Shown here piece after piece: positions 1 to 64,000 of a DNA stretch of 64,000 bases. Location of the stretch: assembly GCF_014171595.1 (NCBI RefSeq), contig NZ_CP050451.1, positions 3,224,001 through 3,288,000 on the forward strand, written 5' to 3'. This stretch comes from Massilia sp. Se16.2.3. GTDB taxonomy: Bacteria; Pseudomonadota; Gammaproteobacteria; Burkholderiales; Burkholderiaceae_D. The notes beneath the pieces are model-generated. The model searched no databases. It saw only the letters and a program-made list of their open reading frames with translations, and was not told the DNA's origin. A program made the position numbers and the translations under genes. Each line of letters opens with the position of its first letter. Position 1 is the stretch's first letter.

Positions 1-40
1 GGATCACGACATAGCCCCAGCCGATTGCGACGATCCACAT
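1..40 (-). CDS. Partial CDS, 5' end of a probable membrane protein
   Basis: Only the first 13 codons are inside the window. Read from the ATG at 40 they give a hydrophobic start, MWIVAIGWGYVVI, which looks like a membrane segment. A ggag ribosome binding site lies just upstream on the minus strand (about 49-53). The gene is divergent from phaC across a gap of about 78 bases. No function can be given from this fragment. Confidence 0.5.
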   Translation of the reverse strand, partial: MWIVAIGWGYVVI

Positions 41-118
41 GCGTTTCTCCGGTTGCTCGTTTCAAGTAACTATTTCAGCTAGCATTTCAGCTCATAACCG
101 ATTCTAACGGATGCCGAC

Positions 119-1864
119 ATGAACATGCCCGACCCCCAAGCTGTTGCCGCCACCTGGATGAACCAGTTCACCGATCCCGCCGCCTGGCAAGGCTGGCTGA
201 AGATGCCGGCCGTGGAAGGCTTCAACGGCACCGCGGCCAATCCGCTCGCGGGCGTCCTGAAGGACTTCAACGTCGGCATCGCGCCGCAACGCGTGGAAGA
301 ACTGCGCAATGACTACCTGCAGAAGGCTGCGCGCCTGTGGCAGGACCTGATGTCCGGCAAGACGCCGGCCTTGCACGACAAGCGTTTTTCGTCCTCGGAG
401 TGGACCGCCAACCCGTTCCCGGCCTTTACGGCCGCATCCTACCTGCTCAACGCCGACTTCCTGCTGGCATTGAGCGACGCCGTCGAGGCGGGCCCGCGCG
501 AACGCCAGAAGATCCGTTTCGCCGTGCAGCAAATGGTCGACGCGATGTCGCCGGCGAACTTCCTGGCGACCAATCCCGAAGTCCAGGCCAAGATCCTCGA
601 GACCAAGGGCGAAAGCCTGACGAAGGGCTTGCAGAACATGCTGGCGGACATGCAGAAGGGCCGTATTTCCCAGTCCGACGAGTCGGCCTTCGAGGTGGGG
701 GTGAATGTCGGCACGACGCCCGGTCAGGTGGTCTACGAGAACGAGCTGTTCCAGCTGATCCAGTACAGCCCGGCCACGCCGACCGTGCGCGCCGTGCCGC
801 TGCTGATGATTCCGCCTTGCATCAACAAGTTCTACATCCTCGACCTGCAGCCGGACAACTCGCTGGTGCGCTACGTGGTCGAGCAGGGCAATACCGTCTT
901 CATGGTGTCCTGGCGTAACCCGGACAAGTCGATGGGCGCGCTGACCTGGGACGACTATGTCGAGCGCGGCGCCATCGAGGCGATCGGCGTGGTGCGCGAG
1001 ATCAGCGGCCAGGACAAGGCGCACGTGTTCGGCTTCTGCGTCGGCGGCACCATCGCCGCGACCGCGCTGTCGGTATTGGCCGCGCGCGGCCAGCAGCCGG
1101 CGGCCAGCCTGTCGCTGCTGACGACCCTGCTGGACTTTTCCGACACGGGTGTGCTCGAGGTCTTCGTCGACGAAGCACAGGTGGCGCTGCGCGAGCAGAA
1201 TCTGGCTAAGGGCGGCATCATGCCGGGACGCGACCTCGCAACCACCTTCTCGGCCCTGCGTCCGAACGACCTGGTGTGGAATTACGTGCAGCAGAACTAC
1301 CTCAAGGGCAAGACGCCGCCGGCCTTCGATTTGCTGTACTGGAATGCCGACAGCACCAACCTGCCAGGACCGATGTTCTGCTGGTACCTGCGCAACACCT
1401 ATCTCGAGAACAAGCTGAAAGTGCCGGGGAAGCTGACGGTCTGCGGCGTGCCGGTGGACCTGGGCCGCATCGATTGCCCGGTCTTCATCTACGGCTCGAA
1501 AGAAGACCACATCGTGCCGTGGCAGGCCGCGTTCGCGTCGATGAACCTGCTCAACCCGAAGAAGGCCAAGGCCAACCGCTTCGTGCTGGGCGCATCCGGC
1601 CACATTGCGGGCGTCATCAACCCGGCCGCGAAAAACAAGCGCAGCTATTGGGTCAATGACAAGAACGGCAAGAGCCGCGCGCGTACGGCCGAAGACTGGT
1701 TCGCCGGCGCCGTCGAGCAGAAGGGCAGCTGGTGGCCGGAATGGGCGCGCTTCCTGCAGGAGAACGGCGGCGCCGAGGTGCCGGCACCGAGCCAGCCGGG
1801 CAACGAGCAGTACCTGCCGTCGGAGCCGGCGCCGGGGCGCTACGTCAAGGCGCGTGCCGACTGA
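119..1864 (+). CDS. phaC: Class I poly(3-hydroxyalkanoate) synthase PhaC
   Basis: PhaC polymerises (R)-3-hydroxyacyl-CoA into polyhydroxyalkanoate on the surface of cytoplasmic granules. The 581-residue protein has the normal class I length. The alpha/beta-hydrolase core carries the lipase-like box GFCVGG with the nucleophile Cys307, the Asp of YGSKEDHIVPW (about D463) and the His of GASGHIAGV (about H495), which together form the Cys-Asp-His triad. The N-terminal third is the usual less conserved synthase domain. The start at 119 was taken because it precedes a second Met two codons later; either is possible. phaR follows on the same strand after about 200 bases, the usual order in this group, while phaA and phaB are not adjacent. 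The ORF is intact. Confidence 0.96.
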   Translation: MNMPDPQAVAATWMNQFTDPAAWQGWLKMPAVEGFNGTAANPLAGVLKDFNVGIAPQRVEELRNDYLQKAARLWQDLMSGKTPALHDKRFSSSEWTANPFPAFTAASYLLNADFLLALSDAVEAGPRERQKIRFAVQQMVDAMSPANFLATNPEVQAKILETKGESLTKGLQNMLADMQKGRISQSDESAFEVGVNVGTTPGQVVYENELFQLIQYSPATPTVRAVPLLMIPPCINKFYILDLQPDNSLVRYVVEQGNTVFMVSWRNPDKSMGALTWDDYVERGAIEAIGVVREISGQDKAHVFGFCVGGTIAATALSVLAARGQQPAASLSLLTTLLDFSDTGVLEVFVDEAQVALREQNLAKGGIMPGRDLATTFSALRPNDLVWNYVQQNYLKGKTPPAFDLLYWNADSTNLPGPMFCWYLRNTYLENKLKVPGKLTVCGVPVDLGRIDCPVFIYGSKEDHIVPWQAAFASMNLLNPKKAKANRFVLGASGHIAGVINPAAKNKRSYWVNDKNGKSRARTAEDWFAGAVEQKGSWWPEWARFLQENGGAEVPAPSQPGNEQYLPSEPAPGRYVKARAD

Positions 1865-1923
1865 GGGCGGCTGCACGCGTGCTGATCTTGCTTGAAAATA
1901 AAATGGGTGGTAAAACCGATAAT

Positions 1924-1950
1924 TGCTGCACCTGCACTGCCGACATGGTA
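1924..1950 (+). promoter_or_regulatory. TGC/GCA-rich element upstream of phaR, possible PhaR site
   Basis: The phaC-phaR gap contains a gctgcacctgcactgc segment, a run of TGC and GCA triplets. PhaR proteins are known to bind TGC-rich sequences in front of phaR and phasin genes, so this is a reasonable autoregulatory site. The assignment is inference from base pattern and position only. Confidence 0.3.
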
Positions 1951-2069
1951 TTTTCCGCCTTGCCGGTGCTGTAGGGCAGCATTGGAGACCGCAGGAGCCT
2001 GGCGCGCCTGCATCGAATCATGTACAAAGCGCGTGCCCACGAAGCCTCGCGCAACCTATGGAACTTGAG

Positions 2070-2627
2070 ATGAGTAGTGCAAAAAACAGTACCGAGCGCC
2101 TGATCAAGAAGTACCCGAACCGTCGTCTCTACGACACCCAGACCAGTTCCTACATCACCCTGACGGACGTCAAGCAACTGGTCCTTGACGCCGACGAGTT
2201 CACCGTGGTCGACGCCAAGTCCAACGAGGACCTGACCCGCAGCATCCTGCTGCAGATCATCCTGGAAGAAGAGGCGAACGGTGCGCCGATGTTCTCGAGC
2301 GCGGTGCTGGCGCAGATCATCCGCTACTACGGCCATGCCATGCAGGGCATGATGGGTTCTTACCTGGAAAAGAACGTGCAGGCGTTCACCGATATCCAGA
2401 ACAAGTTCACCAGCAATGCCGCCGGTGCCCTTGAAGGCAAGCCCTTCAGCCCGGAAATGTGGACCCAGTTCATGAATGTCCAGGGCCCGATGATGCAGGG
2501 CATGATGAACAACTACATCGACCAGAGCAAGAACCTGTTCATGCAGATGCAGGAGCAGATGCAGAACCAGAGCAAGGTGCTGTTTTCCGCCTTCCCGTTC
2601 CCGCCTGCGCCGACCGACAAGAAGTAA
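2070..2627 (+). CDS. phaR: Polyhydroxyalkanoate synthesis repressor PhaR
   Basis: PhaR is a DNA-binding repressor that also binds PHA granules. When polymer accumulates it leaves its operators and phasin genes are switched on. The N-terminal domain has the signature RLIKKYPNRRLYDTQTSSYI (PHB accumulation regulatory DNA-binding domain). The next region, with EFTVVDAKSNEDLTRSILLQ and following, is the PHB_acc domain, and the C-terminal third is Met/Gln-rich. I prefer the ATG at 2070 (protein MSSAKNSTERL...), which matches the family start; the ATG at 2058 would add four residues. It follows phaC in the same direction with its own leader region. Confidence 0.93.
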   Translation: MSSAKNSTERLIKKYPNRRLYDTQTSSYITLTDVKQLVLDADEFTVVDAKSNEDLTRSILLQIILEEEANGAPMFSSAVLAQIIRYYGHAMQGMMGSYLEKNVQAFTDIQNKFTSNAAGALEGKPFSPEMWTQFMNVQGPMMQGMMNNYIDQSKNLFMQMQEQMQNQSKVLFSAFPFPPAPTDKK

Positions 2628-2710
2628 GGGCAGGGTGGCCGGCGGCAGCGCCTGCCGCTGCTCCCGGCGCGGTTGTCGCAGCTGTATTTCCGAGGCATTT
2701 CCTGCGGCCC

Positions 2711-2738
2711 TAGGGTGGAGTCCCCGACTCCACGCGGT
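2711..2738. repeat. Extragenic palindrome (tagggtggagtc...gactccacgcgg)
   Basis: A short palindrome with arms ggagtc and gactcc lies between phaR and rimO. Its flanks tagggt and acgcgg are shared with copies near 42.0, 47.8-48.1, 54.2 and 59.2 kb. The rest of the 269-base gap shows no gene. Confidence 0.7.
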
Positions 2739-2896
2739 CATGCGCTCGCGGACCGCTCACTTTCCCGTGTTCCCCACCGTGCGAATCCGTTGTGGATTCG
2801 CCCAGTGCGGGCGCCAAACCGCCCCCACTGGTGTCTTGCCCGCCCCGCTTCGGGTACAATCGCGGATTGCCCAGAATCTTTTGACGCTCTCCGCCC

Positions 2897-4357
2897 ATGC
2901 TCGAACTCCGCCGCAATCCCGCTCCTGTCGCATCCGCCGACGCTCCCGCAGCAGTCCCGGCCGCCGCTTCGGCCGCGCCGCTGGTCCTCCCCGCCGTCGC
3001 GCCGGGCGCAGCGCCCAAGGTCGGGTTCGTCTCGCTCGGCTGCCCGAAGGCGCTGGTCGACTCCGAACAGATCCTGACCCAGCTGCGCGCCGAAGGCTAC
3101 CAGACCGCCAAGTCCTACGATGGCGCGGACCTGGTGATCGTCAACACCTGCGGCTTCATCGATGCCGCGGTGCAGGAGTCGCTCGATGCCATTGGCGAGG
3201 CGCTGGCCGAGAACGGCCGGGTGATCGTTACCGGCTGCCTGGGCGCCAAGAAGGACGCCTCGGGCCAGGACATCATCACCAAGGTGCACCCGAAGGTGCT
3301 GGCCGTGACCGGTCCGCACGCGGTCGCCGAAGTCATGGACTCGGTGCACCTGCACCTGCCCAAGCCGCACGATCCCTTCATCGACCTGGTTCCCGACCAC
3401 GGCGTGAAGCTCACGCCCAAGCACTACGCCTACCTGAAGATTTCCGAGGGCTGCAACCACCGCTGCAGCTTCTGCATCATCCCGTCGATGCGCGGCGATC
3501 TGGTATCGCGCCCGATCCACGAGGTGCTCATCGAGGCCGAGAACCTGTTCAAGGCCGGCGTCAAGGAACTGCTGGTCATTTCGCAGGACACCAGTGCCTA
3601 CGGCGTGGACGTGAAATTCCGCACCGGTTTCTGGAACGGCCGCCCGATCAAGACGCACATGACCCAGCTCACCGAAGCCCTGGGCCAGCTGGCGCGCCAG
3701 TACGACGCCTGGGTGCGCATGCACTACGTCTATCCATACCCGCACGTCGACCAGGTCATCCCATTGATGGGCGACGGCCACGTGCTGCCTTACCTCGACA
3801 TCCCGATGCAGCACGCCCATCCGGATGTGCTCAAGCGCATGAAGCGTCCGGCCAGTGGCGAGAAAAACCTCGACCGCATCCTGGCATGGCGCAAGATGAA
3901 TCCGGACCTCACCATCCGTTCGACCTTCATCGCCGGTTTCCCCGGGGAGACGGAAGAAGAATTCGAATACCTGCTGGACTTCCTGCGTGAAGCGCAGATC
4001 GACCGGCTGGGCTGCTTCGCTTACTCGCCAGTCGAAGGCGCGACCGCCAACGAGCTGGCCAATCCGGTGCCGCAGGAAGTGCGCGAAGAACGCCGCGCCC
4101 GCGTCATGCTGCTGCAGGAAGAAATTTCGCTCAAGCGCCTGCAGGCCAAGGTCGGCAAGACGATTCGCGTGCTGATCGACGAAGTCAACGCGCGCGAGGC
4201 GATCGGACGCTCGGCCGCGGACGCGCCGGAAATCGACGGCGTCGTCCACATCAAGCGCTCGCTCGTTCCCGGCAAGGCCAAGCTGGCGGTCGGCCAGTTC
4301 GCCGATGTTGTCGTCACCAAGGCGGACGCGCACGACCTCTGGGCCAGCCTGGCGTGA
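2897..4357 (+). CDS. rimO: Ribosomal protein S12 (Asp) methylthiotransferase RimO
   Basis: RimO is a radical-SAM enzyme that methylthiolates the conserved aspartate of ribosomal protein S12. The N-terminal MTTase domain carries three Fe-S cysteines (C49 in [14 protein letters not shown]85 in NTCGFID, C114 in GCLGAK). The radical-SAM motif CNHRCSFC gives C186, C190 and C193. A C-terminal TRAM domain follows (about 400-480). The 486-residue length exceeds the usual 440 or so because of an Ala/Pro-rich N-terminal extension of about 40 residues before the conserved [12 protein letters not shown] shorter start is possible, but no later Met precedes the conserved region, so the ATG at 2897 was kept. 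Confidence 0.95.
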
Positions 4358-4550
4358 TGCTGTAGGCTTGCGTGCTCGTTGAGGCCGCGCCTCGACGGGC
4401 AGCCGAGGCGGGAACGGGTAAAACCGAAATCAAGGGGTGGCGTGGGCTTGCGGCCTGACGCGGTATAGTACGGCTACAGGCTTCCCGGGCCGCTGCGTCA
4501 CGCAGTGGTCGAGCCGCCTGTTTGCTCGCCACCTTCCGCCCGACATCGCC

Positions 4551-5718
4551 ATGCCCAAGAAATCCCTCCAGACCACCCTCGTCCACACGGACTACACGCC
4601 CCCCACCGGCTTCGACGCCTATCCACCTGCCATCCACCACGCCTCCACGGTGCTGTTCAAGGACATGGCGGACCTGCGCTCCGGCCAGTGGAAGGACAAG
4701 AGCGCCTACACCTACGGCCTGCACGGCACCCCGACCACGTTCACGCTGGAAGCGCGGCTGGCGGAGATCGAAGGCGGCAGCCACTGCCTGCTGGCGCCCT
4801 CGGGGCTGGCGGCCATCTCGATGGTGGACTTCGGCCTGTTGAAGAGCGGCGACGATGTCCTGCTGCCCGATAACGTCTACAACCCGAACCGCGAATTGGG
4901 GCGCTGGCTGTCGAACGACTTCGGCATCAGTGCGCGCTACTACGATCCGCTGGTGGGCGCCGGCATTGCCGAATTGATCCAGCCGAACACCAAACTCATC
5001 TGGACCGAGGCGCCGGGATCGGTATCGATGGAAGTGCCGGACTTGCCGGCGATCTGCGCGGCAGCCCATGCGCGCGGCGTGCTGGTGGCGCTCGACAATA
5101 CCTGGTCCGCGGGCATCGCGCTGCGCGGCTTCGACCTCGGCGTCGACATCGTCATGACGGCGCTGACGAAATACCAGTCGGGCGGCTCCGACGTGCTGAT
5201 GGGGGCCGTCGTCACCCGCGACAAGGCCATCAATGACCGCATCGCCATGGCGCACATGCGCCTGGGAATGGGCGTGAGCGCGGACGACGCCTACGGTCAT
5301 GCGCGGCCTGCCGACGATGAAGCTGCGCTTCGAGGCCCACGACGCCTCGGCACGCAAGGTGGCCGCATGGCTGCAGGCGCGTCCCGAGATCCGCCGCGTG
5401 CTGCACCCGGCCTTTCCGGATTGCCCCGGGCACGAGCACTGGCGCCGCGATTTCACCGGGGCGGGCGGTTTGTTCTCGGTGATTTTTGATGCACGCTACA
5501 CGGAGGCGCAGACCGACCGCTTTGTCGACGCCCTTGAACTTTTTGGACTAGGCTACAGCTGGGGCGGCGCCAATAGCCTGGTGGTGCCTTATCGGATGGG
5601 GACGATCCGGCGCGACTGGCAGGAGCAGGGCACGCTGGTGCGCTTCAATATCGGGCTGGAAGACACATCCGACCTGATCGCCGATATCGAGCAGGCGCTG
5701 GGCAAGCTCGGCGCGTAG
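4551..5718 (+). CDS. metC: Cystathionine beta-lyase-like PLP enzyme (frameshifted near 5294)
   Basis: This is a Cys/Met-metabolism PLP-dependent lyase of the MetC type, which cleaves cystathionine to homocysteine, pyruvate and ammonia. From the ATG at 4551 the protein MPKKSLQTTLVHTDY... contains the PLP-binding lysine in TALTKYQSGGSDV (K207) and the Asp of LDNTWSAG. At about 5294 the frame breaks: the first frame runs into DDAYGHARP, while the second gives MRGLPTMKLRFE and continues to a normal C-terminus at 5718. Joining the frames needs two extra bases (Tyr-Leu-Val-Met-Arg-Gly expected, ct missing after tac). Everything else is family-like, so a sequence error or a very recent mutation is likely. 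Confidence 0.85.
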
Positions 5719-5760
5719 GCGTACGGGCGGGCGCCCTGGTGCCATGCGGACCGGGACACG

Positions 5761-5799
5761 AAACGACAAGGCCGCGAGCGTATCGCGGCCTTGTCGTTT
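5761..5799. terminator. Bidirectional terminator between metC and cheV
   Basis: A perfect 17-base inverted repeat (aaacgacaaggccgcga / tcgcggccttgtcgttt) with a five-base loop lies between two convergent genes. T runs on both strands make it usable in both directions. Confidence 0.9.
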
Positions 5800-5821
5800 T
5801 GCCGGTATTAGCCTGCCGGAC

Positions 5822-6781
5822 TTACTGCTTCAGCACGCGGCGCAGCGTAGCGGCCAGGTCCTCGGCCGAGAACTTGGCGACATAGGCGTCGGCGCCGATC
5901 TTCTTCACGTGCTCTTCATTGGTCGTGCCCGACAGCGAGGAGTGGATGACGACCGGCAGGTTGGCGAAGCGCGCGTTCTTCTTGACGTTGCGGGTAAGCG
6001 TAAAACCATCCATCTCGGGCATCTCGAGGTCGGTCAGCACGAGGGCAACCTTGTCGTAGACGCTCTTGCCTTCGGACTCGGCGGCGTCGGCGATGTGGTG
6101 CAGCTGCTCCCAGGCTTCCTTGCCGCTCTTCGTCATCACGAAAGGCAGGCCCATGACCTCCAGGCCCTGTTCGATCAGGGCGCGTGCGACGACGGAATCG
6201 TCGGCGGCCAGGATGACCGAGCCCGGCTTGATCGCGATCTTCGCGCCCACGGTCTGGGCGCTGATCTCGGGGCCGGTATCCGGATTCATGTTACGCAGGA
6301 TGGTCTCGACGTCGAGCACCTGGGCCAGGCGGGCGGGCGCGCCGTTCTCGCCTTCCAGGCGGGCGATGCTGGTGACCATGCCGCTGCCGGCGCTTTTCTC
6401 GGCCGACATCACCTGGCTCCAGTCCAGGCGCACGATCTCTTCGACGCTCTCGACGGCGAAGGCCTGGGTAGTGCGGGCGAACTCGGTGACGAGCATGATG
6501 TTCAGTCCGGTCTTCGGGATCACACCAGCAATCGCCGGCAGGTCCAGCACCTGGATGATCTGTCCGCGCAGGTTGACCACGCCCAGCACATGCGGCGGCG
6601 ATCCGGCCACGGCGGTTACCGACGGCATCGCAACGATCTCACGGATCTTGAACACGTTAATGCCGAACAATTCATTGCGCTCGCCGTTGGCGTCGCCGCC
6701 GAGGCGGAACAACAGAAGCTCGAATTTGTTGGTGCCGGTGAGGTTGCTGCGCTCGTCGACTTCCTGCTGAACTGATTTCAT
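5822..6781 (-). CDS. cheV: Chemotaxis coupling protein CheV (CheW-REC fusion)
   Basis: CheV couples chemoreceptors to the CheA kinase and has a receiver domain that tunes adaptation. Residues about 20-160 form a CheW domain (NKFELLLFRLGG, FGINVFKIREIV, GVVNLRGQIIQVLDLP). Residues about 190-319 form a response-regulator receiver with ILAADDSVVAR at the acidic pocket and VLTDLEMPEMDG holding the phosphorylatable Asp. The length of 319 is normal for CheV. It stands alone here; a chemoreceptor gene lies 50 kb away in the same window. Confidence 0.94.
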   Translation of the reverse strand: MKSVQQEVDERSNLTGTNKFELLLFRLGGDANGERNELFGINVFKIREIVAMPSVTAVAGSPPHVLGVVNLRGQIIQVLDLPAIAGVIPKTGLNIMLVTEFARTTQAFAVESVEEIVRLDWSQVMSAEKSAGSGMVTSIARLEGENGAPARLAQVLDVETILRNMNPDTGPEISAQTVGAKIAIKPGSVILAADDSVVARALIEQGLEVMGLPFVMTKSGKEAWEQLHHIADAAESEGKSVYDKVALVLTDLEMPEMDGFTLTRNVKKNARFANLPVVIHSSLSGTTNEEHVKKIGADAYVAKFSAEDLAATLRRVLKQ

Positions 6782-6857
6782 ATTCCATCCCGAAAAGTGA
6801 TAATGCCATCAGGAAAGTATTCTAGCCGCTAAAATGCCGAAATGCGCAAAAACGTCG

Positions 6858-7220
6858 TCAAATCGGCATGGCTTTGTTGTTGTTGAGATCCAAAAAACCA
6901 CGAATTAGACGATACGCCTTCCAGACGATGGCCAGCGGGAACACCGCCCAGGCAAACAGGAGGCCGATGATCGAGAAGATCAGGATCCAGCCGATGACGA
7001 CCCAGAGCACGTAGTACCAGAAGGAGCGGATCATCCAGCTGTGGTGGGTCTGGACCATGGTGCCTGCCGTCTCTCCGCGCTTGATGTAGTTGAAGATGAG
7101 CGGAAGGAAGGAGAGCATGCCAAGCGACAGCACGAGACAGGCCCCGTGTACCAGGTAGAGGATGCGCGCCATCTGCTTGGCGTCATCAAGTTCGCGATCC
7201 AGGACGAGCTGCTGCGACAT
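6858..7220 (-). CDS. Small membrane protein (COG3671/DUF4870-like)
   Basis: The 120-residue protein has a short charged N-terminus (MSQQLVLDRELDDAKQMAR) and three hydrophobic stretches, about residues 20-45, 65-85 and 85-105. The pattern LPLIFNYIKRGETAG followed by a His-containing loop and two close helices resembles the COG3671/DUF4870 group of predicted inner-membrane proteins. No catalytic residues are apparent. It lies between cheV and trxC on the same strand, about 76 bases upstream of cheV. Confidence 0.7.
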   Translation of the reverse strand: MSQQLVLDRELDDAKQMARILYLVHGACLVLSLGMLSFLPLIFNYIKRGETAGTMVQTHHSWMIRSFWYYVLWVVIGWILIFSIIGLLFAWAVFPLAIVWKAYRLIRGFLDLNNNKAMPI

Positions 7221-7361
7221 GCGCTTCTCCTTGCGGGACGACCCCGCTTCGGTCCGATTGTAGCAGCGATTCCCGAGCAGTTCCGCTCCCCTGCGTGCTT
7301 GCGCGCGGCCCCTGGGCGCGCGGGCAAGGGCGCGGATGTCAGCGCCGATTCCGCCACACTT

Positions 7362-7796
7362 CTATAGCTGGGAGCGCACCCAGGCTGCGATGCCGCCGGC
7401 GTCCATGGCCCCAGCCTGGCGCGCGACTTCGCGCCCGCCTCTGAACAGCGCCAGCGTCGGAATGCTGCGGATGGCAAAGCGCGCGGACAATTCCTGGGCG
7501 CGTTCCGTATCGACTTTCAACAGGCGTACATGCGGCTCGAGTGCGCTTGCGGCCCGCGCATAGTGCGGCGCCATCATCTTGCACGGCCCGCACCACTCGG
7601 CCCAGAAGTCGACCAGTACGGGAATGTCGTTGCGAGCGATATGACGCTCGAAGCTGGCTGCGGAAACGTCGAGCGGATGTCCCGCAAACAACGGCTTGGC
7701 GCACTTGCCGCAGACGGGGGCGTCGGTCAAACGGGCCGGCGCCATGCGATTGACGGCTTCGCATTGAGGGCAGACGATGTGGATGGGGTCGGTCAC
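7362..7796 (-). CDS. trxC: Thioredoxin 2 (zinc-binding TrxC)
   Basis: TrxC is a cytoplasmic disulfide reductase linked to oxidative stress. The N-terminal CPQC and CGKC pairs (about residues 9-12 and 29-32) form the zinc site that distinguishes TrxC from TrxA. The active site is WCGPC in FWAEWCGPCKMMAP, and the cis-Pro region RSIPTL is present. The 144-residue length is normal. A ggag-like ribosome binding site (gaggagat) precedes the ATG at 7796. Confidence 0.95.
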   Translation of the reverse strand: MTDPIHIVCPQCEAVNRMAPARLTDAPVCGKCAKPLFAGHPLDVSAASFERHIARNDIPVLVDFWAEWCGPCKMMAPHYARAASALEPHVRLLKVDTERAQELSARFAIRSIPTLALFRGGREVARQAGAMDAGGIAAWVRSQL

Positions 7797-8039
7797 GTGA
7801 ATCTCCTCGCACAGTCGATTGTGTTGACCGTATTGTATGTCGTCGGCGCATGCTATCGTCCAGCGCGTGCTCCGTGCGCCTGCGCGTTGACGAGATAGGT
7901 CTGGCTGGTGCGCAGTAGTGAGCGTCGGAGTGGTCCTCGTCGGCAGCGATCAGATGAATAGCTAGACCGCGATAGGCTGGCAGGCGCACATCACTGTTCC
8001 TCGACGGGCGCGCGACGCACTGGCTTCGGGACCAGGGAT

Positions 8040-8290
8040 GCGCACTTCGCCGCAGTGTGGCAACTGATAGACATCATAATAATACGACCGTCGTCACTGC
8101 CGCGATCGAGCCGGAAGTCGACTCTGGCTGCCTTGCTAAATATTCCAACTAGATGGCTTTACGAGCGGCTTCCGAGGGTCATTTCGCGTTTTCTGCTGAC
8201 GTGTACACCGACATCGCGAAAAGCAGTCATCGCGTTGAACTGGAACCCATCCAGGTCTAGTTGACCGGTGAAAAAAGCGATTGGGATGGT
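8040..8290 (-). pseudogene. Remnant duplicate of the neighbouring immunity-like gene
   Basis: On the minus strand, FTGQLDLDGFQFN, then FRDVGVHVSRKREM, then an in-frame TAA (8159-8161), then GIFSKAARVDFRLDRGSDDG and SISC align nearly without gaps with the C-terminal half of the gene at 8427-9104 (FQGRLTLDGFTFD, FRDIGMRADKRREL, GRFSSAANLSFWLDSGDDLG, SISC). The upstream part (to about 8400) is too degraded to follow and needs frame changes. This is therefore a dead tandem copy. The GC content is lower than in the surrounding genes. The interval 7797-8039 shows no other gene. Confidence 0.7.
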
Positions 8291-8426
8291 CGTTTCTACT
8301 CAGCCGAAGAAGAGTAAGGTGTCGTTCAAGGGGATAGATCTAGAAGGGATGAGGGAACGCGCAAAGCAGATGGACGGCAACGTTGCAATGCCGCCTTTAA
8401 CGAAACCGTATCCAATTCAGTACCTT

Positions 8427-9104
8427 TTAGTGGGGCCGCAGTGTGGTTTTTGGTATCAGTGCTCTGCAAGCATCAGTATCCACGCAACTGATCGAAAGTT
8501 CCGTCACATGGCCGAGATCATCCCCGCTATCCAACCAGAAGGATAAGTTCGCAGCACTGCTGAAACGCCCCCACGGATGACCACAGTAATGACCCCCACA
8601 TCGTAACTCTCTTCGTTTATCGGCGCGCATCCCAATATCCCGAAATGAAGTTGTAGAATCGAATGTAAAGCCGTCGAGCGTCAAACGGCCTTGAAACAGT
8701 TTCGCAGGAGATGACGATGAGCGCCCCAGCATTTGATCGGACTCATCCCATCCCAATTGGATGTTGACGAACTTCACCTTCGTCAGGTCCCTCCTGTCAC
8801 TGCCCACTGTTATGCCGAATTCATCCCAAATACAGGTAGTTATGCTTGTGCCTGCCTTGGTGCATCGCGGCTCGCTGGGCAGTACTTTCATCCATGATGA
8901 GATTGTGCCGCCAAGCCAGACTGTTGTGCCATTTATCGACAACGATGCGCCGCTTATCGCAACAGAGGGGCCACCCCTGCCCGCAATACTGTTGGCTACG
9001 TTGTGCAGTCGTTCTGTTTTCTCAGTGGGTGTGGAAACATGCGCTGCAGCGGAAAAAGGCGGGAAGAATAACAAAAGGATTATCAATGATTGACGAAGGC
9101 GCAT
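8427..9104 (-). CDS. Secreted hypothetical protein, probable effector-immunity type (DUF7738-like)
   Basis: The start at 9104 was chosen because it opens a clear signal peptide (MRLRQSLIILLLFFPPFSAAA); the ORF could extend nine codons further up. The mature part of about 200 residues has an opening VAISGASLSINGTTVWLGG, then a WDEFGITV segment and a GRLTLDGFTFD segment. This order resembles small secreted or periplasmic proteins such as DUF7738 that often sit beside interbacterial toxin genes, but the family match is from memory and not certain. It has several cysteines and begins four bases after the end of the vgrG-derived gene upstream, so both would be co-transcribed. A dead copy follows it. 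Role as an immunity protein is inferred from context. Confidence 0.65.
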   Translation of the reverse strand: MRLRQSLIILLLFFPPFSAAAHVSTPTEKTERLHNVANSIAGRGGPSVAISGASLSINGTTVWLGGTISSWMKVLPSEPRCTKAGTSITTCIWDEFGITVGSDRRDLTKVKFVNIQLGWDESDQMLGRSSSSPAKLFQGRLTLDGFTFDSTTSFRDIGMRADKRRELRCGGHYCGHPWGRFSSAANLSFWLDSGDDLGHVTELSISCVDTDACRALIPKTTLRPH

Positions 9105-9108
9105 AGCG

Positions 9109-9643
9109 TTAGATCCTGCCAAAAATGTCATTGAAGTTTTTCCTTAAATAGATCAGTGACTGTTCCTTAGCCGCGACCAATGTCTTGATCGTCTCCTTGC
9201 GGACCTTAGCGGTCTCTTCCATGAAATGCTCTACTTCGGTCGCTGATTCTCCGCGGCGCACCTTTGTCGGGTTTGCTTTGGCCCACGCCAGCACATAGCT
9301 GTCCTGCCAACTGCATGCCTTCGGATGGATCAAAAATGCTCTCGCAACGTTCGCTGGGTCAGCGGTCAGATCGCCATTCCAACGGCGCGCGATCGATTTG
9401 CCTACCGATTGCACTGCCACTTGTGCGAGCAATGCTGCGAGAGTGTGAAAGTGATGAGTATCGTGGTCTTTGGCCAGCTGGACCAGGACGGGTCACTTCG
9501 TCGGCGGCAACCCATGCTTCGACGAGCAAGTCCGAGGCAGCGCCGTTGCTGTCTTCATCGTCCACGCTGATCGCGTACAAGCGGGAATGACTCGAAAACT
9601 GCATCAAAGCGGTGCTGACCTGTTGCGTCAGGGAGGGACTCAT
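9109..9643 (-). pseudogene. vgrG 5' remnant joined to an unknown gene fragment
   Basis: From the ATG at 9643 the first 50 residues (SLTQQVSTALMQFSSHSRLY, then SDLLVEAWVAADEV) match the N-terminus of type VI secretion VgrG spike proteins of this family group. A full VgrG would continue for 600 residues or more. Here the frame breaks at the ggg run 9490-9492 (one extra base, or a recombination joint) and continues as VLVQLAKDHDTHHFHTLAAL through WNGDLTADPANVARAFLIHP and ETIKTLVAAKEQSLIYL to a stop at 9109. The second part has no family I recognise. The structure suggests deletion of most of a vgrG, leaving its start next to the tail of a downstream cargo gene. Confidence 0.6.
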
Positions 9644-9881
9644 AGTGGCCTGCACTATCCGGAAAAGAAGAGACGGTTGGGAATGATGCATGCGCCCCGC
9701 CGAAGTCCTTGCGCGAGCACAACTTGAACACTGTACGATCCCGCTCGTGCGTACTGTTGTGCCATATCAAGTCTTGAAGTAAAGCAGCGCCGAAGCGCAC
9801 GCATCGCTGTCGACCCCAAGCATGCGCCGCAGCAAGCGCCGCGGGCGTACAATCGGCCCGACCCTACTTGCCACTTCGTCA

Positions 9882-10643
9882 ATGAGAAAAGCACATGCCG
9901 GTAGCGCGCCGCTGATCGGTTGCGCGGGCTGGAATATCCCGAAAGAGGCCGCTGCCGCCTTTCCCGAAGCGGGCAGCCATCTGGAGCGTTATGCCGCCGT
10001 GTTCCCGGTGGTGGAAATCAATTCGTCCTTCTACAAGCCGCACCGGCCGCAGACCTATGCGCGCTGGGCCGAGAGCGTGCCGCGCGACTTTCGCTTCTCC
10101 GTGAAGGTGCCGCGCGCGATCACCCACGATGCGGCCCTGCGCGATATCGACGAGCCGCTGGCGCGTTTCGCCGGCGAGGTGGGCGAGCTGGGCGACAAGC
10201 TCGGCTGCCTGCTGGTCCAGCTGCCGCCCAAGCTCGGTTTCCACGACGAGAGCGCGCGCGAGTTCTTCGTGCGCCTGCAGGAGCGCTTTGCCTGCATGGT
10301 CGCCTGTGAAGGGCGCCACCCGAGCTGGTTCAGCGACAACGCCACCGAGTTGCTGCGCGAGCGCGGCGTTACCCGCGTGATCGCCGACCCGGCGGCCGGC
10401 CAGCCCGGCCCGCACGTGCCGACGACGAGCGACATCTACCTGCGCCTGCATGGCGGGCCGCGCATCTATTATTCGTCGTATCCGGACGACTACCTGGCCG
10501 CGCTGGTGCGCGACCTGCGCGTGCACGGCGCTGCCGGCCGCAAGGTCTGGTGCATCTTCGATAACACCGCGGCCGGCGCGGCCGTGCCGAACGCGCTCGC
10601 CGTGCTGGACGCGTGCCGGGACGCGGCGCCACAGGCCGTGTAA
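9882..10643 (+). CDS. DUF72 family protein (YecE-like TIM barrel)
   Basis: The protein starts near RKAHAGSAPLIGCAGWNIPK and shows the DUF72 pattern: GCAGW at the start of the barrel, VVEINSSFYKPHRPQTYARW, FRFSVKVPRAITHD, LLVQLPPKLGFH, a CEGRHPSW segment, and YLRLHGGPRIYYSSYPDDYL near the end. The fold is an AP-endonuclease-like TIM barrel, but the biochemical role of the family is unknown. The ATG at 9882 is preferred over 9822, because the extra residues are basic and unlike the family; neither start has a convincing ribosome binding site. Confidence 0.85.
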   Translation: MRKAHAGSAPLIGCAGWNIPKEAAAAFPEAGSHLERYAAVFPVVEINSSFYKPHRPQTYARWAESVPRDFRFSVKVPRAITHDAALRDIDEPLARFAGEVGELGDKLGCLLVQLPPKLGFHDESAREFFVRLQERFACMVACEGRHPSWFSDNATELLRERGVTRVIADPAAGQPGPHVPTTSDIYLRLHGGPRIYYSSYPDDYLAALVRDLRVHGAAGRKVWCIFDNTAAGAAVPNALAVLDACRDAAPQAV

Positions 10644-10653
10644 TACTGCCTCC

Positions 10654-11448
10654 ATGGACACGGCCCCGATGCAAGCCCCGTCCAGGGTGACGGCGACATT
10701 TCGTTTCTACGACGAACTGGGCAATTTCCTGCCACGGGAGCGCCGCGGACATGCATTCGCGGCGCCGTGCGCGCGTGCGGGGACGACCAAGCACATGATC
10801 GAGGCACTGGGCGTGCCGCATACCGAGGTTGCGCTGATCCTGGTCAACGGCGAGTCGAGCGGACTGGACCGGCTGCTTGCCGACGGCGACCAGGTGTCCG
10901 TGTATCCGCGGTTTTCCCGCTTCGACGTGGGGCCGGTCCAGCGTGTGCGGACGCCGCCTCCGGCGCCGCTGCGTTTCGTCGCCGACGCCCACCTTGGCGC
11001 GCTGGCGCGCCTCCTGCGCATGACCGGCTTCGACACCCTGTACGACAATGCCTACCAGGACGACACGATCGTCGCGATTGCAGCCGGATCAGGCCGGGTG
11101 ATACTGACGCGCGATCGCGAACTGCTCAAGCGCCGTGGCGTGCAGCACGGCTGCTACCTGCATGCAATCGCGCCCGACGAACAACTGCGGGAATTGTTCG
11201 CGCGCTTCGACCTGGCTGAAACCGCCCGCCCGTTCACGCTCTGCCTGCACTGCAACCTGCCGCTACGCGCGGTCGACAAGGCCAGCGTCCTCGATCGCCT
11301 GCCGGAATCGGTGCGCGCGCTGCACCACGAGTTCACGCTGTGCGACGCTTGCGGGCGGGTGTTCTGGAAGGGGTCGCACCACCGGCGCATGGCCGCGATG
11401 CTGGCCGGCCTCGCAGCCGACCCGCCGCCCGGGGGAGAGGGAGCATGA
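10654..11448 (+). CDS. Mut7-C RNase domain protein with N-terminal ubiquitin-like domain
   Basis: Residues about 11-90 form the Mut7-C ubiquitin-like domain (TATFRFYDELGNFLP, VNGESSGLDRLLADGDQVSV). Residues about 106-245 form the Mut7-C PIN-like nuclease domain, starting RFVADAHLGALARLLRMTGF with an acidic residue (D111), TRDRELL, and a zinc ribbon built from CLHC (C197, C200) and CDAC (C230, C233). Such proteins are predicted ribonucleases. The start at 10654 excludes an upstream region that is only a shadow of the DUF72 gene. It ends in an ATGA overlap with the next gene, so the two are translationally coupled. Confidence 0.85.
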   Translation: MDTAPMQAPSRVTATFRFYDELGNFLPRERRGHAFAAPCARAGTTKHMIEALGVPHTEVALILVNGESSGLDRLLADGDQVSVYPRFSRFDVGPVQRVRTPPPAPLRFVADAHLGALARLLRMTGFDTLYDNAYQDDTIVAIAAGSGRVILTRDRELLKRRGVQHGCYLHAIAPDEQLRELFARFDLAETARPFTLCLHCNLPLRAVDKASVLDRLPESVRALHHEFTLCDACGRVFWKGSHHRRMAAMLAGLAADPPPGGEGA

Positions 11449-11861
11449 GTGAGCTCGCGCCGAACCTGCCGTTTCCGATCCGCACCGAGTGTCCGCCCGG
11501 TGCCTGCGTGTGCGAGCGCGCGCGCCTGCTGGCCGATCCGGGCGGCGACTTCCGTCCGCTGGCAATCGACCGCAAGCAGGAGCAGAAGCTGCTGGCACGA
11601 ATCGAACGCATCGACAGTTATGCCGACCTGCAGCATGTGCAGGACTTGATCCGCAAGAACGTCGGGGCCGAACTGCGCATCGCACCGGGGCCGAACGAAG
11701 TGCGGTCGATGCGCGGCATCATCATCGTTCTCGAAGAGAAGCCCGGGCTATGCAAGAAAGTGCGCCAGTCGGTGGCGGCCGCAGTGCGCAAGCGCCTCCA
11801 GGAAAAGCCGGAAATTGCCTACGCCATCCTCGATGCGGGCACGCTGTTCGGCGGCACCTAG
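11445..11861 (+). CDS. Conserved hypothetical protein with CPPGACVC motif
   Basis: The 138-residue protein starts in an ATGA overlap with the Mut7-C nuclease gene. It has a Cys-rich motif ECPPGACVCERARLL near residues 15-28, followed by a mostly helical region and a basic segment (VRKRLQEKPE). The motif could hold a metal, but no family is recognised. It is probably cytoplasmic, as no signal peptide or membrane segment is visible. Coupling to the nuclease suggests a shared role. Confidence 0.7.
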   Translation: MSELAPNLPFPIRTECPPGACVCERARLLADPGGDFRPLAIDRKQEQKLLARIERIDSYADLQHVQDLIRKNVGAELRIAPGPNEVRSMRGIIIVLEEKPGLCKKVRQSVAAAVRKRLQEKPEIAYAILDAGTLFGGT

Positions 11862-12874
11862 CGAACCGCGTCCGGCCGACGCTTCGCGCGGCGTGCGACC
11901 ATCGCCACCATGGCGACAGCCATCAGCCAGGCGGTGGTGGGTTCCGGCAGGTCCGTCCCCGGCGGCGGGTCGAGCGGCGGATTCGACGGCGGGCCTGGCC
12001 GGCCGGGATCGGGAACCGGCACGAACGGGCTTGGCTCGGGGAGCGGCGGCTCGCCCTTGTCCAGCGCCGGGGGCGGCATGAAGGCCACGGGCGGCTCGAC
12101 CGTGACTGCCCCGGATAGCGGCGGCGCGCTGACCGAGGCCAGCAACTGGATGTCCGGCGGGTAACCGTGGATCGGCGGCGGCGCCGGGCGGTCGAAGCCG
12201 CCTGCAGGCGGCAGTGACAGGCGTGGCGCCGGCCTGCCGACGACACGGGCCGGAACGGGCTTTGGCGTCGGCGTGCGGACACGGGCAATGAGGCCGGCTT
12301 CCCGGGCGGCCCCTTCGAAGACCGGGACGTCGAGCGACTCGGGCTTGGGTGCATCCGGCTCGACCGGCAGGCGCGGAACGGCCGAGATGCGGTTCGCGCA
12401 GCGCGCGCGCATCTCGCTACGGCCATCGCTGAGAAGCATTTCGCCCGGCCGCAGCATGACCTTCCTGGCCGTCCAGTACACCTGGTCGCCTTTTCGATAG
12501 GAGACATAGACGGCGCGCGCGGCCGAGACCGTCACCGGCTGCGCGCGTCCCGTGTCGAAGCCCGCATAGTGCAGCGCAACGACCTTGTCGCTCCGGACGA
12601 TTTCCGCAAGTTCGGCCGCATCCGCCACGCCGCCGGGTACGACCGAGTAGCGATACACGGGCCGCCTGGCCGCTGGGGTGCCGGCGGGAGCTACCGGCGT
12701 CTCCACGGCCGGGCCTGCGCCGATACTCACCATCGACAACTGCGGCACCTGCGCGGGCATCAGGCCAAACGCGAGGGCACAGCAGGCGGCGCACGCGGAC
12801 ACGAGCTTCATGACGCGCTGCCGCAGCTGGAGTCGTTGCATGTTGCGTCGAACTGATGGGTAGCTGCGGTCCAT
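11858..12874 (-). CDS. Pro-rich secreted protein with PEP-CTERM-like C-terminus
   Basis: The N-terminus contains a signal peptide beginning around MKLVSACAACCALAFGLMP (residue 22), so the true start may be 12811 rather than 12874. A structured part follows (YRYSVVPGGVADAAELAEIV, VYVSYRKGDQVYW), then about 130 residues very rich in Pro. The C-terminus LPEPTTAWLMAVAMVAMVAR followed by RAKRRP has the Pro-Glu-Pro, hydrophobic helix and basic tail of an exosortase sorting signal. It is convergent with the gene ending at 11861 and overlaps it by four bases. The role is unknown, but an envelope or matrix protein is likely. Confidence 0.75.
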   Translation of the reverse strand: MDRSYPSVRRNMQRLQLRQRVMKLVSACAACCALAFGLMPAQVPQLSMVSIGAGPAVETPVAPAGTPAARRPVYRYSVVPGGVADAAELAEIVRSDKVVALHYAGFDTGRAQPVTVSAARAVYVSYRKGDQVYWTARKVMLRPGEMLLSDGRSEMRARCANRISAVPRLPVEPDAPKPESLDVPVFEGAAREAGLIARVRTPTPKPVPARVVGRPAPRLSLPPAGGFDRPAPPPIHGYPPDIQLLASVSAPPLSGAVTVEPPVAFMPPPALDKGEPPLPEPSPFVPVPDPGRPGPPSNPPLDPPPGTDLPEPTTAWLMAVAMVAMVARRAKRRPDAVR

Positions 12875-13234
12875 GTATGCCTTTGGGTAAGATATGTCCC
12901 ACAGGGTAGAGGAGGCACAAAGGGGAAGCTATTTTTTGAGCGGCAATTTCGTCAAATTTTGCGATAACGCAAACGATCCGTTGGGCATCTGCGACGTAAT
13001 TCTTTGAGGAAATTGAGTCCTGGAAAAACCCGGTGTATGTTGTGCAAGGGCTTTGAAAGGTGAGGAAGCGCGGTCATTCCAGCTTGTGGCGGCGCGACAC
13101 TGCCCCTACGCTTTTCGACGCCAGGGGGCCGGGCATCGCCGCGCGGCGAGCCGTTCGGCGCACGGCCTGCAGGCTCATTTGTGCGCGCGAGCGCGTGCAA
13201 CCTGCAGCCAGGCATAGCCGGCGAAGGAGAAAAA

Positions 13235-13579
13235 ATGAAGCGCTGGCGGACCGTTTTCACCGTGACCATACTCGCGGCCATGGCAACGCTGGCCAGCAGT
13301 TCCGTCGGGGCGGTAGTGCTCGCTATCTATCCCGACATCATGGGATGCGAAGCCGGCTGCCCGACCGTCGCTGGCGGCTGGCCGGCGCCTTACCTGATCG
13401 ACTATCCCGCCATCTCGCCGGTCGGCTCGGTCGCCCTGACCGAAGCGCTGCTGGGCGACGACAAGATCTGGCCGCGCGAGCTGGCCCTGAGCTTCGCTTT
13501 CTGGCTGGCCGCCAGCGCGGTGGCGCTATGGATAGGCAGGCGTCTCGCCGCCGCGTCGAGATCCGCACCAGGGAGCTGA
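13235..13579 (+). CDS. Small two-helix membrane protein, unknown function
   Basis: The ATG at 13235 follows a good ribosome binding site (gaaggaga). The 114-residue product starts MKRWRTVFTVTILAAMATLA (signal or anchor helix), has a middle part with CEAGC, and ends with a second hydrophobic helix (LALSFAFWLAASAVALWIG) before a short basic tail. No family is recognised. The 360 bases upstream hold an inverted repeat, ttgcg ataa cgcaa (near 12958), but no gene. Confidence 0.6.
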   Translation: MKRWRTVFTVTILAAMATLASSSVGAVVLAIYPDIMGCEAGCPTVAGGWPAPYLIDYPAISPVGSVALTEALLGDDKIWPRELALSFAFWLAASAVALWIGRRLAAASRSAPGS

Positions 13580-13682
13580 GGGCGCCCGGTGGTTGCCCTT
13601 TCATCCTGACAAGGGTTTTCAGCACGATCCCGACAAGAAGGCAGCCCGCCATCGCCAGCGACCAGGCGCCGTGCAGCGTGTT

Positions 13683-13919
13683 CTATCCGATCGACACCCC
13701 GCGTGCCATCTCTTCCTTGCCGATCTTCCCGACGCGGCTCGGTAGGACAGGACGCAGCAGGCCCTGGACGCCGAGCAGGAGCAGCCCGCAGCCGATCACC
13801 GATTCGCCCACCAGGTCGCCCTGCAGGCCGCCCACAGACTCATCGCACCAGGCCCGCCGCCGAAGAGGAGCCAGAAAACGCGAGAGACGGGGTAGCGCGA
13901 GCGTTTCGATGTGCTCATG
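13683..13919 (-). CDS. Small membrane protein (probable frameshift near 13835)
   Basis: From the ATG at 13919 the first frame reads MSTSKRSRYPVSRVFWLLFG with a hydrophobic start. Another frame continues as GGLQGDLVGESVIGCGLLLL, then GVQGLLRPVLPSRVGKIGKE to a stop at 13683, which forms a second membrane helix. One missing base in the cacagactc region joins them into a 78-residue two-helix protein. No family is recognised and confidence that it is a gene is moderate. Confidence 0.4.
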   Translation of the reverse strand, partial: HEHIETLALPRLSRFLAPLRRRAWCDESVGGLQGDLVGESVIGCGLLLLGVQGLLRPVLPSRVGKIGKEEMARGVSIG

Positions 13920-13996
13920 GCAAGGATGAACTGCTTGAGCCGGCGATGATCGTGTGCATACCCGCGTGGCGGGGGCGCAGCCGGCGGAGGCGAACG

Positions 13997-14023
13997 AAAA
14001 AAAGGCCGCACATGGATGCGGCC
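13997..14023 (-). terminator. Rho-independent terminator
   Basis: On the minus strand the hairpin ggccgca tccatg tgcggcc is followed by seven T residues. It lies about 27 bases after the stop of the lipoprotein gene ending at 14050. Confidence 0.85.
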
Positions 14024-14049
14024 TCCCTGCTTGCCTGCGCGCGCGCGGC

Positions 14050-14430
14050 TCAACGGCGGCGGAAATGCCCGCGATGACGGTGACCACCCCAGCTGCGGCC
14101 GAAACTCAGGCCCAGCCCGATCGACACCGGCGGGTACCAATACGGTTCGTAGACCGGCGCGGGATAGACTGGCTGAGGCACATATACCGGCACGCCGACG
14201 ACCGGCGCCGGTGCCGGGTTGACGAAGACATTCGAGCTGGTGACGACGCCGGCATCGCCGGCACGCGCACCGGTACCGAGCGGCACGGGCGTCACGGACA
14301 CGACCTGCCAGCCGTTCGGATCGGCGGCCTGGGCGTAGCCGCGGGTGCCGTAGTTGGCGGGACCGGGCCAGGGGCGGCGCAGCCTGCGAGGGTGGCAAGT
14401 GCGCCCATAATAACGAGTAGTTTTTTTCAT
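14050..14430 (-). CDS. Probable lipoprotein, frame disturbed at its 5' end
   Basis: As read, the product begins MKKTTRYYGRTCHPRRL and has no export signal. Dropping one base from the A7 run just after the ATG instead gives MKKLLVIMGALATLAGC, an excellent lipoprotein signal peptide with lipobox LAGC. The original frame must resume by about codon 25, where NYGTRGYAQAADPNGW begins, so a second compensating indel lies in the ggcccggtcccgcc segment. The mature part is rich in Pro, Tyr and Val (VGVPVYVPQPVYPAPVYEPY) and ends with a Gly/His/Arg-rich tail. The function is unknown; an outer-membrane location is likely if the lipobox is real. Confidence 0.65.
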   Translation of the reverse strand: MKKTTRYYGRTCHPRRLRRPWPGPANYGTRGYAQAADPNGWQVVSVTPVPLGTGARAGDAGVVTSSNVFVNPAPAPVVGVPVYVPQPVYPAPVYEPYWYPPVSIGLGLSFGRSWGGHRHRGHFRRR

Positions 14431-14598
14431 GACGGTCCTCCTGATCCCGCCATGATAGTTTTTCCGTGTCCATGCGACGCCTGCAATTACAGCTTGTTAC
14501 ACCTGCGCTCGCGCCCGTGCATTCGCAGGCCGCGACAGTCGGCGTTCGGCGGCGCAGGGCACCAGACCCCGCACCGTCCCACGGTGGCAAGGGTGCCC

Positions 14599-15904
14599 TC
14601 AGAAGGCTTGTTCGCCGGCGACAAGGCCGCTTGCGACGAAGGGGGCCAGCGGCACCGCGTTGGCGATCGCCAGGTAGCCGGCATCGTTCGGATGCAGGTG
14701 GTCGCCGCTGTCGTAGGCGGCCAGGAGCCGCGTACGCCGTGCCGGATCGCGCAATGCCGCTTCCGTATCGAGCAGCGCGTCGAATTCGCCGCTCGCGCGC
14801 ATCCAGTCGTTCACGCTGCGCCGTACCGCCTCGCGCGCGGCCGTGTAATAGACGAAACCCTCGAAGGGCGGCAGGGTAGCGCCGATGATGGCAACGCCGC
14901 GTGCGTGCGCGCGCGCAATCAGTTGGCGGTAGCCGGCGATGAGCTCGCTCGCCGGGATCGGGTTGGACCCGGAGCTGTAGCAAATGTCGTTGATGCCGAT
15001 GAGGGTGACGAGATAGCGTACGCCGCTCGTCGCGAGGACGTCGCGGTCGAAGCGCTCGAGCGCGGCGCGGCCTGCGAGCAAGGCTGTGGGGTAGTCCTTC
15101 AGCATCGAGTTGCCGCTGATTCCACGGTTGACGACGCCGATGCGTCCTGCCGACCCGAGCGAGGCCTGCAGGCGCCGGGCGAGGTAGTCCGGCCAGCGCC
15201 GGTTCGTGTTGGCGGGGCTGCCCTGGCCGTCGACCAGCGAGTCGCCCGGGGCGACCAAGCACGGCAGGCTTCCCTCGACATCGACCTCGGTGAGGAAGGG
15301 CCAGGAGGCCAGCGTCCGTGCCACCGGCATGGTGGCGGTCGTGCTGTAGTCGCCGCCGGGCGAGAGATAGTTGCTCTGGAGCGCAACGTTGTGCAGCGTC
15401 GTGCCTGGCGCGCTGCCGGGCAGGTAGAGGCTGACGGCGAGGTCGGCCTGGGCGGGCACGGCAAGGTCGACGGGATCGGACATGGCCGGCGTACCGGCCG
15501 GAATGGTGATTGCCGCCGCGCCACCGAAGCGCAGTTCGCGCAGGCTGCCCGCGTTCACCGAGGCCCCGCTTGCGCGCAGGCCGATGCTGGCGCGGCCGAT
15601 GCGCAGGGCCGTACTGCCCATTTCGTTCGAAACGCGGATGCGGACCCGCGCGCCACCGATGCTGGCGCGCACGACCAGCCTGAGCGTCGACCCCGAGAAG
15701 TTCTGGACGCTGGCCGCGGGGGAGGGCCGGCCGGTGCCGTGCCCCGGTGGCGCACCAGCCTGCGCCGCTTGCGAGCTGGGCGCGTGCGGACAAGGCCGGG
15801 GTCGCCAGGGTCAGCGCCGGGGCAGGCCCTGCACGCAGGACGCCACGGCGGGCCGGCGATGGGAGAACGGATGACGCGTGAAGACAAGGCAGCTGCTTGA
15901 CCAT
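14599..15904 (-). CDS. Secreted SGNH/GDSL-type hydrolase (frameshift near 15800)
   Basis: The catalytic domain shows the SGNH blocks: GDSLVDG (nucleophile Ser), NRGISGNS, GINDI with its Asn, and DHLHPND with the Asp-His pair. An N-terminal beta domain precedes it (RVRIRVSNEMG, ASIGLRASG). The longest single frame (from 15672) lacks a start signal. Going back, the same frame reads SPAASVQNFSGSTLRLVV, and a frame change near 15800 joins it to the ATG at 15904, whose product has a basic start and hydrophobic stretch ending LTLATPALSA, a plausible signal peptide behind an aggaa ribosome binding site. The likely substrate is an ester or acetylated glycan outside the cytoplasm; the exact one is unknown. 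The region 15905-16161 shows no gene. Confidence 0.8.
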
Positions 15905-16161
15905 GGCGGAGTTCCTCTCTCGGTGAGCGTCGTCAACGATGGGTTGACGTGACCAATCTAAAGCGCCGCCGCCATGGTGCTCAAGAGCCGCACTGTCATG
16001 CATTTGCGCTGGCGCAGACGGTGACGATATTTCGCTTGACCTTGAGAAATTGCTCAGTGCTGGCAGGCCGGCCGCCTCGCCGCGGGGCCAGGGCGGGGCG
16101 CCAATCCGCGGGCTCCAGGCGCGCGCATCGAGCAGGGAGGGCATCGCGTCGCCAAACGAGA

Positions 16162-16195
16162 CCGGTCCCGCCGCGATAGCTCGCGCCGGGACCGG
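16162..16195 (-). terminator. Candidate terminator after the PEP-CTERM gene
   Basis: A nine-base inverted repeat (ccggtcccg / cgggaccgg) with a 16-base spacer lies about 80 bases beyond the stop at 16277. The following bases on the minus strand are only partly T-rich, so strength is uncertain. Confidence 0.45.
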
Positions 16196-16276
16196 AAAGG
16201 GTGGTGCTGGACCGCCGCCGGGGCCGAAGGCCGCGTGCGCTAGCCGCCCGGTGTGTGGCGGCGGCCCGGTGCGCGT

Positions 16277-17038
16277 TTATTTGCGCAGGTTGCGGCGGCG
16301 CAGGGCGCCGACACCCAGCATACCGGCGCCGAGCAGGGCCAGCGAACCCGGTTCAGGTACTTCGCCGCCCGGGTTGCCCGAACCGCCCCGTTCGAAGGCG
16401 CCCACGTACAGGGTTTCCGGCGTGGCGCCGGTGCTGCCGTTCAGGAACTGGATACCCCCGCCGACGATGCATTGCGACAGGGTCGGGCAGAAAGCCAGCG
16501 CCGCGGCGGCCTGGGCATCGTCCAGCACGAAGCGGTGCGTGCCCGACTGGCCGATGCCGCCCGTATCGCTCAGCACCATGTCGAGTCCGACGTAAGCGAA
16601 GGTTTCGATCGTATTGCTCACGGTGCTGTACAGGCTGAGGTAGAGGTCGGTCAGGGTAGCGTCATTGCCGGGCCCTCCTTCGCTGATGTTGACCACGAAG
16701 CCGAGCTCGGCGGCGCTGGTGATGCCGTCGATATCGGTGAGCAGATAGGTGTTGTTGCCGGCGTTGCCCGCGGTGTTGTCGCCCCCCTCCAGGCCCATCT
16801 GGCAGGTCGTCGTCGGCGTTGCAGGATTGCCGCCGAAGGTATGGGTGACGCAACCGGACTCGGTGCCGTTCCGTCGGCGGCCGTTGCCGTTGTCCTGGAC
16901 GGTGACGACCGTCGAGACATTGCCCAGGCCGGTACCCGTGTTCTGGGTTCCATTGACGTAGACGAGATTGGCGAATGCAGGTGAAGCACCAGTCAGGACT
17001 GCCGCGCCGAGCGCGAGTTTCAGGATGGTTCGTTTCAT
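16277..17038 (-). CDS. PEP-CTERM sorting domain protein
   Basis: The product has a signal peptide (MKRTILKLALGAAVLTGASP, cut near AFA), a mature region rich in Gly, Thr and Asn with few charged residues, two pairs of Cys, and a classical exosortase signal VPEPGSLALLGAGMLGVGAL followed by RRR. Exosortase would cut at the PEP motif and the protein would reach the cell surface or matrix. The body has no recognised enzymatic domain. It has a sigma-54 type promoter about 60 bases upstream. No exosortase gene is in the window. Confidence 0.88.
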   Translation of the reverse strand: MKRTILKLALGAAVLTGASPAFANLVYVNGTQNTGTGLGNVSTVVTVQDNGNGRRRNGTESGCVTHTFGGNPATPTTTCQMGLEGGDNTAGNAGNNTYLLTDIDGITSAAELGFVVNISEGGPGNDATLTDLYLSLYSTVSNTIETFAYVGLDMVLSDTGGIGQSGTHRFVLDDAQAAAALAFCPTLSQCIVGGGIQFLNGSTGATPETLYVGAFERGGSGNPGGEVPEPGSLALLGAGMLGVGALRRRNLRK

Positions 17039-17099
17039 CGCTAGCTCCCTTGTTGAACTTTCGTTCTTATGCGCCTTGGGTTAAGGCGTGACCGAGTTC

Positions 17100-17116
17100 A
17101 AGCAAGTAACAAGCCA
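17100..17116 (-). promoter_or_regulatory. Sigma-54 type promoter of the PEP-CTERM gene
   Basis: Minus strand tggcttgttacttgctt matches the -24/-12 pattern TGGCAC-N5-TTGCW with two differences in the -24 box. A tggtaaacaagc element at 17149-17160 upstream recurs before the tandem PepA gene at 21.8 kb and may be an activator site. Confidence 0.6.
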
Positions 17117-17351
17117 GTGTCAATACATTGAGGGATATCAGCTACTTATGGTAAACAAGCAGGCGCCCTCGGCTGGAGGTGTAAAGTTTCTCGACTGCGT
17201 GGAAGATGCCAGAAGATAGCGTATGGATGAGCGCATGTTCTCATCAGTTAGGTGCGGATCTCGGCAGTCCTTGCCATCCGCCAGCGCCCGGCACGGAAGA
17301 CGCGTGACGGCAGCCGCATCCAGGATGACCAATAGTGGCTGCCCATGAAAA

Positions 17352-17381
17352 GGCGCCAGCTGCTCAAGGCAAGCTGGCGCC
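17352..17381 (-). terminator. Rho-independent terminator of the protease gene
   Basis: On the minus strand ggcgccagct and agctggcgcc form a ten-base stem followed by tttt, about 40 bases after the protease stop codon. Confidence 0.85.
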
Positions 17382-17420
17382 CAGGCCGGCCGCGCAGGCG
17401 GTCGGCAGCCCGATACGGGA

Positions 17421-19214
17421 TCAGCGCACGCTTACGCTGACGCTACGCGTGCTGGTGTTGCCGGCCGCGTCGCGCGCGGTGGCGCTGATCGTATGCGTCC
17501 CTTTGGCGATCTTGCGCGTGTTCCAGCTGTACGACAGCGCGCTGCCGCTACCGCTGGCAACGACGGCGCCGTCGATCGCCAGGCTGTGGCGAATGCCGGC
17601 TGCGCCGCTGTTGTCCGATGCGCTGACGGACACCGAGACCGTTCCCGCGACCGTGCCGGTGGTGGGGTTGTCCACGCTCAGCGCAGGTGCCGTCGTATCC
17701 TGGGCGACAACGGTCGTGCCGTTGGCAACGTTGACGGACACCGCCGCCGAGCTCCCGGCATTACCGGCGGCGTCGTAGGCGACGGCAACGAGCGAGGCCA
17801 TGCCATTGGCGACCCCGGCCGAATTCCAGCTGAAGCTGTACGGGGCGGCGGAGTCGGTAGCGACGACGGTACCGTTCACTTTCAGGTCGACCCGGGCCAC
17901 GCCGACATTGTCGGAAGCATTGACGCTGACGGGAACCAGACCGCTGACCGAACTGCTGTCAAGCGGTGCGCTGATCGCGGCCACTGGAAGCGTCGCGTCG
18001 ACGGCGCTGGCATAGGCGCGTGCGGCGCTGACGGCGGCGGCTGCATTGACACGGCCATGGCCGAACACGGGATCGCGGCCGGCCGCCCCCAGGTCGACAG
18101 CTGTCTTGAACAGCAGGGCTTCGATCTGCTCGCCGCTCAGGTCGGGGCGGGCAGCCATCATCAGCGCGGCAACGCCTGCGCTCACCGGGCTGGAAAAGGA
18201 AGTGCCGTTCCACGACGAGTAGCCGAGAGAATTGTTTGTGGTCCAGATGCCGCTGCCGGGCGCTGCCAGGGACACGAAGCTGCCCCAGCTCGAGAAGCTG
18301 GACTTGGTATCGCTGCTCGTCGTCGAGGAGACGATGATGTAGGCCGTGTCGGGCGTCACGTTCTCGTTGACGTTGGCGTTGCCGGCGGAAATGAATACCA
18401 GGCCGCCCTTGCTCTTCATGTAACGGGCCGCGCTTTTTACGGACGAGCTGGCTGCAATACCCGTATAGCTGACGTTCGCCACGCGTGCGCCGTGGTCGGC
18501 AGCGTAGGTGATGCCGTTGGCGATCGTGCTGAAGTAGGCCGGGCAGCCGGTACCGTCCTTGTAGGCAATCCTCACCGGCATGATTCTGGCGGAGCCGGCG
18601 ACGCCCGCGACGCCAATGGCGTTGTTGGTGCTTGCTGCCGCCGTACCCGCGACGGCGGTGCCGTGGCCGCACAGGTCGCTCGTATCGGTGTTGTTGTTGT
18701 ACACGTTATAGCCCGGAACGAGGCGCTCCTTCAGGTCCGGGTGCGAGGCGTTGACGCCGGTATCGAGCACGGCGATCGTGACGCCGCCGCCCTGGGTGCT
18801 GTCCCATGCCGTCGGCGCGCCGATCTTGTTGATGTGCCAGGCGCTGCCGATATACGGGTCGTTCACCGCCATCGCGAGCTCGACCTTGCGATCCAGTTCC
18901 GCGAACTTCAGCTCCGGACGGCGCGACAGCCTGGCGACCGCTTCCTCTTCGGACAGGCCGGGCGGCAGGTCGACGATGTGCATGCGGCTCTGGCCGAGCT
19001 TGCGACGCTTGCCGCCATGGGCCTTGATGAGCTGATCGAGGTCGGCGTCGGACAGGCCGGCGCGGGCTTCGATCAGGATGCGGCCGCGAGCGAACTCGCC
19101 GGCCGGTTCGGCACTGGCGGCGGCACTGAACGACAGGCTCAGTGCGGCAGCGGCCAATGCGGCGGAGGTTTTACGGAAGGTAAGAGCGGAGAATGCATGC
19201 GAAGCGATGTTCAT
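17421..19214 (-). CDS. Secreted subtilisin-like (S8) serine protease with two Ig-like repeats
   Basis: The 597-residue protein has a signal peptide to about residue 35, a fervidolysin-type propeptide (RILIEARAGLSDADLDQL to about 110), a peptidase S8 domain, and two tandem bacterial Ig-like modules (each with a DNxGxA pattern and a DAAGN end, about 410-500 and 505-597). Catalytic residues are D151 (VLDTGVNASHPD), H184 (GHGTAVAG), oxyanion N279 (SAGNAN) and S339 (NGTSFSSP). It is probably released by type II secretion or held through the repeats. Expression appears to be controlled by the cyclic-di-GMP-I riboswitch in its leader. Confidence 0.95.
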   Translation of the reverse strand: MNIASHAFSALTFRKTSAALAAAALSLSFSAAASAEPAGEFARGRILIEARAGLSDADLDQLIKAHGGKRRKLGQSRMHIVDLPPGLSEEEAVARLSRRPELKFAELDRKVELAMAVNDPYIGSAWHINKIGAPTAWDSTQGGGVTIAVLDTGVNASHPDLKERLVPGYNVYNNNTDTSDLCGHGTAVAGTAAASTNNAIGVAGVAGSARIMPVRIAYKDGTGCPAYFSTIANGITYAADHGARVANVSYTGIAASSSVKSAARYMKSKGGLVFISAGNANVNENVTPDTAYIIVSSTTSSDTKSSFSSWGSFVSLAAPGSGIWTTNNSLGYSSWNGTSFSSPVSAGVAALMMAARPDLSGEQIEALLFKTAVDLGAAGRDPVFGHGRVNAAAAVSAARAYASAVDATLPVAAISAPLDSSSVSGLVPVSVNASDNVGVARVDLKVNGTVVATDSAAPYSFSWNSAGVANGMASLVAVAYDAAGNAGSSAAVSVNVANGTTVVAQDTTAPALSVDNPTTGTVAGTVSVSVSASDNSGAAGIRHSLAIDGAVVASGSGSALSYSWNTRKIAKGTHTISATARDAAGNTSTRSVSVSVR

Positions 19215-19221
19215 GAGAGCG

Positions 19222-19255
19222 AGTCCTGCGTAGGGGTAGAGAGCACAGGACTGCC
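19222..19255 (-). promoter_or_regulatory. Putative riboswitch expression platform over the protease SD
   Basis: The segment ggcagtcctg (19255 to 19246) is an exact complement of the aptamer's 3' edge caggactgcc (within 19303-19314). Part of it, agtcctg, is also an exact complement of caggact (19228 to 19222), which holds the Shine-Dalgarno about 8-10 bases before the ATG. Only one pairing can form at a time. If the ligand holds the aptamer, the segment is free to cover the SD, so an OFF switch is predicted. Confidence 0.55.
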
Positions 19256-19302
19256 GGCGAGCAGGGACACGCGAAGGCGTGCTCGCAGCTCAGTGGATGT
19301 TT

Positions 19303-19388
19303 GGCAGTCCTGCCGTCATCGAGCCGGGTGGCTCATTAGACCGTTGACTTTGCGTCCTCCGCTTTCGCGAAGTTTGCCCTGTTCAATA
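19303..19388 (-). ncRNA. Cyclic-di-GMP-I (GEMM-I) riboswitch aptamer
   Basis: The minus strand carries the conserved order: acagggcaaac, a stem closed by a GAAA tetraloop (cttcgc gaaa gcggag), gacgcaaag, tctaa as tetraloop receptor, a second stem (gagcc accc ggctc), and gatg followed by ggcaggactgcc. These match the GEMM-I consensus element by element. It lies about 90 bases upstream of the S8 protease ATG on the same strand. Confidence 0.9.
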
Positions 19389-19661
19389 TCTGAGCCCAGT
19401 GTAGAACGTGAATTTCCCCATGGCAACCAAAGCCCGCCAAAAAAACAGGCATTTGTCTCGTTTACGGGAAACTTTGACACAAAGCAAAGACTCGTTTGTT
19501 TAGCGTCCGGCAACGCGGCAGGGCTCGAACCGGGGGTGGCGCGTCAATGCGCCGACGGGCGGATCAGGCGGGAAAGCCGACGCAGCGGCGTCGGATTCGC
19601 GGTCTGGAGCGGGAAGAATGGGGCGGGAGGAAGAGCTGGTGAAGCGCAAAGGACAAACAAA

Positions 19662-19683
19662 AAAGGCGGGCAAGCCCGCCTTT
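19662..19683 (-). terminator. Rho-independent terminator after PepA-like gene
   Basis: The stem aaaggcgggc / gcccgccttt lies 21 bases after the stop at 19704; on the minus strand it runs into a T run (ttttttgtttg). Confidence 0.9.
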
Positions 19684-19703
19684 GTCGATTTCTGCCGAAC
19701 CGA

Positions 19704-20576
19704 TCAGCGGCCGTTGCGGCGGCGGGCGGCGAAGCCTGCGCCCAGCATGGCGATTCCGAAGAGCGCCAGCGAACCCGGCTCGGGCACTTCGCTATCAACG
19801 GTGCCCAGCTTGATCTGGCCGTTGCCGGAAATGAAGAAGTACTCGCCGGGGGCGTTGGCGTAAGCAGTGCCGTTGCAGCCCGCACCCGTGAAGCCGGCGT
19901 ACTGGCAGGCGACTTCATCGACGAGCGTCGCGCTTGGGCGGCCCACGGTATTCGCGTTGGTAAAGGCGAAGCCCATGATGGACTCCATCGACAGGTCGTT
20001 GCCCTCGCTGTCGAAGAAGTAGCCCGAGGCCAATGCGCCGGCATCGGCGCGGGCGAACACGCTCACTTCGCCATTCCTGATCGGGCTGCCATTCGAGTCG
20101 ACCTGTCCGCCGCCGCCCGCCAGCACGTCGAACGAAGCGATCAGGTTGCCCAGGTTGGCGCCATAGATGCCGTCCGTGGAGCCGTATTGGCCGTTCGTCG
20201 GATTCTGGTACATCCGGATCGTGCCGCCTGCAAAGGTGAACTCACCGCCGAAAGTACCGGTGCCGTTCGCCTCGAACACGGCGGTGATATTGCCCCCAGG
20301 GTATTTCACCGGGAAGAGCTGCCCATTCGAGTCCGCCTGGGTGATGTTGAACACCGCGTTCTCGGTAAACGTGAAGCTGCCGTCGCCCGTCGGATTGAGC
20401 TTGATGAAGGCGTTCCCGTTCACATCCAGGTATTCGCCGATGGTCTGGCCACCCTCGAAGCCGCCACCTGTCGGGTTGAATACCCAGTCATTCAGGATCG
20501 GCTCGGCTTGGGCAAGGCCCATGGCCATGGCAACAGCGCTGGCAACAGCAAATTTCTTCAAAACATTCATGATCAT
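19704..20576 (-). CDS. PepA-like floc-associated PEP-CTERM protein (copy 1)
   Basis: The 290-residue secreted protein starts with a signal peptide (to about AQA, residue 24). The body NDWVFNPTGGGFEGGQTIGE, then YLDVNGNAFIKL, matches the floc-forming PepA family of PEP-CTERM proteins known from Zoogloea-type bacteria. The C-terminus VPEPGSLALFGIAMLGAGFA with RRRNGR is an exosortase signal. PepA proteins are matrix components needed for flocculation and their genes are known to depend on sigma-54 and the PrsK/PrsR pair, which fits the promoter seen here. It is about 70 percent identical by eye to the next gene upstream. The start could be the third residue (MNVLKKF). Confidence 0.88.
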   Translation of the reverse strand: MIMNVLKKFAVASAVAMAMGLAQAEPILNDWVFNPTGGGFEGGQTIGEYLDVNGNAFIKLNPTGDGSFTFTENAVFNITQADSNGQLFPVKYPGGNITAVFEANGTGTFGGEFTFAGGTIRMYQNPTNGQYGSTDGIYGANLGNLIASFDVLAGGGGQVDSNGSPIRNGEVSVFARADAGALASGYFFDSEGNDLSMESIMGFAFTNANTVGRPSATLVDEVACQYAGFTGAGCNGTAYANAPGEYFFISGNGQIKLGTVDSEVPEPGSLALFGIAMLGAGFAARRRNGR

Positions 20577-20623
20577 TTTCCTTATTGGCGGTTGATCGGA
20601 TTGGATACGACCTCCGCATAGTG

Positions 20624-20639
20624 AGCAAGGTGCGTGCCA
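20624..20639 (-). promoter_or_regulatory. Sigma-54 promoter of PepA-like copy 1
   Basis: Minus strand tggcacgcaccttgct is an exact match to TGGCAC-N5-TTGCW, about 50 bases before the start codon. Upstream (about 20679-20695) lies ctgctgagttaac, similar to ctgctgaggaaac before the second copy. Confidence 0.75.
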
Positions 20640-20840
20640 GTGCCGCCGATCCTCGTAAAATCAAGGACTTGCATTTTTTTGTTAACTCAGCAGTAAGGAA
20701 AATGTAAAGATTGGCGACGCGCGGATCGCTCGGGCGCCTACTTGAAGTTGCAGGGAATCATGCTGCGGACGAGCAAAAGGCCGGCCGGACGGCCCGGAGT
20801 CCGGCGGCACGACTGCCGTCGCGCGCCGGATTAGGCAGGC

Positions 20841-20866
20841 AACAGAGCGGGCAAGCCCGCTCTGTT
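20841..20866. terminator. Hairpin after PepA-like copy 2
   Basis: The perfect inverted repeat aacagagcgggc / gcccgctctgtt lies 14 bases after the stop at 20880. No long T run follows on the minus strand, so it may be a weak terminator or mRNA-stabilising hairpin. Confidence 0.6.
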
Positions 20867-20879
20867 CCTGACGCGGCGA

Positions 20880-21743
20880 TCAGCGTCCGTTGCGGCGACG
20901 GGTCACGAGTCCGGCACCGAGCATCGCGATGCCAAACAGCGCCAGGGACCCGGGCTCGGGCACTTCGCCCAGCTTCAGCTGCCCGTTGTTGGACACGAAG
21001 AAGTACTGGCCCGGTTGATTGGTATAGGCGCTGCCGTTGCAGCCTGGACCGGTGAACCCGGCGTATTCGCAGGCCACTTCGTCGACCAGCGTGCTGCCCG
21101 GCCTGCCGACGGTATTGGCATTCGTGAAGGCAAAGGCCAGGATCGACTCCATCGACAGGTCATCGCCATTGCCTCGATAGAAATAGCCCGGTGCCAGGTC
21201 GCCTTCGCCGGCGCGCGCGAAGACGCTGATCTCGCCGTTTCTCAGCGGGCTACCGTTGGCATCGACCTCGCCGCCGCCGCCGGCGAGCACGTCGAAGGTG
21301 GCGATCAGGTTACCCAGGTTGGCGCCATACACCCCGTTAGTGCCGCCGTACTGGCCGTCGGTCGGGTTCTGGTACATCCGGATCGTCCCGCCGCTGAAGG
21401 TGAAGTTGCCGCTGAACTGGCCTGTGCCGCTGGCCTCGAAGACGGCCGTGATATTACCGCCGTTGTAATTTATCGGGAACAATTTCCCATTCGAGTCCGC
21501 TTGCGAGATGTTAAATACCGCGTGCTCGACGAACGAGAAGCTATTGCCACCCGTCGGCGTCAGCTGAATGAAGGAATTCCCATTCACATCCAGATATTCA
21601 CCGATCTCCTGACCCGCTTCAAAGCCTCCTCCATTAGGATTGAACACCCAGTCATTCAGGATCGCAGCAGCTTGGACACTGCCCACGGACATTGCGACAG
21701 CCGCAGCACAGGCTAGTTTCTTGACTAGTTTCATGATTCTCAT
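20880..21743 (-). CDS. PepA-like floc-associated PEP-CTERM protein (copy 2)
   Basis: This 287-residue protein is a tandem paralog of the gene at 19704-20576, with the same order: signal peptide (to about VQA), NDWVFNPNGGGFEAGQEIGE, GGNITAVFEASGTGQF, a Cys pair around CEYAGFTGPGC, and the sorting tail VPEPGSLALFGIAMLGAGLV with RRRNGR. The main difference is a shorter linker before the PEP motif. It has its own sigma-54 type promoter, so the two copies can be controlled separately. The start may be the fourth residue (MKLVKKL). Confidence 0.88.
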   Translation of the reverse strand: MRIMKLVKKLACAAAVAMSVGSVQAAAILNDWVFNPNGGGFEAGQEIGEYLDVNGNSFIQLTPTGGNSFSFVEHAVFNISQADSNGKLFPINYNGGNITAVFEASGTGQFSGNFTFSGGTIRMYQNPTDGQYGGTNGVYGANLGNLIATFDVLAGGGGEVDANGSPLRNGEISVFARAGEGDLAPGYFYRGNGDDLSMESILAFAFTNANTVGRPGSTLVDEVACEYAGFTGPGCNGSAYTNQPGQYFFVSNNGQLKLGEVPEPGSLALFGIAMLGAGLVTRRRNGR

Positions 21744-21787
21744 CCCCTCGTGTGGTGGTGAATCGATAGGTACAGCGCTGCAAAGCT

Positions 21788-21804
21788 AAGCAAACTGCAT
21801 ACCA
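21788..21804 (-). promoter_or_regulatory. Sigma-54 type promoter of PepA-like copy 2
   Basis: Minus strand tggtatgcagtttgctt fits TGGYAY-N5-TTGCW. Upstream are gcttgtttacca (21831 to 21820), shared with the PEP-CTERM gene at 16277, and ctgctgaggaaac, shared in part with copy 1. The rest of 21860-22092 shows no gene. Confidence 0.65.
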
Positions 21805-22092
21805 GCGTATTTACACGACTGGTAAACAAGCACTTGTGACTTATCGTTTCCTCAGCAGTCGTGCGAAGTGTAAGTAATCCCGACAGCGAAAACCGTGACT
21901 GGAGAGTGAGCGGGAGCGAACTGGCGTGCTGCCGGGGCAGCCCGAGTGTTGCATGTCCTTGAAATTGCTGGGGTTTAGCGTTGCAGGGCGCCGACATGCG
22001 CGCCCTTCGGGTGAATACTGCTGAGCGGAAGATTTCTCGACAAACGTCTTGCACTGGCGGCGCGGGCAGGCGGGTACGACCGTCGAGCTGCC

Positions 22093-22940
22093 TTATGCCA
22101 ATACCGACAAGATGCCATCCAAGCCACTGAAATTGAGCGCCACATCGGCCCTGGCCTGTACCACCGGCTTGGCACGGAAGGCCACCGACAGTCCGGCGAT
22201 GCTCATCATCTTCAGGTCGTTGGCGCCGTCGCCCATGACGATCGCCTGGGCGGGATCGCAACCCAGATCCTGGCATACGCGCGCGACCGTACGCATCTTT
22301 TCCTCGGCGTCGACGATGCCCCCGACGACGCGTCCGGTCAGCCGGCCTTCCACGACTTCGAGCACGTTGGCGTGGGCGACGTCCAGCCCCAGGCGCGCCT
22401 GCAGGCGCTCGGTGAAGAAGGTGAAGCCGCCCGACACCAGCAGCGTCCTCAGCCCGGCGGCCTTGACCGCGGCCAGCATCGCCTCGGCACCCGGCGACAG
22501 GCGCAGCCGTTCCTCGTACACGCGCGCGAGCGCCGCCGCATCCAGCCCGGCCAGCAGCGCCACGCGGCGCGTGAGGCTTTCGGAAAATTCCAGCTCGCCG
22601 CGCATGGCCGCTTCGGTGATCTCCGCCACCGGGGTTTCAGGCCCTGCATGTCGGCGATTTCGTCGATGCACTCGATGGTGATCAGGGTCGAGTCCATGTC
22701 CATCGCCACCAGGCGGAAGTCGGCCAGACTGCGGCCTGCCGCGATGAAGGTCGCGTCGACGCCGGCCTCGAACGCGGCAGCGGCGACGGCCGCGCGCACG
22801 TCCGCCGTGGCGCCGACGTCCTCGCAGCGCAGCGCATGCGCGGACAGCCGGTGCACGCGCGCGGGCTTGGCCAGCGCGCCGATTGCGCCGAGTCGTTCGG
22901 GCGAGGCGCCGGGCCCCTGCAGTACCAGGTTCATCGTCAT
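22093..22940 (-). CDS. serB: Phosphoserine phosphatase SerB (frameshift at 22631-22634)
   Basis: SerB performs the last step of serine synthesis. The N-terminal ACT-like part is followed by the HAD nucleophile motif LVAMDMDSTLITIECIDEIA, then SGGFTFF and the third motif MGDGANDLKMM. The frame changes after ADMQGLK: one base is missing from the cccc run at 22631-22634, after which PVAEITEAAMRGELEF continues normally to the stop at 22093. Since serB is normally needed for serine synthesis and both halves are intact, a sequence error is likely. The start lies three bases after the mfd stop, so the two form an operon. Confidence 0.9.
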
Positions 22941-22943
22941 CGT

Positions 22944-26390
<3,447 letters not shown>

Positions 26391-26482
26391 GCAGGCGTGC
26401 GTTCGGTGTCTGGCCAAAAGGGTTGTTCATTATAGACGAACGGTCCCTTCCACGCCCCGACGCCACGCGCCCGCGGCCGCTC

Positions 26483-27418
26483 TCAGCGCCGGCGCATCGA
26501 AGAGACGGCCACGCCGGCCAGGATGACGCCGAAGCCGGCCGCATGGTACAGGTGCGGCGCTTCGCCAAGCAGCGGCCAGGCGGCCAGCGTGGCGAACAGC
26601 GGAATCAGGTACAGCGACATGCTGGCGCGCGAGGGACCGGCCAGGGCCACCAGGCGGTCGAAGCAGAAGTAGGCGCCCAGGCTGGGCACGACTGCCAGGA
26701 AACCGAGGGCCAGGTAGAGCCGGCCGTCGGCGAAATTGGCCACGCTGCCGCCCACCGCTTCCGGGGCGGCGAAGGGCGCCAGCACCAGCGCGCCGCCGCC
26801 GCACAGCGCGGCCAGCTTGACCGTGCCGGGCAGTGGCGGCAAGGGCAGGCGCCGTCCCGCCACCGTGTAGAGCACCCAGCCGCAGGCGGCCAGCAGTACC
26901 CACAGGTCACCGGTGCCGAAATGCAGCTGGCCCAGTGCCGTGACCTCGCCTTTCGACAGCACGACCAGCACGCCGAGGATGGCCAGCAGCATGCCGCCGG
27001 CCTGGCGGCGCGACAGCGGCACTTTCCAGACGACGGTCTCGAGCAGCGTGACCAGTGCCGGGCAGGCGGCGAAGATGATGGCGATGTTGGCCGCGCCCGT
27101 TTCGCGCGCGCCGATGTATTGCGGTCCGACGGCCAGGCCCATGCCCAGGCCGGCGAGCAGCAGGATGCGCGGCCAGGCGGCAAGCAGGACCTGGCGCCGT
27201 ACCCACAGGCGCGGGCCGACGGCGGGCAGCAGCAGGAGGAAGGCCAGCAGCCAGCGTCCAAAAGCAAGGAAGAGCGGGGGAATGGCTGCGCTCTCGGCCC
27301 AGCGCGCCACGACCAGGTTGGCGGCGAACAGCAGGGGGGCGATGACCATGAGGGGCAGTTCGGCTTCCAGCGGCGCTGCGCGGTAGCCAAGTCCTGCCCG
27401 TGAAACTGCTTCTGACAC
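26483..27418 (-). CDS. EamA/DMT family transporter
   Basis: The 311-residue protein has ten predicted hydrophobic helices in two EamA halves (LVVARWAESAAIPPLFLAF, GPQYIGARETGAANIAIIFA in the first half; LLAACGWVLYTVAGRRLPLP, SMSLYLIPLFATLAAWPLLG in the second). Such proteins export metabolites or amino acids. I chose the GTG at 27418 because it has a ggag site five bases upstream; the ORF itself extends to 27574 without a good start. It is divergent from an Lrp-type regulator at 27650, the usual arrangement for amino-acid exporters, so it is probably controlled by it. Confidence 0.85.
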   Translation of the reverse strand: MSEAVSRAGLGYRAAPLEAELPLMVIAPLLFAANLVVARWAESAAIPPLFLAFGRWLLAFLLLLPAVGPRLWVRRQVLLAAWPRILLLAGLGMGLAVGPQYIGARETGAANIAIIFAACPALVTLLETVVWKVPLSRRQAGGMLLAILGVLVVLSKGEVTALGQLHFGTGDLWVLLAACGWVLYTVAGRRLPLPPLPGTVKLAALCGGGALVLAPFAAPEAVGGSVANFADGRLYLALGFLAVVPSLGAYFCFDRLVALAGPSRASMSLYLIPLFATLAAWPLLGEAPHLYHAAGFGVILAGVAVSSMRRR

Positions 27419-27649
27419 GGGAACTCCGGATAAGACAATGAAAGATTGCGGATGAAACGGGGTGCGGTTCAGTGAACGCTGCACCGCGCCGCTGTGCTGG
27501 GAGGCGCCCAAAGATTTTAATGCGCTGCACAAAAAATATTCTTTCGTTATCGCGAGCGCATAACTGATATTCACGAAGGAATCTCTGTATTTCGATTAAA
27601 ATGAAGAAGAAATATCTACGCGCACCAATTATGGGAGGAGAAGCACCAA

Positions 27650-28117
27650 ATGAGGGATGGCGAACTGGACGAGATCGATCGCAGGATCCTGCGCACGCTC
27701 AGCCGCGACGGCAGGATCAGCAACCAGAAACTGGCCGAGACGGTGAACCTGTCGCCCACGCCATGCTGGAACCGGGTGCGCGCGCTGGAGGAATCGGGCC
27801 ACATCAGCGGCTACGCGGCCGTGCTCGACCAGCGCACGCTCGGCGTGCCCGACACCGTGATCATCGAGGTGACGGTCGACCGTCACGACGACGATATTTT
27901 CCAGCGTTTTTCGGATGCCCTGGCGGAGTTGCCCGAGGTGATGGAGGCCTACCTGCTGTCGGGGGAATACGACTACCTGATCAAGGTGGCGGTGGCCGGC
28001 ACCGAAGGGTACGAGCGTTTCCTGCGCCAGAAGTTGTACCGGCTGCCCGGCGTGCGCCATACGCGCTCGACCTTCACGCTGCGCTGCCTGAAGCGCATGC
28101 CCTCGGTCAGCCTGTAG
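27650..28117 (+). CDS. Lrp/AsnC family transcriptional regulator
   Basis: The 155-residue protein has an N-terminal helix-turn-helix (LDEIDRRILRTLSRDGRISN, then QKLAETVNLSPTPCWNRVRA) and a C-terminal RAM (AsnC ligand-binding) domain with VMEAYLLSGEYDYLIKV. A strong gggagg ribosome binding site precedes the ATG. It is divergent from the EamA transporter gene, with about 230 bases of AT-richer shared promoter region, and is likely to sense an amino acid exported by that transporter. Confidence 0.93.
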   Translation: MRDGELDEIDRRILRTLSRDGRISNQKLAETVNLSPTPCWNRVRALEESGHISGYAAVLDQRTLGVPDTVIIEVTVDRHDDDIFQRFSDALAELPEVMEAYLLSGEYDYLIKVAVAGTEGYERFLRQKLYRLPGVRHTRSTFTLRCLKRMPSVSL

Positions 28118-28132
28118 CGCGGGCGAAGGGGA

Positions 28133-28714
28133 TCAGTTGGACTGGAGCAGGCGGCCGACGCCGGGCTGCTTCGCCAGGTCCATGCCGCCGCCGCCGATCT
28201 CGCCGGCCGTGGCCTCGCACCAGGCGCTCTGGCGCGCCGGCGTGGCCGTGCGTACCTGCTGCAGCAGCTGGCGCGCATCGTTGATGGCGCCGTTCCTGAT
28301 CTGGGCGCGCGCATCGTGGGTCACGCTCGCGGCCAGCACCTGCTCGGCGCGCTCGGTCACTTCGCGGTTGCGCGACTTCCAGCCGTCGAGCGTGTCGCCA
28401 TAGCGCCGCATCGAGGCCGGCAGGACCTGCATGCACAGGTGCAGCCCCTCGAGCGCGAGCGCATTGTTGTTGAGTACATTGCGCACGGTCGGCAACAGTG
28501 GCGCGTTGGCCCGCCGTGCGGCGTCGGCACCCTCGTCGCCGGCCGCCGGCCTGCCGCGGCCGTGCTTGAACAGCTGGACATTGGGCGTGGTGACGCTGGG
28601 CGGCTGGTCGGTATAGCTGACCCTGCCACCAGGGCCGATGACCTTGTAGATCTCGGCGCTGGCGGCATGGGCTAGCAATAACAACAGCAGGGCGGCAATC
28701 GAACGCGGGTGCAT
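28133..28714 (-). CDS. Secreted DUF4124 domain protein
   Basis: A signal peptide (MHPRSIAALLLLLLAHAASA) is followed directly by EIYKVIGPGGRVSYTDQPPS, the DUF4124 pattern common in betaproteobacterial periplasmic proteins. The remaining 140 residues are mostly helical and have two Cys (GLHLCMQV and AWCEATAGE). The function of the domain is not known. It is convergent with the Lrp gene, with a gap of 15 bases. Confidence 0.85.
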   Translation of the reverse strand: MHPRSIAALLLLLLAHAASAEIYKVIGPGGRVSYTDQPPSVTTPNVQLFKHGRGRPAAGDEGADAARRANAPLLPTVRNVLNNNALALEGLHLCMQVLPASMRRYGDTLDGWKSRNREVTERAEQVLAASVTHDARAQIRNGAINDARQLLQQVRTATPARQSAWCEATAGEIGGGGMDLAKQPGVGRLLQSN

Positions 28715-29039
28715 TTCAGGTATTTCTGGTTAGAAATTATCATCATCTTAGCGCAATATATTGACGGGGTCACGTGCCTTTTGCGACCGGCTGTCGCTAA
28801 AAGTGCGCGGCTGTGGTAGTCGGGTGATCCGTCCTCACCCCGGGCAAGCGGCTGGGCAGGCGCCGCCAGCGGGCGCTTTGCAGAAGATTCTGCGCCGCGT
28901 CACTACAGCGGGCAGGCCCGCAGCGTGTTGCCGGGATTCTATGCTGCGCCGCACCATATCCGATCCCGCTAGACTGCCATTTTGGCGTGCCGACCATGGC
29001 GCGCAGTCAATGGAGGTTCAATTGGATATCAGGACGATC

Positions 29040-30074
29040 ATGACACCGAAACCTGTCAGCCTCGGGCTGCAAGGTGGCGGCACCTATGGCGCCTTCACCT
29101 GGGGCGTACTCGACCGCTTGCTCGACGAGGAAGCCTTCCGCTTCGACAGCCTCTCCGGCAGCAGCTCGGGCGCCGTCAATGCGGTGGTACTGGCCGACGG
29201 CTATGCCGAGGGCGGTGACCGGCGCGGCGCCCAGGCCGCGCTGCGGCGCTTCTGGACCACGCTCGGCACCCTGGCCAGCGTCAGCCCGATGCAGCGCACG
29301 CCGCTCGACCGGCTGGCCGGCAACTGGACGATGGAACACTCGCCCGCCTACCAGATGCTCGAGATGCTCGGCGCCCTGGCTGGTCCCGTCATGGAAACGG
29401 CGCTTTCCCTTAACCCGCTGCGCAATCTGCTCTCCAGCCTGGTCAACTTCGAACGGGTGCGCCATTGCGAGGAGCTGGAACTGTTCGTCGCCGCCACCAA
29501 TGTGCGCACCGGCACCGGCAGGATCTTCCGCCGCGCCGAACTCGACGTGCAGAAAGTGCTGGCGTCGGCCTGCCTGCCGACCGTCTTCGCCGCCGTCGAG
29601 GTCGAGGGCGAGAGCTACTGGGACGGCAGCTATGTCGCCAACCCGCCGCTCGCGCCACTGGTGGAACGGCCGCCGCGCGACCTGATCGTGGTACAGAACA
29701 ACCCGGTCGCACGCGCCCGCATGCCCCGCAGCATGGCCGACATCAGCAACCGCTCCAACGAGATCGCCTTCAACATCAGCTTCGTGCGCGAGATCAGCAC
29801 CCTGCAGTATGTGAACGGCTTGCCGGACGAAAGCCGTGGCGCGCAGATGGCCTTCGCGCCGATGCGCCTGCACCTGATCAGCGGCACGGACACGCTGGGG
29901 AGCTACGACATCTCCAGCAAGTTCAACCCCGAACTGGCCTTCCTGAACCACCTGCACGACTGCGGCGTCGCCGCCGCGGAAAGCTGGCTGCGCGAACACG
30001 GCAGCAGCGTCGGCGTGCGGTCCACGATGGACACGACGCCCGTCTTTTTCGCCGACCAGGCGCTGCGCGCCTAG
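29040..30074 (+). CDS. Patatin-like phospholipase family protein
   Basis: This is a predicted serine lipid hydrolase with the Ser-Asp dyad of patatins. The oxyanion-hole loop LGLQGGGTYGAFTWG is near residue 8, the nucleophile elbow is GSSSGAVNA, and the Asp motif is WDGSYVANPP. The protein has about 344 residues from the ATG at 29040 (aggac six bases upstream). A TTG at 29022 with ggagg six bases upstream is an equally good start and would add six residues. It is preceded by about 300 bases without a gene and ends in a three-base overlap with the convergent nucleotidase gene. Confidence 0.9.
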   Translation: MTPKPVSLGLQGGGTYGAFTWGVLDRLLDEEAFRFDSLSGSSSGAVNAVVLADGYAEGGDRRGAQAALRRFWTTLGTLASVSPMQRTPLDRLAGNWTMEHSPAYQMLEMLGALAGPVMETALSLNPLRNLLSSLVNFERVRHCEELELFVAATNVRTGTGRIFRRAELDVQKVLASACLPTVFAAVEVEGESYWDGSYVANPPLAPLVERPPRDLIVVQNNPVARARMPRSMADISNRSNEIAFNISFVREISTLQYVNGLPDESRGAQMAFAPMRLHLISGTDTLGSYDISSKFNPELAFLNHLHDCGVAAAESWLREHGSSVGVRSTMDTTPVFFADQALRA

Positions 30075-31036
30075 GCGGCCGCGCTGTCAGGTGCCGGCGC
30101 GGGCACCCTGCGGTTAGCCACCCCGAAGGGCACATGCACCATCGGAATCGTTCCGCCGGGTGTGCTGCGCAGGTGCGACATCTGGTCGTCGAAGAAGATG
30201 TGCGGCTTGAACACGGACAGCACGCGCGACTTCTCCATGCCGCCCAGGAAGAAGGTTTCGTCGGCCGAGACGCCCCAGCTTTTCAGGGTGGTCACCACGC
30301 GCTCGTGCGACGGCGCGCTGCGGGCGGTGATGATGGCGATGCGCACGATGCGGCGATACTGGGGATCGCGCCGCTGGGCGGCTTCCTCCAGGCGCTGCAT
30401 CATCGCCAGTTGCTGGAACAGCTTCGCCAGCGGGCCCGGGCTGTGTGGCCGGTCCATGTGCAGGGTCTCGTGGGCGTGGAATTCGTCCAGGTCGTTATTG
30501 CGCTTGAAGACGGTTTCCGACTCGTCGTCGGCCAGCACGCCGTCGAAGTCGAAGGCCACGCGCAGCTCGAGGTCGTCGTCCTCGTCGGAGATCCGCGAGG
30601 GCAGCACCAGGCCGGCGGGGTAATCGATGGCAATCGCGCTGCTGACGTCTTCCGCGTTGGCGCTCAGGAACAGCGACGCGTTGAAGGCCGGCAGATACGG
30701 GTAGGGCGGCTTGCCGGCCATGAAGGCGGCGCGCGAGATATCCAGGCCATAGTGGGCGATCGAGCGCAGCACGCGCAGTCCCGTTTCCGGCGAATTGCGT
30801 GAAAACAGCACCACTTCGACCGGCGACTGCTCGGGGAAGCACTTGTTGATGTTGAGGAAGCGCCGGATGAAGGGGAAGGCGACGCCCTTGCCGAGCAGGG
30901 TATCGAGGTGCTGCTCCTGGTAGGCGCGGTATTCTTCCGGGCCGCGCTCGAGATAGACCTGGTGCGATTCGGACAGGTCGAACAGGGCGCTCGACGCGAC
31001 GCCGATTACCAGCTTTTGTTCAATCGGAAATGGCAT
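30071..31036 (-). CDS. Cytosolic 5'-nucleotidase family protein
   Basis: The 321-residue protein (start MPFPIEQKLVIGVASSALFD at 31036) matches the bacterial 5'-nucleotidase family PF06189. It has SALFDLSESHQVY near the start, RVAFDFDGVLADDESE as an acidic HAD-like centre, AIITARSAPSHERV, and a C-terminal FLGGMEKSRVL with FFDDQ. It is predicted to remove phosphate from nucleoside 5'-monophosphates in the cytoplasm. It is convergent with the patatin gene. Confidence 0.88.
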   Translation of the reverse strand: MPFPIEQKLVIGVASSALFDLSESHQVYLERGPEEYRAYQEQHLDTLLGKGVAFPFIRRFLNINKCFPEQSPVEVVLFSRNSPETGLRVLRSIAHYGLDISRAAFMAGKPPYPYLPAFNASLFLSANAEDVSSAIAIDYPAGLVLPSRISDEDDDLELRVAFDFDGVLADDESETVFKRNNDLDEFHAHETLHMDRPHSPGPLAKLFQQLAMMQRLEEAAQRRDPQYRRIVRIAIITARSAPSHERVVTTLKSWGVSADETFFLGGMEKSRVLSVFKPHIFFDDQMSHLRSTPGGTIPMVHVPFGVANRRVPAPAPDSAAA

Positions 31037-31240
31037 GGGTCTCCTGGCGATGCGTTGGCGCCACGAGCCCGGTGGGCGCGCGTGGCTGTTCGGTTCAATT
31101 CTACCGGACAACAATGCAGGAGAGGAAGCAGGGCGGGGGAGCGCGGCTCGGGCGGGAACAGCAGATGCAGGAAAAGGAAGGCCGGGAAAAATCCCGGCCC
31201 CTGCGGCACGCCGGGGCGTGCCGCGCAATGGGTGGCTGGC

Positions 31241-31575
31241 TTAGCGGCCGGTACCGCCGGTGGTGCCGGTGGTGGTGCCGGTTGCGGTGCCCGAGGTGCC
31301 GGTCGTGCCGGTCGTGCCCGTGGTGCCGGTCGTGCCCGTCGTACCGGTGGTGCCGGTGGTGCCGGTCGCGCCCGAGGTGCCGAGGTGCCCGTGCCCCAGC
31401 TGCCCGAGGTGCCGCCGGTGGTGCCCGAGGTACCCGAAGCGGCGCCGCTGGTGCCCGTGGAGCCCGATGCGCTCGAACCGGTCGACGAGTCGGTGCTGGT
31501 GCCGGTCGAGCTGCATGCTGCCAGGCCCAAGCCCATCACGCCGGCCAGGATAATGCTCAGAGTGGTGCGTTTCAT
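31241..31575 (-). CDS. Low-complexity Gly/Thr/Ser lipoprotein (one-base loss near 31382)
   Basis: A strong aaggagg site precedes the ATG at 31575. The product MKRTTLSIILAGVMGLGLAA then Cys is a lipoprotein signal with lipobox LAAC. The mature part is almost only Ser, Thr and Gly. In one frame it degenerates after WGTGTS into Pro/Arg-rich sequence. Adding one G near 31382 restores GTSGATGTTG and then seven or more Gly-Thr-Thr triplets encoded by a nine-base tandem repeat, with a stop at 31241. It is a paralog of the lipoprotein at 31710-31979. The function is unknown; it may be an envelope spacer or stress lipoprotein. Confidence 0.75.
31255..31370. repeat. Nine-base tandem repeat coding Gly-Thr-Thr
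   Basis: Imperfect nine-base units (ggtgccggt / cgtgccggt type on the plus strand) run in tandem inside the lipoprotein gene and code for repeated Gly-Thr-Thr on the minus strand. This kind of repeat is prone to length change. Confidence 0.7.
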
Positions 31576-31631
31576 GTTTTTCCTCCTTGGTTTGTAAAGG
31601 CCTTCATGATGCGAGCGCTCTCTTCAGTCCA

Positions 31632-31675
31632 CCATAGGGAAGGACGCGATAGCGCGTGTAGGACCAACCGGACAG
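31632..31675 (-). promoter_or_regulatory. Conserved upstream block of lipoprotein 1
   Basis: ccatagg (from 31632) and ccggacag (31668-31675) flank a 33-base block that recurs before the paralogous lipoprotein at 32037-32079 with the same internal spacing and the same distance (60-61 bases) to the start codon. This is likely a shared promoter. Confidence 0.5.
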
Positions 31676-31709
31676 TTAATGAAGAGTTAAGCCGGCGCGG
31701 CCGTGAAAA

Positions 31710-31979
31710 TCAGCGCTGGTCGCCACGGGTCGCGGTGCTTGCGCCCTCGGCCGGGCCGCTCGCGCTATCGACCGCACCGGTGGTGCCGGAGGTGGCGGTG
31801 GCGCCGGCCGATCCGGTGCTGCCGCTCGTCATCGAGCCGCTGCGCGCGCCGGAAACGCTGGCATCGACGGGGGTGCTGGTGCCGGTATTGTCGCCCGCGT
31901 TGCCGCTCATGCCGGCGCAGGCAGCCAGGCCCGGGGCGGCGGTGGCGCCGACCAGCAGGTTCGAAAGAGTGCGCTTCAT
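31710..31979 (-). CDS. Small Ser/Gly/Thr-rich lipoprotein
   Basis: The ATG at 31979 follows a gagg site. The signal MKRTLSNLLVGATAAPGLAA then Cys gives the lipobox LAAC. The mature 65 residues are low in complexity (Ser, Gly, Thr, Ala) and end TRGDQR. It resembles the lipoprotein at 31241-31575 in signal peptide, composition and upstream region, and is a tandem paralog. The function is unknown. Confidence 0.75.
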   Translation of the reverse strand: MKRTLSNLLVGATAAPGLAACAGMSGNAGDNTGTSTPVDASVSGARSGSMTSGSTGSAGATATSGTTGAVDSASGPAEGASTATRGDQR

Positions 31980-32036
31980 GGTCAACCTCGCAAAGTGATG
32001 GGAGGTTTCCATGATGTGGCGGCGGCGGGCGCCGCG

Positions 32037-32079
32037 CCATAGGAAGGCCACCAGCATGGCTGTGGGACATGCCGGACAG
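32037..32079 (-). promoter_or_regulatory. Conserved upstream block of lipoprotein 2
   Basis: ccatagg (32037-32043) and ccggacag (32072-32079), with gtgggacatg between them, match the block before the first lipoprotein in order and spacing. Confidence 0.5.
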
Positions 32080-32114
32080 CGGCCGTGCGCCGCTTGCAGG
32101 CCGCGCCTGGCAGC

Positions 32115-33902
32115 TCAGCCCGCGCGCACCTGCTCGAGCCAGTCGACCAGCGCGCTCGACACCAGCGGCCGGCTGTAGAAATACCCCTGCCCCTTGGCGC
32201 AGCGCAGCGCGCGCACGGCCTCGGCCTGGCCCGCCGTCTCGATGCCTTCGGCCACGGTGTTCATCCCGAGGCTCTGCGCCACCTTGACCGTCGCTTCGAT
32301 CAGCACGCGGTGGTGGTGGCTGGTGTCGGCCTGGCAGACGAAGGAGCGGTCGATCTTGACCGTGTCCACCGGCAGCAGGTGCAGGCTCGACAGCGACGAG
32401 TAACCGGTGCCGAAGTCGTCGAGGGCGAGCTTGATGCCCAGCGCCTTCAGTTCGTGCAGGCGCGTCTGGATCTGTTCGTCCTGGGCCGCCAGGCTTTCCG
32501 TCACTTCCAGCTGCAGGCTGGCCGCCGGCATGCCGGTGCGCTCGAGGATGGCGGCCACCTTCGCCGTCCAGTCGGCCTGGGCCAGCTGGGCGCGCGACAG
32601 GTTCACCGCGATCAGGCGCGGGGCTGACACTCCCAGCTGGCCGCGCCAGGCCATGAAGTCGCGGCAGGCGCGTTCGAGCACGAAGTCGCCGATCTGGTCG
32701 ATCAGGCCGCATTCCTCGGCCACGCCGATGAAGTCGAATGGCGGCACCAGGCCGCGCGTCGGATGCTGCCAGCGCACCAGTGCCTCGACACCGGCCGCGT
32801 GGTCAGTCGTGCCGGCCGGATCCAGGCCCACGACCGGCTGGTACATCACGAACAGCTGCTCTTCGCGCAGCGCCAGGCGCAACTGCGCTTCGATGTCGGC
32901 ACGCCGCGCGGCCCGTTCGCGCATCGCCGCCTCGAACAGCACATGGCGGGCGCCGCCGGCGCGCTTGGCTTCGAGCATGGCGATACCGGCGTCGCGGATG
33001 GCTTCGTCGGCGTCGACGGCCGCTGCACTGCCGGCCGTGGCGCCGCTCCAGAACACCCCGATACTGGCGCGGCAGGCGAGCTGGTGGCCGTCGACATCGT
33101 GCGGCCGCGCGAGCGCGTCGAGCAGGCGCAGCGCCAGGCGTTCGGCTTCTTCGGGGTGGCGCAGGCCGCCCAGCAGGACGATGAATTCGTCGCCGCCGAC
33201 GCGTGCCACCAGGCCGGCGCCGCCCACACCCGGATCGACCCGGCCGCCCACGGGGGCAGGCCGCCGGCGCGCATGCGGTCGGCGAGCGCCTCCAGCAGGC
33301 GCTCGCCGACCGAAGTAAGCAGACGGTCGCCGGCCGCCTGGCCGAGCGTGTCGTTCACCTGGCGGAAGCGGTCGCAGTTCAGGAACAGCAGGGCGAGACC
33401 ATGTCCGCGCGCGCTGTCCTGGGCGGCACGGTCGAGCAGCAGTTGCACCTGCTCGCGCGCGGCGCCGCGGTTCGGCAGGCGCGTGAGGGCGTCGGTGCGG
33501 GCCGCGCTGCGCAGGCGGCGGCGCAGGGTTTCCTGCTCGCGCTCGATTTCGAGGGTGGCGTCGGTAATGGCTACCATCAAGCGCTGCTGGTCGAGCTTCA
33601 GGAGGCTGATCGACAGCACTTGCGGCGCACCCGGCGCCCGGGTGCTGCCTACCGGGACGCGCAGCGCCTCGCAGACCACGCCGGAGGGCGCATCGAAGCC
33701 GGCGGCCAGCTGGCGTAACTGGGGCGCGTTCGGCTCGAGCAGGGCGAACAGGTTGTCGAGGTCGCCGTTCGGCGCGAGCGGCATCAGCAGGTTCGAGGCC
33801 ATCGGGTTGAGCATTTCCACCACCCCGTCCAGGCCCGTCTGGACGAGCCCGATCGGCGCCCGGTACAGGAACTGGACGAGCGTTTCGTAGGCATCGATAT
33901 GG

Positions 33903-33913
<11 letters not shown>
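32115..33913 (-). CDS. PAS-GGDEF-EAL cyclic-di-GMP enzyme (one-base loss at 33252-33256)
   Basis: Residues about 15-130 form an N-terminal PAS-like domain (FLYRAPIGLVQTGLDGVVEM). It is followed by a GGDEF domain with VARVGGDEFIVLLGG and then an EAL domain with VEALVRWQHP, LALDDFGTGYSSL and KIDRSF. Both catalytic motifs are intact, so it may both make and degrade cyclic-di-GMP, or one domain may regulate the other. The frame breaks at a ggggg run (33252-33256); one more G restores it within the GGDEF domain. The start is 33913 or 33940, overlapping the end of the upstream PAS-PAS-GGDEF gene, so it is the third gene of the pyp operon. Its PAS is paralogous to that of its neighbour. Confidence 0.88.
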
Positions 33914-35304
<1,391 letters not shown>

Positions 35305-35308
<4 letters not shown>

Positions 35309-35685
35309 CGCCGCTGCACCAGCACGTAGCGGGTGGCGCTGGCGGTGCTGGCCAGCAGGCGCAGCTTGACTTTCACGGGGCGCATGCGCAGGGTCAGGAC
35401 GTAGTCGATCGTGTCGTCCAGTTCGCTGGCGTCGTCCGCGGCATCCTCGAAGCGCTGGGCCACCATGAAGTTGTTCAGGCAGGGTGCGACATTGGTGAAC
35501 AGCGGCTCGCCCAGCACCCGCTGAGGGGACAGTCCGGCGGCCTGCGACTCGAAGGCGTTGTAGCGCTGGACGATGGCGTCGGCATCGAAGCCGATCACGC
35601 CGAAGTCGAGCGCATCGAGCTGCTCCTGGCTGCTCGCTTCGAGGGTGGAGGCCAGATCGCGGTCGTCAAAGGATGGGGTGGTCAT
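35305..35685 (-). CDS. pyp: Photoactive yellow protein (blue-light photoreceptor)
   Basis: The 126-residue protein matches photoactive yellow protein of Halorhodospira (125 residues) at the same positions: Y42 and E46 in QRYNAFESQ, which hold the chromophore phenolate, and C69 in PLFTNVAPCLNN, which binds p-coumaric acid by thioester. The C-terminal part TIDYVLTLRMRPVKVKL matches the PYP strand carrying Met100 and the following Pro-Lys-Val, and it ends RYVLVQRR. Two other pocket residues differ (Ala at 50 and Leu at 52 instead of Thr and Arg), so the colour or photocycle may be shifted. A ggagg site precedes the ATG. The divergent neighbour is the p-coumarate ligase that charges this family. 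Confidence 0.9.
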
Positions 35686-35817
35686 AAGGGAAAGCCTCCA
35701 AACGAAGGACTTGCAATAAAAATTTACACAAAGAAACAAATGGTGGCAGGTGCTGGCGCCGAAGTCAATTGTGAGCAGGGTTTTGCCGGCCATTACGTTA
35801 CAAATTCTACCGTCTGG

Positions 35818-35846
35818 TTGACAATCGTGGCCCACGGCTGGCACCA
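35818..35846 (+). promoter_or_regulatory. Possible promoter of the p-coumarate ligase gene
   Basis: ttgaca at 35818-35823 is a consensus -35 box; the -10 position 17 bases on (gcacca) is poor. It lies about 35 bases before the ligase start in the 191-base region shared with pyp. Confidence 0.3.
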
Positions 35847-35876
35847 TCGCCCGCCTCGATTGCCAAAACTGAAATA

Positions 35877-37090
35877 ATGGACCCAGTTGCGCCTTCTCCG
35901 TGGTGGCAGGACGCGCCGGCGCTGGCCCGCGTGGTGCGCGACCTGCTCGCGGCCGAGCTGTCGCTGGCCCGACCCGGGCGGGTGCTGCCGCCCGCGCCCT
36001 GGCCGGGCTCGATCGACCTCGGCGCCGATCTCGGCGCCGATTCGCTCGACCTGATGGCGGCTGCCACGGCGCTGGGCGATTTGTTCGGGATGACGAACGA
36101 TGCCGGCGGAGGCCTGCTGGCCGCGCGCACGCTCGACGGCTGGATCGCCGCGCGCGCGCCGCCCTGTCCGGGGACGATACCCGGCTGACCTTCCGTACCT
36201 CGGGCAGCAGCGGCACGCCCAAGCGCTGCACGCACCGTCTGGCCGCACTATGGGAAGAGGTGAACGAACTGGCGCTGCTCGTCCCGGGGCGGCGGCGCGT
36301 CCTGTCCGCGGTCCCGGCACACCATGTCTACGGCTTCCTGTTCACGGTGCTGCTGCCCCGGGCGGGTGCCGCCCTGCCCGTGACCGACCTGCGCGCCGCG
36401 GCGCCCGGTGCGGTCGTGGCGCAACTGCTGCCGGGCGACCTGATGGTGGCGCACCCCGACTTCTGGGACCTGGCGGCGTCAAGCGAACCGCGCTTCCCCG
36501 CGGACGTCGTCGGCATCAGTTCGACCGCGCCGCTGCGCGATGCGAGCGCACGCGCGCTGGCATCGGGCGGCCTGCGGCTGCTGCAGGTGTATGGCAGTTC
36601 GGAGACGGCCGGCGTTGGGTGGCGCGACACGGCCGACGCTCCCTATCGCCTGTTCTCGTACTGGCGCCGTGGGGAGGAAGAGGGAACGATCGAGCGCGAG
36701 ACCGGTGGCGAAGGCGAGCGCTTTGCCTTGCAGGACCGGCTGTCCTGGAGCGGGCCTGACACCTTCCTCCCGGAGGGCCGCATCGACGCGGCGGTACAGG
36801 TGGGCGGCACGAATGTGTTCCCGGCTTATGTGGCCGAGGTACTGGCACTGCACCCGCAGGTGGCGCAGTGCGCGGTGCGGCCGATGCGGCTCGACGAGGG
36901 CAGGCGCCTGAAGGCTTTCGTGGTGCCGCACCCCGGGAACGATCCGGCAGCGCTGCGGGCCGGCCTGTCGACGTGGATCGGCGCGCGCCTGACGCCTGCC
37001 GAATGCCCGGCCGCGTATTCCTTCGGCCCCGACCTGCCGCGCCAGCCGAACGGCAAGCCGGCGGACTGGATCATCGACGCCCGGGATTGA
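35877..37090 (+). CDS. 4-coumarate--CoA ligase, PYP activation type (one-base loss near 36165)
   Basis: The N-terminal 100 residues (LGADLGADSLDLMAAATALG, then LDGWIAARA) resemble the small helical or carrier-like domain of the ligases that activate p-coumarate for photoactive yellow protein. The following part is an AMP-binding ligase with RLTFRTSGSSGTPKRCTH as the ATP loop, LLQVYGSSETAGVGW, and RQPNGKPADW with the late catalytic Lys. The frame breaks at the gcgcgcgcgccgccc segment near 36165; one base joins ARTLDGWIAAR to ALSGDDTRLTFR. The length after repair is about 404 residues. It is divergent from pyp, as expected if its product makes the p-coumaroyl-CoA used for the chromophore. No tyrosine ammonia-lyase gene is in the window. 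Confidence 0.85.
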
Positions 37091-37092
37091 GC

Positions 37093-39468
37093 CTACTGCT
37101 TCGGCACGAACACCGGCGCACCCTCGGGCGTGACCACCGTGTCGGCGCGCGGATGCGCGTCGCCCTCGGGTTCGTCGTCGGTGATCGGCTCGGCGTCGAG
37201 CGTCGGCTCGGCACCCGTGCCGCCCAGCGTGGCCGGATCGATGTCGATCGCGCGCAGCTGCGGCATTTCCGCGAACTCCGTGTAGACCCAGTCGTCGTTC
37301 TCGCGCAGGATGCCTTCCGGTTCGGGGCGCTCCACCACCGGGCGCCTGGCCGGGGCCACGTCCATGTAGTCGAGCCAGATCGGCAGCGCCGGGGTGGCGC
37401 CGAATTCCTTGCCGCCGAGCGAGCGCGGATCATCATAGCCCATCCAGGCCACCGCCACCAGGCCGCCGCCATAGCCGGCGAACCAGCCATCGAAGGCATC
37501 GCTGGTGGTGCCGGTCTTGCCGGCGATGTCGGCCCGGCCGAGGCGCTTCGATGCGGCGGCGCCGGTGCCGTAGCGGGTCACGTCGCGCAGCATGCTGTCG
37601 CTGACCCAGGCGTTGCGGGCGTCGAGCACGCGGGCGCTTTCCTGGTTGGCCGCCGGCGCTTTTTCCTCGAACAGGGCGCTGCCGTTGCCGTCTTCGATCT
37701 TTGAAATCAAATAGGGCTTGACCGCATAGCCGCCGTTGGCGAACACGGCATAGGCGCCGGCCATCTGCAGGGGCGTGACGGCACCGGTGCCGAGGGCCAG
37801 CGTCAGGTTCTGCGGGTGGCGCGCCAGGTCGAAACCGAACTTGCCGAGGTAGTCGCGGGTATAGCCCACTTCCAGCGCGCGCAGCAGGCGCACGGTCGGC
37901 ACGTTCTTCGAGTGCGCCAGCGAATAGCGCATGGTGATGGGGCCGTCGAATTTGCCGTCGTCGTTCTGCGGCGACCAGGTCGCGCCCGCGTTCTCGCCCG
38001 GCATGTCGAGGGGCTCGTCGAGGATCAGGGTGCCCGGCGAATAGCCCCTGGCCAGCGCGGCCGAGTACACGAAGGGCTTGATCGCCGAGCCGGGCTGGCG
38101 CCAGGCTTGCGTGACGTGGTTGAACTTCTGCAGGTTGTAGTCGAAGCCGCCGACCAGGGCCTGGTAGGCGCCGGTGTTGGCGTCCAGCGCGACAAAGGCG
38201 GCAGCCACCTGCGGCACCTGGCTGATGCTCCATGTATCCTTGCCCAGCCTGGTGATGCGGACGACTGCGCCCGGGCGGATGCGCTGCGTCTCTTTCGCCT
38301 TGTCCGACAGTCCCGCCGCGGCGAACTTCAGGCCGGCGCCGCTGATGGTGATGGTGTCGCCGTCGATGGTCTCGACCTTCACCGATTTGCCGGAGGCGGA
38401 CAGCACGACCGCCGGCTCGAGGCCGTCGCTCGACGGCCGCTTCTGCAGGGCTTCGACGATGGCTTCCTCGCGTTCCTCGTCGTTCTCGGGCAGCTCGATG
38501 CGCGCTTCCGGGCCGCGGTAGCCGTGACGGCTGTCGTAGGCCAGCACGTTGCGGCGCACCGAGGCATAGGCCGCTTCCTGGGCCTTCGAATCGATGGTGG
38601 TGTAGACGCGGATGCCGCGCGTGTACGACTCCTCGGCGTACTGGGCGAACACGACCTGGCGGGCCAGTTCGGCCACGTACTGGGCATGGGCGCCGAATTC
38701 CTGTGGGCGCGCATGCACGCGCATCGGTTCGGCAACGGCCTGTGCGTACTGGGCTTCGCTGATGTGGCCCAGGTCGCGCAGGCGCCGCAGCACCTGTTCC
38801 TGGCGCAGCTTGGCGCGTTTCGGGTTCACCGCCGGGTTGTGGCGCGCGGGGTTTTGCGGCAGGCCGGCCAGCATCGCCGTCTCGGCAATCGTCAGCTGGT
38901 CGAGCTTCTTGCCGAAGTAGCTGCGCGCGGCGCTGGCAAAGCCGTAGGAGCGCTGGCCCAGATAGATCTGGTTCATGTACAGCTCGAGGATCTGGTCCTT
39001 GGTCAATGCGTCCTCGATTTTCTTGGCAAGCATGACTTCGTTGAGCTTCCTCGACAGGACCTTCTCGCGCGACAGGAAGAAGTTGCGCGCCACCTGCATC
39101 GTGATGGTGGACGCGCCGCCCGAGCCGAAGCCGCCGCGCACGTTCGACAGGAGTGCGCGCGCCGCGCCCGTCCAGTCGATGCCCTTGTGTTCGTAAAAGC
39201 GCGCGTCCTCGATGGCCAGCACCGCCTGTTTCATCATCGGCGGAATCTGGGCAATCGGCACGAAGTCGCGGTGTTCCTCGCCGAATTCGCCGATCAGGAC
39301 TTTATCGGCCGTGTAGATCCGCAGCGGGATCTTCGGCTTGTAGTCGGTAACGGCGTCGATCGAAGGCACCTTGGGCACGATCGCCATCAGGAACCATGCG
39401 GCCACGCCGGCGATGACGAGGACGATGGCGGCGAGGATGAAGAAGATGAAACCTTGCTGCTTCTTCAT
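37093..39468 (-). CDS. mrcA: Penicillin-binding protein 1A
   Basis: This is a bifunctional class A peptidoglycan synthase. From the ATG at 39468 the order is: a short cytoplasmic start and membrane helix (QQGFIFFILAAIVLVIAGVA), a glycosyltransferase domain (AIEDARFYEHKGIDW, GASTITMQVARNFFLSREKV), an OB-like insert, and a transpeptidase domain with SxxK in QPGSAIKPFVY, SKN in SLAHSKNVPTV and KTG in IAGKTGTTSD. The length of about 790 is normal. The C-terminal tail is Pro/Glu/Asp-rich. It is convergent with the ligase, with a two-base gap. Confidence 0.96.
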   Translation of the reverse strand: MKKQQGFIFFILAAIVLVIAGVAAWFLMAIVPKVPSIDAVTDYKPKIPLRIYTADKVLIGEFGEEHRDFVPIAQIPPMMKQAVLAIEDARFYEHKGIDWTGAARALLSNVRGGFGSGGASTITMQVARNFFLSREKVLSRKLNEVMLAKKIEDALTKDQILELYMNQIYLGQRSYGFASAARSYFGKKLDQLTIAETAMLAGLPQNPARHNPAVNPKRAKLRQEQVLRRLRDLGHISEAQYAQAVAEPMRVHARPQEFGAHAQYVAELARQVVFAQYAEESYTRGIRVYTTIDSKAQEAAYASVRRNVLAYDSRHGYRGPEARIELPENDEEREEAIVEALQKRPSSDGLEPAVVLSASGKSVKVETIDGDTITISGAGLKFAAAGLSDKAKETQRIRPGAVVRITRLGKDTWSISQVPQVAAAFVALDANTGAYQALVGGFDYNLQKFNHVTQAWRQPGSAIKPFVYSAALARGYSPGTLILDEPLDMPGENAGATWSPQNDDGKFDGPITMRYSLAHSKNVPTVRLLRALEVGYTRDYLGKFGFDLARHPQNLTLALGTGAVTPLQMAGAYAVFANGGYAVKPYLISKIEDGNGSALFEEKAPAANQESARVLDARNAWVSDSMLRDVTRYGTGAAASKRLGRADIAGKTGTTSDAFDGWFAGYGGGLVAVAWMGYDDPRSLGGKEFGATPALPIWLDYMDVAPARRPVVERPEPEGILRENDDWVYTEFAEMPQLRAIDIDPATLGGTGAEPTLDAEPITDDEPEGDAHPRADTVVTPEGAPVFVPKQ

Positions 39469-39677
39469 GAGACGGCGGGGCGGCGGCGAGGCGTGGCAGG
39501 ACGTGTTCAACGGGTGTTCTCCAGCTGGGGGCCGCGCAAAAGGCAGGCCCGGGCGGGGCATTATAATCCTCTTTCATTCCCTGAAAGCATGTGCGATAGT
39601 CACGCTTTCAGCCCCTCTTGAGTGAGTATCGCCACCTTGCCCTGCCAAGGGCGCCAGGCAGTACCGAAAGAATCCCT

Positions 39678-41951
39678 ATGCCTTACGATCCGCATCCAGC
39701 CGGCGTCAAGCCGTATATCCCGGCGTCGAGCCAGCTCCCAGAAATGACCATCCGCGCCCTCGTCATGGGCGTGGTGCTCGGCATGATCTTCGGCGCCTCC
39801 TCGCTCTACCTCGTGCTCAAGGTCGGCCTGACGGTGAGCGCCTCGATTCCGGTGGCGGTGATCGCCATCACCCTGTTCGGCATGTTCAAGAAGATGGGCG
39901 GGCGCGAATCGACCATCCTCGAAAACAGCATCACCCAAACGGCCGGTTCGGCGGGCGAGTCGCTCGCCTTCGGCCTGGGCGTGACGATGCCGGCCATCAT
40001 GATCCTCGGCTTCGACCTGGAGATCTCGCGCTTGATGCTGGTGGGCGTGCTCGGCGGCCTGCTCGGCATCCTGATGATGATCCCGATGCGCCGCACCATG
40101 ATCGTCGACGCCCACCGCGAACTGAAGTACCCGGAAGGCACGGCCTGCGCCGAGGTACTGAAAGCGGCCGCCACCGAAACCTCGCGCGAAGCGGCCGGCG
40201 AGGAGCGCATGCCCGGTTCGGATGCGGCGCGGGATGCCAAGCGCCGCGCGGCCATCATCTTCGGCGGCTTCGGCCTGGGCCTCCTGTACAAGGTGGCGAA
40301 CGTGTCGCTCAAGGGCTGGAAGGACGTGGCCAACTTCGAATTCGGCGCGCCGTTAAAGGCGGGTTCCGCCGGTGCCGAGATTTCGCCGGAACTGGTCGGC
40401 GTCGGCTACATCATCGGCCCGCGCATCGCCTTCACGATGGCGGCCGGCGGCGTGCTGTCCTATCTGCTCCTGATCCCGATGATCAAGTTCTTCGGCGAGC
40501 TGCTAACGGTTCCGGTGTCCCCGGGCACGATGCTGATCAAGGATATGTCCCCCGACGACATCCGCGACGCCTATGTGCTCTACATCGGCGCCGGCGCCGT
40601 CGCCGCGGGCGGCCTGATTTCGCTGGTGCGCTCGCTGCCGTCGATCTGGCGTGGCCTGAAGGGCGGCCTGGCCGGCATGGGCGCGGCACGTGCTGCCAAA
40701 GGTGGCGCGCCAGGCGCGGCGCCGTTGCGCACCGACCAGGACATCCCCTTCAAATGGGTGGCGATCGGCTGCCTGGCCATCATCGCCATCATCACCTTCG
40801 CCACGCCCCTGCACATGAACCTGCTGGGTGCGCTGCTGATCCTGGTCTTTGGCTTCCTGTTCGCCACCGTGTCGTCGCGCCTGACGGGCGAAGTGGGTTC
40901 CTCGTCGAACCCGATCTCGGGCATGGCGGTGGCCACGCTGCTCTTCACCTGCCTGATCTTCCTCGTGATGGGCTGGACCGGCGGGCGCTACTACGTCACC
41001 GCGCTGTCGGTCGGGGCGATTGTCTGCATCGCGGCCAGCAATGCAGGCACCACCTCGCAGGATTTGAAGACGGGCTTCCTGGTCGGTTCGACCCCGCGCC
41101 TGCAGCAGTACGCCATCCTGTGCGGCGCCTTTGCCTCGGCGCTCATCCTCGGGCCGATTTTGCTGAAACTGAACGACGCCGGCACCGTGTACGTGCCTGC
41201 CGCCCAGGTCGCGCCCGGCATCACGGTCGATGCCGCGACATTGACGGAGACCGCCCAGCTGCAGGGCCCGCAAGCGGCGGGCGACAGCAAGACCTATAAA
41301 GTCTGGCGCAAGGTCGGTACCGCCGGCGGCCCGGAAGGCAAGTACCTGGTGGGCGAGGACGGCAAGCTGGCCTACCTGGTCGACCCGGGCATCAACGGCC
41401 ACTACCACCAGCGTCCGGACGGCACCGAGGTCAAGAAATACGACGCGCCGAAGGCCGTGCTGATGTCCTACATCATCAAGGGCATCCTCGACCAGCAACT
41501 GCCGTGGACACTGGTGCTGTTCGGCGTGATGATTTCGGTGGTGCTGGAAATGGCCGGCATCCAGGCGCTGGCCTTCTCGGTGGGCGTCTACCTGCCGCTG
41601 GTGTCGACGCTGCCGATCGCGGTGGGCGGCGCGGTGCGCTGGCTGGTCGACCGCCGCAACAACAAGCTGCCGCAGTATGCCTCGCTTAACGAGGAAGAGA
41701 AGGTGGCCGCGGGCGACCGCAGCTCGGGCACCTTGCTGGCTTCGGGCTATATCGCCGGCGGCGCGCTGGCCGGCATCGTGATCGCCATCACGGCGGGCGT
41801 GATGACCAATTTCGACAGCATGATGGCGAAGTGGGCAGAGACGTCGAATCCGTTCTTTGCGGGGCCGGATGCGGATCTGCTGTCCTTGATACCGTATGCG
41901 GCGATCATCCTGCTGCTGTATTGGGTGGCGCGCGAAAAAGCGCAGCAGTAG
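39678..41951 (+). CDS. OPT family oligopeptide transporter
   Basis: The protein of about 757 residues has some 14 hydrophobic segments. It shows the OPT pattern: PEMTIRALVMGVVLGMIFGA near the N-terminus, RRTMIVDAHRELKYPEGTAC, GYIIGPRIAFTMAAGGVLSY, SSNPISGMAVATLLFTCLIF and a C-terminal DLLSLIPYAAIILLLYWVAR. These proteins import peptides or metal chelates with protons. A large soluble loop lies around residues 510-590. The ATG at 39678 fits the family start; an upstream ATG at 39618 would add 20 residues without support. Confidence 0.93.
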   Translation: MPYDPHPAGVKPYIPASSQLPEMTIRALVMGVVLGMIFGASSLYLVLKVGLTVSASIPVAVIAITLFGMFKKMGGRESTILENSITQTAGSAGESLAFGLGVTMPAIMILGFDLEISRLMLVGVLGGLLGILMMIPMRRTMIVDAHRELKYPEGTACAEVLKAAATETSREAAGEERMPGSDAARDAKRRAAIIFGGFGLGLLYKVANVSLKGWKDVANFEFGAPLKAGSAGAEISPELVGVGYIIGPRIAFTMAAGGVLSYLLLIPMIKFFGELLTVPVSPGTMLIKDMSPDDIRDAYVLYIGAGAVAAGGLISLVRSLPSIWRGLKGGLAGMGAARAAKGGAPGAAPLRTDQDIPFKWVAIGCLAIIAIITFATPLHMNLLGALLILVFGFLFATVSSRLTGEVGSSSNPISGMAVATLLFTCLIFLVMGWTGGRYYVTALSVGAIVCIAASNAGTTSQDLKTGFLVGSTPRLQQYAILCGAFASALILGPILLKLNDAGTVYVPAAQVAPGITVDAATLTETAQLQGPQAAGDSKTYKVWRKVGTAGGPEGKYLVGEDGKLAYLVDPGINGHYHQRPDGTEVKKYDAPKAVLMSYIIKGILDQQLPWTLVLFGVMISVVLEMAGIQALAFSVGVYLPLVSTLPIAVGGAVRWLVDRRNNKLPQYASLNEEEKVAAGDRSSGTLLASGYIAGGALAGIVIAITAGVMTNFDSMMAKWAETSNPFFAGPDADLLSLIPYAAIILLLYWVAREKAQQ

Positions 41952-41956
41952 AAGGA

Positions 41957-41983
41957 ACGGGCGCATTGGGCGCCCGTTTTTTT
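41957..41983 (+). terminator. Rho-independent terminator of the OPT gene
   Basis: An eight-base stem (acgggcgc / gcgcccgt), a five-base loop and a seven-base T run lie five bases after the stop. Confidence 0.92.
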
Positions 41984-42015
41984 GCACGCGGCGCATGCTC
42001 ATCGACTGTGATACA

Positions 42016-42082
42016 GCGTGGGCTCGAGAGCCCACCCTACGTGTGCGGACGTTCGTAGGGTGGGCACTTGTGCCCACGCGGT
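42016..42082. repeat. Pair of inverted extragenic palindromes
   Basis: gcgtgggctcgagagcccaccctacg (42016-42041) and cgtagggtgggcacttgtgcccacgcgg (from 42054) face each other across about 12 bases. Each has its own palindromic arms and the family flanks. Confidence 0.75.
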
Positions 42083-42127
42083 TTCACCGTTTGCACGGAC
42101 GCGGCGGCAAAATCCAGCCGGTTGCCC

Positions 42128-43049
42128 TCACACAAACGCCAGATCATGCTGGCGTATCACATCGTCGAGCCACTCGTCCGAATGGCTGAACCGATACCCC
42201 AGCCCCGCCGCGCGTCCCGTGTCCAGCACCATCGGCTCCGCAAAATCGAAAGGCGACAATACCCCCGGCGCGGCCTGTTCGGTCACGCGGCGGGTCGGCG
42301 CAGGCGCGCCCAGTACGCCCGCCACCCGCTGATACAGCCCATGCGCCGACAGCGCACCGCCTGACGCCGCATTCACCGGCCCGGTAAAGTCCTGCGCGCC
42401 CACCCAGTCGAGAAAGGCCGCGGCCTCCTGCGTGCCGATGAACGACAGCTTCGCCGCGGCATCGGTATAGGGCAGCGCGCGGCCCGGCGCAGCAGCTCGA
42501 CATACCAGGCCAGGCGCCCGGTGAATTCCTCAGGGCCGCCCAGCACGTGCGCCAGGCGCACCGCGACCAGGGGCAGGGAGCCGTCGCGGCCGAAATAGGC
42601 TTCCGCCTGCAGCTTGCCGGCGACATAGCTCTCGACCGCGCGCGCCGGGTCATGCCGGGGTAGCCGGTGTCGATGCGCTGGGCCAGCACCGGCAGGTCGG
42701 TTTCGCGCACCGCGGGGCCGCTGGCATGGATCCCGCGGTAGACGTCGATCGTCGAAGTCAGCACATAGCGCGCCACCTTGCCGGCGAAGGTGCGCACGGC
42801 GATCGCCGCATCAAGCGGGCTGTAGCACATCTGGTCGAAGACGAGGTCGTAGCGCGCGCCAAGGAAGGCCGCGCGCATCGCCGTCTCGTTGCGGCGGTCG
42901 ACGCGGATGCGTTCGATGCGCGGCCCGAAGGGATCGGGCGCGTAGCCGCGGGTGGCGATCGTCACGCGGTGTCCCGCGCGCACCAGGCGCTGCACCAGCA
43001 GCTTGCCGAAATAACGGGTACCGCCTATCACCAAAATATTCTTGTGCAT
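42128..43049 (-). CDS. NAD(P)-dependent epimerase/dehydratase (two one-base losses)
   Basis: The product begins MHKNILVIGGTRYFGKLLVQ, an extended SDR with the GGTRYFG nucleotide loop, followed by VLTSTIDVYRG. The frame breaks near 42655 (after GYPGM) and near 42483 (after ELLRRAA). With one base added at each place the sequence runs through SYVAGKLQAEAYFGR, VRLAHVLGGPEEFTGRLAWY and WVGAQDFTGPVNAASGGALS to the stop at 42128. It would be a cytoplasmic sugar-nucleotide-type epimerase, reductase or dehydratase; the substrate is unknown. It is divergent from a LysR regulator, which probably controls it. The SD aaggag precedes the ATG. Confidence 0.82.
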
Positions 43050-43154
43050 GGCTTCTCCTTGACGAATCGCGTATATTTTCTGCTCAGCTGTGCAAACGCA
43101 CAAACGAGAAAAAACAGGCACTATGAACAAGAAAAACTTAAGCATGGTGAGGCC

Positions 43155-44084
43155 ATGAAACCCCTGCGCAGCCTGTCCGGGCTGATCGACTTCGACTGCG
43201 CCGCGCGCTGGGGCAGCTTCAAGCTGGCCGCGCGCGAACTGCACAAGACGCCGGCGGCGGTGAGCCTGCAGGTCAAGCAGCTCGAGGAAACGATCGGCTT
43301 TCCGCTGTTCGTGCGCCACCCGCGCCATATCGCGCTCACCGAAAAGGGTGAGGAACTCGCCATTGCCATCGGCCGCATGCTGGGCGACCTGCGCGCGAAA
43401 GTGGCGGCGCTGCAGCGCGGCGACGAGGAATCGGTGCTGCGCATCTCGACGACCCATTCGTTTGCCATCAAGTGGCTGGTGCCGCGCATGCACCGGTTTA
43501 CGAAGCTGTACCCGGAACTGGATATCCGCATCGATTCGAACGACGCGCCGGTCGACCTGGAAGCGGACAGCACGGACGTGGCCATCCGCTACGGCCCGGT
43601 GCGCGAGGGCGACCCGTCGACCCTGCTGCGCGAGCGCCTGGTGCCGGTCTACAGTCCCGAGCTGCTGGCCCCCGGCCAGGCCGAGCTGACCCTGGCCGAC
43701 CTGGCCAGCCAGCCGCTCCTGTGCGAGAAGTCGCCCGAGAGCTGGCTGCAGCTGCTCAACGAGAACCGCGCCCTCAAGGGCAGGCATGCCCACCCCTACG
43801 ATTTCTCGCGCGGCTACAGCCACTGGGGCGTGCTGGTCCAGGCGGCGGTAGCAGGGCAGGGCGTGGCCCTGGTGCCCTACGGGATTGCCTGCCAGGACAT
43901 CGCCTCCGGGTCCTTGCTCCGCATTCCCTGCCGCAGCGCCCGGTTCGACAACGGCTACCGCTTCCTCGCCAACCCGCACAAGGAACACATGGGCAAGATA
44001 CAGCGTTTCCGCGCCTGGATGGACGCCGAGATGGAGGCAATGCGGCGCGAGATCGACGACATCGCCGAACCCGACGCCGCGTGA
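43155..44084 (+). CDS. LysR family transcriptional regulator (GcvA-like)
   Basis: The protein of about 309 residues has an N-terminal winged HTH (FDCAARWGSFKLAARELHKT, PAAVSLQVKQLEETIGFPLF) and a LysR substrate domain (LRISTTHSFAIKWLVPRMHR, ADSTDVAIRYGPVREGDPST) like the GcvA subgroup. The ATG at 43155 follows ggtgagg. It is divergent from the epimerase gene at 43049, and the 105 bases between them must hold both promoters. Confidence 0.92.
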   Translation: MKPLRSLSGLIDFDCAARWGSFKLAARELHKTPAAVSLQVKQLEETIGFPLFVRHPRHIALTEKGEELAIAIGRMLGDLRAKVAALQRGDEESVLRISTTHSFAIKWLVPRMHRFTKLYPELDIRIDSNDAPVDLEADSTDVAIRYGPVREGDPSTLLRERLVPVYSPELLAPGQAELTLADLASQPLLCEKSPESWLQLLNENRALKGRHAHPYDFSRGYSHWGVLVQAAVAGQGVALVPYGIACQDIASGSLLRIPCRSARFDNGYRFLANPHKEHMGKIQRFRAWMDAEMEAMRREIDDIAEPDAA

Positions 44085-44127
44085 GTCCGCAGGCCGGGGA
44101 TGGACATAGCCACCGCCGCCGCGACGA

Positions 44128-44526
44128 TCACGCCTGCGGTGCCATCCAGACCAGGTTCCACAGGTGCCCGTCCAGGTCCTCGAAACCCTGGTCGGCCATG
44201 AAACCGTGGTCCTCCAGGGGATGCGGGGTGCGTCCGCCGGCGGCGACGGCTTTCTCGATCAGCCCAAGCAGCTCTTCGCGGCTGTCGCAGTTCAGGCAAA
44301 CGATGACTTCGTTGGCCTCGCGGGCGCGCACGACGGGCTTGTCGATCAGCGAGGCGAAGAAGGGCTCGCTCGTCAGCATGACGCGGACCGTGCCGTCGGC
44401 GATCAGCATGCAGGCGGCGTGCTCGTTGCCGAAAGCGGAATCGAAGCGCATGCCGAGCGCGGAAAAGAAGCCGCGCGAGCGCTCCAGGTCCTTGACCGGC
44501 AGGTTGATGAAGATCTCGTTTTTCAT
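44128..44526 (-). CDS. VOC family (glyoxalase/bleomycin-resistance fold) protein
   Basis: The protein of about 132 residues starts MKNEIFINLPVKDLERSRGF and shows the VOC pattern FFSALGMRFD, then a C-terminal DQGFEDLDGHLWNLVWM where an acidic and a His residue may bind a metal. The exact reaction is unknown. The ATG at 44526 was chosen because the upstream 16 residues are not family-like. It is convergent with the LysR gene. Confidence 0.85.
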   Translation of the reverse strand: MKNEIFINLPVKDLERSRGFFSALGMRFDSAFGNEHAACMLIADGTVRVMLTSEPFFASLIDKPVVRAREANEVIVCLNCDSREELLGLIEKAVAAGGRTPHPLEDHGFMADQGFEDLDGHLWNLVWMAPQA

Positions 44527-44615
44527 GTTGTCCTCGTAGATGCATGGAGAGGTGGATCGGGTCCTGCCTCCCACGACGAAGGGCGCGCCGGAAATTCGAC
44601 AGCAGGGCGAAAAAA

Positions 44616-44637
44616 AACGGCAGCCGCGGCTGCCGTT
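44616..44637. terminator. Terminator after the POT transporter
   Basis: The inverted repeat aacggcagccg / cggctgccgtt has an A run on one side and tttt on the other. On the minus strand it follows the stop at 44656 and leads into a T run. Confidence 0.85.
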
Positions 44638-44655
44638 TTCATGAGCGTGTGCGAA

Positions 44656-46158
44656 TTACTTCACGCCGTGCATCAGTTTCTGGATGAGCGGTGCCAGCAG
44701 GAACAGGATGCCGCCGCCGATGACCAGGATCCAGAAGCCCGAGGTGTAGCCGGACAGGGCCGAACCGACCGACATGCCGGTGTCGCCCGAGACGTGCGAG
44801 GCGAAGATGCCCGACAGGTTGTTGCCGATACCGGTGGACAGGAACCAGCCGCCCATGCCCAGGCCGACCAGGCGGGTCGGTGCCAGCTTGGTCACCATCG
44901 ACAGGCCGATCGGCGACAGGCACAGCTCGCCGATCGACTGGATCGTGTACACGGCCAGCAGGGTCCAGGCCGGGATGTGGTTCTGGTCGTCCAGCAGCTG
45001 CGACAGCGCGTACATCAGGAGGCCGAATGCCAGGCCGTTGAAGATGATGCCCAGGCCAAACTTGCGCGGGATTGACGGGTTGACGTTGCGCTTGCCCATG
45101 GCCACCCAGACGGCGGCGATGATCGGTGCGAAGACGATGATGGCCACCGAGTTCACCGACTGGAAGTAGGCCACCGGCATGTCCCAGCCGCCGATGTTGC
45201 GGTTCACGATCTCGGACGCGAGGAAGGTGAAGGAGCTGCCGGCCTGCTCGAAGAAGCACCAGAACAGGATGTTGAATGCGAAGATGATCATCATGGCGAT
45301 GGTCTTGTCGCGCGAGACTTTACCTTCGCGCACGCCTTCGACGATCAGCATCAGCGCCAGGATCACGAACAGGATCGACAGCACGATCTGCAGGTTGCCG
45401 GCGCCGGCGGCGAGCAGCAGGTAGAAGACCGGAATCACGACCAGCGAGCCGACGATCACGCCGAGGAGGCGCTTCGGGCTGGCCAGCTCGCCGATAGGCG
45501 CGCCGATGCCCTTCAACTGCTTGCGGCCGATGAAGAACCAGACCAGGGCGACCAGCATGCCGATGGCGGCGGCGATGAACACCACCTTGTAGGCCGGGGT
45601 GCTGCCGTCGCCGTAAAGCTGGGCGAGCCAGGTCGTCACGATCGGCGCGAAGAAGGCGCCGGCGTTGATGCCCATGTAGAAGATGGTGAAGCCGGAATCG
45701 CGGCGGGTGTCATGGATGCTGTACAGCTGGCCGACCATGGCCGAGATGTTCGGCTTGAACATGCCGTTGCCGACGATGATGGTTGCCAGGCCGAGCTTGA
45801 AGATGTCCGGGTCGGGCAGGGTGATCATGAACAGGCCTGCCGCCATGAAGACGGCCCCGACAAGGATCGAGCGCTGGTAGCCGATGACGCGGTCGGCCAC
45901 GTAGCCGCCGAAGACCGCGGCGGCATACACCAGCGCGAGATAGGAGCCATAGGTCAGGTTGGCATCGGCCTGGCCGGCGGCGTTACCCTCGTGGAACTGG
46001 GCAACGATGTAGAGCACGAGGGCCCAACGAATGCCGTAGAAAGCGAAACGTTCCCAGAATTCGGTCATGAACAGCATCCACAGCGGTGCTGGGTGGCCCA
46101 TGATCTGTTTGAATTCCGGTGGTGTCCCCTTGTCGGTTGTAGTAGCTGCACCGCTCAT
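44656..46158 (-). CDS. POT family proton-dependent peptide transporter
   Basis: The protein of about 500 residues has 12 or more helices. It carries the POT signatures: FMTEFWERFAFYGIRWALVL (ExxERFxYY-like motif) in helix 1, GGYVADRVIGYQRSILVGAV after helix 2, and FTIFYMGINAGAFFAPIVTT (PTR2 signature) in helix 5. It imports di- and tripeptides with protons. The ATG at 46158 (MSGAATTTDKGTPPEFKQIM) follows a strong ggaggaa site; the ORF extends further up without support. The 46159-46426 interval holds no gene. Confidence 0.94.
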   Translation of the reverse strand: MSGAATTTDKGTPPEFKQIMGHPAPLWMLFMTEFWERFAFYGIRWALVLYIVAQFHEGNAAGQADANLTYGSYLALVYAAAVFGGYVADRVIGYQRSILVGAVFMAAGLFMITLPDPDIFKLGLATIIVGNGMFKPNISAMVGQLYSIHDTRRDSGFTIFYMGINAGAFFAPIVTTWLAQLYGDGSTPAYKVVFIAAAIGMLVALVWFFIGRKQLKGIGAPIGELASPKRLLGVIVGSLVVIPVFYLLLAAGAGNLQIVLSILFVILALMLIVEGVREGKVSRDKTIAMMIIFAFNILFWCFFEQAGSSFTFLASEIVNRNIGGWDMPVAYFQSVNSVAIIVFAPIIAAVWVAMGKRNVNPSIPRKFGLGIIFNGLAFGLLMYALSQLLDDQNHIPAWTLLAVYTIQSIGELCLSPIGLSMVTKLAPTRLVGLGMGGWFLSTGIGNNLSGIFASHVSGDTGMSVGSALSGYTSGFWILVIGGGILFLLAPLIQKLMHGVK

Positions 46159-46426
46159 GCGGTTCCTCCCGAAGTATTTTAGAAAAAAGCTGTTTTGTTG
46201 GAAGCTTGGGTCGTGCCCGAATTTCCAGTTGCGACGCATTTTAGTGGAAATTGCTGAGCGCAAGAAATTTATTTGCCAATGTGGTAAATAGCCGCGCCGG
46301 TCGCACTTGCAGCCGTGCCGGCGCTTCCGGGCACGCATGTCCTCGCCAGTTGTCGTATATTGGCGAAACAGCCAGTCATATTACCGGGAGGTTCCATCCC
46401 GGCGTACTTAGAAAAGGACATCCTGC

Positions 46427-47797
46427 ATGAACTACGAAGTCGTCGATACGCTCATTTCTCCAGAAGGCCGGCTGGAAGTCCTGTCCAAGGCCGAGGTGGC
46501 CAAGCTGCTCGACACCAGCCAGGGCGGCCTCTACAACATATTCCGCAAGTGCGCGCTCGCGGTCCTGAACTGCGGCAGCTCCATCGACGATGGCAAGGAA
46601 CTGCTCGAGCGCTACAGCAGCTTCGACATCAAGGTGATCCAGCGCGAACGCGGGATCAAGCTTGACATCCGCGGCGCACCGGCCATCGCCTTTGTCGACG
46701 GCAAGATGATCAAGGGCATCCACGAGCACCTGTTTGCCGTGCTGCGCGACATCGTCTACGTCCACTTCGAAGTCACCGACAACCCGCGTTTCGACCTGTT
46801 GCGCCCGGAAGGCATCACCGACGCGGTGTTCCACATCCTGCGCAATGCCAACGTGCTGCAGCCTCAGCGCAACCCGAACCTGGTGGTCTGCTGGGGCGGC
46901 CACTCGATCAACCGCGTCGAGTACAACTACTCGAAAGAGGTCGGCTACGCGCTCGGCCTGCGCGAACTCGACATCTGCACCGGCTGCGGCCCGGGCGCGA
47001 TGAAGGGCCCGATGAAGGGCGCGGCCATCGGTCACTCGAAGCAGCGCCTGCACGGCGGGCGCTACCTCGGCATTTCCGAACCCGGCATCATCGCCGCCGA
47101 GTCGCCCAATCCGATCGTCAACGACCTGGTCATCATGCCGGACATCGAAAAGCGCCTGGAAGCGTTCGTGCGTACCGGTCACGGCATCTGCGTGTTCCCG
47201 GGCGGTGCCGGTACCGCCGAGGAGATCCTGTACATCCTCGGCATCCTGCTGCACCCGGACAATGCCGAGATGCCGTTCCCGCTCGTGTTCACGGGGCCGG
47301 CGACGGCGCGCGAATACTTCGAGCAGATCGACGGCTTCATCGCCCAGACGCTCGGGCCGCAGGCGCAGGCGCGCTACAAGATCATCATCGACGACCCGGA
47401 CGCGGTGGCACGCGAGATGCAGGAAGGGATCAGGAAGGTGCGCGAGTTCCGCAAGGCCAGGAGCGACGCCTATTACTTCAACTGGCTGCTCAAGATCGAC
47501 CAGGAATTCCAGAAGCCCTTCAAGCCGACCCACGAGAACGTGCGCAACCTGAAGCTGCACAAGAACCAGGAAACCCACCTGCTGGCGGCCAATTTGCGCC
47601 GCGCCTTCTCGGCGGTGGTGGCCGGGAACGTCAAGGAAGAGGGTATCCGCGCGATCGAGGAGCACGGCAAGTACGAGATCCATGGCGAGAGCACGATCAT
47701 GGAGCCGATGGACGCTTTGCTCGCCTCGTTCGTCGAGCAGAGCCGCATGAAGTTGCCGGGCAAGGCGTACACGCCGTGCTATACGGTGGTGCTGTAG
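46427..47797 (+). CDS. ppnN: Pyrimidine/purine nucleotide 5'-monophosphate nucleosidase PpnN
   Basis: PpnN (formerly YgdH) cleaves nucleoside monophosphates to base and ribose 5-phosphate and in E. coli is controlled by (p)ppGpp. The 456-residue length is normal. It has an N-terminal domain (LISPEGRLEVLSKAEVAKLL), the LOG-type core with VCWGGHSINRVEYNYSKEVG and CTGCGPGAMKGPMKGA, the active-site loop FPGGAGTAEEILYILGI, and a C-terminal PpnN domain. The stop codon TAG lies inside an extragenic palindrome that begins at 47794. Confidence 0.95.
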   Translation: MNYEVVDTLISPEGRLEVLSKAEVAKLLDTSQGGLYNIFRKCALAVLNCGSSIDDGKELLERYSSFDIKVIQRERGIKLDIRGAPAIAFVDGKMIKGIHEHLFAVLRDIVYVHFEVTDNPRFDLLRPEGITDAVFHILRNANVLQPQRNPNLVVCWGGHSINRVEYNYSKEVGYALGLRELDICTGCGPGAMKGPMKGAAIGHSKQRLHGGRYLGISEPGIIAAESPNPIVNDLVIMPDIEKRLEAFVRTGHGICVFPGGAGTAEEILYILGILLHPDNAEMPFPLVFTGPATAREYFEQIDGFIAQTLGPQAQARYKIIIDDPDAVAREMQEGIRKVREFRKARSDAYYFNWLLKIDQEFQKPFKPTHENVRNLKLHKNQETHLLAANLRRAFSAVVAGNVKEEGIRAIEEHGKYEIHGESTIMEPMDALLASFVEQSRMKLPGKAYTPCYTVVL

Positions 47798-48092
47798 GGT
47801 AGGCGGGTTCCCCGCCTACGCGTCCAACCGGCGTTGGCACAGGACCTAGGGTGGGCTCCTGAGCCCACGCGGTAGGGCGCCTGCGTGTCGAAACGCTGAT
47901 GCGGCCGTGCTGCATGACGGTTCCGAACGCTGTCAGGCGGCCTGGGTACGCCGCGGCCGTACCGCGTGGGCACGAGTGCCCACCCTACGCCTGCTGACGG
48001 TTCCGGACGCCGTCTGGCGGCCTGGGCGCGCCCCGGCCGTACTACGCGGTATGCGAAGGCAGGACCGCGTGGAGTCGGGACTCCACCCTACG
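47794..48092. repeat. Cluster of four extragenic palindromes
   Basis: Copies are at 47794-47822 (gtagggtaggcggg ttcc cccgcctacgcg), 47846-47873 (tagggtgggctc ct gagcccacgcgg), 47961-47990 (ccgcgtgggcac ga gtgcccaccctacg) and 48064-48092 (ccgcgtggagtc gg gactccaccctacg). The first two point one way, the last two the other. No gene is seen in 47798-48163. Confidence 0.8.
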
Positions 48093-48115
48093 CCACTTCC
48101 GAAGCCAACAACGAA

Positions 48116-48142
48116 AAACGGGGCGCATCGAGCGCCCCGTTT
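48116..48142. terminator. Terminator downstream of lysS
   Basis: The perfect stem aaacggggcgc / gcgccccgttt with loop atcga lies 22 bases after the lysS stop and has A/T runs on both sides. Confidence 0.9.
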
Positions 48143-48163
48143 TCCATTCGACCAAGCGAAGGA

Positions 48164-49711
48164 TCAATCTTCCTTGCGCAGGTGCGGGAACAGCAGCACG
48201 TCGCGGATGTTCGGCGAGTCGGTCAGGATCATGATCAGGCGGTCGATGCCGATCCCGCAGCCGCCGGCCGGCGGCATGCCGTATTCGAGCGCGCGGATGT
48301 AGTCGGCGTCGTAGTACATCGCCTCTTCGTCACCCGCATCCTTGGCTTCCACCTGCGCCAGGAAACGCGCTGCCTGGTCTTCCGGATCGTTCAGCTCCGA
48401 AAAACCGTTGGCGATCTCGCGGCCGACCATGAACAGCTCGAAACGCTCGGTGATGCCCGGACGGGTGTCCGAGGCACGTGCCAGCGGCGACACTTCGACC
48501 GGATAGTCGATGATGTAGGTCGGCTCCCAGAGCTGGGCTTCGGCCGTTTCTTCGAACAGGGCCAGCTGCAGCGCGCCCAGGCCCGCGTTGGCGAAGGGCT
48601 TGACGCCGAACTTCTTCAACTCAAGCTTGATGAATTCCGCGTCCGCCAGCTGCTCGGCAGTGTACTCGGGCGCGAACTTGTTGATGGCCTGGACGATGGT
48701 CAGGCGGTGGAAGGGCTTCGACAGGTCCAGCTCGCGCCCGCCGTAGGACAGCACGGCCGTGCCTTGCGCGTCGATCGCAGCCTGGCGGATGACGGCTTCG
48801 GTGAAGTCCATCAGCCAGGTGTAGTCGGTATAGGCCGCGTAGAACTCCATCATCGTGAACTCGGGGTTGTGACGGATCGACACGCCCTCGTTACGGAAGT
48901 TGCGGTTCACTTCGAACACGCGGTCGAAGCCGCCCACGACCAAACGCTTCAAATACAGCTCGGGCGCGATACGCAGGAACATCTGCATGTCGAGCGCGTT
49001 GTGGTGGGTGATGAAGGGTTTCGCCGCCGCGCCGCCCGGGATCGGGTGCAGCATCGGCGTCTCGACTTCCATGAAGCCGTTCTTTTCCATGAAGCGGCGC
49101 ATCGACGACAGCGCGGCGGTACGCGCCTTGAAGGTGCGGCGCGTCTCTTCGTTCATGATCAGGTCGACGTAGCGCTGGCGGTACCTGGTTTCCTGGTCCG
49201 CCAGGCCATGGAACTTGTCCGGCAGCGGGCGCAGCGACTTGGTCACCAGGCGCAGTTTGCTCACCTTGATGGTCAGCTCGTCGACCTTGGTCTTGAAGAG
49301 CGTGCCCTCGACACCCAGGATGTCGCCCAGGTCATAGGTACGGAAGGCTTCCATTGCCGCTTCGCCGGTCGCGTCCAGGGTCACGTAGATCTGGATGCGG
49401 CCGTCGGCGCGTGGGCCCGAGGCATCCTGCAGGGTCGCGAACGCAGCCTTCTTGCCGGCTTCGCGCTTGAGCATCATGCGGCCGGCCAGCACCACGGGAA
49501 TCGCTTTCTCTTCCAGCTCTTCACGGGTCAGGCTGCCGTATTGCTCGATGAGCTCGGCAGCCTTGTGCTCCGGCTTGAAATCGTTCGGGAAGGCGACGCC
49601 CCCTTCGCGGATCGCAGCCAGCTTGGCGCGGCGCTCGGTCATGATCTTGTTCTCGTCGGCGGCGGGCGCTCCCTGTGCCGGGGCGTTGTTCTCTTGGTTT
49701 TCCGTAGTCAT
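48164..49711 (-). CDS. lysS: Lysine--tRNA ligase (class II)
   Basis: The 515-residue class II enzyme has an OB-fold anticodon-binding domain ([15 protein letters not shown]) and a catalytic core with motif 1 ([20 protein letters not shown]), motif 2 ([20 protein letters not shown]) and motif 3 ([20 protein letters not shown]). It attaches lysine to tRNA-Lys. It lies downstream of prfB and a HAD phosphatase on the same strand; the prfB-lysS proximity is common, with the phosphatase inserted here. Confidence 0.97.
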
Positions 49712-49752
49712 GGTTGGTACTCGTTTGATTATTCAGTAGGGCTGCGCAGCGT

Positions 49753-50415
49753 TCAGGCGAACAGTTCGTCGACCGTCAGTTCGGAGAAATCGGACACGAT
49801 CTTGACGACGTTGTCGAATTCGGCAAACGCGTCGGCCGGCAGGGTAGTGGTGATCACCACGCAGCGCATGCCGGCGCGGCGGGCCGCTTCCACGCCCAGC
49901 GGCGCATCTTCGAAGACGATGCAGTTCGACGGCTCGGCGCCGCAGCGCCTGGCCGCTTCCAGGAAGACGTCCGGATGCGGCTTGCCACGGGCAACATCGG
50001 TGGCACCGACGACGGTGTCGAAATGGCGGCGCAGGTCCAGGCCGTCCAGGGTGAACTCGACGTTCGCCGGCGGCGCGGCGGTGCCGACGGCCAGCGCGAT
50101 GTCCTGCGATTGCGCGTCCGCGATCAGGTCTTCGAAGCCTGCCACCGCTTTCAGGTGCGGCGCATACAGTTCGCGGTAGACCGATTCCTTTTCGCGGTTG
50201 AGCGTGGCGACTTCCTCGTCGGCCAGGTGCTCGCCCATATGGGAACGGATGATCTCCTTGCCCTGGCGGCCCGCCGTCGTGCGGAAGAACTCGTCCGCAT
50301 CGATGTCGCGCCCGCGGCGGGCGAAGAAGGTGATCCACGACCGGGTATGGAAGCCCATGTTGTCGACGATGGTGCCGTCCATGTCGAAGATGAAAGCGCG
50401 TTTCGGCAAGCCCAT
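49753..50415 (-). CDS. HAD superfamily hydrolase (beta-phosphoglucomutase-like)
   Basis: The 220-residue protein has the HAD motifs AFIFDMDGTIVDN (nucleophile Asp), AVGTAAPPANVEF, ARGKPHPDVFLEAARR and IVFEDAPLGVEAARRAG, with a helical cap from about 20 to 90. It is a predicted phosphatase of small sugar phosphates or a phosphoglucomutase relative. Its ATG at 50415 overlaps the prfB stop codon by one base (TAATG), so it is translationally coupled to prfB. Confidence 0.88.
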   Translation of the reverse strand: MGLPKRAFIFDMDGTIVDNMGFHTRSWITFFARRGRDIDADEFFRTTAGRQGKEIIRSHMGEHLADEEVATLNREKESVYRELYAPHLKAVAGFEDLIADAQSQDIALAVGTAAPPANVEFTLDGLDLRRHFDTVVGATDVARGKPHPDVFLEAARRCGAEPSNCIVFEDAPLGVEAARRAGMRCVVITTTLPADAFAEFDNVVKIVSDFSELTVDELFA

Positions 50416-51519
50416 TACACGCCCTGTTTCAGCGAAGCGGAGATGAATTCGTCCAGGTCGCCGTCCAGCACGTTCTTGGTGTTGCCGGTCTCGAAACCGG
50501 TACGCAGGTCCTTGATGCGCGACTGGTCGAGCACGTAGGAACGGATCTGGTGGCCCCAGCCGACATCGGTCTTCGAGTCTTCCAGCTTCTGCTGCTCGGC
50601 CATGCGTTTGCGCATCTCGAGCTCGAACAGCTTCGCGCGCAGCATGTCGAAGGCCTCGGCCTTGTTGCGGTGCTGGGAACGGTCGTTCTGGCACTGCACG
50701 ACGATGCCCGACGGGCCGTGCGTCAGGCGCACCGCGGAGTCGGTCTTGTTGATGTGCTGCCCGCCCGCGCCCGATGCGCGATAGGTATCGATGCGCACGT
50801 CGGCCGGGTTGATCTCGATTTCGAAGGATTCGTCCACTTCCGGGTACACGAACAGCGAGGTGAACGAGGTGTGGCGGCCATTGGCCGAGTCGAACGGCGA
50901 CTTGCGCACCAGGCGGTGCACGCCCGTTTCAGTCCGGAGGTGGCCATAGGCGTACTCGCCCTCGACCTTGATGGTCGCGGTCTTGATGCCGGCGACCTCG
51001 CCGTCGGACTGTTCCAGGATCTCGGCCTTGAAACCCTTGCGTTCGCAATAGCGCAGGTACTGGCGCAGCAGCATCGAGGCCCAGTCCTGGGCTTCGGTGC
51101 CGCCGGCGCCGGCCTGGATGTCGATGAAGCAGCTCGCATGGTCCATCGGGTTGCTGAACATGCGGCGAAATTCCATGCCCTCGATGACGGTCTTGATGCC
51201 ATCGAGGTCGGCACTGACCGCCTCGATGGTGTCGTCGTCGCCTTCTTCGCGGCCCATCTCGAACAGATCGGCGCAGTCGGCGAGATCCGCTTTCGCTTTC
51301 TCGAGCGTCAGCACGACGCCTTCGAGCGCTTTTTTCTCTTTACCGAGGTCGAGCGCCCGCTTCTGGTCGTTCCAGACGGTCGGGTCTTCCAGTTCTTCGT
51401 TGACCTGCTCTAGTTTCTCTGCCTTCCGATCGAAGTCAAAGATACCTCCGAAGTTCGGCTTCACGGCTGGTCAGGTCGTTCAGCAGGGCGGAGATGGCGT
51501 TGATGCGTTCAGCTTCCAT
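50415..51519 (-). CDS. prfB: Peptide chain release factor 2, with programmed +1 frameshift
   Basis: RF2 releases proteins at UGA and UAA. Reading starts at the ATG at 51519 and gives [20 protein letters not shown] and then EAELRRYL before an in-frame TGA at 51438-51436. The second frame continues from there ([20 protein letters not shown]) to 50415. The site CTT TGA C, preceded by the internal Shine-Dalgarno ggagg three bases upstream, is the classical prfB autoregulatory +1 shift. The GGQ motif ([16 protein letters not shown]) and codon-recognition region are intact. The full product has about 367 residues. Confidence 0.96.
51435..51449 (-). promoter_or_regulatory. prfB programmed frameshift signal
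   Basis: On the minus strand, ggagg-tat-ctttgac holds the SD-like stimulator, the slippery ctt codon and the tga stop followed by c, with the same spacing as in Escherichia coli. Low RF2 favours the shift, giving negative feedback. Confidence 0.93.
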
Positions 51520-51682
51520 GGTCGTGGCGTCGTGTTTGAGTTGAATCGAACCTTCGATTATACCCCAGTCAGCCTTCCAGGCGGCGCCGATCGCGTACCC
51601 GCGGGGGGCGCTCGGCGGTGCGTGGTTGCGGTGCGTCGCGCCACTGCCGTATTATCCCCCGGTTCCCATCCGAAGACTTCCC

Positions 51683-53698
51683 ATGCGCCATTCGATCCCT
51701 TGCCAAATCGGCATCGTCCTTCTTCCCGCCGTGCTGGCCGCGCCCGCGCTTGCCGCCAGGCCTGCCGCCCCGAAGGGCGCCAGCACCACCCTTGCCGTGC
51801 TCGAGACCACCGACCTGCATTCGAACGTGGTCGGCTACGACTATTTCAAGCTGGCGCCCGAGCCTTCGATTGGCCTGGACCGTACCGCCACCCTGATCGC
51901 CCAGGCGCGCGCCGAGTTTCCCAATACCGTCCTGCTCGACAACGGCGACACCATCCAGGGCAACGCGCTGGCCGATTACCAGGCGCTGGTGAACCCCGTG
52001 CGCTGCGACCAGACCCTGAGCATCTACAAGGTCATGAACGCACTGAAGGTGGACGGCGCGGCAATCGGCAACCATGAATTCAACTATGGCCTGGGCTTCC
52101 TTGGCCAGGTCACCGGCCAGCGCTTCAAGGTGGCGGGCGTCGACCAGCCGAAGCGCTGCGCCGGCCCGGCCTTCCCGCAGGTGCTGGCCAATGTCTACAG
52201 CGTCCGGACGAAACAGCCCCTGTTCGCGCCCTGGCGCATCATCGAGAAGCGCGTGCAGGCGCAGGACGCGCGCGGCCGCGCCATCACGGCCGTCGTCAAG
52301 GTCGGCATCATCGGCTTCACGCCCCCGGCCATCATGTCCTGGGACAAGCGCTGGCTCGAGGGCAAGGTCTACACGACAGGCGTGGTGGAAGCCGCCGAAA
52401 AGTACATCCCCGAGATGCGCCGCAAGGGGGCCGATATCGTGGTGGCCATTTCGCACGGCGGCCTGGACGACAGCCCGTATTCGCCGGCGATGGAAAACGC
52501 CAACTGGTACCTGGCGCGTGTGCCGGGTGTGGACGCGATGCTGCTCGGGCACTCGCACCAGCTCTTCCCGAACGCGGCCAGCACGGCGCCCCAGTTCAAC
52601 CTGGCGGGCGTGGACAAGGCCAGGGGCACGGTGCATGGCGTGCCGACGGTAATGGCCAACCTGTGGGGCAAGCACCTGGGCGTGGTCCAGCTGCACCTGC
52701 GTGCCGACGGCAAGCGCTGGACGGTCGAGAAGGACAAGACCGTGGTCGAGGCGCGCGCGGCGCAGGCGGCCGACAAATCGTTTGTGGCAGCCGACCTGCA
52801 GGTCCTGGCGCTGATCCGCGCCGAGCACGAGGCGACGATTGCCTATGTGAAGACGCCGGTCGGCAGCACCGAATTTCGCATGGCGACCTATTTTGCCGAT
52901 GTCGGCGACACCTCGGCGATCGCGGTGGTCAACGCGGCGCAGACGGCCTATGTGAAGAAGTATGTCGCAGCCAACCTGCCGCAGTATGCGAAGCTGCCGG
53001 TGCTGTCGATGTCGGCCCCCTTCAAGAGCGGCAACGCCGGCGCCTTCGACTACACCGACGTGGCCGCCGGTGCGCTGGCGCTGAACAACGCGGCGGACCT
53101 GTATCTCTACCCGAACGCGCTGTATGCGGTGAAGGTGGACGGCGCCGGGCTGAAGGCCTGGCTGGAGACGGCGGCGCGCCGCTTCAACACGATCGACCCG
53201 AAGCAGACGGCCCCGCAGGAACTGGTCGACGCGAGCTTCCCCAGCTATAACTTCGATACGCCGACCTCGCTTGACATCAGCTACGAGATCGACCTGACCC
53301 GCGCGCCGGGCGAGCGCATCGTCAACCTGCGCCTGCGCGGCGAGCCGGTGAATGCGCAGCAGGAGTTCATCGTGGCGACGAACAACTACCGCGCCAGCGG
53401 CGGCGGCAATTTCCCTGGCCTCGACGGCAGCAAGACCGTGCTGGCTTCGCCCGACACCAGCCGCGACGTGCTGATCGCCCACATCCGCGCGACGAAACAG
53501 CTCACGCGCGCCGAACATGGCAGCGTGCGCAGCTGGCGCTTCGCGCGCGTGGCAACGGCGGGACCGGTGGTCTTCCATTCCGCGCCCGGCATGCTGAAGC
53601 TGGCGCGCGAGGCGGGGCTGGACAATGTCAGCCTGCTGCGCGAGGACGACGGGGCGGGCAAGGGCTTCGCGCTGTACGCGCTGGACCTGGCGAAATGA
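51683..53698 (+). CDS. cpdB: Periplasmic 2',3'-cyclic-nucleotide phosphodiesterase/3'-nucleotidase
   Basis: The protein of about 671 residues has a signal peptide (MRHSIPCQIGIVLLPAVLAA, cut near ALA) and the metallophosphatase motifs LETTDLHSN, LLDNGDTIQGN, IGNHEFNYG, ISHGGLDD and LLGHSHQLFP. The C-terminal nucleotidase domain has NNYRASGGGNFPG, where aromatic residues hold the base. It would recover phosphate and nucleosides from extracellular RNA products. It ends in an ATGA overlap with the next gene. Confidence 0.93.
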   Translation: MRHSIPCQIGIVLLPAVLAAPALAARPAAPKGASTTLAVLETTDLHSNVVGYDYFKLAPEPSIGLDRTATLIAQARAEFPNTVLLDNGDTIQGNALADYQALVNPVRCDQTLSIYKVMNALKVDGAAIGNHEFNYGLGFLGQVTGQRFKVAGVDQPKRCAGPAFPQVLANVYSVRTKQPLFAPWRIIEKRVQAQDARGRAITAVVKVGIIGFTPPAIMSWDKRWLEGKVYTTGVVEAAEKYIPEMRRKGADIVVAISHGGLDDSPYSPAMENANWYLARVPGVDAMLLGHSHQLFPNAASTAPQFNLAGVDKARGTVHGVPTVMANLWGKHLGVVQLHLRADGKRWTVEKDKTVVEARAAQAADKSFVAADLQVLALIRAEHEATIAYVKTPVGSTEFRMATYFADVGDTSAIAVVNAAQTAYVKKYVAANLPQYAKLPVLSMSAPFKSGNAGAFDYTDVAAGALALNNAADLYLYPNALYAVKVDGAGLKAWLETAARRFNTIDPKQTAPQELVDASFPSYNFDTPTSLDISYEIDLTRAPGERIVNLRLRGEPVNAQQEFIVATNNYRASGGGNFPGLDGSKTVLASPDTSRDVLIAHIRATKQLTRAEHGSVRSWRFARVATAGPVVFHSAPGMLKLAREAGLDNVSLLREDDGAGKGFALYALDLAK

Positions 53699-54125
53699 AG
53701 ACCATCGCGCTCGCACTGGCGTGGCTGCTCGGTGCGGGCAGCCACCTGGCGCATGCGCAGGCCGGGATGCCGACGCAGGCGACCGACCAGTCACGGATGG
53801 ACAACGCGCGTGCGGCCTGGCGCCTGGGGCTTGCCCTCAGGAATGGCGAAGGGATGGCGCGCGATCCGGGCGTGCGGCGGCCTTGATCAGGCAGGCGGCC
53901 GAGGGCGGCGTGCCGGCGGCGATGTTCGTGCTGGCGAACATGCTGGCGGCGGGCGAGGGCACATCGCGCGACGAGGCCGCATCGCGGCGCTGGCTGGAAG
54001 CGGCCGCGGCGCGCGATTATCCGGAGGCGCTGCAGGGCTTGGCCATGCTGGAACCGGATCCGCGCAAGGCGGAGCTCCTGATGCGGCAGGCGGCGCATGC
54101 GATGACACATCGGGGGGCGGATTGA
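53695..54125 (+). CDS. Secreted Sel1-repeat-like protein (one-base loss near 53872)
   Basis: The start overlaps the cpdB stop. The signal peptide MKTIALALAWLLGAGSHLAH is followed by ARAAWRLGLALRNGEGMARD, a Sel1-type helix pair. The frame breaks after ARDPG; one base restores RAAALIRQAAEGGVPAAMFV, then LANMLAAGEGTSRDEAASRR, a further Sel1 unit, and so on to the stop at 54125. After repair it has about 143 residues. The function is unknown; coupling to cpdB suggests periplasmic location. Confidence 0.75.
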
Positions 54126-54194
54126 CCGTCTTGAGGCGCGTGGTTGCCGGCGTGGTTTGAACGCGTGGGCGGCGCCGGAGCCGCGTTGGTACAG

Positions 54195-54350
54195 ACGGTC
54201 GGGTGGAGCCGCTCACCCTACGTTACTGTGACGCTGTGGCTGGGCCGGGCGTGGTTTGAACGCGTGCGCGGCGACGGTGCGGGCGGTCGGGTGAAGCCGA
54301 CCACCCCGCATCCGTCATCCTTAGGGTGGACGGCTCCACCCGAAACGGTG
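54195..54350. repeat. Degenerate extragenic palindromes
   Basis: gggtggagc cg ctcaccctacg (near 54200-54222) and ttagggtggac ggc tccacccgaaacg (54320-54350) resemble the family with shorter arms. Between 54126 and 54467 there is no gene; two copies of tggtttgaacgcgtg (near 54152 and 54250) suggest a local duplication. Confidence 0.55.
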
Positions 54351-54467
54351 CGTCATCGAGGCGTGTGCGCCGCTGAGCGTTCGCCGGGCATTCAGCCCGG
54401 CTCACCCACGCGTCCAGGCGCAGAGTGCGCGTCCGGCGGCGGGCCGGAGACGCGCTGGCGCTCCGCT

Positions 54468-55217
54468 TCAGCCTTCGTTCTTCGCGATCTCTTCCGCCGC
54501 AATCGCCGCCAGGTCGGTCAAGGCCTGCAGTTCCGACGAGCGCAGCTTGCGCGGCTCGCGGTCGATCACGCACAGCGTGCCCATTGCCTGGCCGGCGCGG
54601 TCGCGCAGCGGTACGCCGGCATAGAAACGGATGTGCGGGTCGGCCAGCACCAGCGGGTTGTTGGCGAAGCGCTCGTCGCTCATCGCATCTTCCACGACAA
54701 AAGGACCGTCCTGGAGGATCGCGTGGCTGCAGAATGCCCATTCGCGCGGCGTCTGCTGCGGCTGCAGGCCGACGCGGGCCTTGAACCACTGGCGCTTGGC
54801 AGTCAGGATCGAGATCAGGGCGATCGGCGACTCGGTCACTTTCGAGGCCAGGCGCACGATGCGGTCATAGCGCTCTTCGGCAGGCGTGTCGACCAGGTGC
54901 GCCGCTGCGACCGCCGCCAGGCGCTGGCCTTCGTCGGCCGGCACCGGGAAACGCGCATCGGGATCGGGCAGGTATTCGGGATCGGTCGGCGTCGGCGGAA
55001 CGCGGCGCTCTTCGAAGCCGGCCTGGCCGGAGACCTTGTTCATCAGGGCCCGGATATGGCTCTCGCGCGTGCGGCGGTGGCCTCCGGGCGTTTTCCACGA
55101 TTCGATCGCGCCACTTTCCATCCAGAGCTGGACGGTGCTAGTGGCGACGCCGAGCAGCCGGGCGGCCGCGCTCGTGGTCAGGATTGGATCCTCTTCCATC
55201 AGATTGCTGTTCATCAA
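54468..55217 (-). CDS. Excisionase-like HTH plus GAF domain regulator
   Basis: The N-terminal 60 residues (ILTTSAAARLLGVATSTVQL, WMESGAIESWKTPGGHRRTR) are a MerR/excisionase-type winged helix. After a Pro-rich linker, residues about 95-245 form a GAF domain (ERYDRIVRLASKVTESPIAL, FCSHAILQDGPFVVEDAMSD, FYAGVPLRDRAGQAMGTLCV). The GAF part has the form seen in sensory proteins that bind small ligands. It may be a one-component sensor-regulator. The start could be residue 2 or 6. It is divergent from the chemoreceptor gene at 55410 and could control it. Confidence 0.85.
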   Translation of the reverse strand: MMNSNLMEEDPILTTSAAARLLGVATSTVQLWMESGAIESWKTPGGHRRTRESHIRALMNKVSGQAGFEERRVPPTPTDPEYLPDPDARFPVPADEGQRLAAVAAAHLVDTPAEERYDRIVRLASKVTESPIALISILTAKRQWFKARVGLQPQQTPREWAFCSHAILQDGPFVVEDAMSDERFANNPLVLADPHIRFYAGVPLRDRAGQAMGTLCVIDREPRKLRSSELQALTDLAAIAAEEIAKNEG

Positions 55218-55409
55218 TATTCCTACTGTTTAACGAAGTATAGCCGATTTGATGAATCTAGCTAAGCACTGGACTTTCGAAACAAGGAGTTACAGCAAAC
55301 CGACAGTTCAGGCAAATTGTATTGCCTGTCAGAAAGTTTTAGTGCACAATGCCGTCGATTTCATCAATATGTCACCTTTTGTGTAACTATCTCTTCGATC
55401 AGGACCGTC

Positions 55410-57016
55410 ATGCCGCTTTCATCAGTCAGTCTCGCAGCCCGTCTGGGCGCCGCCTTTGCGCTCGTTCTCCTCGTGACCCTGACCCTGGCCATGTTCGCAG
55501 TGACGCGTGTCGACAGCATCGAGGCCAGCTTACGTAATGCCGAGCAATTTCGCTCCGGCCAGCTCGAGCCTCTGTACGCGGCACGCGAGGCGCTGGCCCA
55601 GACCGGTATCGCAGCGCGCAATGCCTACATTTTCCAGGACGCCACCGCGGCGAGCCGCGAGCTCGACCTGGTCGACGCACGCAAGGCCGAGTACCTGGCG
55701 GCACTCGGCCGCCTCGATCCGCTGCTGCGCGGCGACCCCCATTACGACCGCGTCCGCGCGGGAATGGACAGCATGGCGACCGAACTCGAACGCCCGCGGC
55801 GTTTTCGCGCGGCGGGCGAAATGGACGCCTTCGGTCGCTTCCTGGTCGAGGAGTGCAGCCCCCTGCGACGCCGTATCGTTGCCGACATCGACGTGCTGTT
55901 GACGGAGCTGCAGGCGCGCAGTACCCGCGCGGGCGCTGCAGCCGCCGCCGAGGCAACCGGCGCGCGCTGGTGGATCAGCGGCCTCGCCGCGCTGTCCGCC
56001 CTGCTGTGCGCCGTCATCGGCCTGGCGATCGTGCGCAGCCTGACTGGCCAGCTCGGCGGCGAACCGGCCTATGCCACCGCCGTCGCCCAAGCGATCGCCA
56101 GGGGCGAACTGCAGCACCGGGTCGAGATCGGCCGCGCCCGCCCGGCCAGCCTGTTGCATGCGATGAGCACGATGCGCGACAGCCTCGGCGGCATCGTCGC
56201 CCGCGTGCGCGGCGGCACCGACGCGATCGCCGCAGCGTCGGCCGAGATCGCTACCGGCAATCTCGATCTTTCGCGGCGCACGGAGACCCAGGCGGCTGCG
56301 CTGGCGCAGGTCGCCGGCTCGATGAAGGACCTGATCGGCTCGGTACGCGAAAACGCCGGCTACGCCGCCCAGGCCAGCACGCTGGCCGAGGATGCTGCGC
56401 GGATTTCGGTGCAGGGTGGCGCCGCCGTCGACGGCGTGGTCGCGACCATGAACCTGATCCAGATTCCTCGCGCCGCATCGAGGAAATCATCGGCGTCATC
56501 GACGGCATCGCCTTCCAGACCAATATATCCGCCCTGAATGCCGCCGTCGAGGCGGCGCGCGCCGGCGAGCAGGGGCGCGGTTTCGCGGTCGTGGCCAGCG
56601 AAGTGCGCAACCTGGCGCACCGCTCGGCTGCGGCGGCGAAAGAAATCAAGCTGCTGATCGAGGACTCGGTCGGGAAAGTGGACGCTGGCACCGCGCTCGT
56701 CGGTGAAGCCGGCGACACGATGCGCCGCGTCGTCGACGGCGTCGGCCGGGTGTCGGCAATCATGGGCAGCATTTCCGCCGCCACCCGCGGCCAGGGCGAA
56801 GGCATCGAGCGGGTCGATGCGGCGATCGTGCGCCTGGACGAGATGACCCTGCAGAATGCCGCCCCGGTCGAGGAAGCCTCGGCCGCGGCGCAGTCGCTGC
56901 GCCTGCAGGCGGACGAGCTGGCGGCCGTCGTTGGCACCTTCCAGCTGGAAGAAACGGGTGGCGCACGCCGGCCGGCTGCACGGCCCGTCGCGTCGGCGCA
57001 GCGCCTGGCCGCCTGA
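55410..57016 (+). CDS. Methyl-accepting chemotaxis protein (one-base loss near 56462)
   Basis: The protein of about 535 residues has a first membrane helix ([20 protein letters not shown]), a four-helix-bundle periplasmic domain (about 35-190), a second helix ([20 protein letters not shown]), a HAMP-like linker and the signalling domain. The hairpin tip is [20 protein letters not shown] followed by [20 protein letters not shown]. The frame breaks after VVATMNLIQ; one base restores the family sequence [14 protein letters not shown]. The last residues lack the CheR-binding pentapeptide. It is the only chemoreceptor in the window. An aggac site precedes the ATG. Confidence 0.9.
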
Positions 57017-57081
57017 TCCGGCACGAAGGGAGGCCAGGTCCGTGGCTGGAGTGGATTGCCGGCCAGGGCCGGCGCGAACCC

Positions 57082-57402
57082 TCAGTGCAGGGCTTTTTTC
57101 TCCGGCTGCACCAGGATGAAGGGGTGCACCACCGAGGCCCAGAGGGCGGCGTCGGCGGCGGTCCAGGTACTTGCCTGCAGGTCCGACACCTTGGCCACCT
57201 TGCCCTCGGCCATCCAGCGCGAAATGCTGTCCTTGTCGTCGTGCGAGACGCGCAGGGCGACCTCGATCAGGTCGAGTTCTTCGCTGACGTAGATCACGTT
57301 GCCCTGGGCGAAATGGCGCTCCAGCTCGCTCCACTGGATGCGGCCGGTCTCGCGGTTGATCTTGTCATGCAGTTCGGTATCGTTCTCGGGCTTGGTTTTC
57401 AT
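57082..57402 (-). CDS. DUF2288 family protein
   Basis: The 106-residue protein (MKTKPENDTELHDKINRETG, then RIQWSELERHFAQGNVIYVS) matches DUF2288, a small cytoplasmic family with no known role. It lies 23 bases downstream of the RES toxin gene on the same strand and may be in one transcript with it. It is convergent with the chemoreceptor gene. Confidence 0.85.
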   Translation of the reverse strand: MKTKPENDTELHDKINRETGRIQWSELERHFAQGNVIYVSEELDLIEVALRVSHDDKDSISRWMAEGKVAKVSDLQASTWTAADAALWASVVHPFILVQPEKKALH

Positions 57403-57425
57403 GTGTGGCTCGTGTGCTGCAATGT

Positions 57426-58109
57426 TCAGATGATCTCGACCGTGGGAAGCGGCGAACCCGCCCATGTTAACCGATAGGCCTGCGCCTTGCGTACATTGCC
57501 GACCAGCGCGGGCCGGAAGCAGGCGAGGTTGGTGCCGCTGGATGCGCGCACGCTCGGGTAGATGATGCCCATGGAGCCGGCCTCCAGCAGCTCGGCCGCC
57601 AGCGCCTGGGAAGCCACGTAGCTTTGCGGGTCGAGGCAGGCGGCCAGGCTGCGTACGCCGCGAATGTCGTGGAAGCTGCCGGAAAAATCGGCCAGCATCG
57701 CCTGGTAGGTGACGCTGTCGTCGAAGCGCTTGATTTCCTGGTATTCGACGGCCTTGTGGAAGCTGACCTCGGCCAGGGCCGTCTCTGCCTCGAAGGCGCA
57801 GTACCACGCGCCGCGGCTGCCATCGTTGAAACGGCTGCCTTCCGGGCGCGCGTAGGTATAGGCGGCGTTGATGATGCGGAACTGCGGCACGCCGAACACC
57901 AGCTCGTCGACGCCGATACCTGGCAGCAGGCCGCTCTCGCCGCGCAGGCGCTCGTTGGTGGCGTTGTCGAGATCGAAGAGGTCGCGCAGGGTGGCGTCGT
58001 CGTCGGCCAGCGGCGCCAGCACCGAATCCTCGACGTCGGCAAAGCGCGACGGGATCAGGCGGCAGGTGTCGAACTGGCGCAGGCTCGTCAGTTTGGGAAC
58101 GACGGCCAA
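57426..58109 (-). CDS. RES domain toxin
   Basis: The protein of about 227 residues contains the RES domain (DTCRLIPSRFADVEDSVLAP at the start, TYARPEGSRFNDGSRGAWYC, ETALAEVSFHKAVEY, GIIYPSVRASSGTNLACFRP). RES toxins of the MbcT/Res type destroy or modify NAD+, and the Arg, Glu and Ser of the family are visible in these segments. No ATG is near the antitoxin end; a TTG at 58109 with ggagg nine bases upstream is the best start and follows the antitoxin stop by two bases. Confidence 0.88.
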   Translation of the reverse strand: MAVVPKLTSLRQFDTCRLIPSRFADVEDSVLAPLADDDATLRDLFDLDNATNERLRGESGLLPGIGVDELVFGVPQFRIINAAYTYARPEGSRFNDGSRGAWYCAFEAETALAEVSFHKAVEYQEIKRFDDSVTYQAMLADFSGSFHDIRGVRSLAACLDPQSYVASQALAAELLEAGSMGIIYPSVRASSGTNLACFRPALVGNVRKAQAYRLTWAGSPLPTVEII

Positions 58110-58111
58110 GG

Positions 58112-58555
58112 TCAGAGGCCTCCGCGGCGCGCGTCGAGTAGCTGGCGCACCGTCTGCATGGCCAGCAGGCCGCCGCCCAGCATGTGGGCCAGCGGGGTGC
58201 GACCGCCGAAAATCATGTTGCTGTTCGGGAGCATTACCCACTCGTCGGCGAGCTTGTCGCCATACAGGATGTGCAGGGCCTTGTAGATGCCGAGCAGGTA
58301 GGAGATGCGCGTGATGCGGTCGACCTCCAGCACGCGGTCGCTGTTCTTCTTCCAGTCGTAGAAGCTTGATCCGGACAAGCCGCCGAGGAGTTCGCGCGCA
58401 TCGTCGTCGCGCAGCTGCCAGGCGGCGGCCAGCTTGAAGAAGCCCGTCAGGGCGGATTTCGACAGGCGCTCGCGCTCGGCGCGGGAATTCAGGTCGATCA
58501 GCACCGCCGGTTCGAAGCGGCTCCTGGGATAAGAGTAGGCGTGGGCGGGTTTCAT
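58112..58555 (-). CDS. Xre/MbcA/ParS-type antitoxin
   Basis: The 147-residue protein has a helical N-terminal part with a short HTH (LTGFFKLAAAWQLRDDDARE, LLGGLSGSSFYDWKKNSDRV) and the C-terminal MbcA/ParS/Xre toxin-binding domain (DEWVMLPNSNMIFGGRTPLA, HMLGGGLLAMQTVRQLLDAR). It lies directly before the RES toxin, two bases apart, and would neutralise it and repress the operon. An aggaa site precedes the ATG at 58555. Confidence 0.9.
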   Translation of the reverse strand: MKPAHAYSYPRSRFEPAVLIDLNSRAERERLSKSALTGFFKLAAAWQLRDDDARELLGGLSGSSFYDWKKNSDRVLEVDRITRISYLLGIYKALHILYGDKLADEWVMLPNSNMIFGGRTPLAHMLGGGLLAMQTVRQLLDARRGGL

Positions 58556-58674
58556 CAGGTTCCTCCGATAATGGAGTCGTTATACTCCGTTTTCGTACCT
58601 GATGCAACTGATAGTTGTCAAGCCGGCAGCGCCGTGACAGAATCGCTGTCGACTTGTCAATAGGAAATTATTCT

Positions 58675-59132
58675 ATGCGTTGGCGTTCGGCGGGGCTTCT
58701 TCTGGTGGCAGCGGTCGTGATAGCGGTGGCCGCGGCGGGCTTGGCACGTGGTTCGCGGGTGCCCGCGGACGCGCTCAGGCAGCAGGTCTTCCAGGCCGAG
58801 CGCGGCTTTGCCGCAACGATGAAGGCGCGCGATTTCGACGCCTTCACCGGCTACCTGTCGCGCGAGGCCGTGTTCATGAGCCCCGCGGGCCGCAGCGCGG
58901 CAAGGAAGCCGTCGCCGTCGCCTGGCGGCCGTATTTCGACAAGCCGGATGCGCCGTTCTCGTGGGAGCCGGACCAGGTCGAGGTGCTCGATTCGGGCACG
59001 CTCGCTTTCAGCAGCGGTCCGGTGCGCGATCCGTCGGGCAAGCAGGTCGGGCGCTTCAATTCCGTCTGGCGGCTGGAAGGGCCGGGAACCTGGCGGGTGG
59101 TGTTCGATCGCGGGTGCGATTGCGGGCGCTAG
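58675..59132 (+). CDS. Exported SnoaL/DUF4440-like protein (one-base loss near 58897)
   Basis: The product starts MRWRSAGLLLVAAVVIAVAA, an export signal or anchor, followed by QVFQAERGFAATMKARDFDA and FTGYLSREAVFMSPAG, the beginning of a DUF4440 (NTF2-like) domain. The frame breaks after that; one base joins RS to GKEAVAVAWRPYFDKPDAPF and the end VWRLEGPGTWRVVFDRGCDC. After repair it has about 152 residues. The function is unknown. It is divergent from the antitoxin gene. Confidence 0.78.
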
Positions 59133-59189
59133 CGGGGGCAGCAGCGAAACGAGGCGCACGGCGAGCAGACGCGTGGTTTCCGCTGCCGG

Positions 59190-59256
59190 TTGGACGCGTG
59201 GGCGGCGCGAGCGTCGCGTGGACGTCGCGGTCGCGGTGGAGCCGACCACCCTACGG
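59190..59256. repeat. Degenerate extragenic palindrome before recJ
   Basis: gacgcgtgggcggcg and ggtggagccgaccaccctacgg carry the family flanks. This short gap holds no gene. Confidence 0.5.
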
Positions 59257-60952
59257 TTATGCCGGTTCGGCGTGCTCCACCAGCAGCTGCACTTTAGTGA
59301 CCCCGTTGTACTCGTTGGCGTCCAGCCTGAACGCCACGCGCGCACGGTCTCCCAGCCCCTCGGTGCGGCCGAACCAGATGGCGTCGTAGCGGCGGCCATT
59401 CTTCTCCAGCAGCAGTTTCAGGTGCTTTTCCTTCAGGATGCGCTGGCTCAGCACGCGGAATTCGTCGCAGAACACGGGCGGCGCAAAGCCCTGGCCCCAG
59501 ACCTGGCCATCGCACAGCTCGATGAAGGCGGTGGAGTAGAACTCGTCCTCGAGCGGGCCGTCGGTCTCGACCACGCGCTCGAGCTGGGCTTCGGTCAGCC
59601 AGGCGCGGCCCACGGCCTCGAAGGCCTGGCAGAAGGTGTCGAAGGATTCGTGGCGGATGGTGAGGCCGGCCGCCATCGCGTGGCCGCCGAACTTGTCGAT
59701 CAGGCCTGGCACGCGTTTGGATACCAGGTCGAGCGCGTCGCGCATGTGAAAGCCGGGGATCGAGCGGCCCGAACCCTTGATGAGGCCCGCGCCGCCCGGC
59801 GCGAAGGTGATCGTCGGCCGGAAGAACTTTTCCTTCAGGCGCGAGGCGACGATGCCGATCACGCCCTGGTGCCAGCCTTCGTCGAACACGGCAATCGTGC
59901 TGCTGTCCTGGGGCGCGAAGCTGTCCAGGTGCAGCAGGGCGGTATCCTGCATCTCGGCTTCGATTTCGCGGCGCTTGAGGTTGATTTCGTTGAGCTGCTG
60001 GGCGATCGCCCAGGCGCGGCCCTCGTCGTCGGTGGTGAGGCACTCGATCCCGAGCGACATGTCTTCCAGCCTTCCGGCGGCGTTCAGGCGCGGACCGAGC
60101 GCAAAACCCAGGTCGAACGGCGAGGCGCAGCGCGCTTCGCGGCCTGCGACCCGGAACAGCGCCGCGACGCCCGCATGCATGCGCCCGGCGCGCATGCGTT
60201 TGATGCCCGGGCGACCAGGATGCGGTTGTTGGCGTCCAGGCGCACCACGTCGGCCACCGTGCCCAGCGCGACCAGGTCGAGCAGGTTGTCCAGCTTCGGC
60301 TGGTTCTGCGCATCGAACACGCCGCGCCGGCGCAGTTCCGCGCGCAGGGCCAGCAGCACGTAGAAGACGACGCCGACGCCGGCCAGGTGCTTGCTCGGAA
60401 AGCCGCACTCGGGCTGGTTCGGGTTGACGATCACGCGCGCCGGCGGCAAGGCGTCGCCCGGCAGGTGGTGGTCGGTGACGACGACTTCGATGCCGCGCCG
60501 GTTCGCCTCCAGCACGCCCTCGATGCTGGCGATGCCGTTGTCGACCGTGATGATGATGTCCGGGGACTTTTCGCGCGCGGTCAGTTCGACGATCTCGGGC
60601 GTGAGGCCATAGCCGTACTCGAAGCGGTTCGGCACGATGTAGTCGACCTGCGCGCCCATCGCGCGCAGCCCGCGCAGGGCCACGGCGCAGGCGGTGGCGC
60701 CGTCGCAGTCGTAGTCGGCGACGATGGTCATCTTCTTGCCGGCGCCAATCGAGTCGGCCAGGAACACGGCCGCGGCATCGATATGGCGCAGCGCGTTCGG
60801 CGGCACCGGGGCCGCCAGTTCGCTCGCCAGTTCGCGCGGGTCGGTCGGCCGCGCGCGGCGTAGATGCGCGCCAGCACGGGGTGCACGCCGCCCTGGCGCA
60901 GCATTTCGGAATGGCGCACGGGGCAGGGGCGGGTGGAGAGTCGGGTTTTCAC
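59257..60952 (-). CDS. recJ: Single-stranded-DNA exonuclease RecJ (two one-base losses)
   Basis: RecJ is a 5'-3' exonuclease used in recombination and mismatch repair. The DHH motifs are present: MTIVADYDCDGATACAVALR, ITVDNGI, VVVTDHHLPGD and then the DHHA1 domain with GLIKGSGRSIPGF and DKFGGHAMAAGLTIR. The frame breaks near 60845 (after ARIYAARGR) and near 60205 (after RILVAR). Single-base additions restore PTDPRELASELA and GIKRMRAGRMHAGVAALFRV. The GTG start overlaps the stop of the upstream gene (GTGA). As recJ is well conserved, errors in the sequence are likely. Confidence 0.9.
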
Positions 60953-61984
60953 AGCAGTCGGTCCAGGGTGGGGCGGCGCCAGAACTTGCGTTGCGCCAGG
61001 GCGTTGGTGGTGAATTCGGCCAGGGCCTCGCGGTGCCCGAGCACGAGCGACACGCCGCGCAGGCGTCCCTTCATCAAGGCTGCCAGGATGGGTGCGAACA
61101 GCCCGGCTTCAAGCATCTGCATCTGCGCGACCCAGCCGCCCCAGTCGGCGGCGCGGGCATAGGGCGCCACGCTGCCGCACACAAGCACGGTGTCGGTTGC
61201 GAAGCCGGTCGACAGCGCGGCGATGAGCGCGGCGGGATCGTCGATGCGGACGTCGCTGAGTGCGGCCAGCCATGGCGGCGTGTCGAGCGCTGCCAGGCGC
61301 AGGCCAGGTGCGCGCTGGCGCGTGGCCTCGGCGCCGCCCCAGAGCCAGAAGCCGTTCACGGCCGGCAGCCGGCGCGCTTCGCGGGCAGCGTTGACCGGGT
61401 GCGCATGCCATTCGATCTGCACCTCGTTCTGCAGGCGCCTGAAGGCGGCAGCCTGGGCGCCTATCGGCATCCAGTCGGTCAGGTCCATGCCCGGGGCCGC
61501 GTCGACGGTCGCCGTGTCGAGTTCGCCCCAGCCGTCGGCACGCATGAACCAGGTGGCCGCGTCGCCATACACCAGCGCATGGCCGCGCTCCTCGAACAGG
61601 GGGCGTGCGGCGTCGAACAGGGCGCGGCTCTCAGGCTCGGGCCAGGCCAAGGGCGCCGGGGTCGCCCATCATCAGGTGGGTGCGGGCAATCTCGATGTGC
61701 ACCGGCTGCACGACGAACCAGGTGCCTGCTGCCTGCTCCACCCCGTAGGCGCGCATCGCCGCTGCCGCGACCGCCGGGCGTCCAGCATCCTGCAGGCCGA
61801 GGAAGCGCGCCAGCCATGTTTCGTGCGGCAGGGCGCGTACCGCGTCGTCGCCCGGCAGGCGCGCATGGTGCGCGGTCTTCGAGGTCAAGGCGGCGAGGGC
61901 GGGAGCCTGCAGGGCACGCACCAGGTCGGGCGCGAATTCGGTGACGGGGAGGGCGTACGGAAGGACGATCGTGAGCTGGGACAT
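60949..61984 (-). CDS. Conserved hypothetical protein upstream of recJ (one extra base near 61650)
   Basis: From the ATG at 61984 the product MSQLTIVLPYALPVTEFAPD runs to HLMMGDPGAL, where the frame breaks at a ccc run (one extra base). It continues AWPEPESRALFDAARPLFEE, FRRLQNEVQIEWHAHPVNAA, VNGFWLWGGAE to the stop at 60949. Proteins of this form occur directly before recJ in betaproteobacteria and are sometimes called phosphoglycerate-mutase-like (COG4255), but no catalytic motif is clear. After repair it has about 344 residues. It is coupled to recJ. Confidence 0.75.
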
Positions 61985-62199
61985 CCCATGATTGTAAGTC
62001 AAAAGCGCGGCTGGAGCCCGGGCAATGGGCGGTGTTGACGCGTTGGCAAGCGGCCGGGCGTGCGTTCGCTTGCGCGTTTCGCAAGGGCGGCAAACGGTCG
62101 CCACGAGTCTGGCTTCCCGGCACGAATGGCGGCGCGCCCTGTCATGGATGAGCTTTGTGTGGCAAACTGCGGGGTCAAAGTTGTCAAACACTAAAATAC

Positions 62200-63474
62200 A
62201 TGAGCATCATCCACAAGCTGCCGTACGAATGGCTGGTCGGCCTGCGCTACACGCGCGCCGGCAAGCGCAGCGGCCGTAACCGGTTCATTTCCTTCATTTC
62301 GCTCATTTCCGTGGCCGGCATCGCCCTCGGCGTGGCCGCGCTGATCGTGGTGCTGTCGGTCATGAACGGCTTCCAGAAGGAAGTCACCGACCGCATGCTG
62401 TCGGTGCTGGCCCATGTCGAGATCTACGACCTGCGCGGCGCCATGCCGAACTGGCAGCAAGTCGAGCGTGACGCCCGCCGCAATCCGCAGGTGGCCGCGG
62501 CCGCACCCTTTGTCGAGCTCCAGGGCATGCTGCTGCGCGACGGCGTGATGAAGCCGGTGCTGATGCGTGGGGTGCTGCCTTCGGCCGAAGTCACCGTCTC
62601 CGACGTCGCGAAGCAGATGCGCCAGGGTAGCCTGGCCAGCCTGCGGCCCGGTTCCATGAATGTTGTGCTGGGCAGTGCGCTGGCGAAGAACCTGGGCGTG
62701 CAGCCGGGCGAGCGCATCACGATGCTGCTCGCGAGCGGTTCCGGCAGCGGCGGAGGGACGCAGAACGCGCTGCCGCGTACCCGGACCTTCGTCGTTTCCG
62801 GCATCTTCGAGGCCGGCCACTACGAATTCGATTCCGCGCTCGCGTTTGCCCACCTCGACGACGCCGCCATGGCCGCCCAGGTGAATGGCCCGTCCGGCCT
62901 GCGCCTGCGCCTGCACGACATGCACCAGGCGCCCCGCGTGGCGGCCGAGCTGCGCCGCAGCATGGGGGGCGAACTGGTGATGCGCGACTGGTCGCAGGTA
63001 AACAGCATCTGGTTTGCCGCGGTCGGCTCGCAAAAGCGCATGATGTTCATCATCCTGGCGATGATCATCGCCGTGGCCGCCTTCAACCTCGTGTCGACGC
63101 TGGTGATGACAGTAAAGGACAAGCAGGCCGACATCGCCATCCTGCGCACGCTGGGCGCCTCGCCGCGCTCGATCATGAAGATCTTTGTCGTGCAGGGGAC
63201 GCTGGTGGGCATCCTTGGCGCCGCTCTCGGCGTGGCGATGGGCGTGCTGGTGGCGCTGAACGTCGACGTCATCGTTCCCCTCATCGAACGCGTGCTCGGG
63301 GTGCAGTTCCTGTCGAAAGAGATCTACCTGATCAGCGAAATTCCTTCCGATCTGCGCTGGCCCGACGTGCTCGCCATCGGCGGCTTCGCGGTACTGCTGG
63401 CCTTCCTGGCGACGCTCTACCCCAGCTGGGCTGCCGCACGCGTCAAGCCGGCCGAAGCGCTGCGCTACGAATGA
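62200..63474 (+). CDS. lolC: Lipoprotein-releasing ABC transporter permease LolC/E
   Basis: The permease part of LolCDE removes outer-membrane lipoproteins from the inner membrane. The 424-residue protein has a first membrane helix after LPYEWLVGLRYTRAGKRSGR (FISLISVAGIALGVAALIVV), a large periplasmic domain (about 50-265), and three C-terminal helices with KDKQADIAILRTLGASPRSI. The conserved end PSWAAARVKPAEALRYE is present. The ATG at 62200 fits the family. It is followed 37 bases later by a second very similar gene; lolD is not seen before the window ends. Confidence 0.93.
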   Translation: MSIIHKLPYEWLVGLRYTRAGKRSGRNRFISFISLISVAGIALGVAALIVVLSVMNGFQKEVTDRMLSVLAHVEIYDLRGAMPNWQQVERDARRNPQVAAAAPFVELQGMLLRDGVMKPVLMRGVLPSAEVTVSDVAKQMRQGSLASLRPGSMNVVLGSALAKNLGVQPGERITMLLASGSGSGGGTQNALPRTRTFVVSGIFEAGHYEFDSALAFAHLDDAAMAAQVNGPSGLRLRLHDMHQAPRVAAELRRSMGGELVMRDWSQVNSIWFAAVGSQKRMMFIILAMIIAVAAFNLVSTLVMTVKDKQADIAILRTLGASPRSIMKIFVVQGTLVGILGAALGVAMGVLVALNVDVIVPLIERVLGVQFLSKEIYLISEIPSDLRWPDVLAIGGFAVLLAFLATLYPSWAAARVKPAEALRYE

Positions 63475-63511
63475 GCCGCGATCACGAACCTGTTGCAAGA
63501 ATCGACGAACC

Positions 63512-64000
63512 ATGAGCTTCATCCAGAAACTTCCCTCGCATTTGCCCTATGAGTGGCTGGTCGGCCTGCGCTACACGCGTGCCGGCAGGGGCGCCGCCAA
63601 CAACGGCTTCATCTCCTTCATCTCGCTGATCTCGGTGGCCGGCATCGCGCTCGGCGTGGCGGCCCTCATCATCGTGCTGTCGGTGATGAACGGCTTCCAG
63701 AAGCAGGTGACCGACCGCATGCTGCAGGTGCTGGCCCATATCGAGGTGTTCGACCCGCGCGGCGACATGCCGCAGTGGCGCGAGGCCGAAACCCAGGCAC
63801 TGCGCCATCCTTCCGTGCGCGCCGCCGCGCCCTTCGTCGAGTCGCAAGGCCTGCTGCAGCAGGGCAGCGTAATGCGCCCGGCCAGCATTCGCGGGGTACT
63901 GCCCGAGGCCGAGCGCAAGGTGTCGGATGTGGCAAACACCATGCGCCAGGGCCGTTTCGAGTCGCTCACGCCCGGCAGCTTCCACATCGTGCTCGGCTAC
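63512..64000 (+). CDS. Second LolC/E-type permease, partial (3' end outside window)
   Basis: The 163 codons in the window start MSFIQKLPSHLPYEWLVGLR and track the previous gene closely (FISFISLISVAGIALGVAAL, VMNGFQKQVTDRMLQVLAHI, APFVESQGLLQQGSVMRPAS). It is a tandem paralog and may form the partner permease of a LolC-LolE-like pair. The end lies beyond position 64000. Confidence 0.9.
   Translation, partial: MSFIQKLPSHLPYEWLVGLRYTRAGRGAANNGFISFISLISVAGIALGVAALIIVLSVMNGFQKQVTDRMLQVLAHIEVFDPRGDMPQWREAETQALRHPSVRAAAPFVESQGLLQQGSVMRPASIRGVLPEAERKVSDVANTMRQGRFESLTPGSFHIVLGY

What the first reader, a model, noticed from the sequence alone, without database searches (positions are those of the whole stretch)
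35305..37090. Photoactive yellow protein and its p-coumarate ligase as a divergent pair
The 126-residue protein at 35305-35685 has Tyr42, Glu46 and Cys69 at exactly the positions that hold p-coumaric acid in the Halorhodospira photoactive yellow protein, and a Met at the Met100 equivalent. The divergent gene is a ligase of the PYP-activation type. A complete light receptor with its charging enzyme is little described for Massilia-type soil bacteria. Two pocket residues differ (Ala50, Leu52), which predicts an altered absorption or photocycle.
Basis: partly seen in the sequence, partly recalled or inferred. Interest (0 to 1): 0.88.

Follow-up and report, generated by a model that had tools for sequence, protein, structure and literature searches.

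The report
Blue-light receptor and its partners
A soil bacterium carries a known kind of blue-light receptor beside the enzyme that charges it and two enzymes that make and break a signalling molecule; the receptor itself is of a published group, but the charging enzyme has an overlooked carrier-like domain and the signalling enzymes share an overlooked domain that keeps close company with this receptor.

Summary
35305-35685(-) is an intact photoactive yellow protein (PYP) with Tyr42, Glu46, Cys69 and Met100, and the divergent gene is a TIGR02372-type p-coumarate ligase (pCL). The novelty claim mostly fails: the protein fits the published, uncharacterised clade C of PYP, is found in 53 of 62 genomes of the genus, and Ala50/Leu52 are the published family consensus. 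In this assembly the pCL frame is broken, as are both downstream GGDEF genes; 21 of 71 conserved ORFs around the locus score as split, so assembly error is likelier than decay.

Two features came up that I did not find in the papers searched. (1) pCL has an N-terminal acyl-carrier-like domain; its attachment serine is invariant (275 of 275 rows with letters there, 278 aligned), and its profile resembles carrier proteins, not ligase N-termini. (2) Both downstream c-di-GMP genes begin with a PAS-fold domain without a Pfam match, which follows PYP in 77 of 77 loci and is found in the same 8 of 300 order genomes as PYP.

Best reading: PYP signals through this PAS domain to a GGDEF/GGDEF-EAL pair; pCL charges PYP, perhaps via its own carrier. 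Signalling and carrier steps are inferred.

The parts
35305..35685 (-). PYP gene (126 aa), frame intact
   Evidence: TIGR02373 E 2e-22, under cut-off; Y42, E46, C69, M100
35877..36188 (+). first part of pCL, own frame; carrier-like domain at about 35895-36152, DSL serine codon 36042-36044
   Evidence: profile of relatives' domains matches it at E 6e-32; carrier homology; split from the ligase part
36185..37090 (+). ligase part of pCL (ANL fold; P-loop, YGSSET and final GK lysine motifs present), no ATG/GTG/TTG start of its own in place
   Evidence: TIGR02372 E 1.7e-79; translation
33903..35308 (-). first c-di-GMP gene (N-terminal domain, PAS, GGDEF), frame broken at about 34380; its GTG overlaps the PYP stop
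34883..35263 (-). PAS-fold N-terminal domain of the first gene (A3 profile)
   Evidence: E 1e-52
32115..33940 (-). second c-di-GMP gene (N-terminal domain, GGDEF, EAL), frame broken at about 33250
33515..33892 (-). PAS-fold N-terminal domain of the second gene (A3 profile)
   Evidence: E 1e-53

Best explanation
This is a light-to-c-di-GMP module. A single-domain clade C PYP carries p-coumarate as a thioester on Cys69 and senses blue light. It shares an operon with two c-di-GMP enzymes (PAS-PAS-GGDEF and PAS-GGDEF-EAL). Both begin with the same PAS-fold domain, which keeps company with this PYP and is most likely its docking receptor: light-changed PYP binds or leaves it and shifts the balance between c-di-GMP synthesis and breakdown. 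The divergent pCL activates p-coumarate as the adenylate and passes it to a thiol; its carrier-like domain suggests its own phosphopantetheine arm as acceptor before transfer to Cys69. p-Coumarate probably comes from plants or from a lyase elsewhere in the genome. Shown: genes, residues, family matches, linkage, homology of both domains. Inferred: light response, docking, direction of output, carrier loading. The broken frames in this genome are most likely assembly errors.
For: Y42, E46, C69, M100 in 78 of 78 sequences. N-terminal domain directly after PYP in 77 of 77 loci, second copy in 54 of 77; in 62 genus genomes 102 of 104 domain matches lie within 3.5 kb of PYP, in 53 of 53 PYP genomes, and the other two are in G063; the same 8 of 300 order genomes have PYP and domain, 292 neither; 5 of 6 plasmid loci fetched. 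PAS fold. GTGA overlap of PYP stop and next start. pCL: 49 of 50 matches beside a PYP; carrier-like domain: PDB profile hits, PF00550 in 27 of 31 members, hhalign 88.6% against 0.1% for ligase N-termini, D-S invariant in 275 of 275 rows with letters, pLDDT 93 with Ser57 at a helix start. Frame breaks elsewhere: 21 of 71 against 8 of 75.
Against: No experiment on any member. TIGR02373 and TIGR02372 scores are under the curated cut-offs. 10 of 53 PYP genomes in the genus lack pCL. G611 has two extra domain matches on contigs without a PYP match (68% complete). PF00550 matches are mostly weak (limit E 10; L006 itself has none, L009 E 0.2). VIA-align pairs the whole pCL model with whole ligases, N-termini included. 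PMC12826048 (section) describes pCL as attaching pCA to coenzyme A, with activity demonstrated, so the carrier may be unneeded.
Confidence: 0.7

Rival explanations
1. The carrier-like domain of pCL is structural or a relic; pCL works as a plain CoA ligase, and p-coumaroyl-CoA charges PYP.
For: PMC12826048 states that pCL attaches pCA to coenzyme A and that the activity was shown (section). Structural matches are to CoA ligases and carrier ligases alike.
Against: The DSL serine is invariant in 275 of 275 rows with letters there, which a mere cap would not need.
Confidence: 0.5
2. The shared N-terminal PAS domain senses its own ligand or serves for dimerisation, and PYP acts on the c-di-GMP proteins through another part or not at all.
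For: PAS domains often bind ligands of their own (recalled). G611 has two extra domain matches away from a PYP match.
Against: Same 8 of 300 order genomes; 102 of 104 genus matches near PYP; two different enzymes carry it.
Confidence: 0.2
3. In this strain the operon is decaying: the three broken genes are real mutations and only PYP is left intact.
For: pCL and both c-di-GMP genes are frame-broken while PYP is intact.
Against: 21 of 71 conserved ORFs in 200 kb score as split (three of them this locus; the count has some noise) against 8 of 75 in the reverse comparison; a hutH-like gene elsewhere is split. No relative of 34 has pCL split there.
Confidence: 0.15
4. The protein is a PAS domain that has left light sensing.
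For: TIGR02373 score under the cut-off; 10 of 53 genomes have PYP without pCL.
Against: Y42, E46, C69 and M100 in 78 of 78; linkage to pCL. PMC9664959 says the TIGR model covers about 20% of PYP homologs (section).
Confidence: 0.06

Closest known systems
Clade C PYPs of Burkholderiales beside GGDEF/EAL genes (PMC9664959)
   Same: Order, conserved Met100, pCA-binding residues, GGDEF/EAL neighbours, proposal of c-di-GMP control
   Different: The passages and sections I read do not mention a shared N-terminal receptor domain or a carrier domain in pCL; I built no tree to place the window's protein
Halorhodospira halophila PYP-pCL-TAL operon (clade A)
   Same: PYP with pCL; same three pCA-binding residues
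   Different: A50/L52 instead of T50/R52, no TAL beside it, c-di-GMP genes downstream, pCL divergent
Idiomarina loihiensis PYP beside a GGDEF protein (cited in PMC9664959)
   Same: PYP thought to act on a neighbouring cyclase and on biofilm
   Different: Clade A by that paper; not compared here by sequence
Ppd, PYP-phytochrome-GGDEF/EAL fusion of Thermochromatium tepidum
   Same: PYP coupled to c-di-GMP enzymes
   Different: One fused protein with a phytochrome; here separate genes and no phytochrome domain found
Ligase-carrier systems (DltA, PltF-PltL, VinM-VinL, PA1221)
   Same: ANL enzymes that load carrier proteins; present among the structural matches
   Different: In pCL the carrier-like domain comes before the ligase in the same chain, and the final acceptor would be a photoreceptor cysteine

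Membership tests
Photoactive yellow protein | Tyr42, Glu46, Cys69 for p-coumarate | tested here: met
   window and 78 of 78 sequences
Photoactive yellow protein | Full-length match to TIGR02373 over its curated cut-off | tested here: inconclusive
   full length, E 2e-22, but 79.6 bits against 143.05; the model is reported to cover about 20% of PYPs
Photoactive yellow protein | Bound p-coumaric acid and photocycle | not testable with these tools
   needs protein
PYP clade C | Position in the tree of PYPs | not tested
   assigned by order, Met100, loss of Phe96, and GGDEF neighbours as described in PMC9664959
4-coumarate ligase of PYP activation (TIGR02372) | Profile match over the cut-off | tested here: inconclusive
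   window 267 bits, intact relative L006 331.7, cut-off 334.7; 1 of 62 genus genomes over it
4-coumarate ligase of PYP activation (TIGR02372) | Gene beside a PYP | tested here: met
   49 of 50 matches in the genus
4-coumarate ligase of PYP activation (TIGR02372) | One open reading frame | tested here: not met
   split in the window; open in 34 of 34 relatives
Acyl/peptidyl carrier domain | Sequence homology to carrier proteins | tested here: met
   A2 profile against PDB best E 3e-4; hhalign 88.6%, E 2.7e-6; PF00550 best E 3.5e-5, 27 of 31 at E up to 10
Acyl/peptidyl carrier domain | Phosphopantetheine-attachment serine at the start of helix 2 | tested here: met
   275 of 275 rows with letters; Ser57 starts helix 57-71 in the model
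Acyl/peptidyl carrier domain | Four-helix carrier fold against solved structures | tested here: inconclusive
   helices in the right order, but the domain was not folded or searched alone, and ligases fill the list
Acyl/peptidyl carrier domain | Phosphopantetheine actually attached | not testable with these tools
   needs protein
PAS domain (N-terminus of the downstream genes) | PAS fold | tested here: met
   pLDDT 86 model; the 50 Foldseek rows shown are PAS proteins such as DosP, FixL, PYP and WalK, best E 4e-5; no Pfam match by sequence

The most novel reading that the evidence does not exclude
PYP-charging ligases are self-loading carrier enzymes: they place p-coumarate on their own phosphopantetheine arm and hand it to Cys69, so that a photoreceptor receives its chromophore from a carrier domain, as in peptide or polyketide assembly lines; and clade C PYP signals through one dedicated PAS receptor domain shared by a cyclase and a cyclase/phosphodiesterase.
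Probability: 0.33. Interest if true: 0.75.

Novelty: new variant of a known kind. Interest (0 to 1): 0.52.

Why it matters
PYP is a model photoreceptor, yet its signal chain is called an important gap in knowledge (abstract of PMC12826048), and clade C had no characterised member in 2022 (PMC9664959). A domain that keeps such close company with clade C PYP names a concrete candidate receptor and makes the question testable with two small proteins. A carrier domain in the charging enzyme would change how chromophore attachment is pictured for the PYP family and could help to make holo-PYP in cells.

Tried and rejected
Programmed frameshift or stop-start overlap (CTGA at 36185-36188) as the reason for the split ligase: rejected, because 34 of 34 relatives with the ligase part read both parts in one frame and splits are frequent in this assembly. 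Ala50/Leu52 as a peculiarity of this strain: rejected. N-terminal part of pCL as a shortened ligase N-terminus: disfavoured (no PF00501 match among 31 members), though VIA-align pairs the whole model with whole ligases. No carrier-only row appears, which says little because ligases fill the lists. Dedicated TAL: not found. The three PF00221 matches of the genome are one intact gene and one gene in two pieces; the intact one is under every curated cut-off; 5 of 9 genomes searched have such a second lyase. Promoter scan between PYP and pCL: 0 sites. In 398 phylum genomes 3 match TIGR02372 at E up to 1e-40 (at most 4 candidates per genome scored); one, L127, lacks the usual P-loop motif and was set aside. 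Dropped rows: 2 of 240 listed pCL proteins by length before (P0219, P0347). In one search, 27 of 30 carrier loci and 13 of 28 prepared ligase N-termini were used. In one search the pairing is mechanical: three of the 21 splits are this locus, and the one for the second c-di-GMP gene was scored through a hit to its paralogue. My notebook says 30 relatives with pCL; one search shows 34.

Full report
What is there. The 126-residue frame at 35305-35685(-) is a photoactive yellow protein. It matches TIGR02373 end to end at E 2e-22, but under the curated cut-off; PMC9664959 (section) reports that this model covers only about 20% of PYP homologs. Its 33 PDB matches by sequence are PYP, PPR or engineered PYP. 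The alignment, with Halorhodospira PYP as ruler, shows Y42, E46, C69 and M100 in 78 of 78 sequences (the window and the 77 loci). A50 is in 76 and L52 in 77 of these. Three second PYP copies in the same loci keep T50 and R52.

Where it belongs. PMC9664959 divides PYPs into three clades. Clade C is mostly from Proteobacteria, especially Burkholderiales, keeps Met100, is often next to GGDEF genes, and had no characterised member (sections). The window's protein fits that description; I built no tree. The gene is common: 3933 proteins at E up to 0.001, 77 loci in species genomes, 53 of 62 genomes of the genus. Some public records name it 'phosphonate transporter' or 'PAS domain-containing protein'.

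The neighbours on the same strand. The next gene starts with a GTG that overlaps the PYP stop (35305-35308). It holds an N-terminal region, a PAS domain and a GGDEF domain; the one after it holds a like N-terminal region, GGDEF and EAL. The N-terminal region of about 128 residues matches no Pfam family at E up to 1. Its model is a PAS fold, pLDDT 86, with DosP, FixL and PYP itself among the nearest solved structures. It follows PYP directly in 77 of 77 loci, and a second copy comes later in 54 of 77. In 62 genomes of the genus there are 104 matches at E up to 1e-15: 102 lie within 3.5 kb of PYP, in 53 of 53 PYP genomes; two lie in G063, which is 83% complete, has a pCL piece and shows no PYP; the other 8 genomes without PYP have none (Fisher test 2.7e-9 with G063 counted against). 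In 300 genomes of the order the same 8 genomes have PYP and the domain and 292 have neither. At most 14 candidates per genome were scored for the domain there, and G611 (68% complete) has two extra domain matches on contigs without a PYP match. Of 10 plasmid records with a pCL match I fetched six; in five (Caballeronia, Indioceanicola, Sphingomonas, Methylobacterium, Rhizobium) the domain lies beside a PYP that looks like clade C, and in the sixth, Niveispirillum, it was not in the stretch held.

The divergent gene. The ligase part matches TIGR02372 from profile position 99 on. In the window the first part of the gene is in another frame (35877-36188). All 34 relatives that have the start of the ligase part read both in one frame, open for at least 106 codons before it. 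TIGR02372 positions 8-86 cover this first part in an intact relative, so it belongs to the known family. What I did not find said anywhere is what it is. A profile of 31 such domains matches carrier proteins in the PDB: 102 matches at E up to 10, the 60 shown being acyl carrier proteins or carrier-bearing (PigH; that PigH bears carriers is recalled), best E 3e-4, serine on serine. Of 31 members 27 match PF00550 at E up to 10 (best 3.5e-5) and none matches PF00501; single members can fail (L006 none, L009 E 0.2 under the cut-off). In a direct contest hhalign gives 88.6% for carriers and 0.1% for ligase N-termini. The D-S pair is invariant in 275 of 275 rows with letters there, of 278 aligned (rows are related, so not independent), Alphaproteobacteria included. 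AlphaFold gives pLDDT 93 for the whole enzyme, with Ser57 at the start of a helix. Against this, VIA-align pairs the whole model with whole ligases, and the domain was not folded alone.

What is in print on this. Searches for 'photoactive yellow protein' with 'acyl carrier protein' and 'coumar' and with 'phosphopantethein' list three papers each. I saw passages of PMC3992019, which do not make the link, and only listings of the others. The main texts of PMC12826048 and PMC9664959 hold no word beginning with 'carrier' or 'phosphopantethein'; their supplements and most subscription papers were not available. PMC12826048 states that pCL attaches pCA to coenzyme A and that pCL activity was demonstrated, so the carrier step is a hypothesis beside an accepted route.

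Linkage of ligase and PYP. In the genus 44 of 62 genomes have a TIGR02372 match at E up to 1e-40: 43 of 53 with PYP and 1 of 9 without (G063; Fisher test 1e-4). Of 50 matches 41 lie beside the clade C type PYP, 8 beside a second PYP of 32-34% identity, and one is in G063. Ten PYP genomes have no such ligase. In L015, L018 and L019 no ligase hit was found in the stretch held, while an ORF like the neighbouring PBP1A is there (PBP1A seen by eye). How those PYPs are charged is open.

Broken frames. Three genes here are split (pCL and both c-di-GMP genes) while PYP is intact. To see whether this is special I compared 200 kb around the locus with G024: 21 of 71 conserved ORFs of G024 score as split in this genome, 8 of 75 the other way round. 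Three of the 21 are this locus, and the count is mechanical with some noise. A hutH-like gene at G000:C1:244881-246259 is split as well. Assembly error is the simplest reading; decay stays as a rival.

Chromophore supply. One intact PF00221 lyase (G000:C1:4027716-4029071) is under all curated cut-offs. It lies among ORFs that look, by eye, like an aryl-polyene pigment cluster (no domain search made). Five of nine genomes searched have such a second lyase, so it is not a constant companion of PYP. p-Coumarate from plants is a fair guess.

How it most likely works. Blue light isomerises p-coumarate on Cys69; the changed PYP binds or leaves the shared PAS domain of the cyclase and of the cyclase/phosphodiesterase; c-di-GMP changes, and with it probably adhesion or motility. 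Family, residues, gene order and linkage are shown; docking, direction and physiology are inferred. PMC9664959 already proposes that clade C PYPs act on neighbouring GGDEF/EAL proteins; the new part is a specific candidate receptor domain.

Verdict. The finding is real and its interpretation right in kind but overstated in novelty. The two overlooked domains are worth more than the pair itself.

Noticed in passing
G000:C1:3160001-3360000 (window and flanks): Frames of conserved genes are often split in this assembly: 21 of 71 against 8 of 75 in the reverse comparison, so gene calls from it need care.
   Followed up: partly
G000:C1:244881-246259: hutH-like aromatic lyase gene in two frames.
   Followed up: no
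L199:1230-16000 (G000:C1:4020001-4036000): The second aromatic lyase lies in what looks by eye like an aryl-polyene pigment cluster; a possible p-coumarate source.
   Followed up: partly
L129:2370-7179 (Indioceanicola profundi plasmid): One run of genes on one strand with two kinds of PYP (classical, and a clade C type listed as hypothetical protein), pcl, an aromatic lyase and a GGDEF gene with the PAS-fold domain.
   Followed up: partly
L128:2584-7014 (Caballeronia sp. SBC2 plasmid): Classical PYP and pCL facing EAL, cyclase and a second PYP named phosphonate transporter, which has Phe at position 42.
   Followed up: no
L048:5720-5893: A short stretch matching ligase residues 209-266 just before PYP, perhaps a remnant of a lost pCL.
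   Followed up: no
genus genomes G013, G015, G018, G027, G029, G036, G044, G062, G067, G069: Clade C type PYP and partner domain without any TIGR02372 match; how the chromophore is attached is unknown.
   Followed up: partly
window 31006-31575(-) and 31710-32057(-): Two short ORFs that start like lipoproteins and run into Ser/Thr/Gly-rich sequence.
   Followed up: no
public records of clade C type PYPs: Named 'phosphonate transporter' in several records, apparently a propagated misannotation.
   Followed up: no
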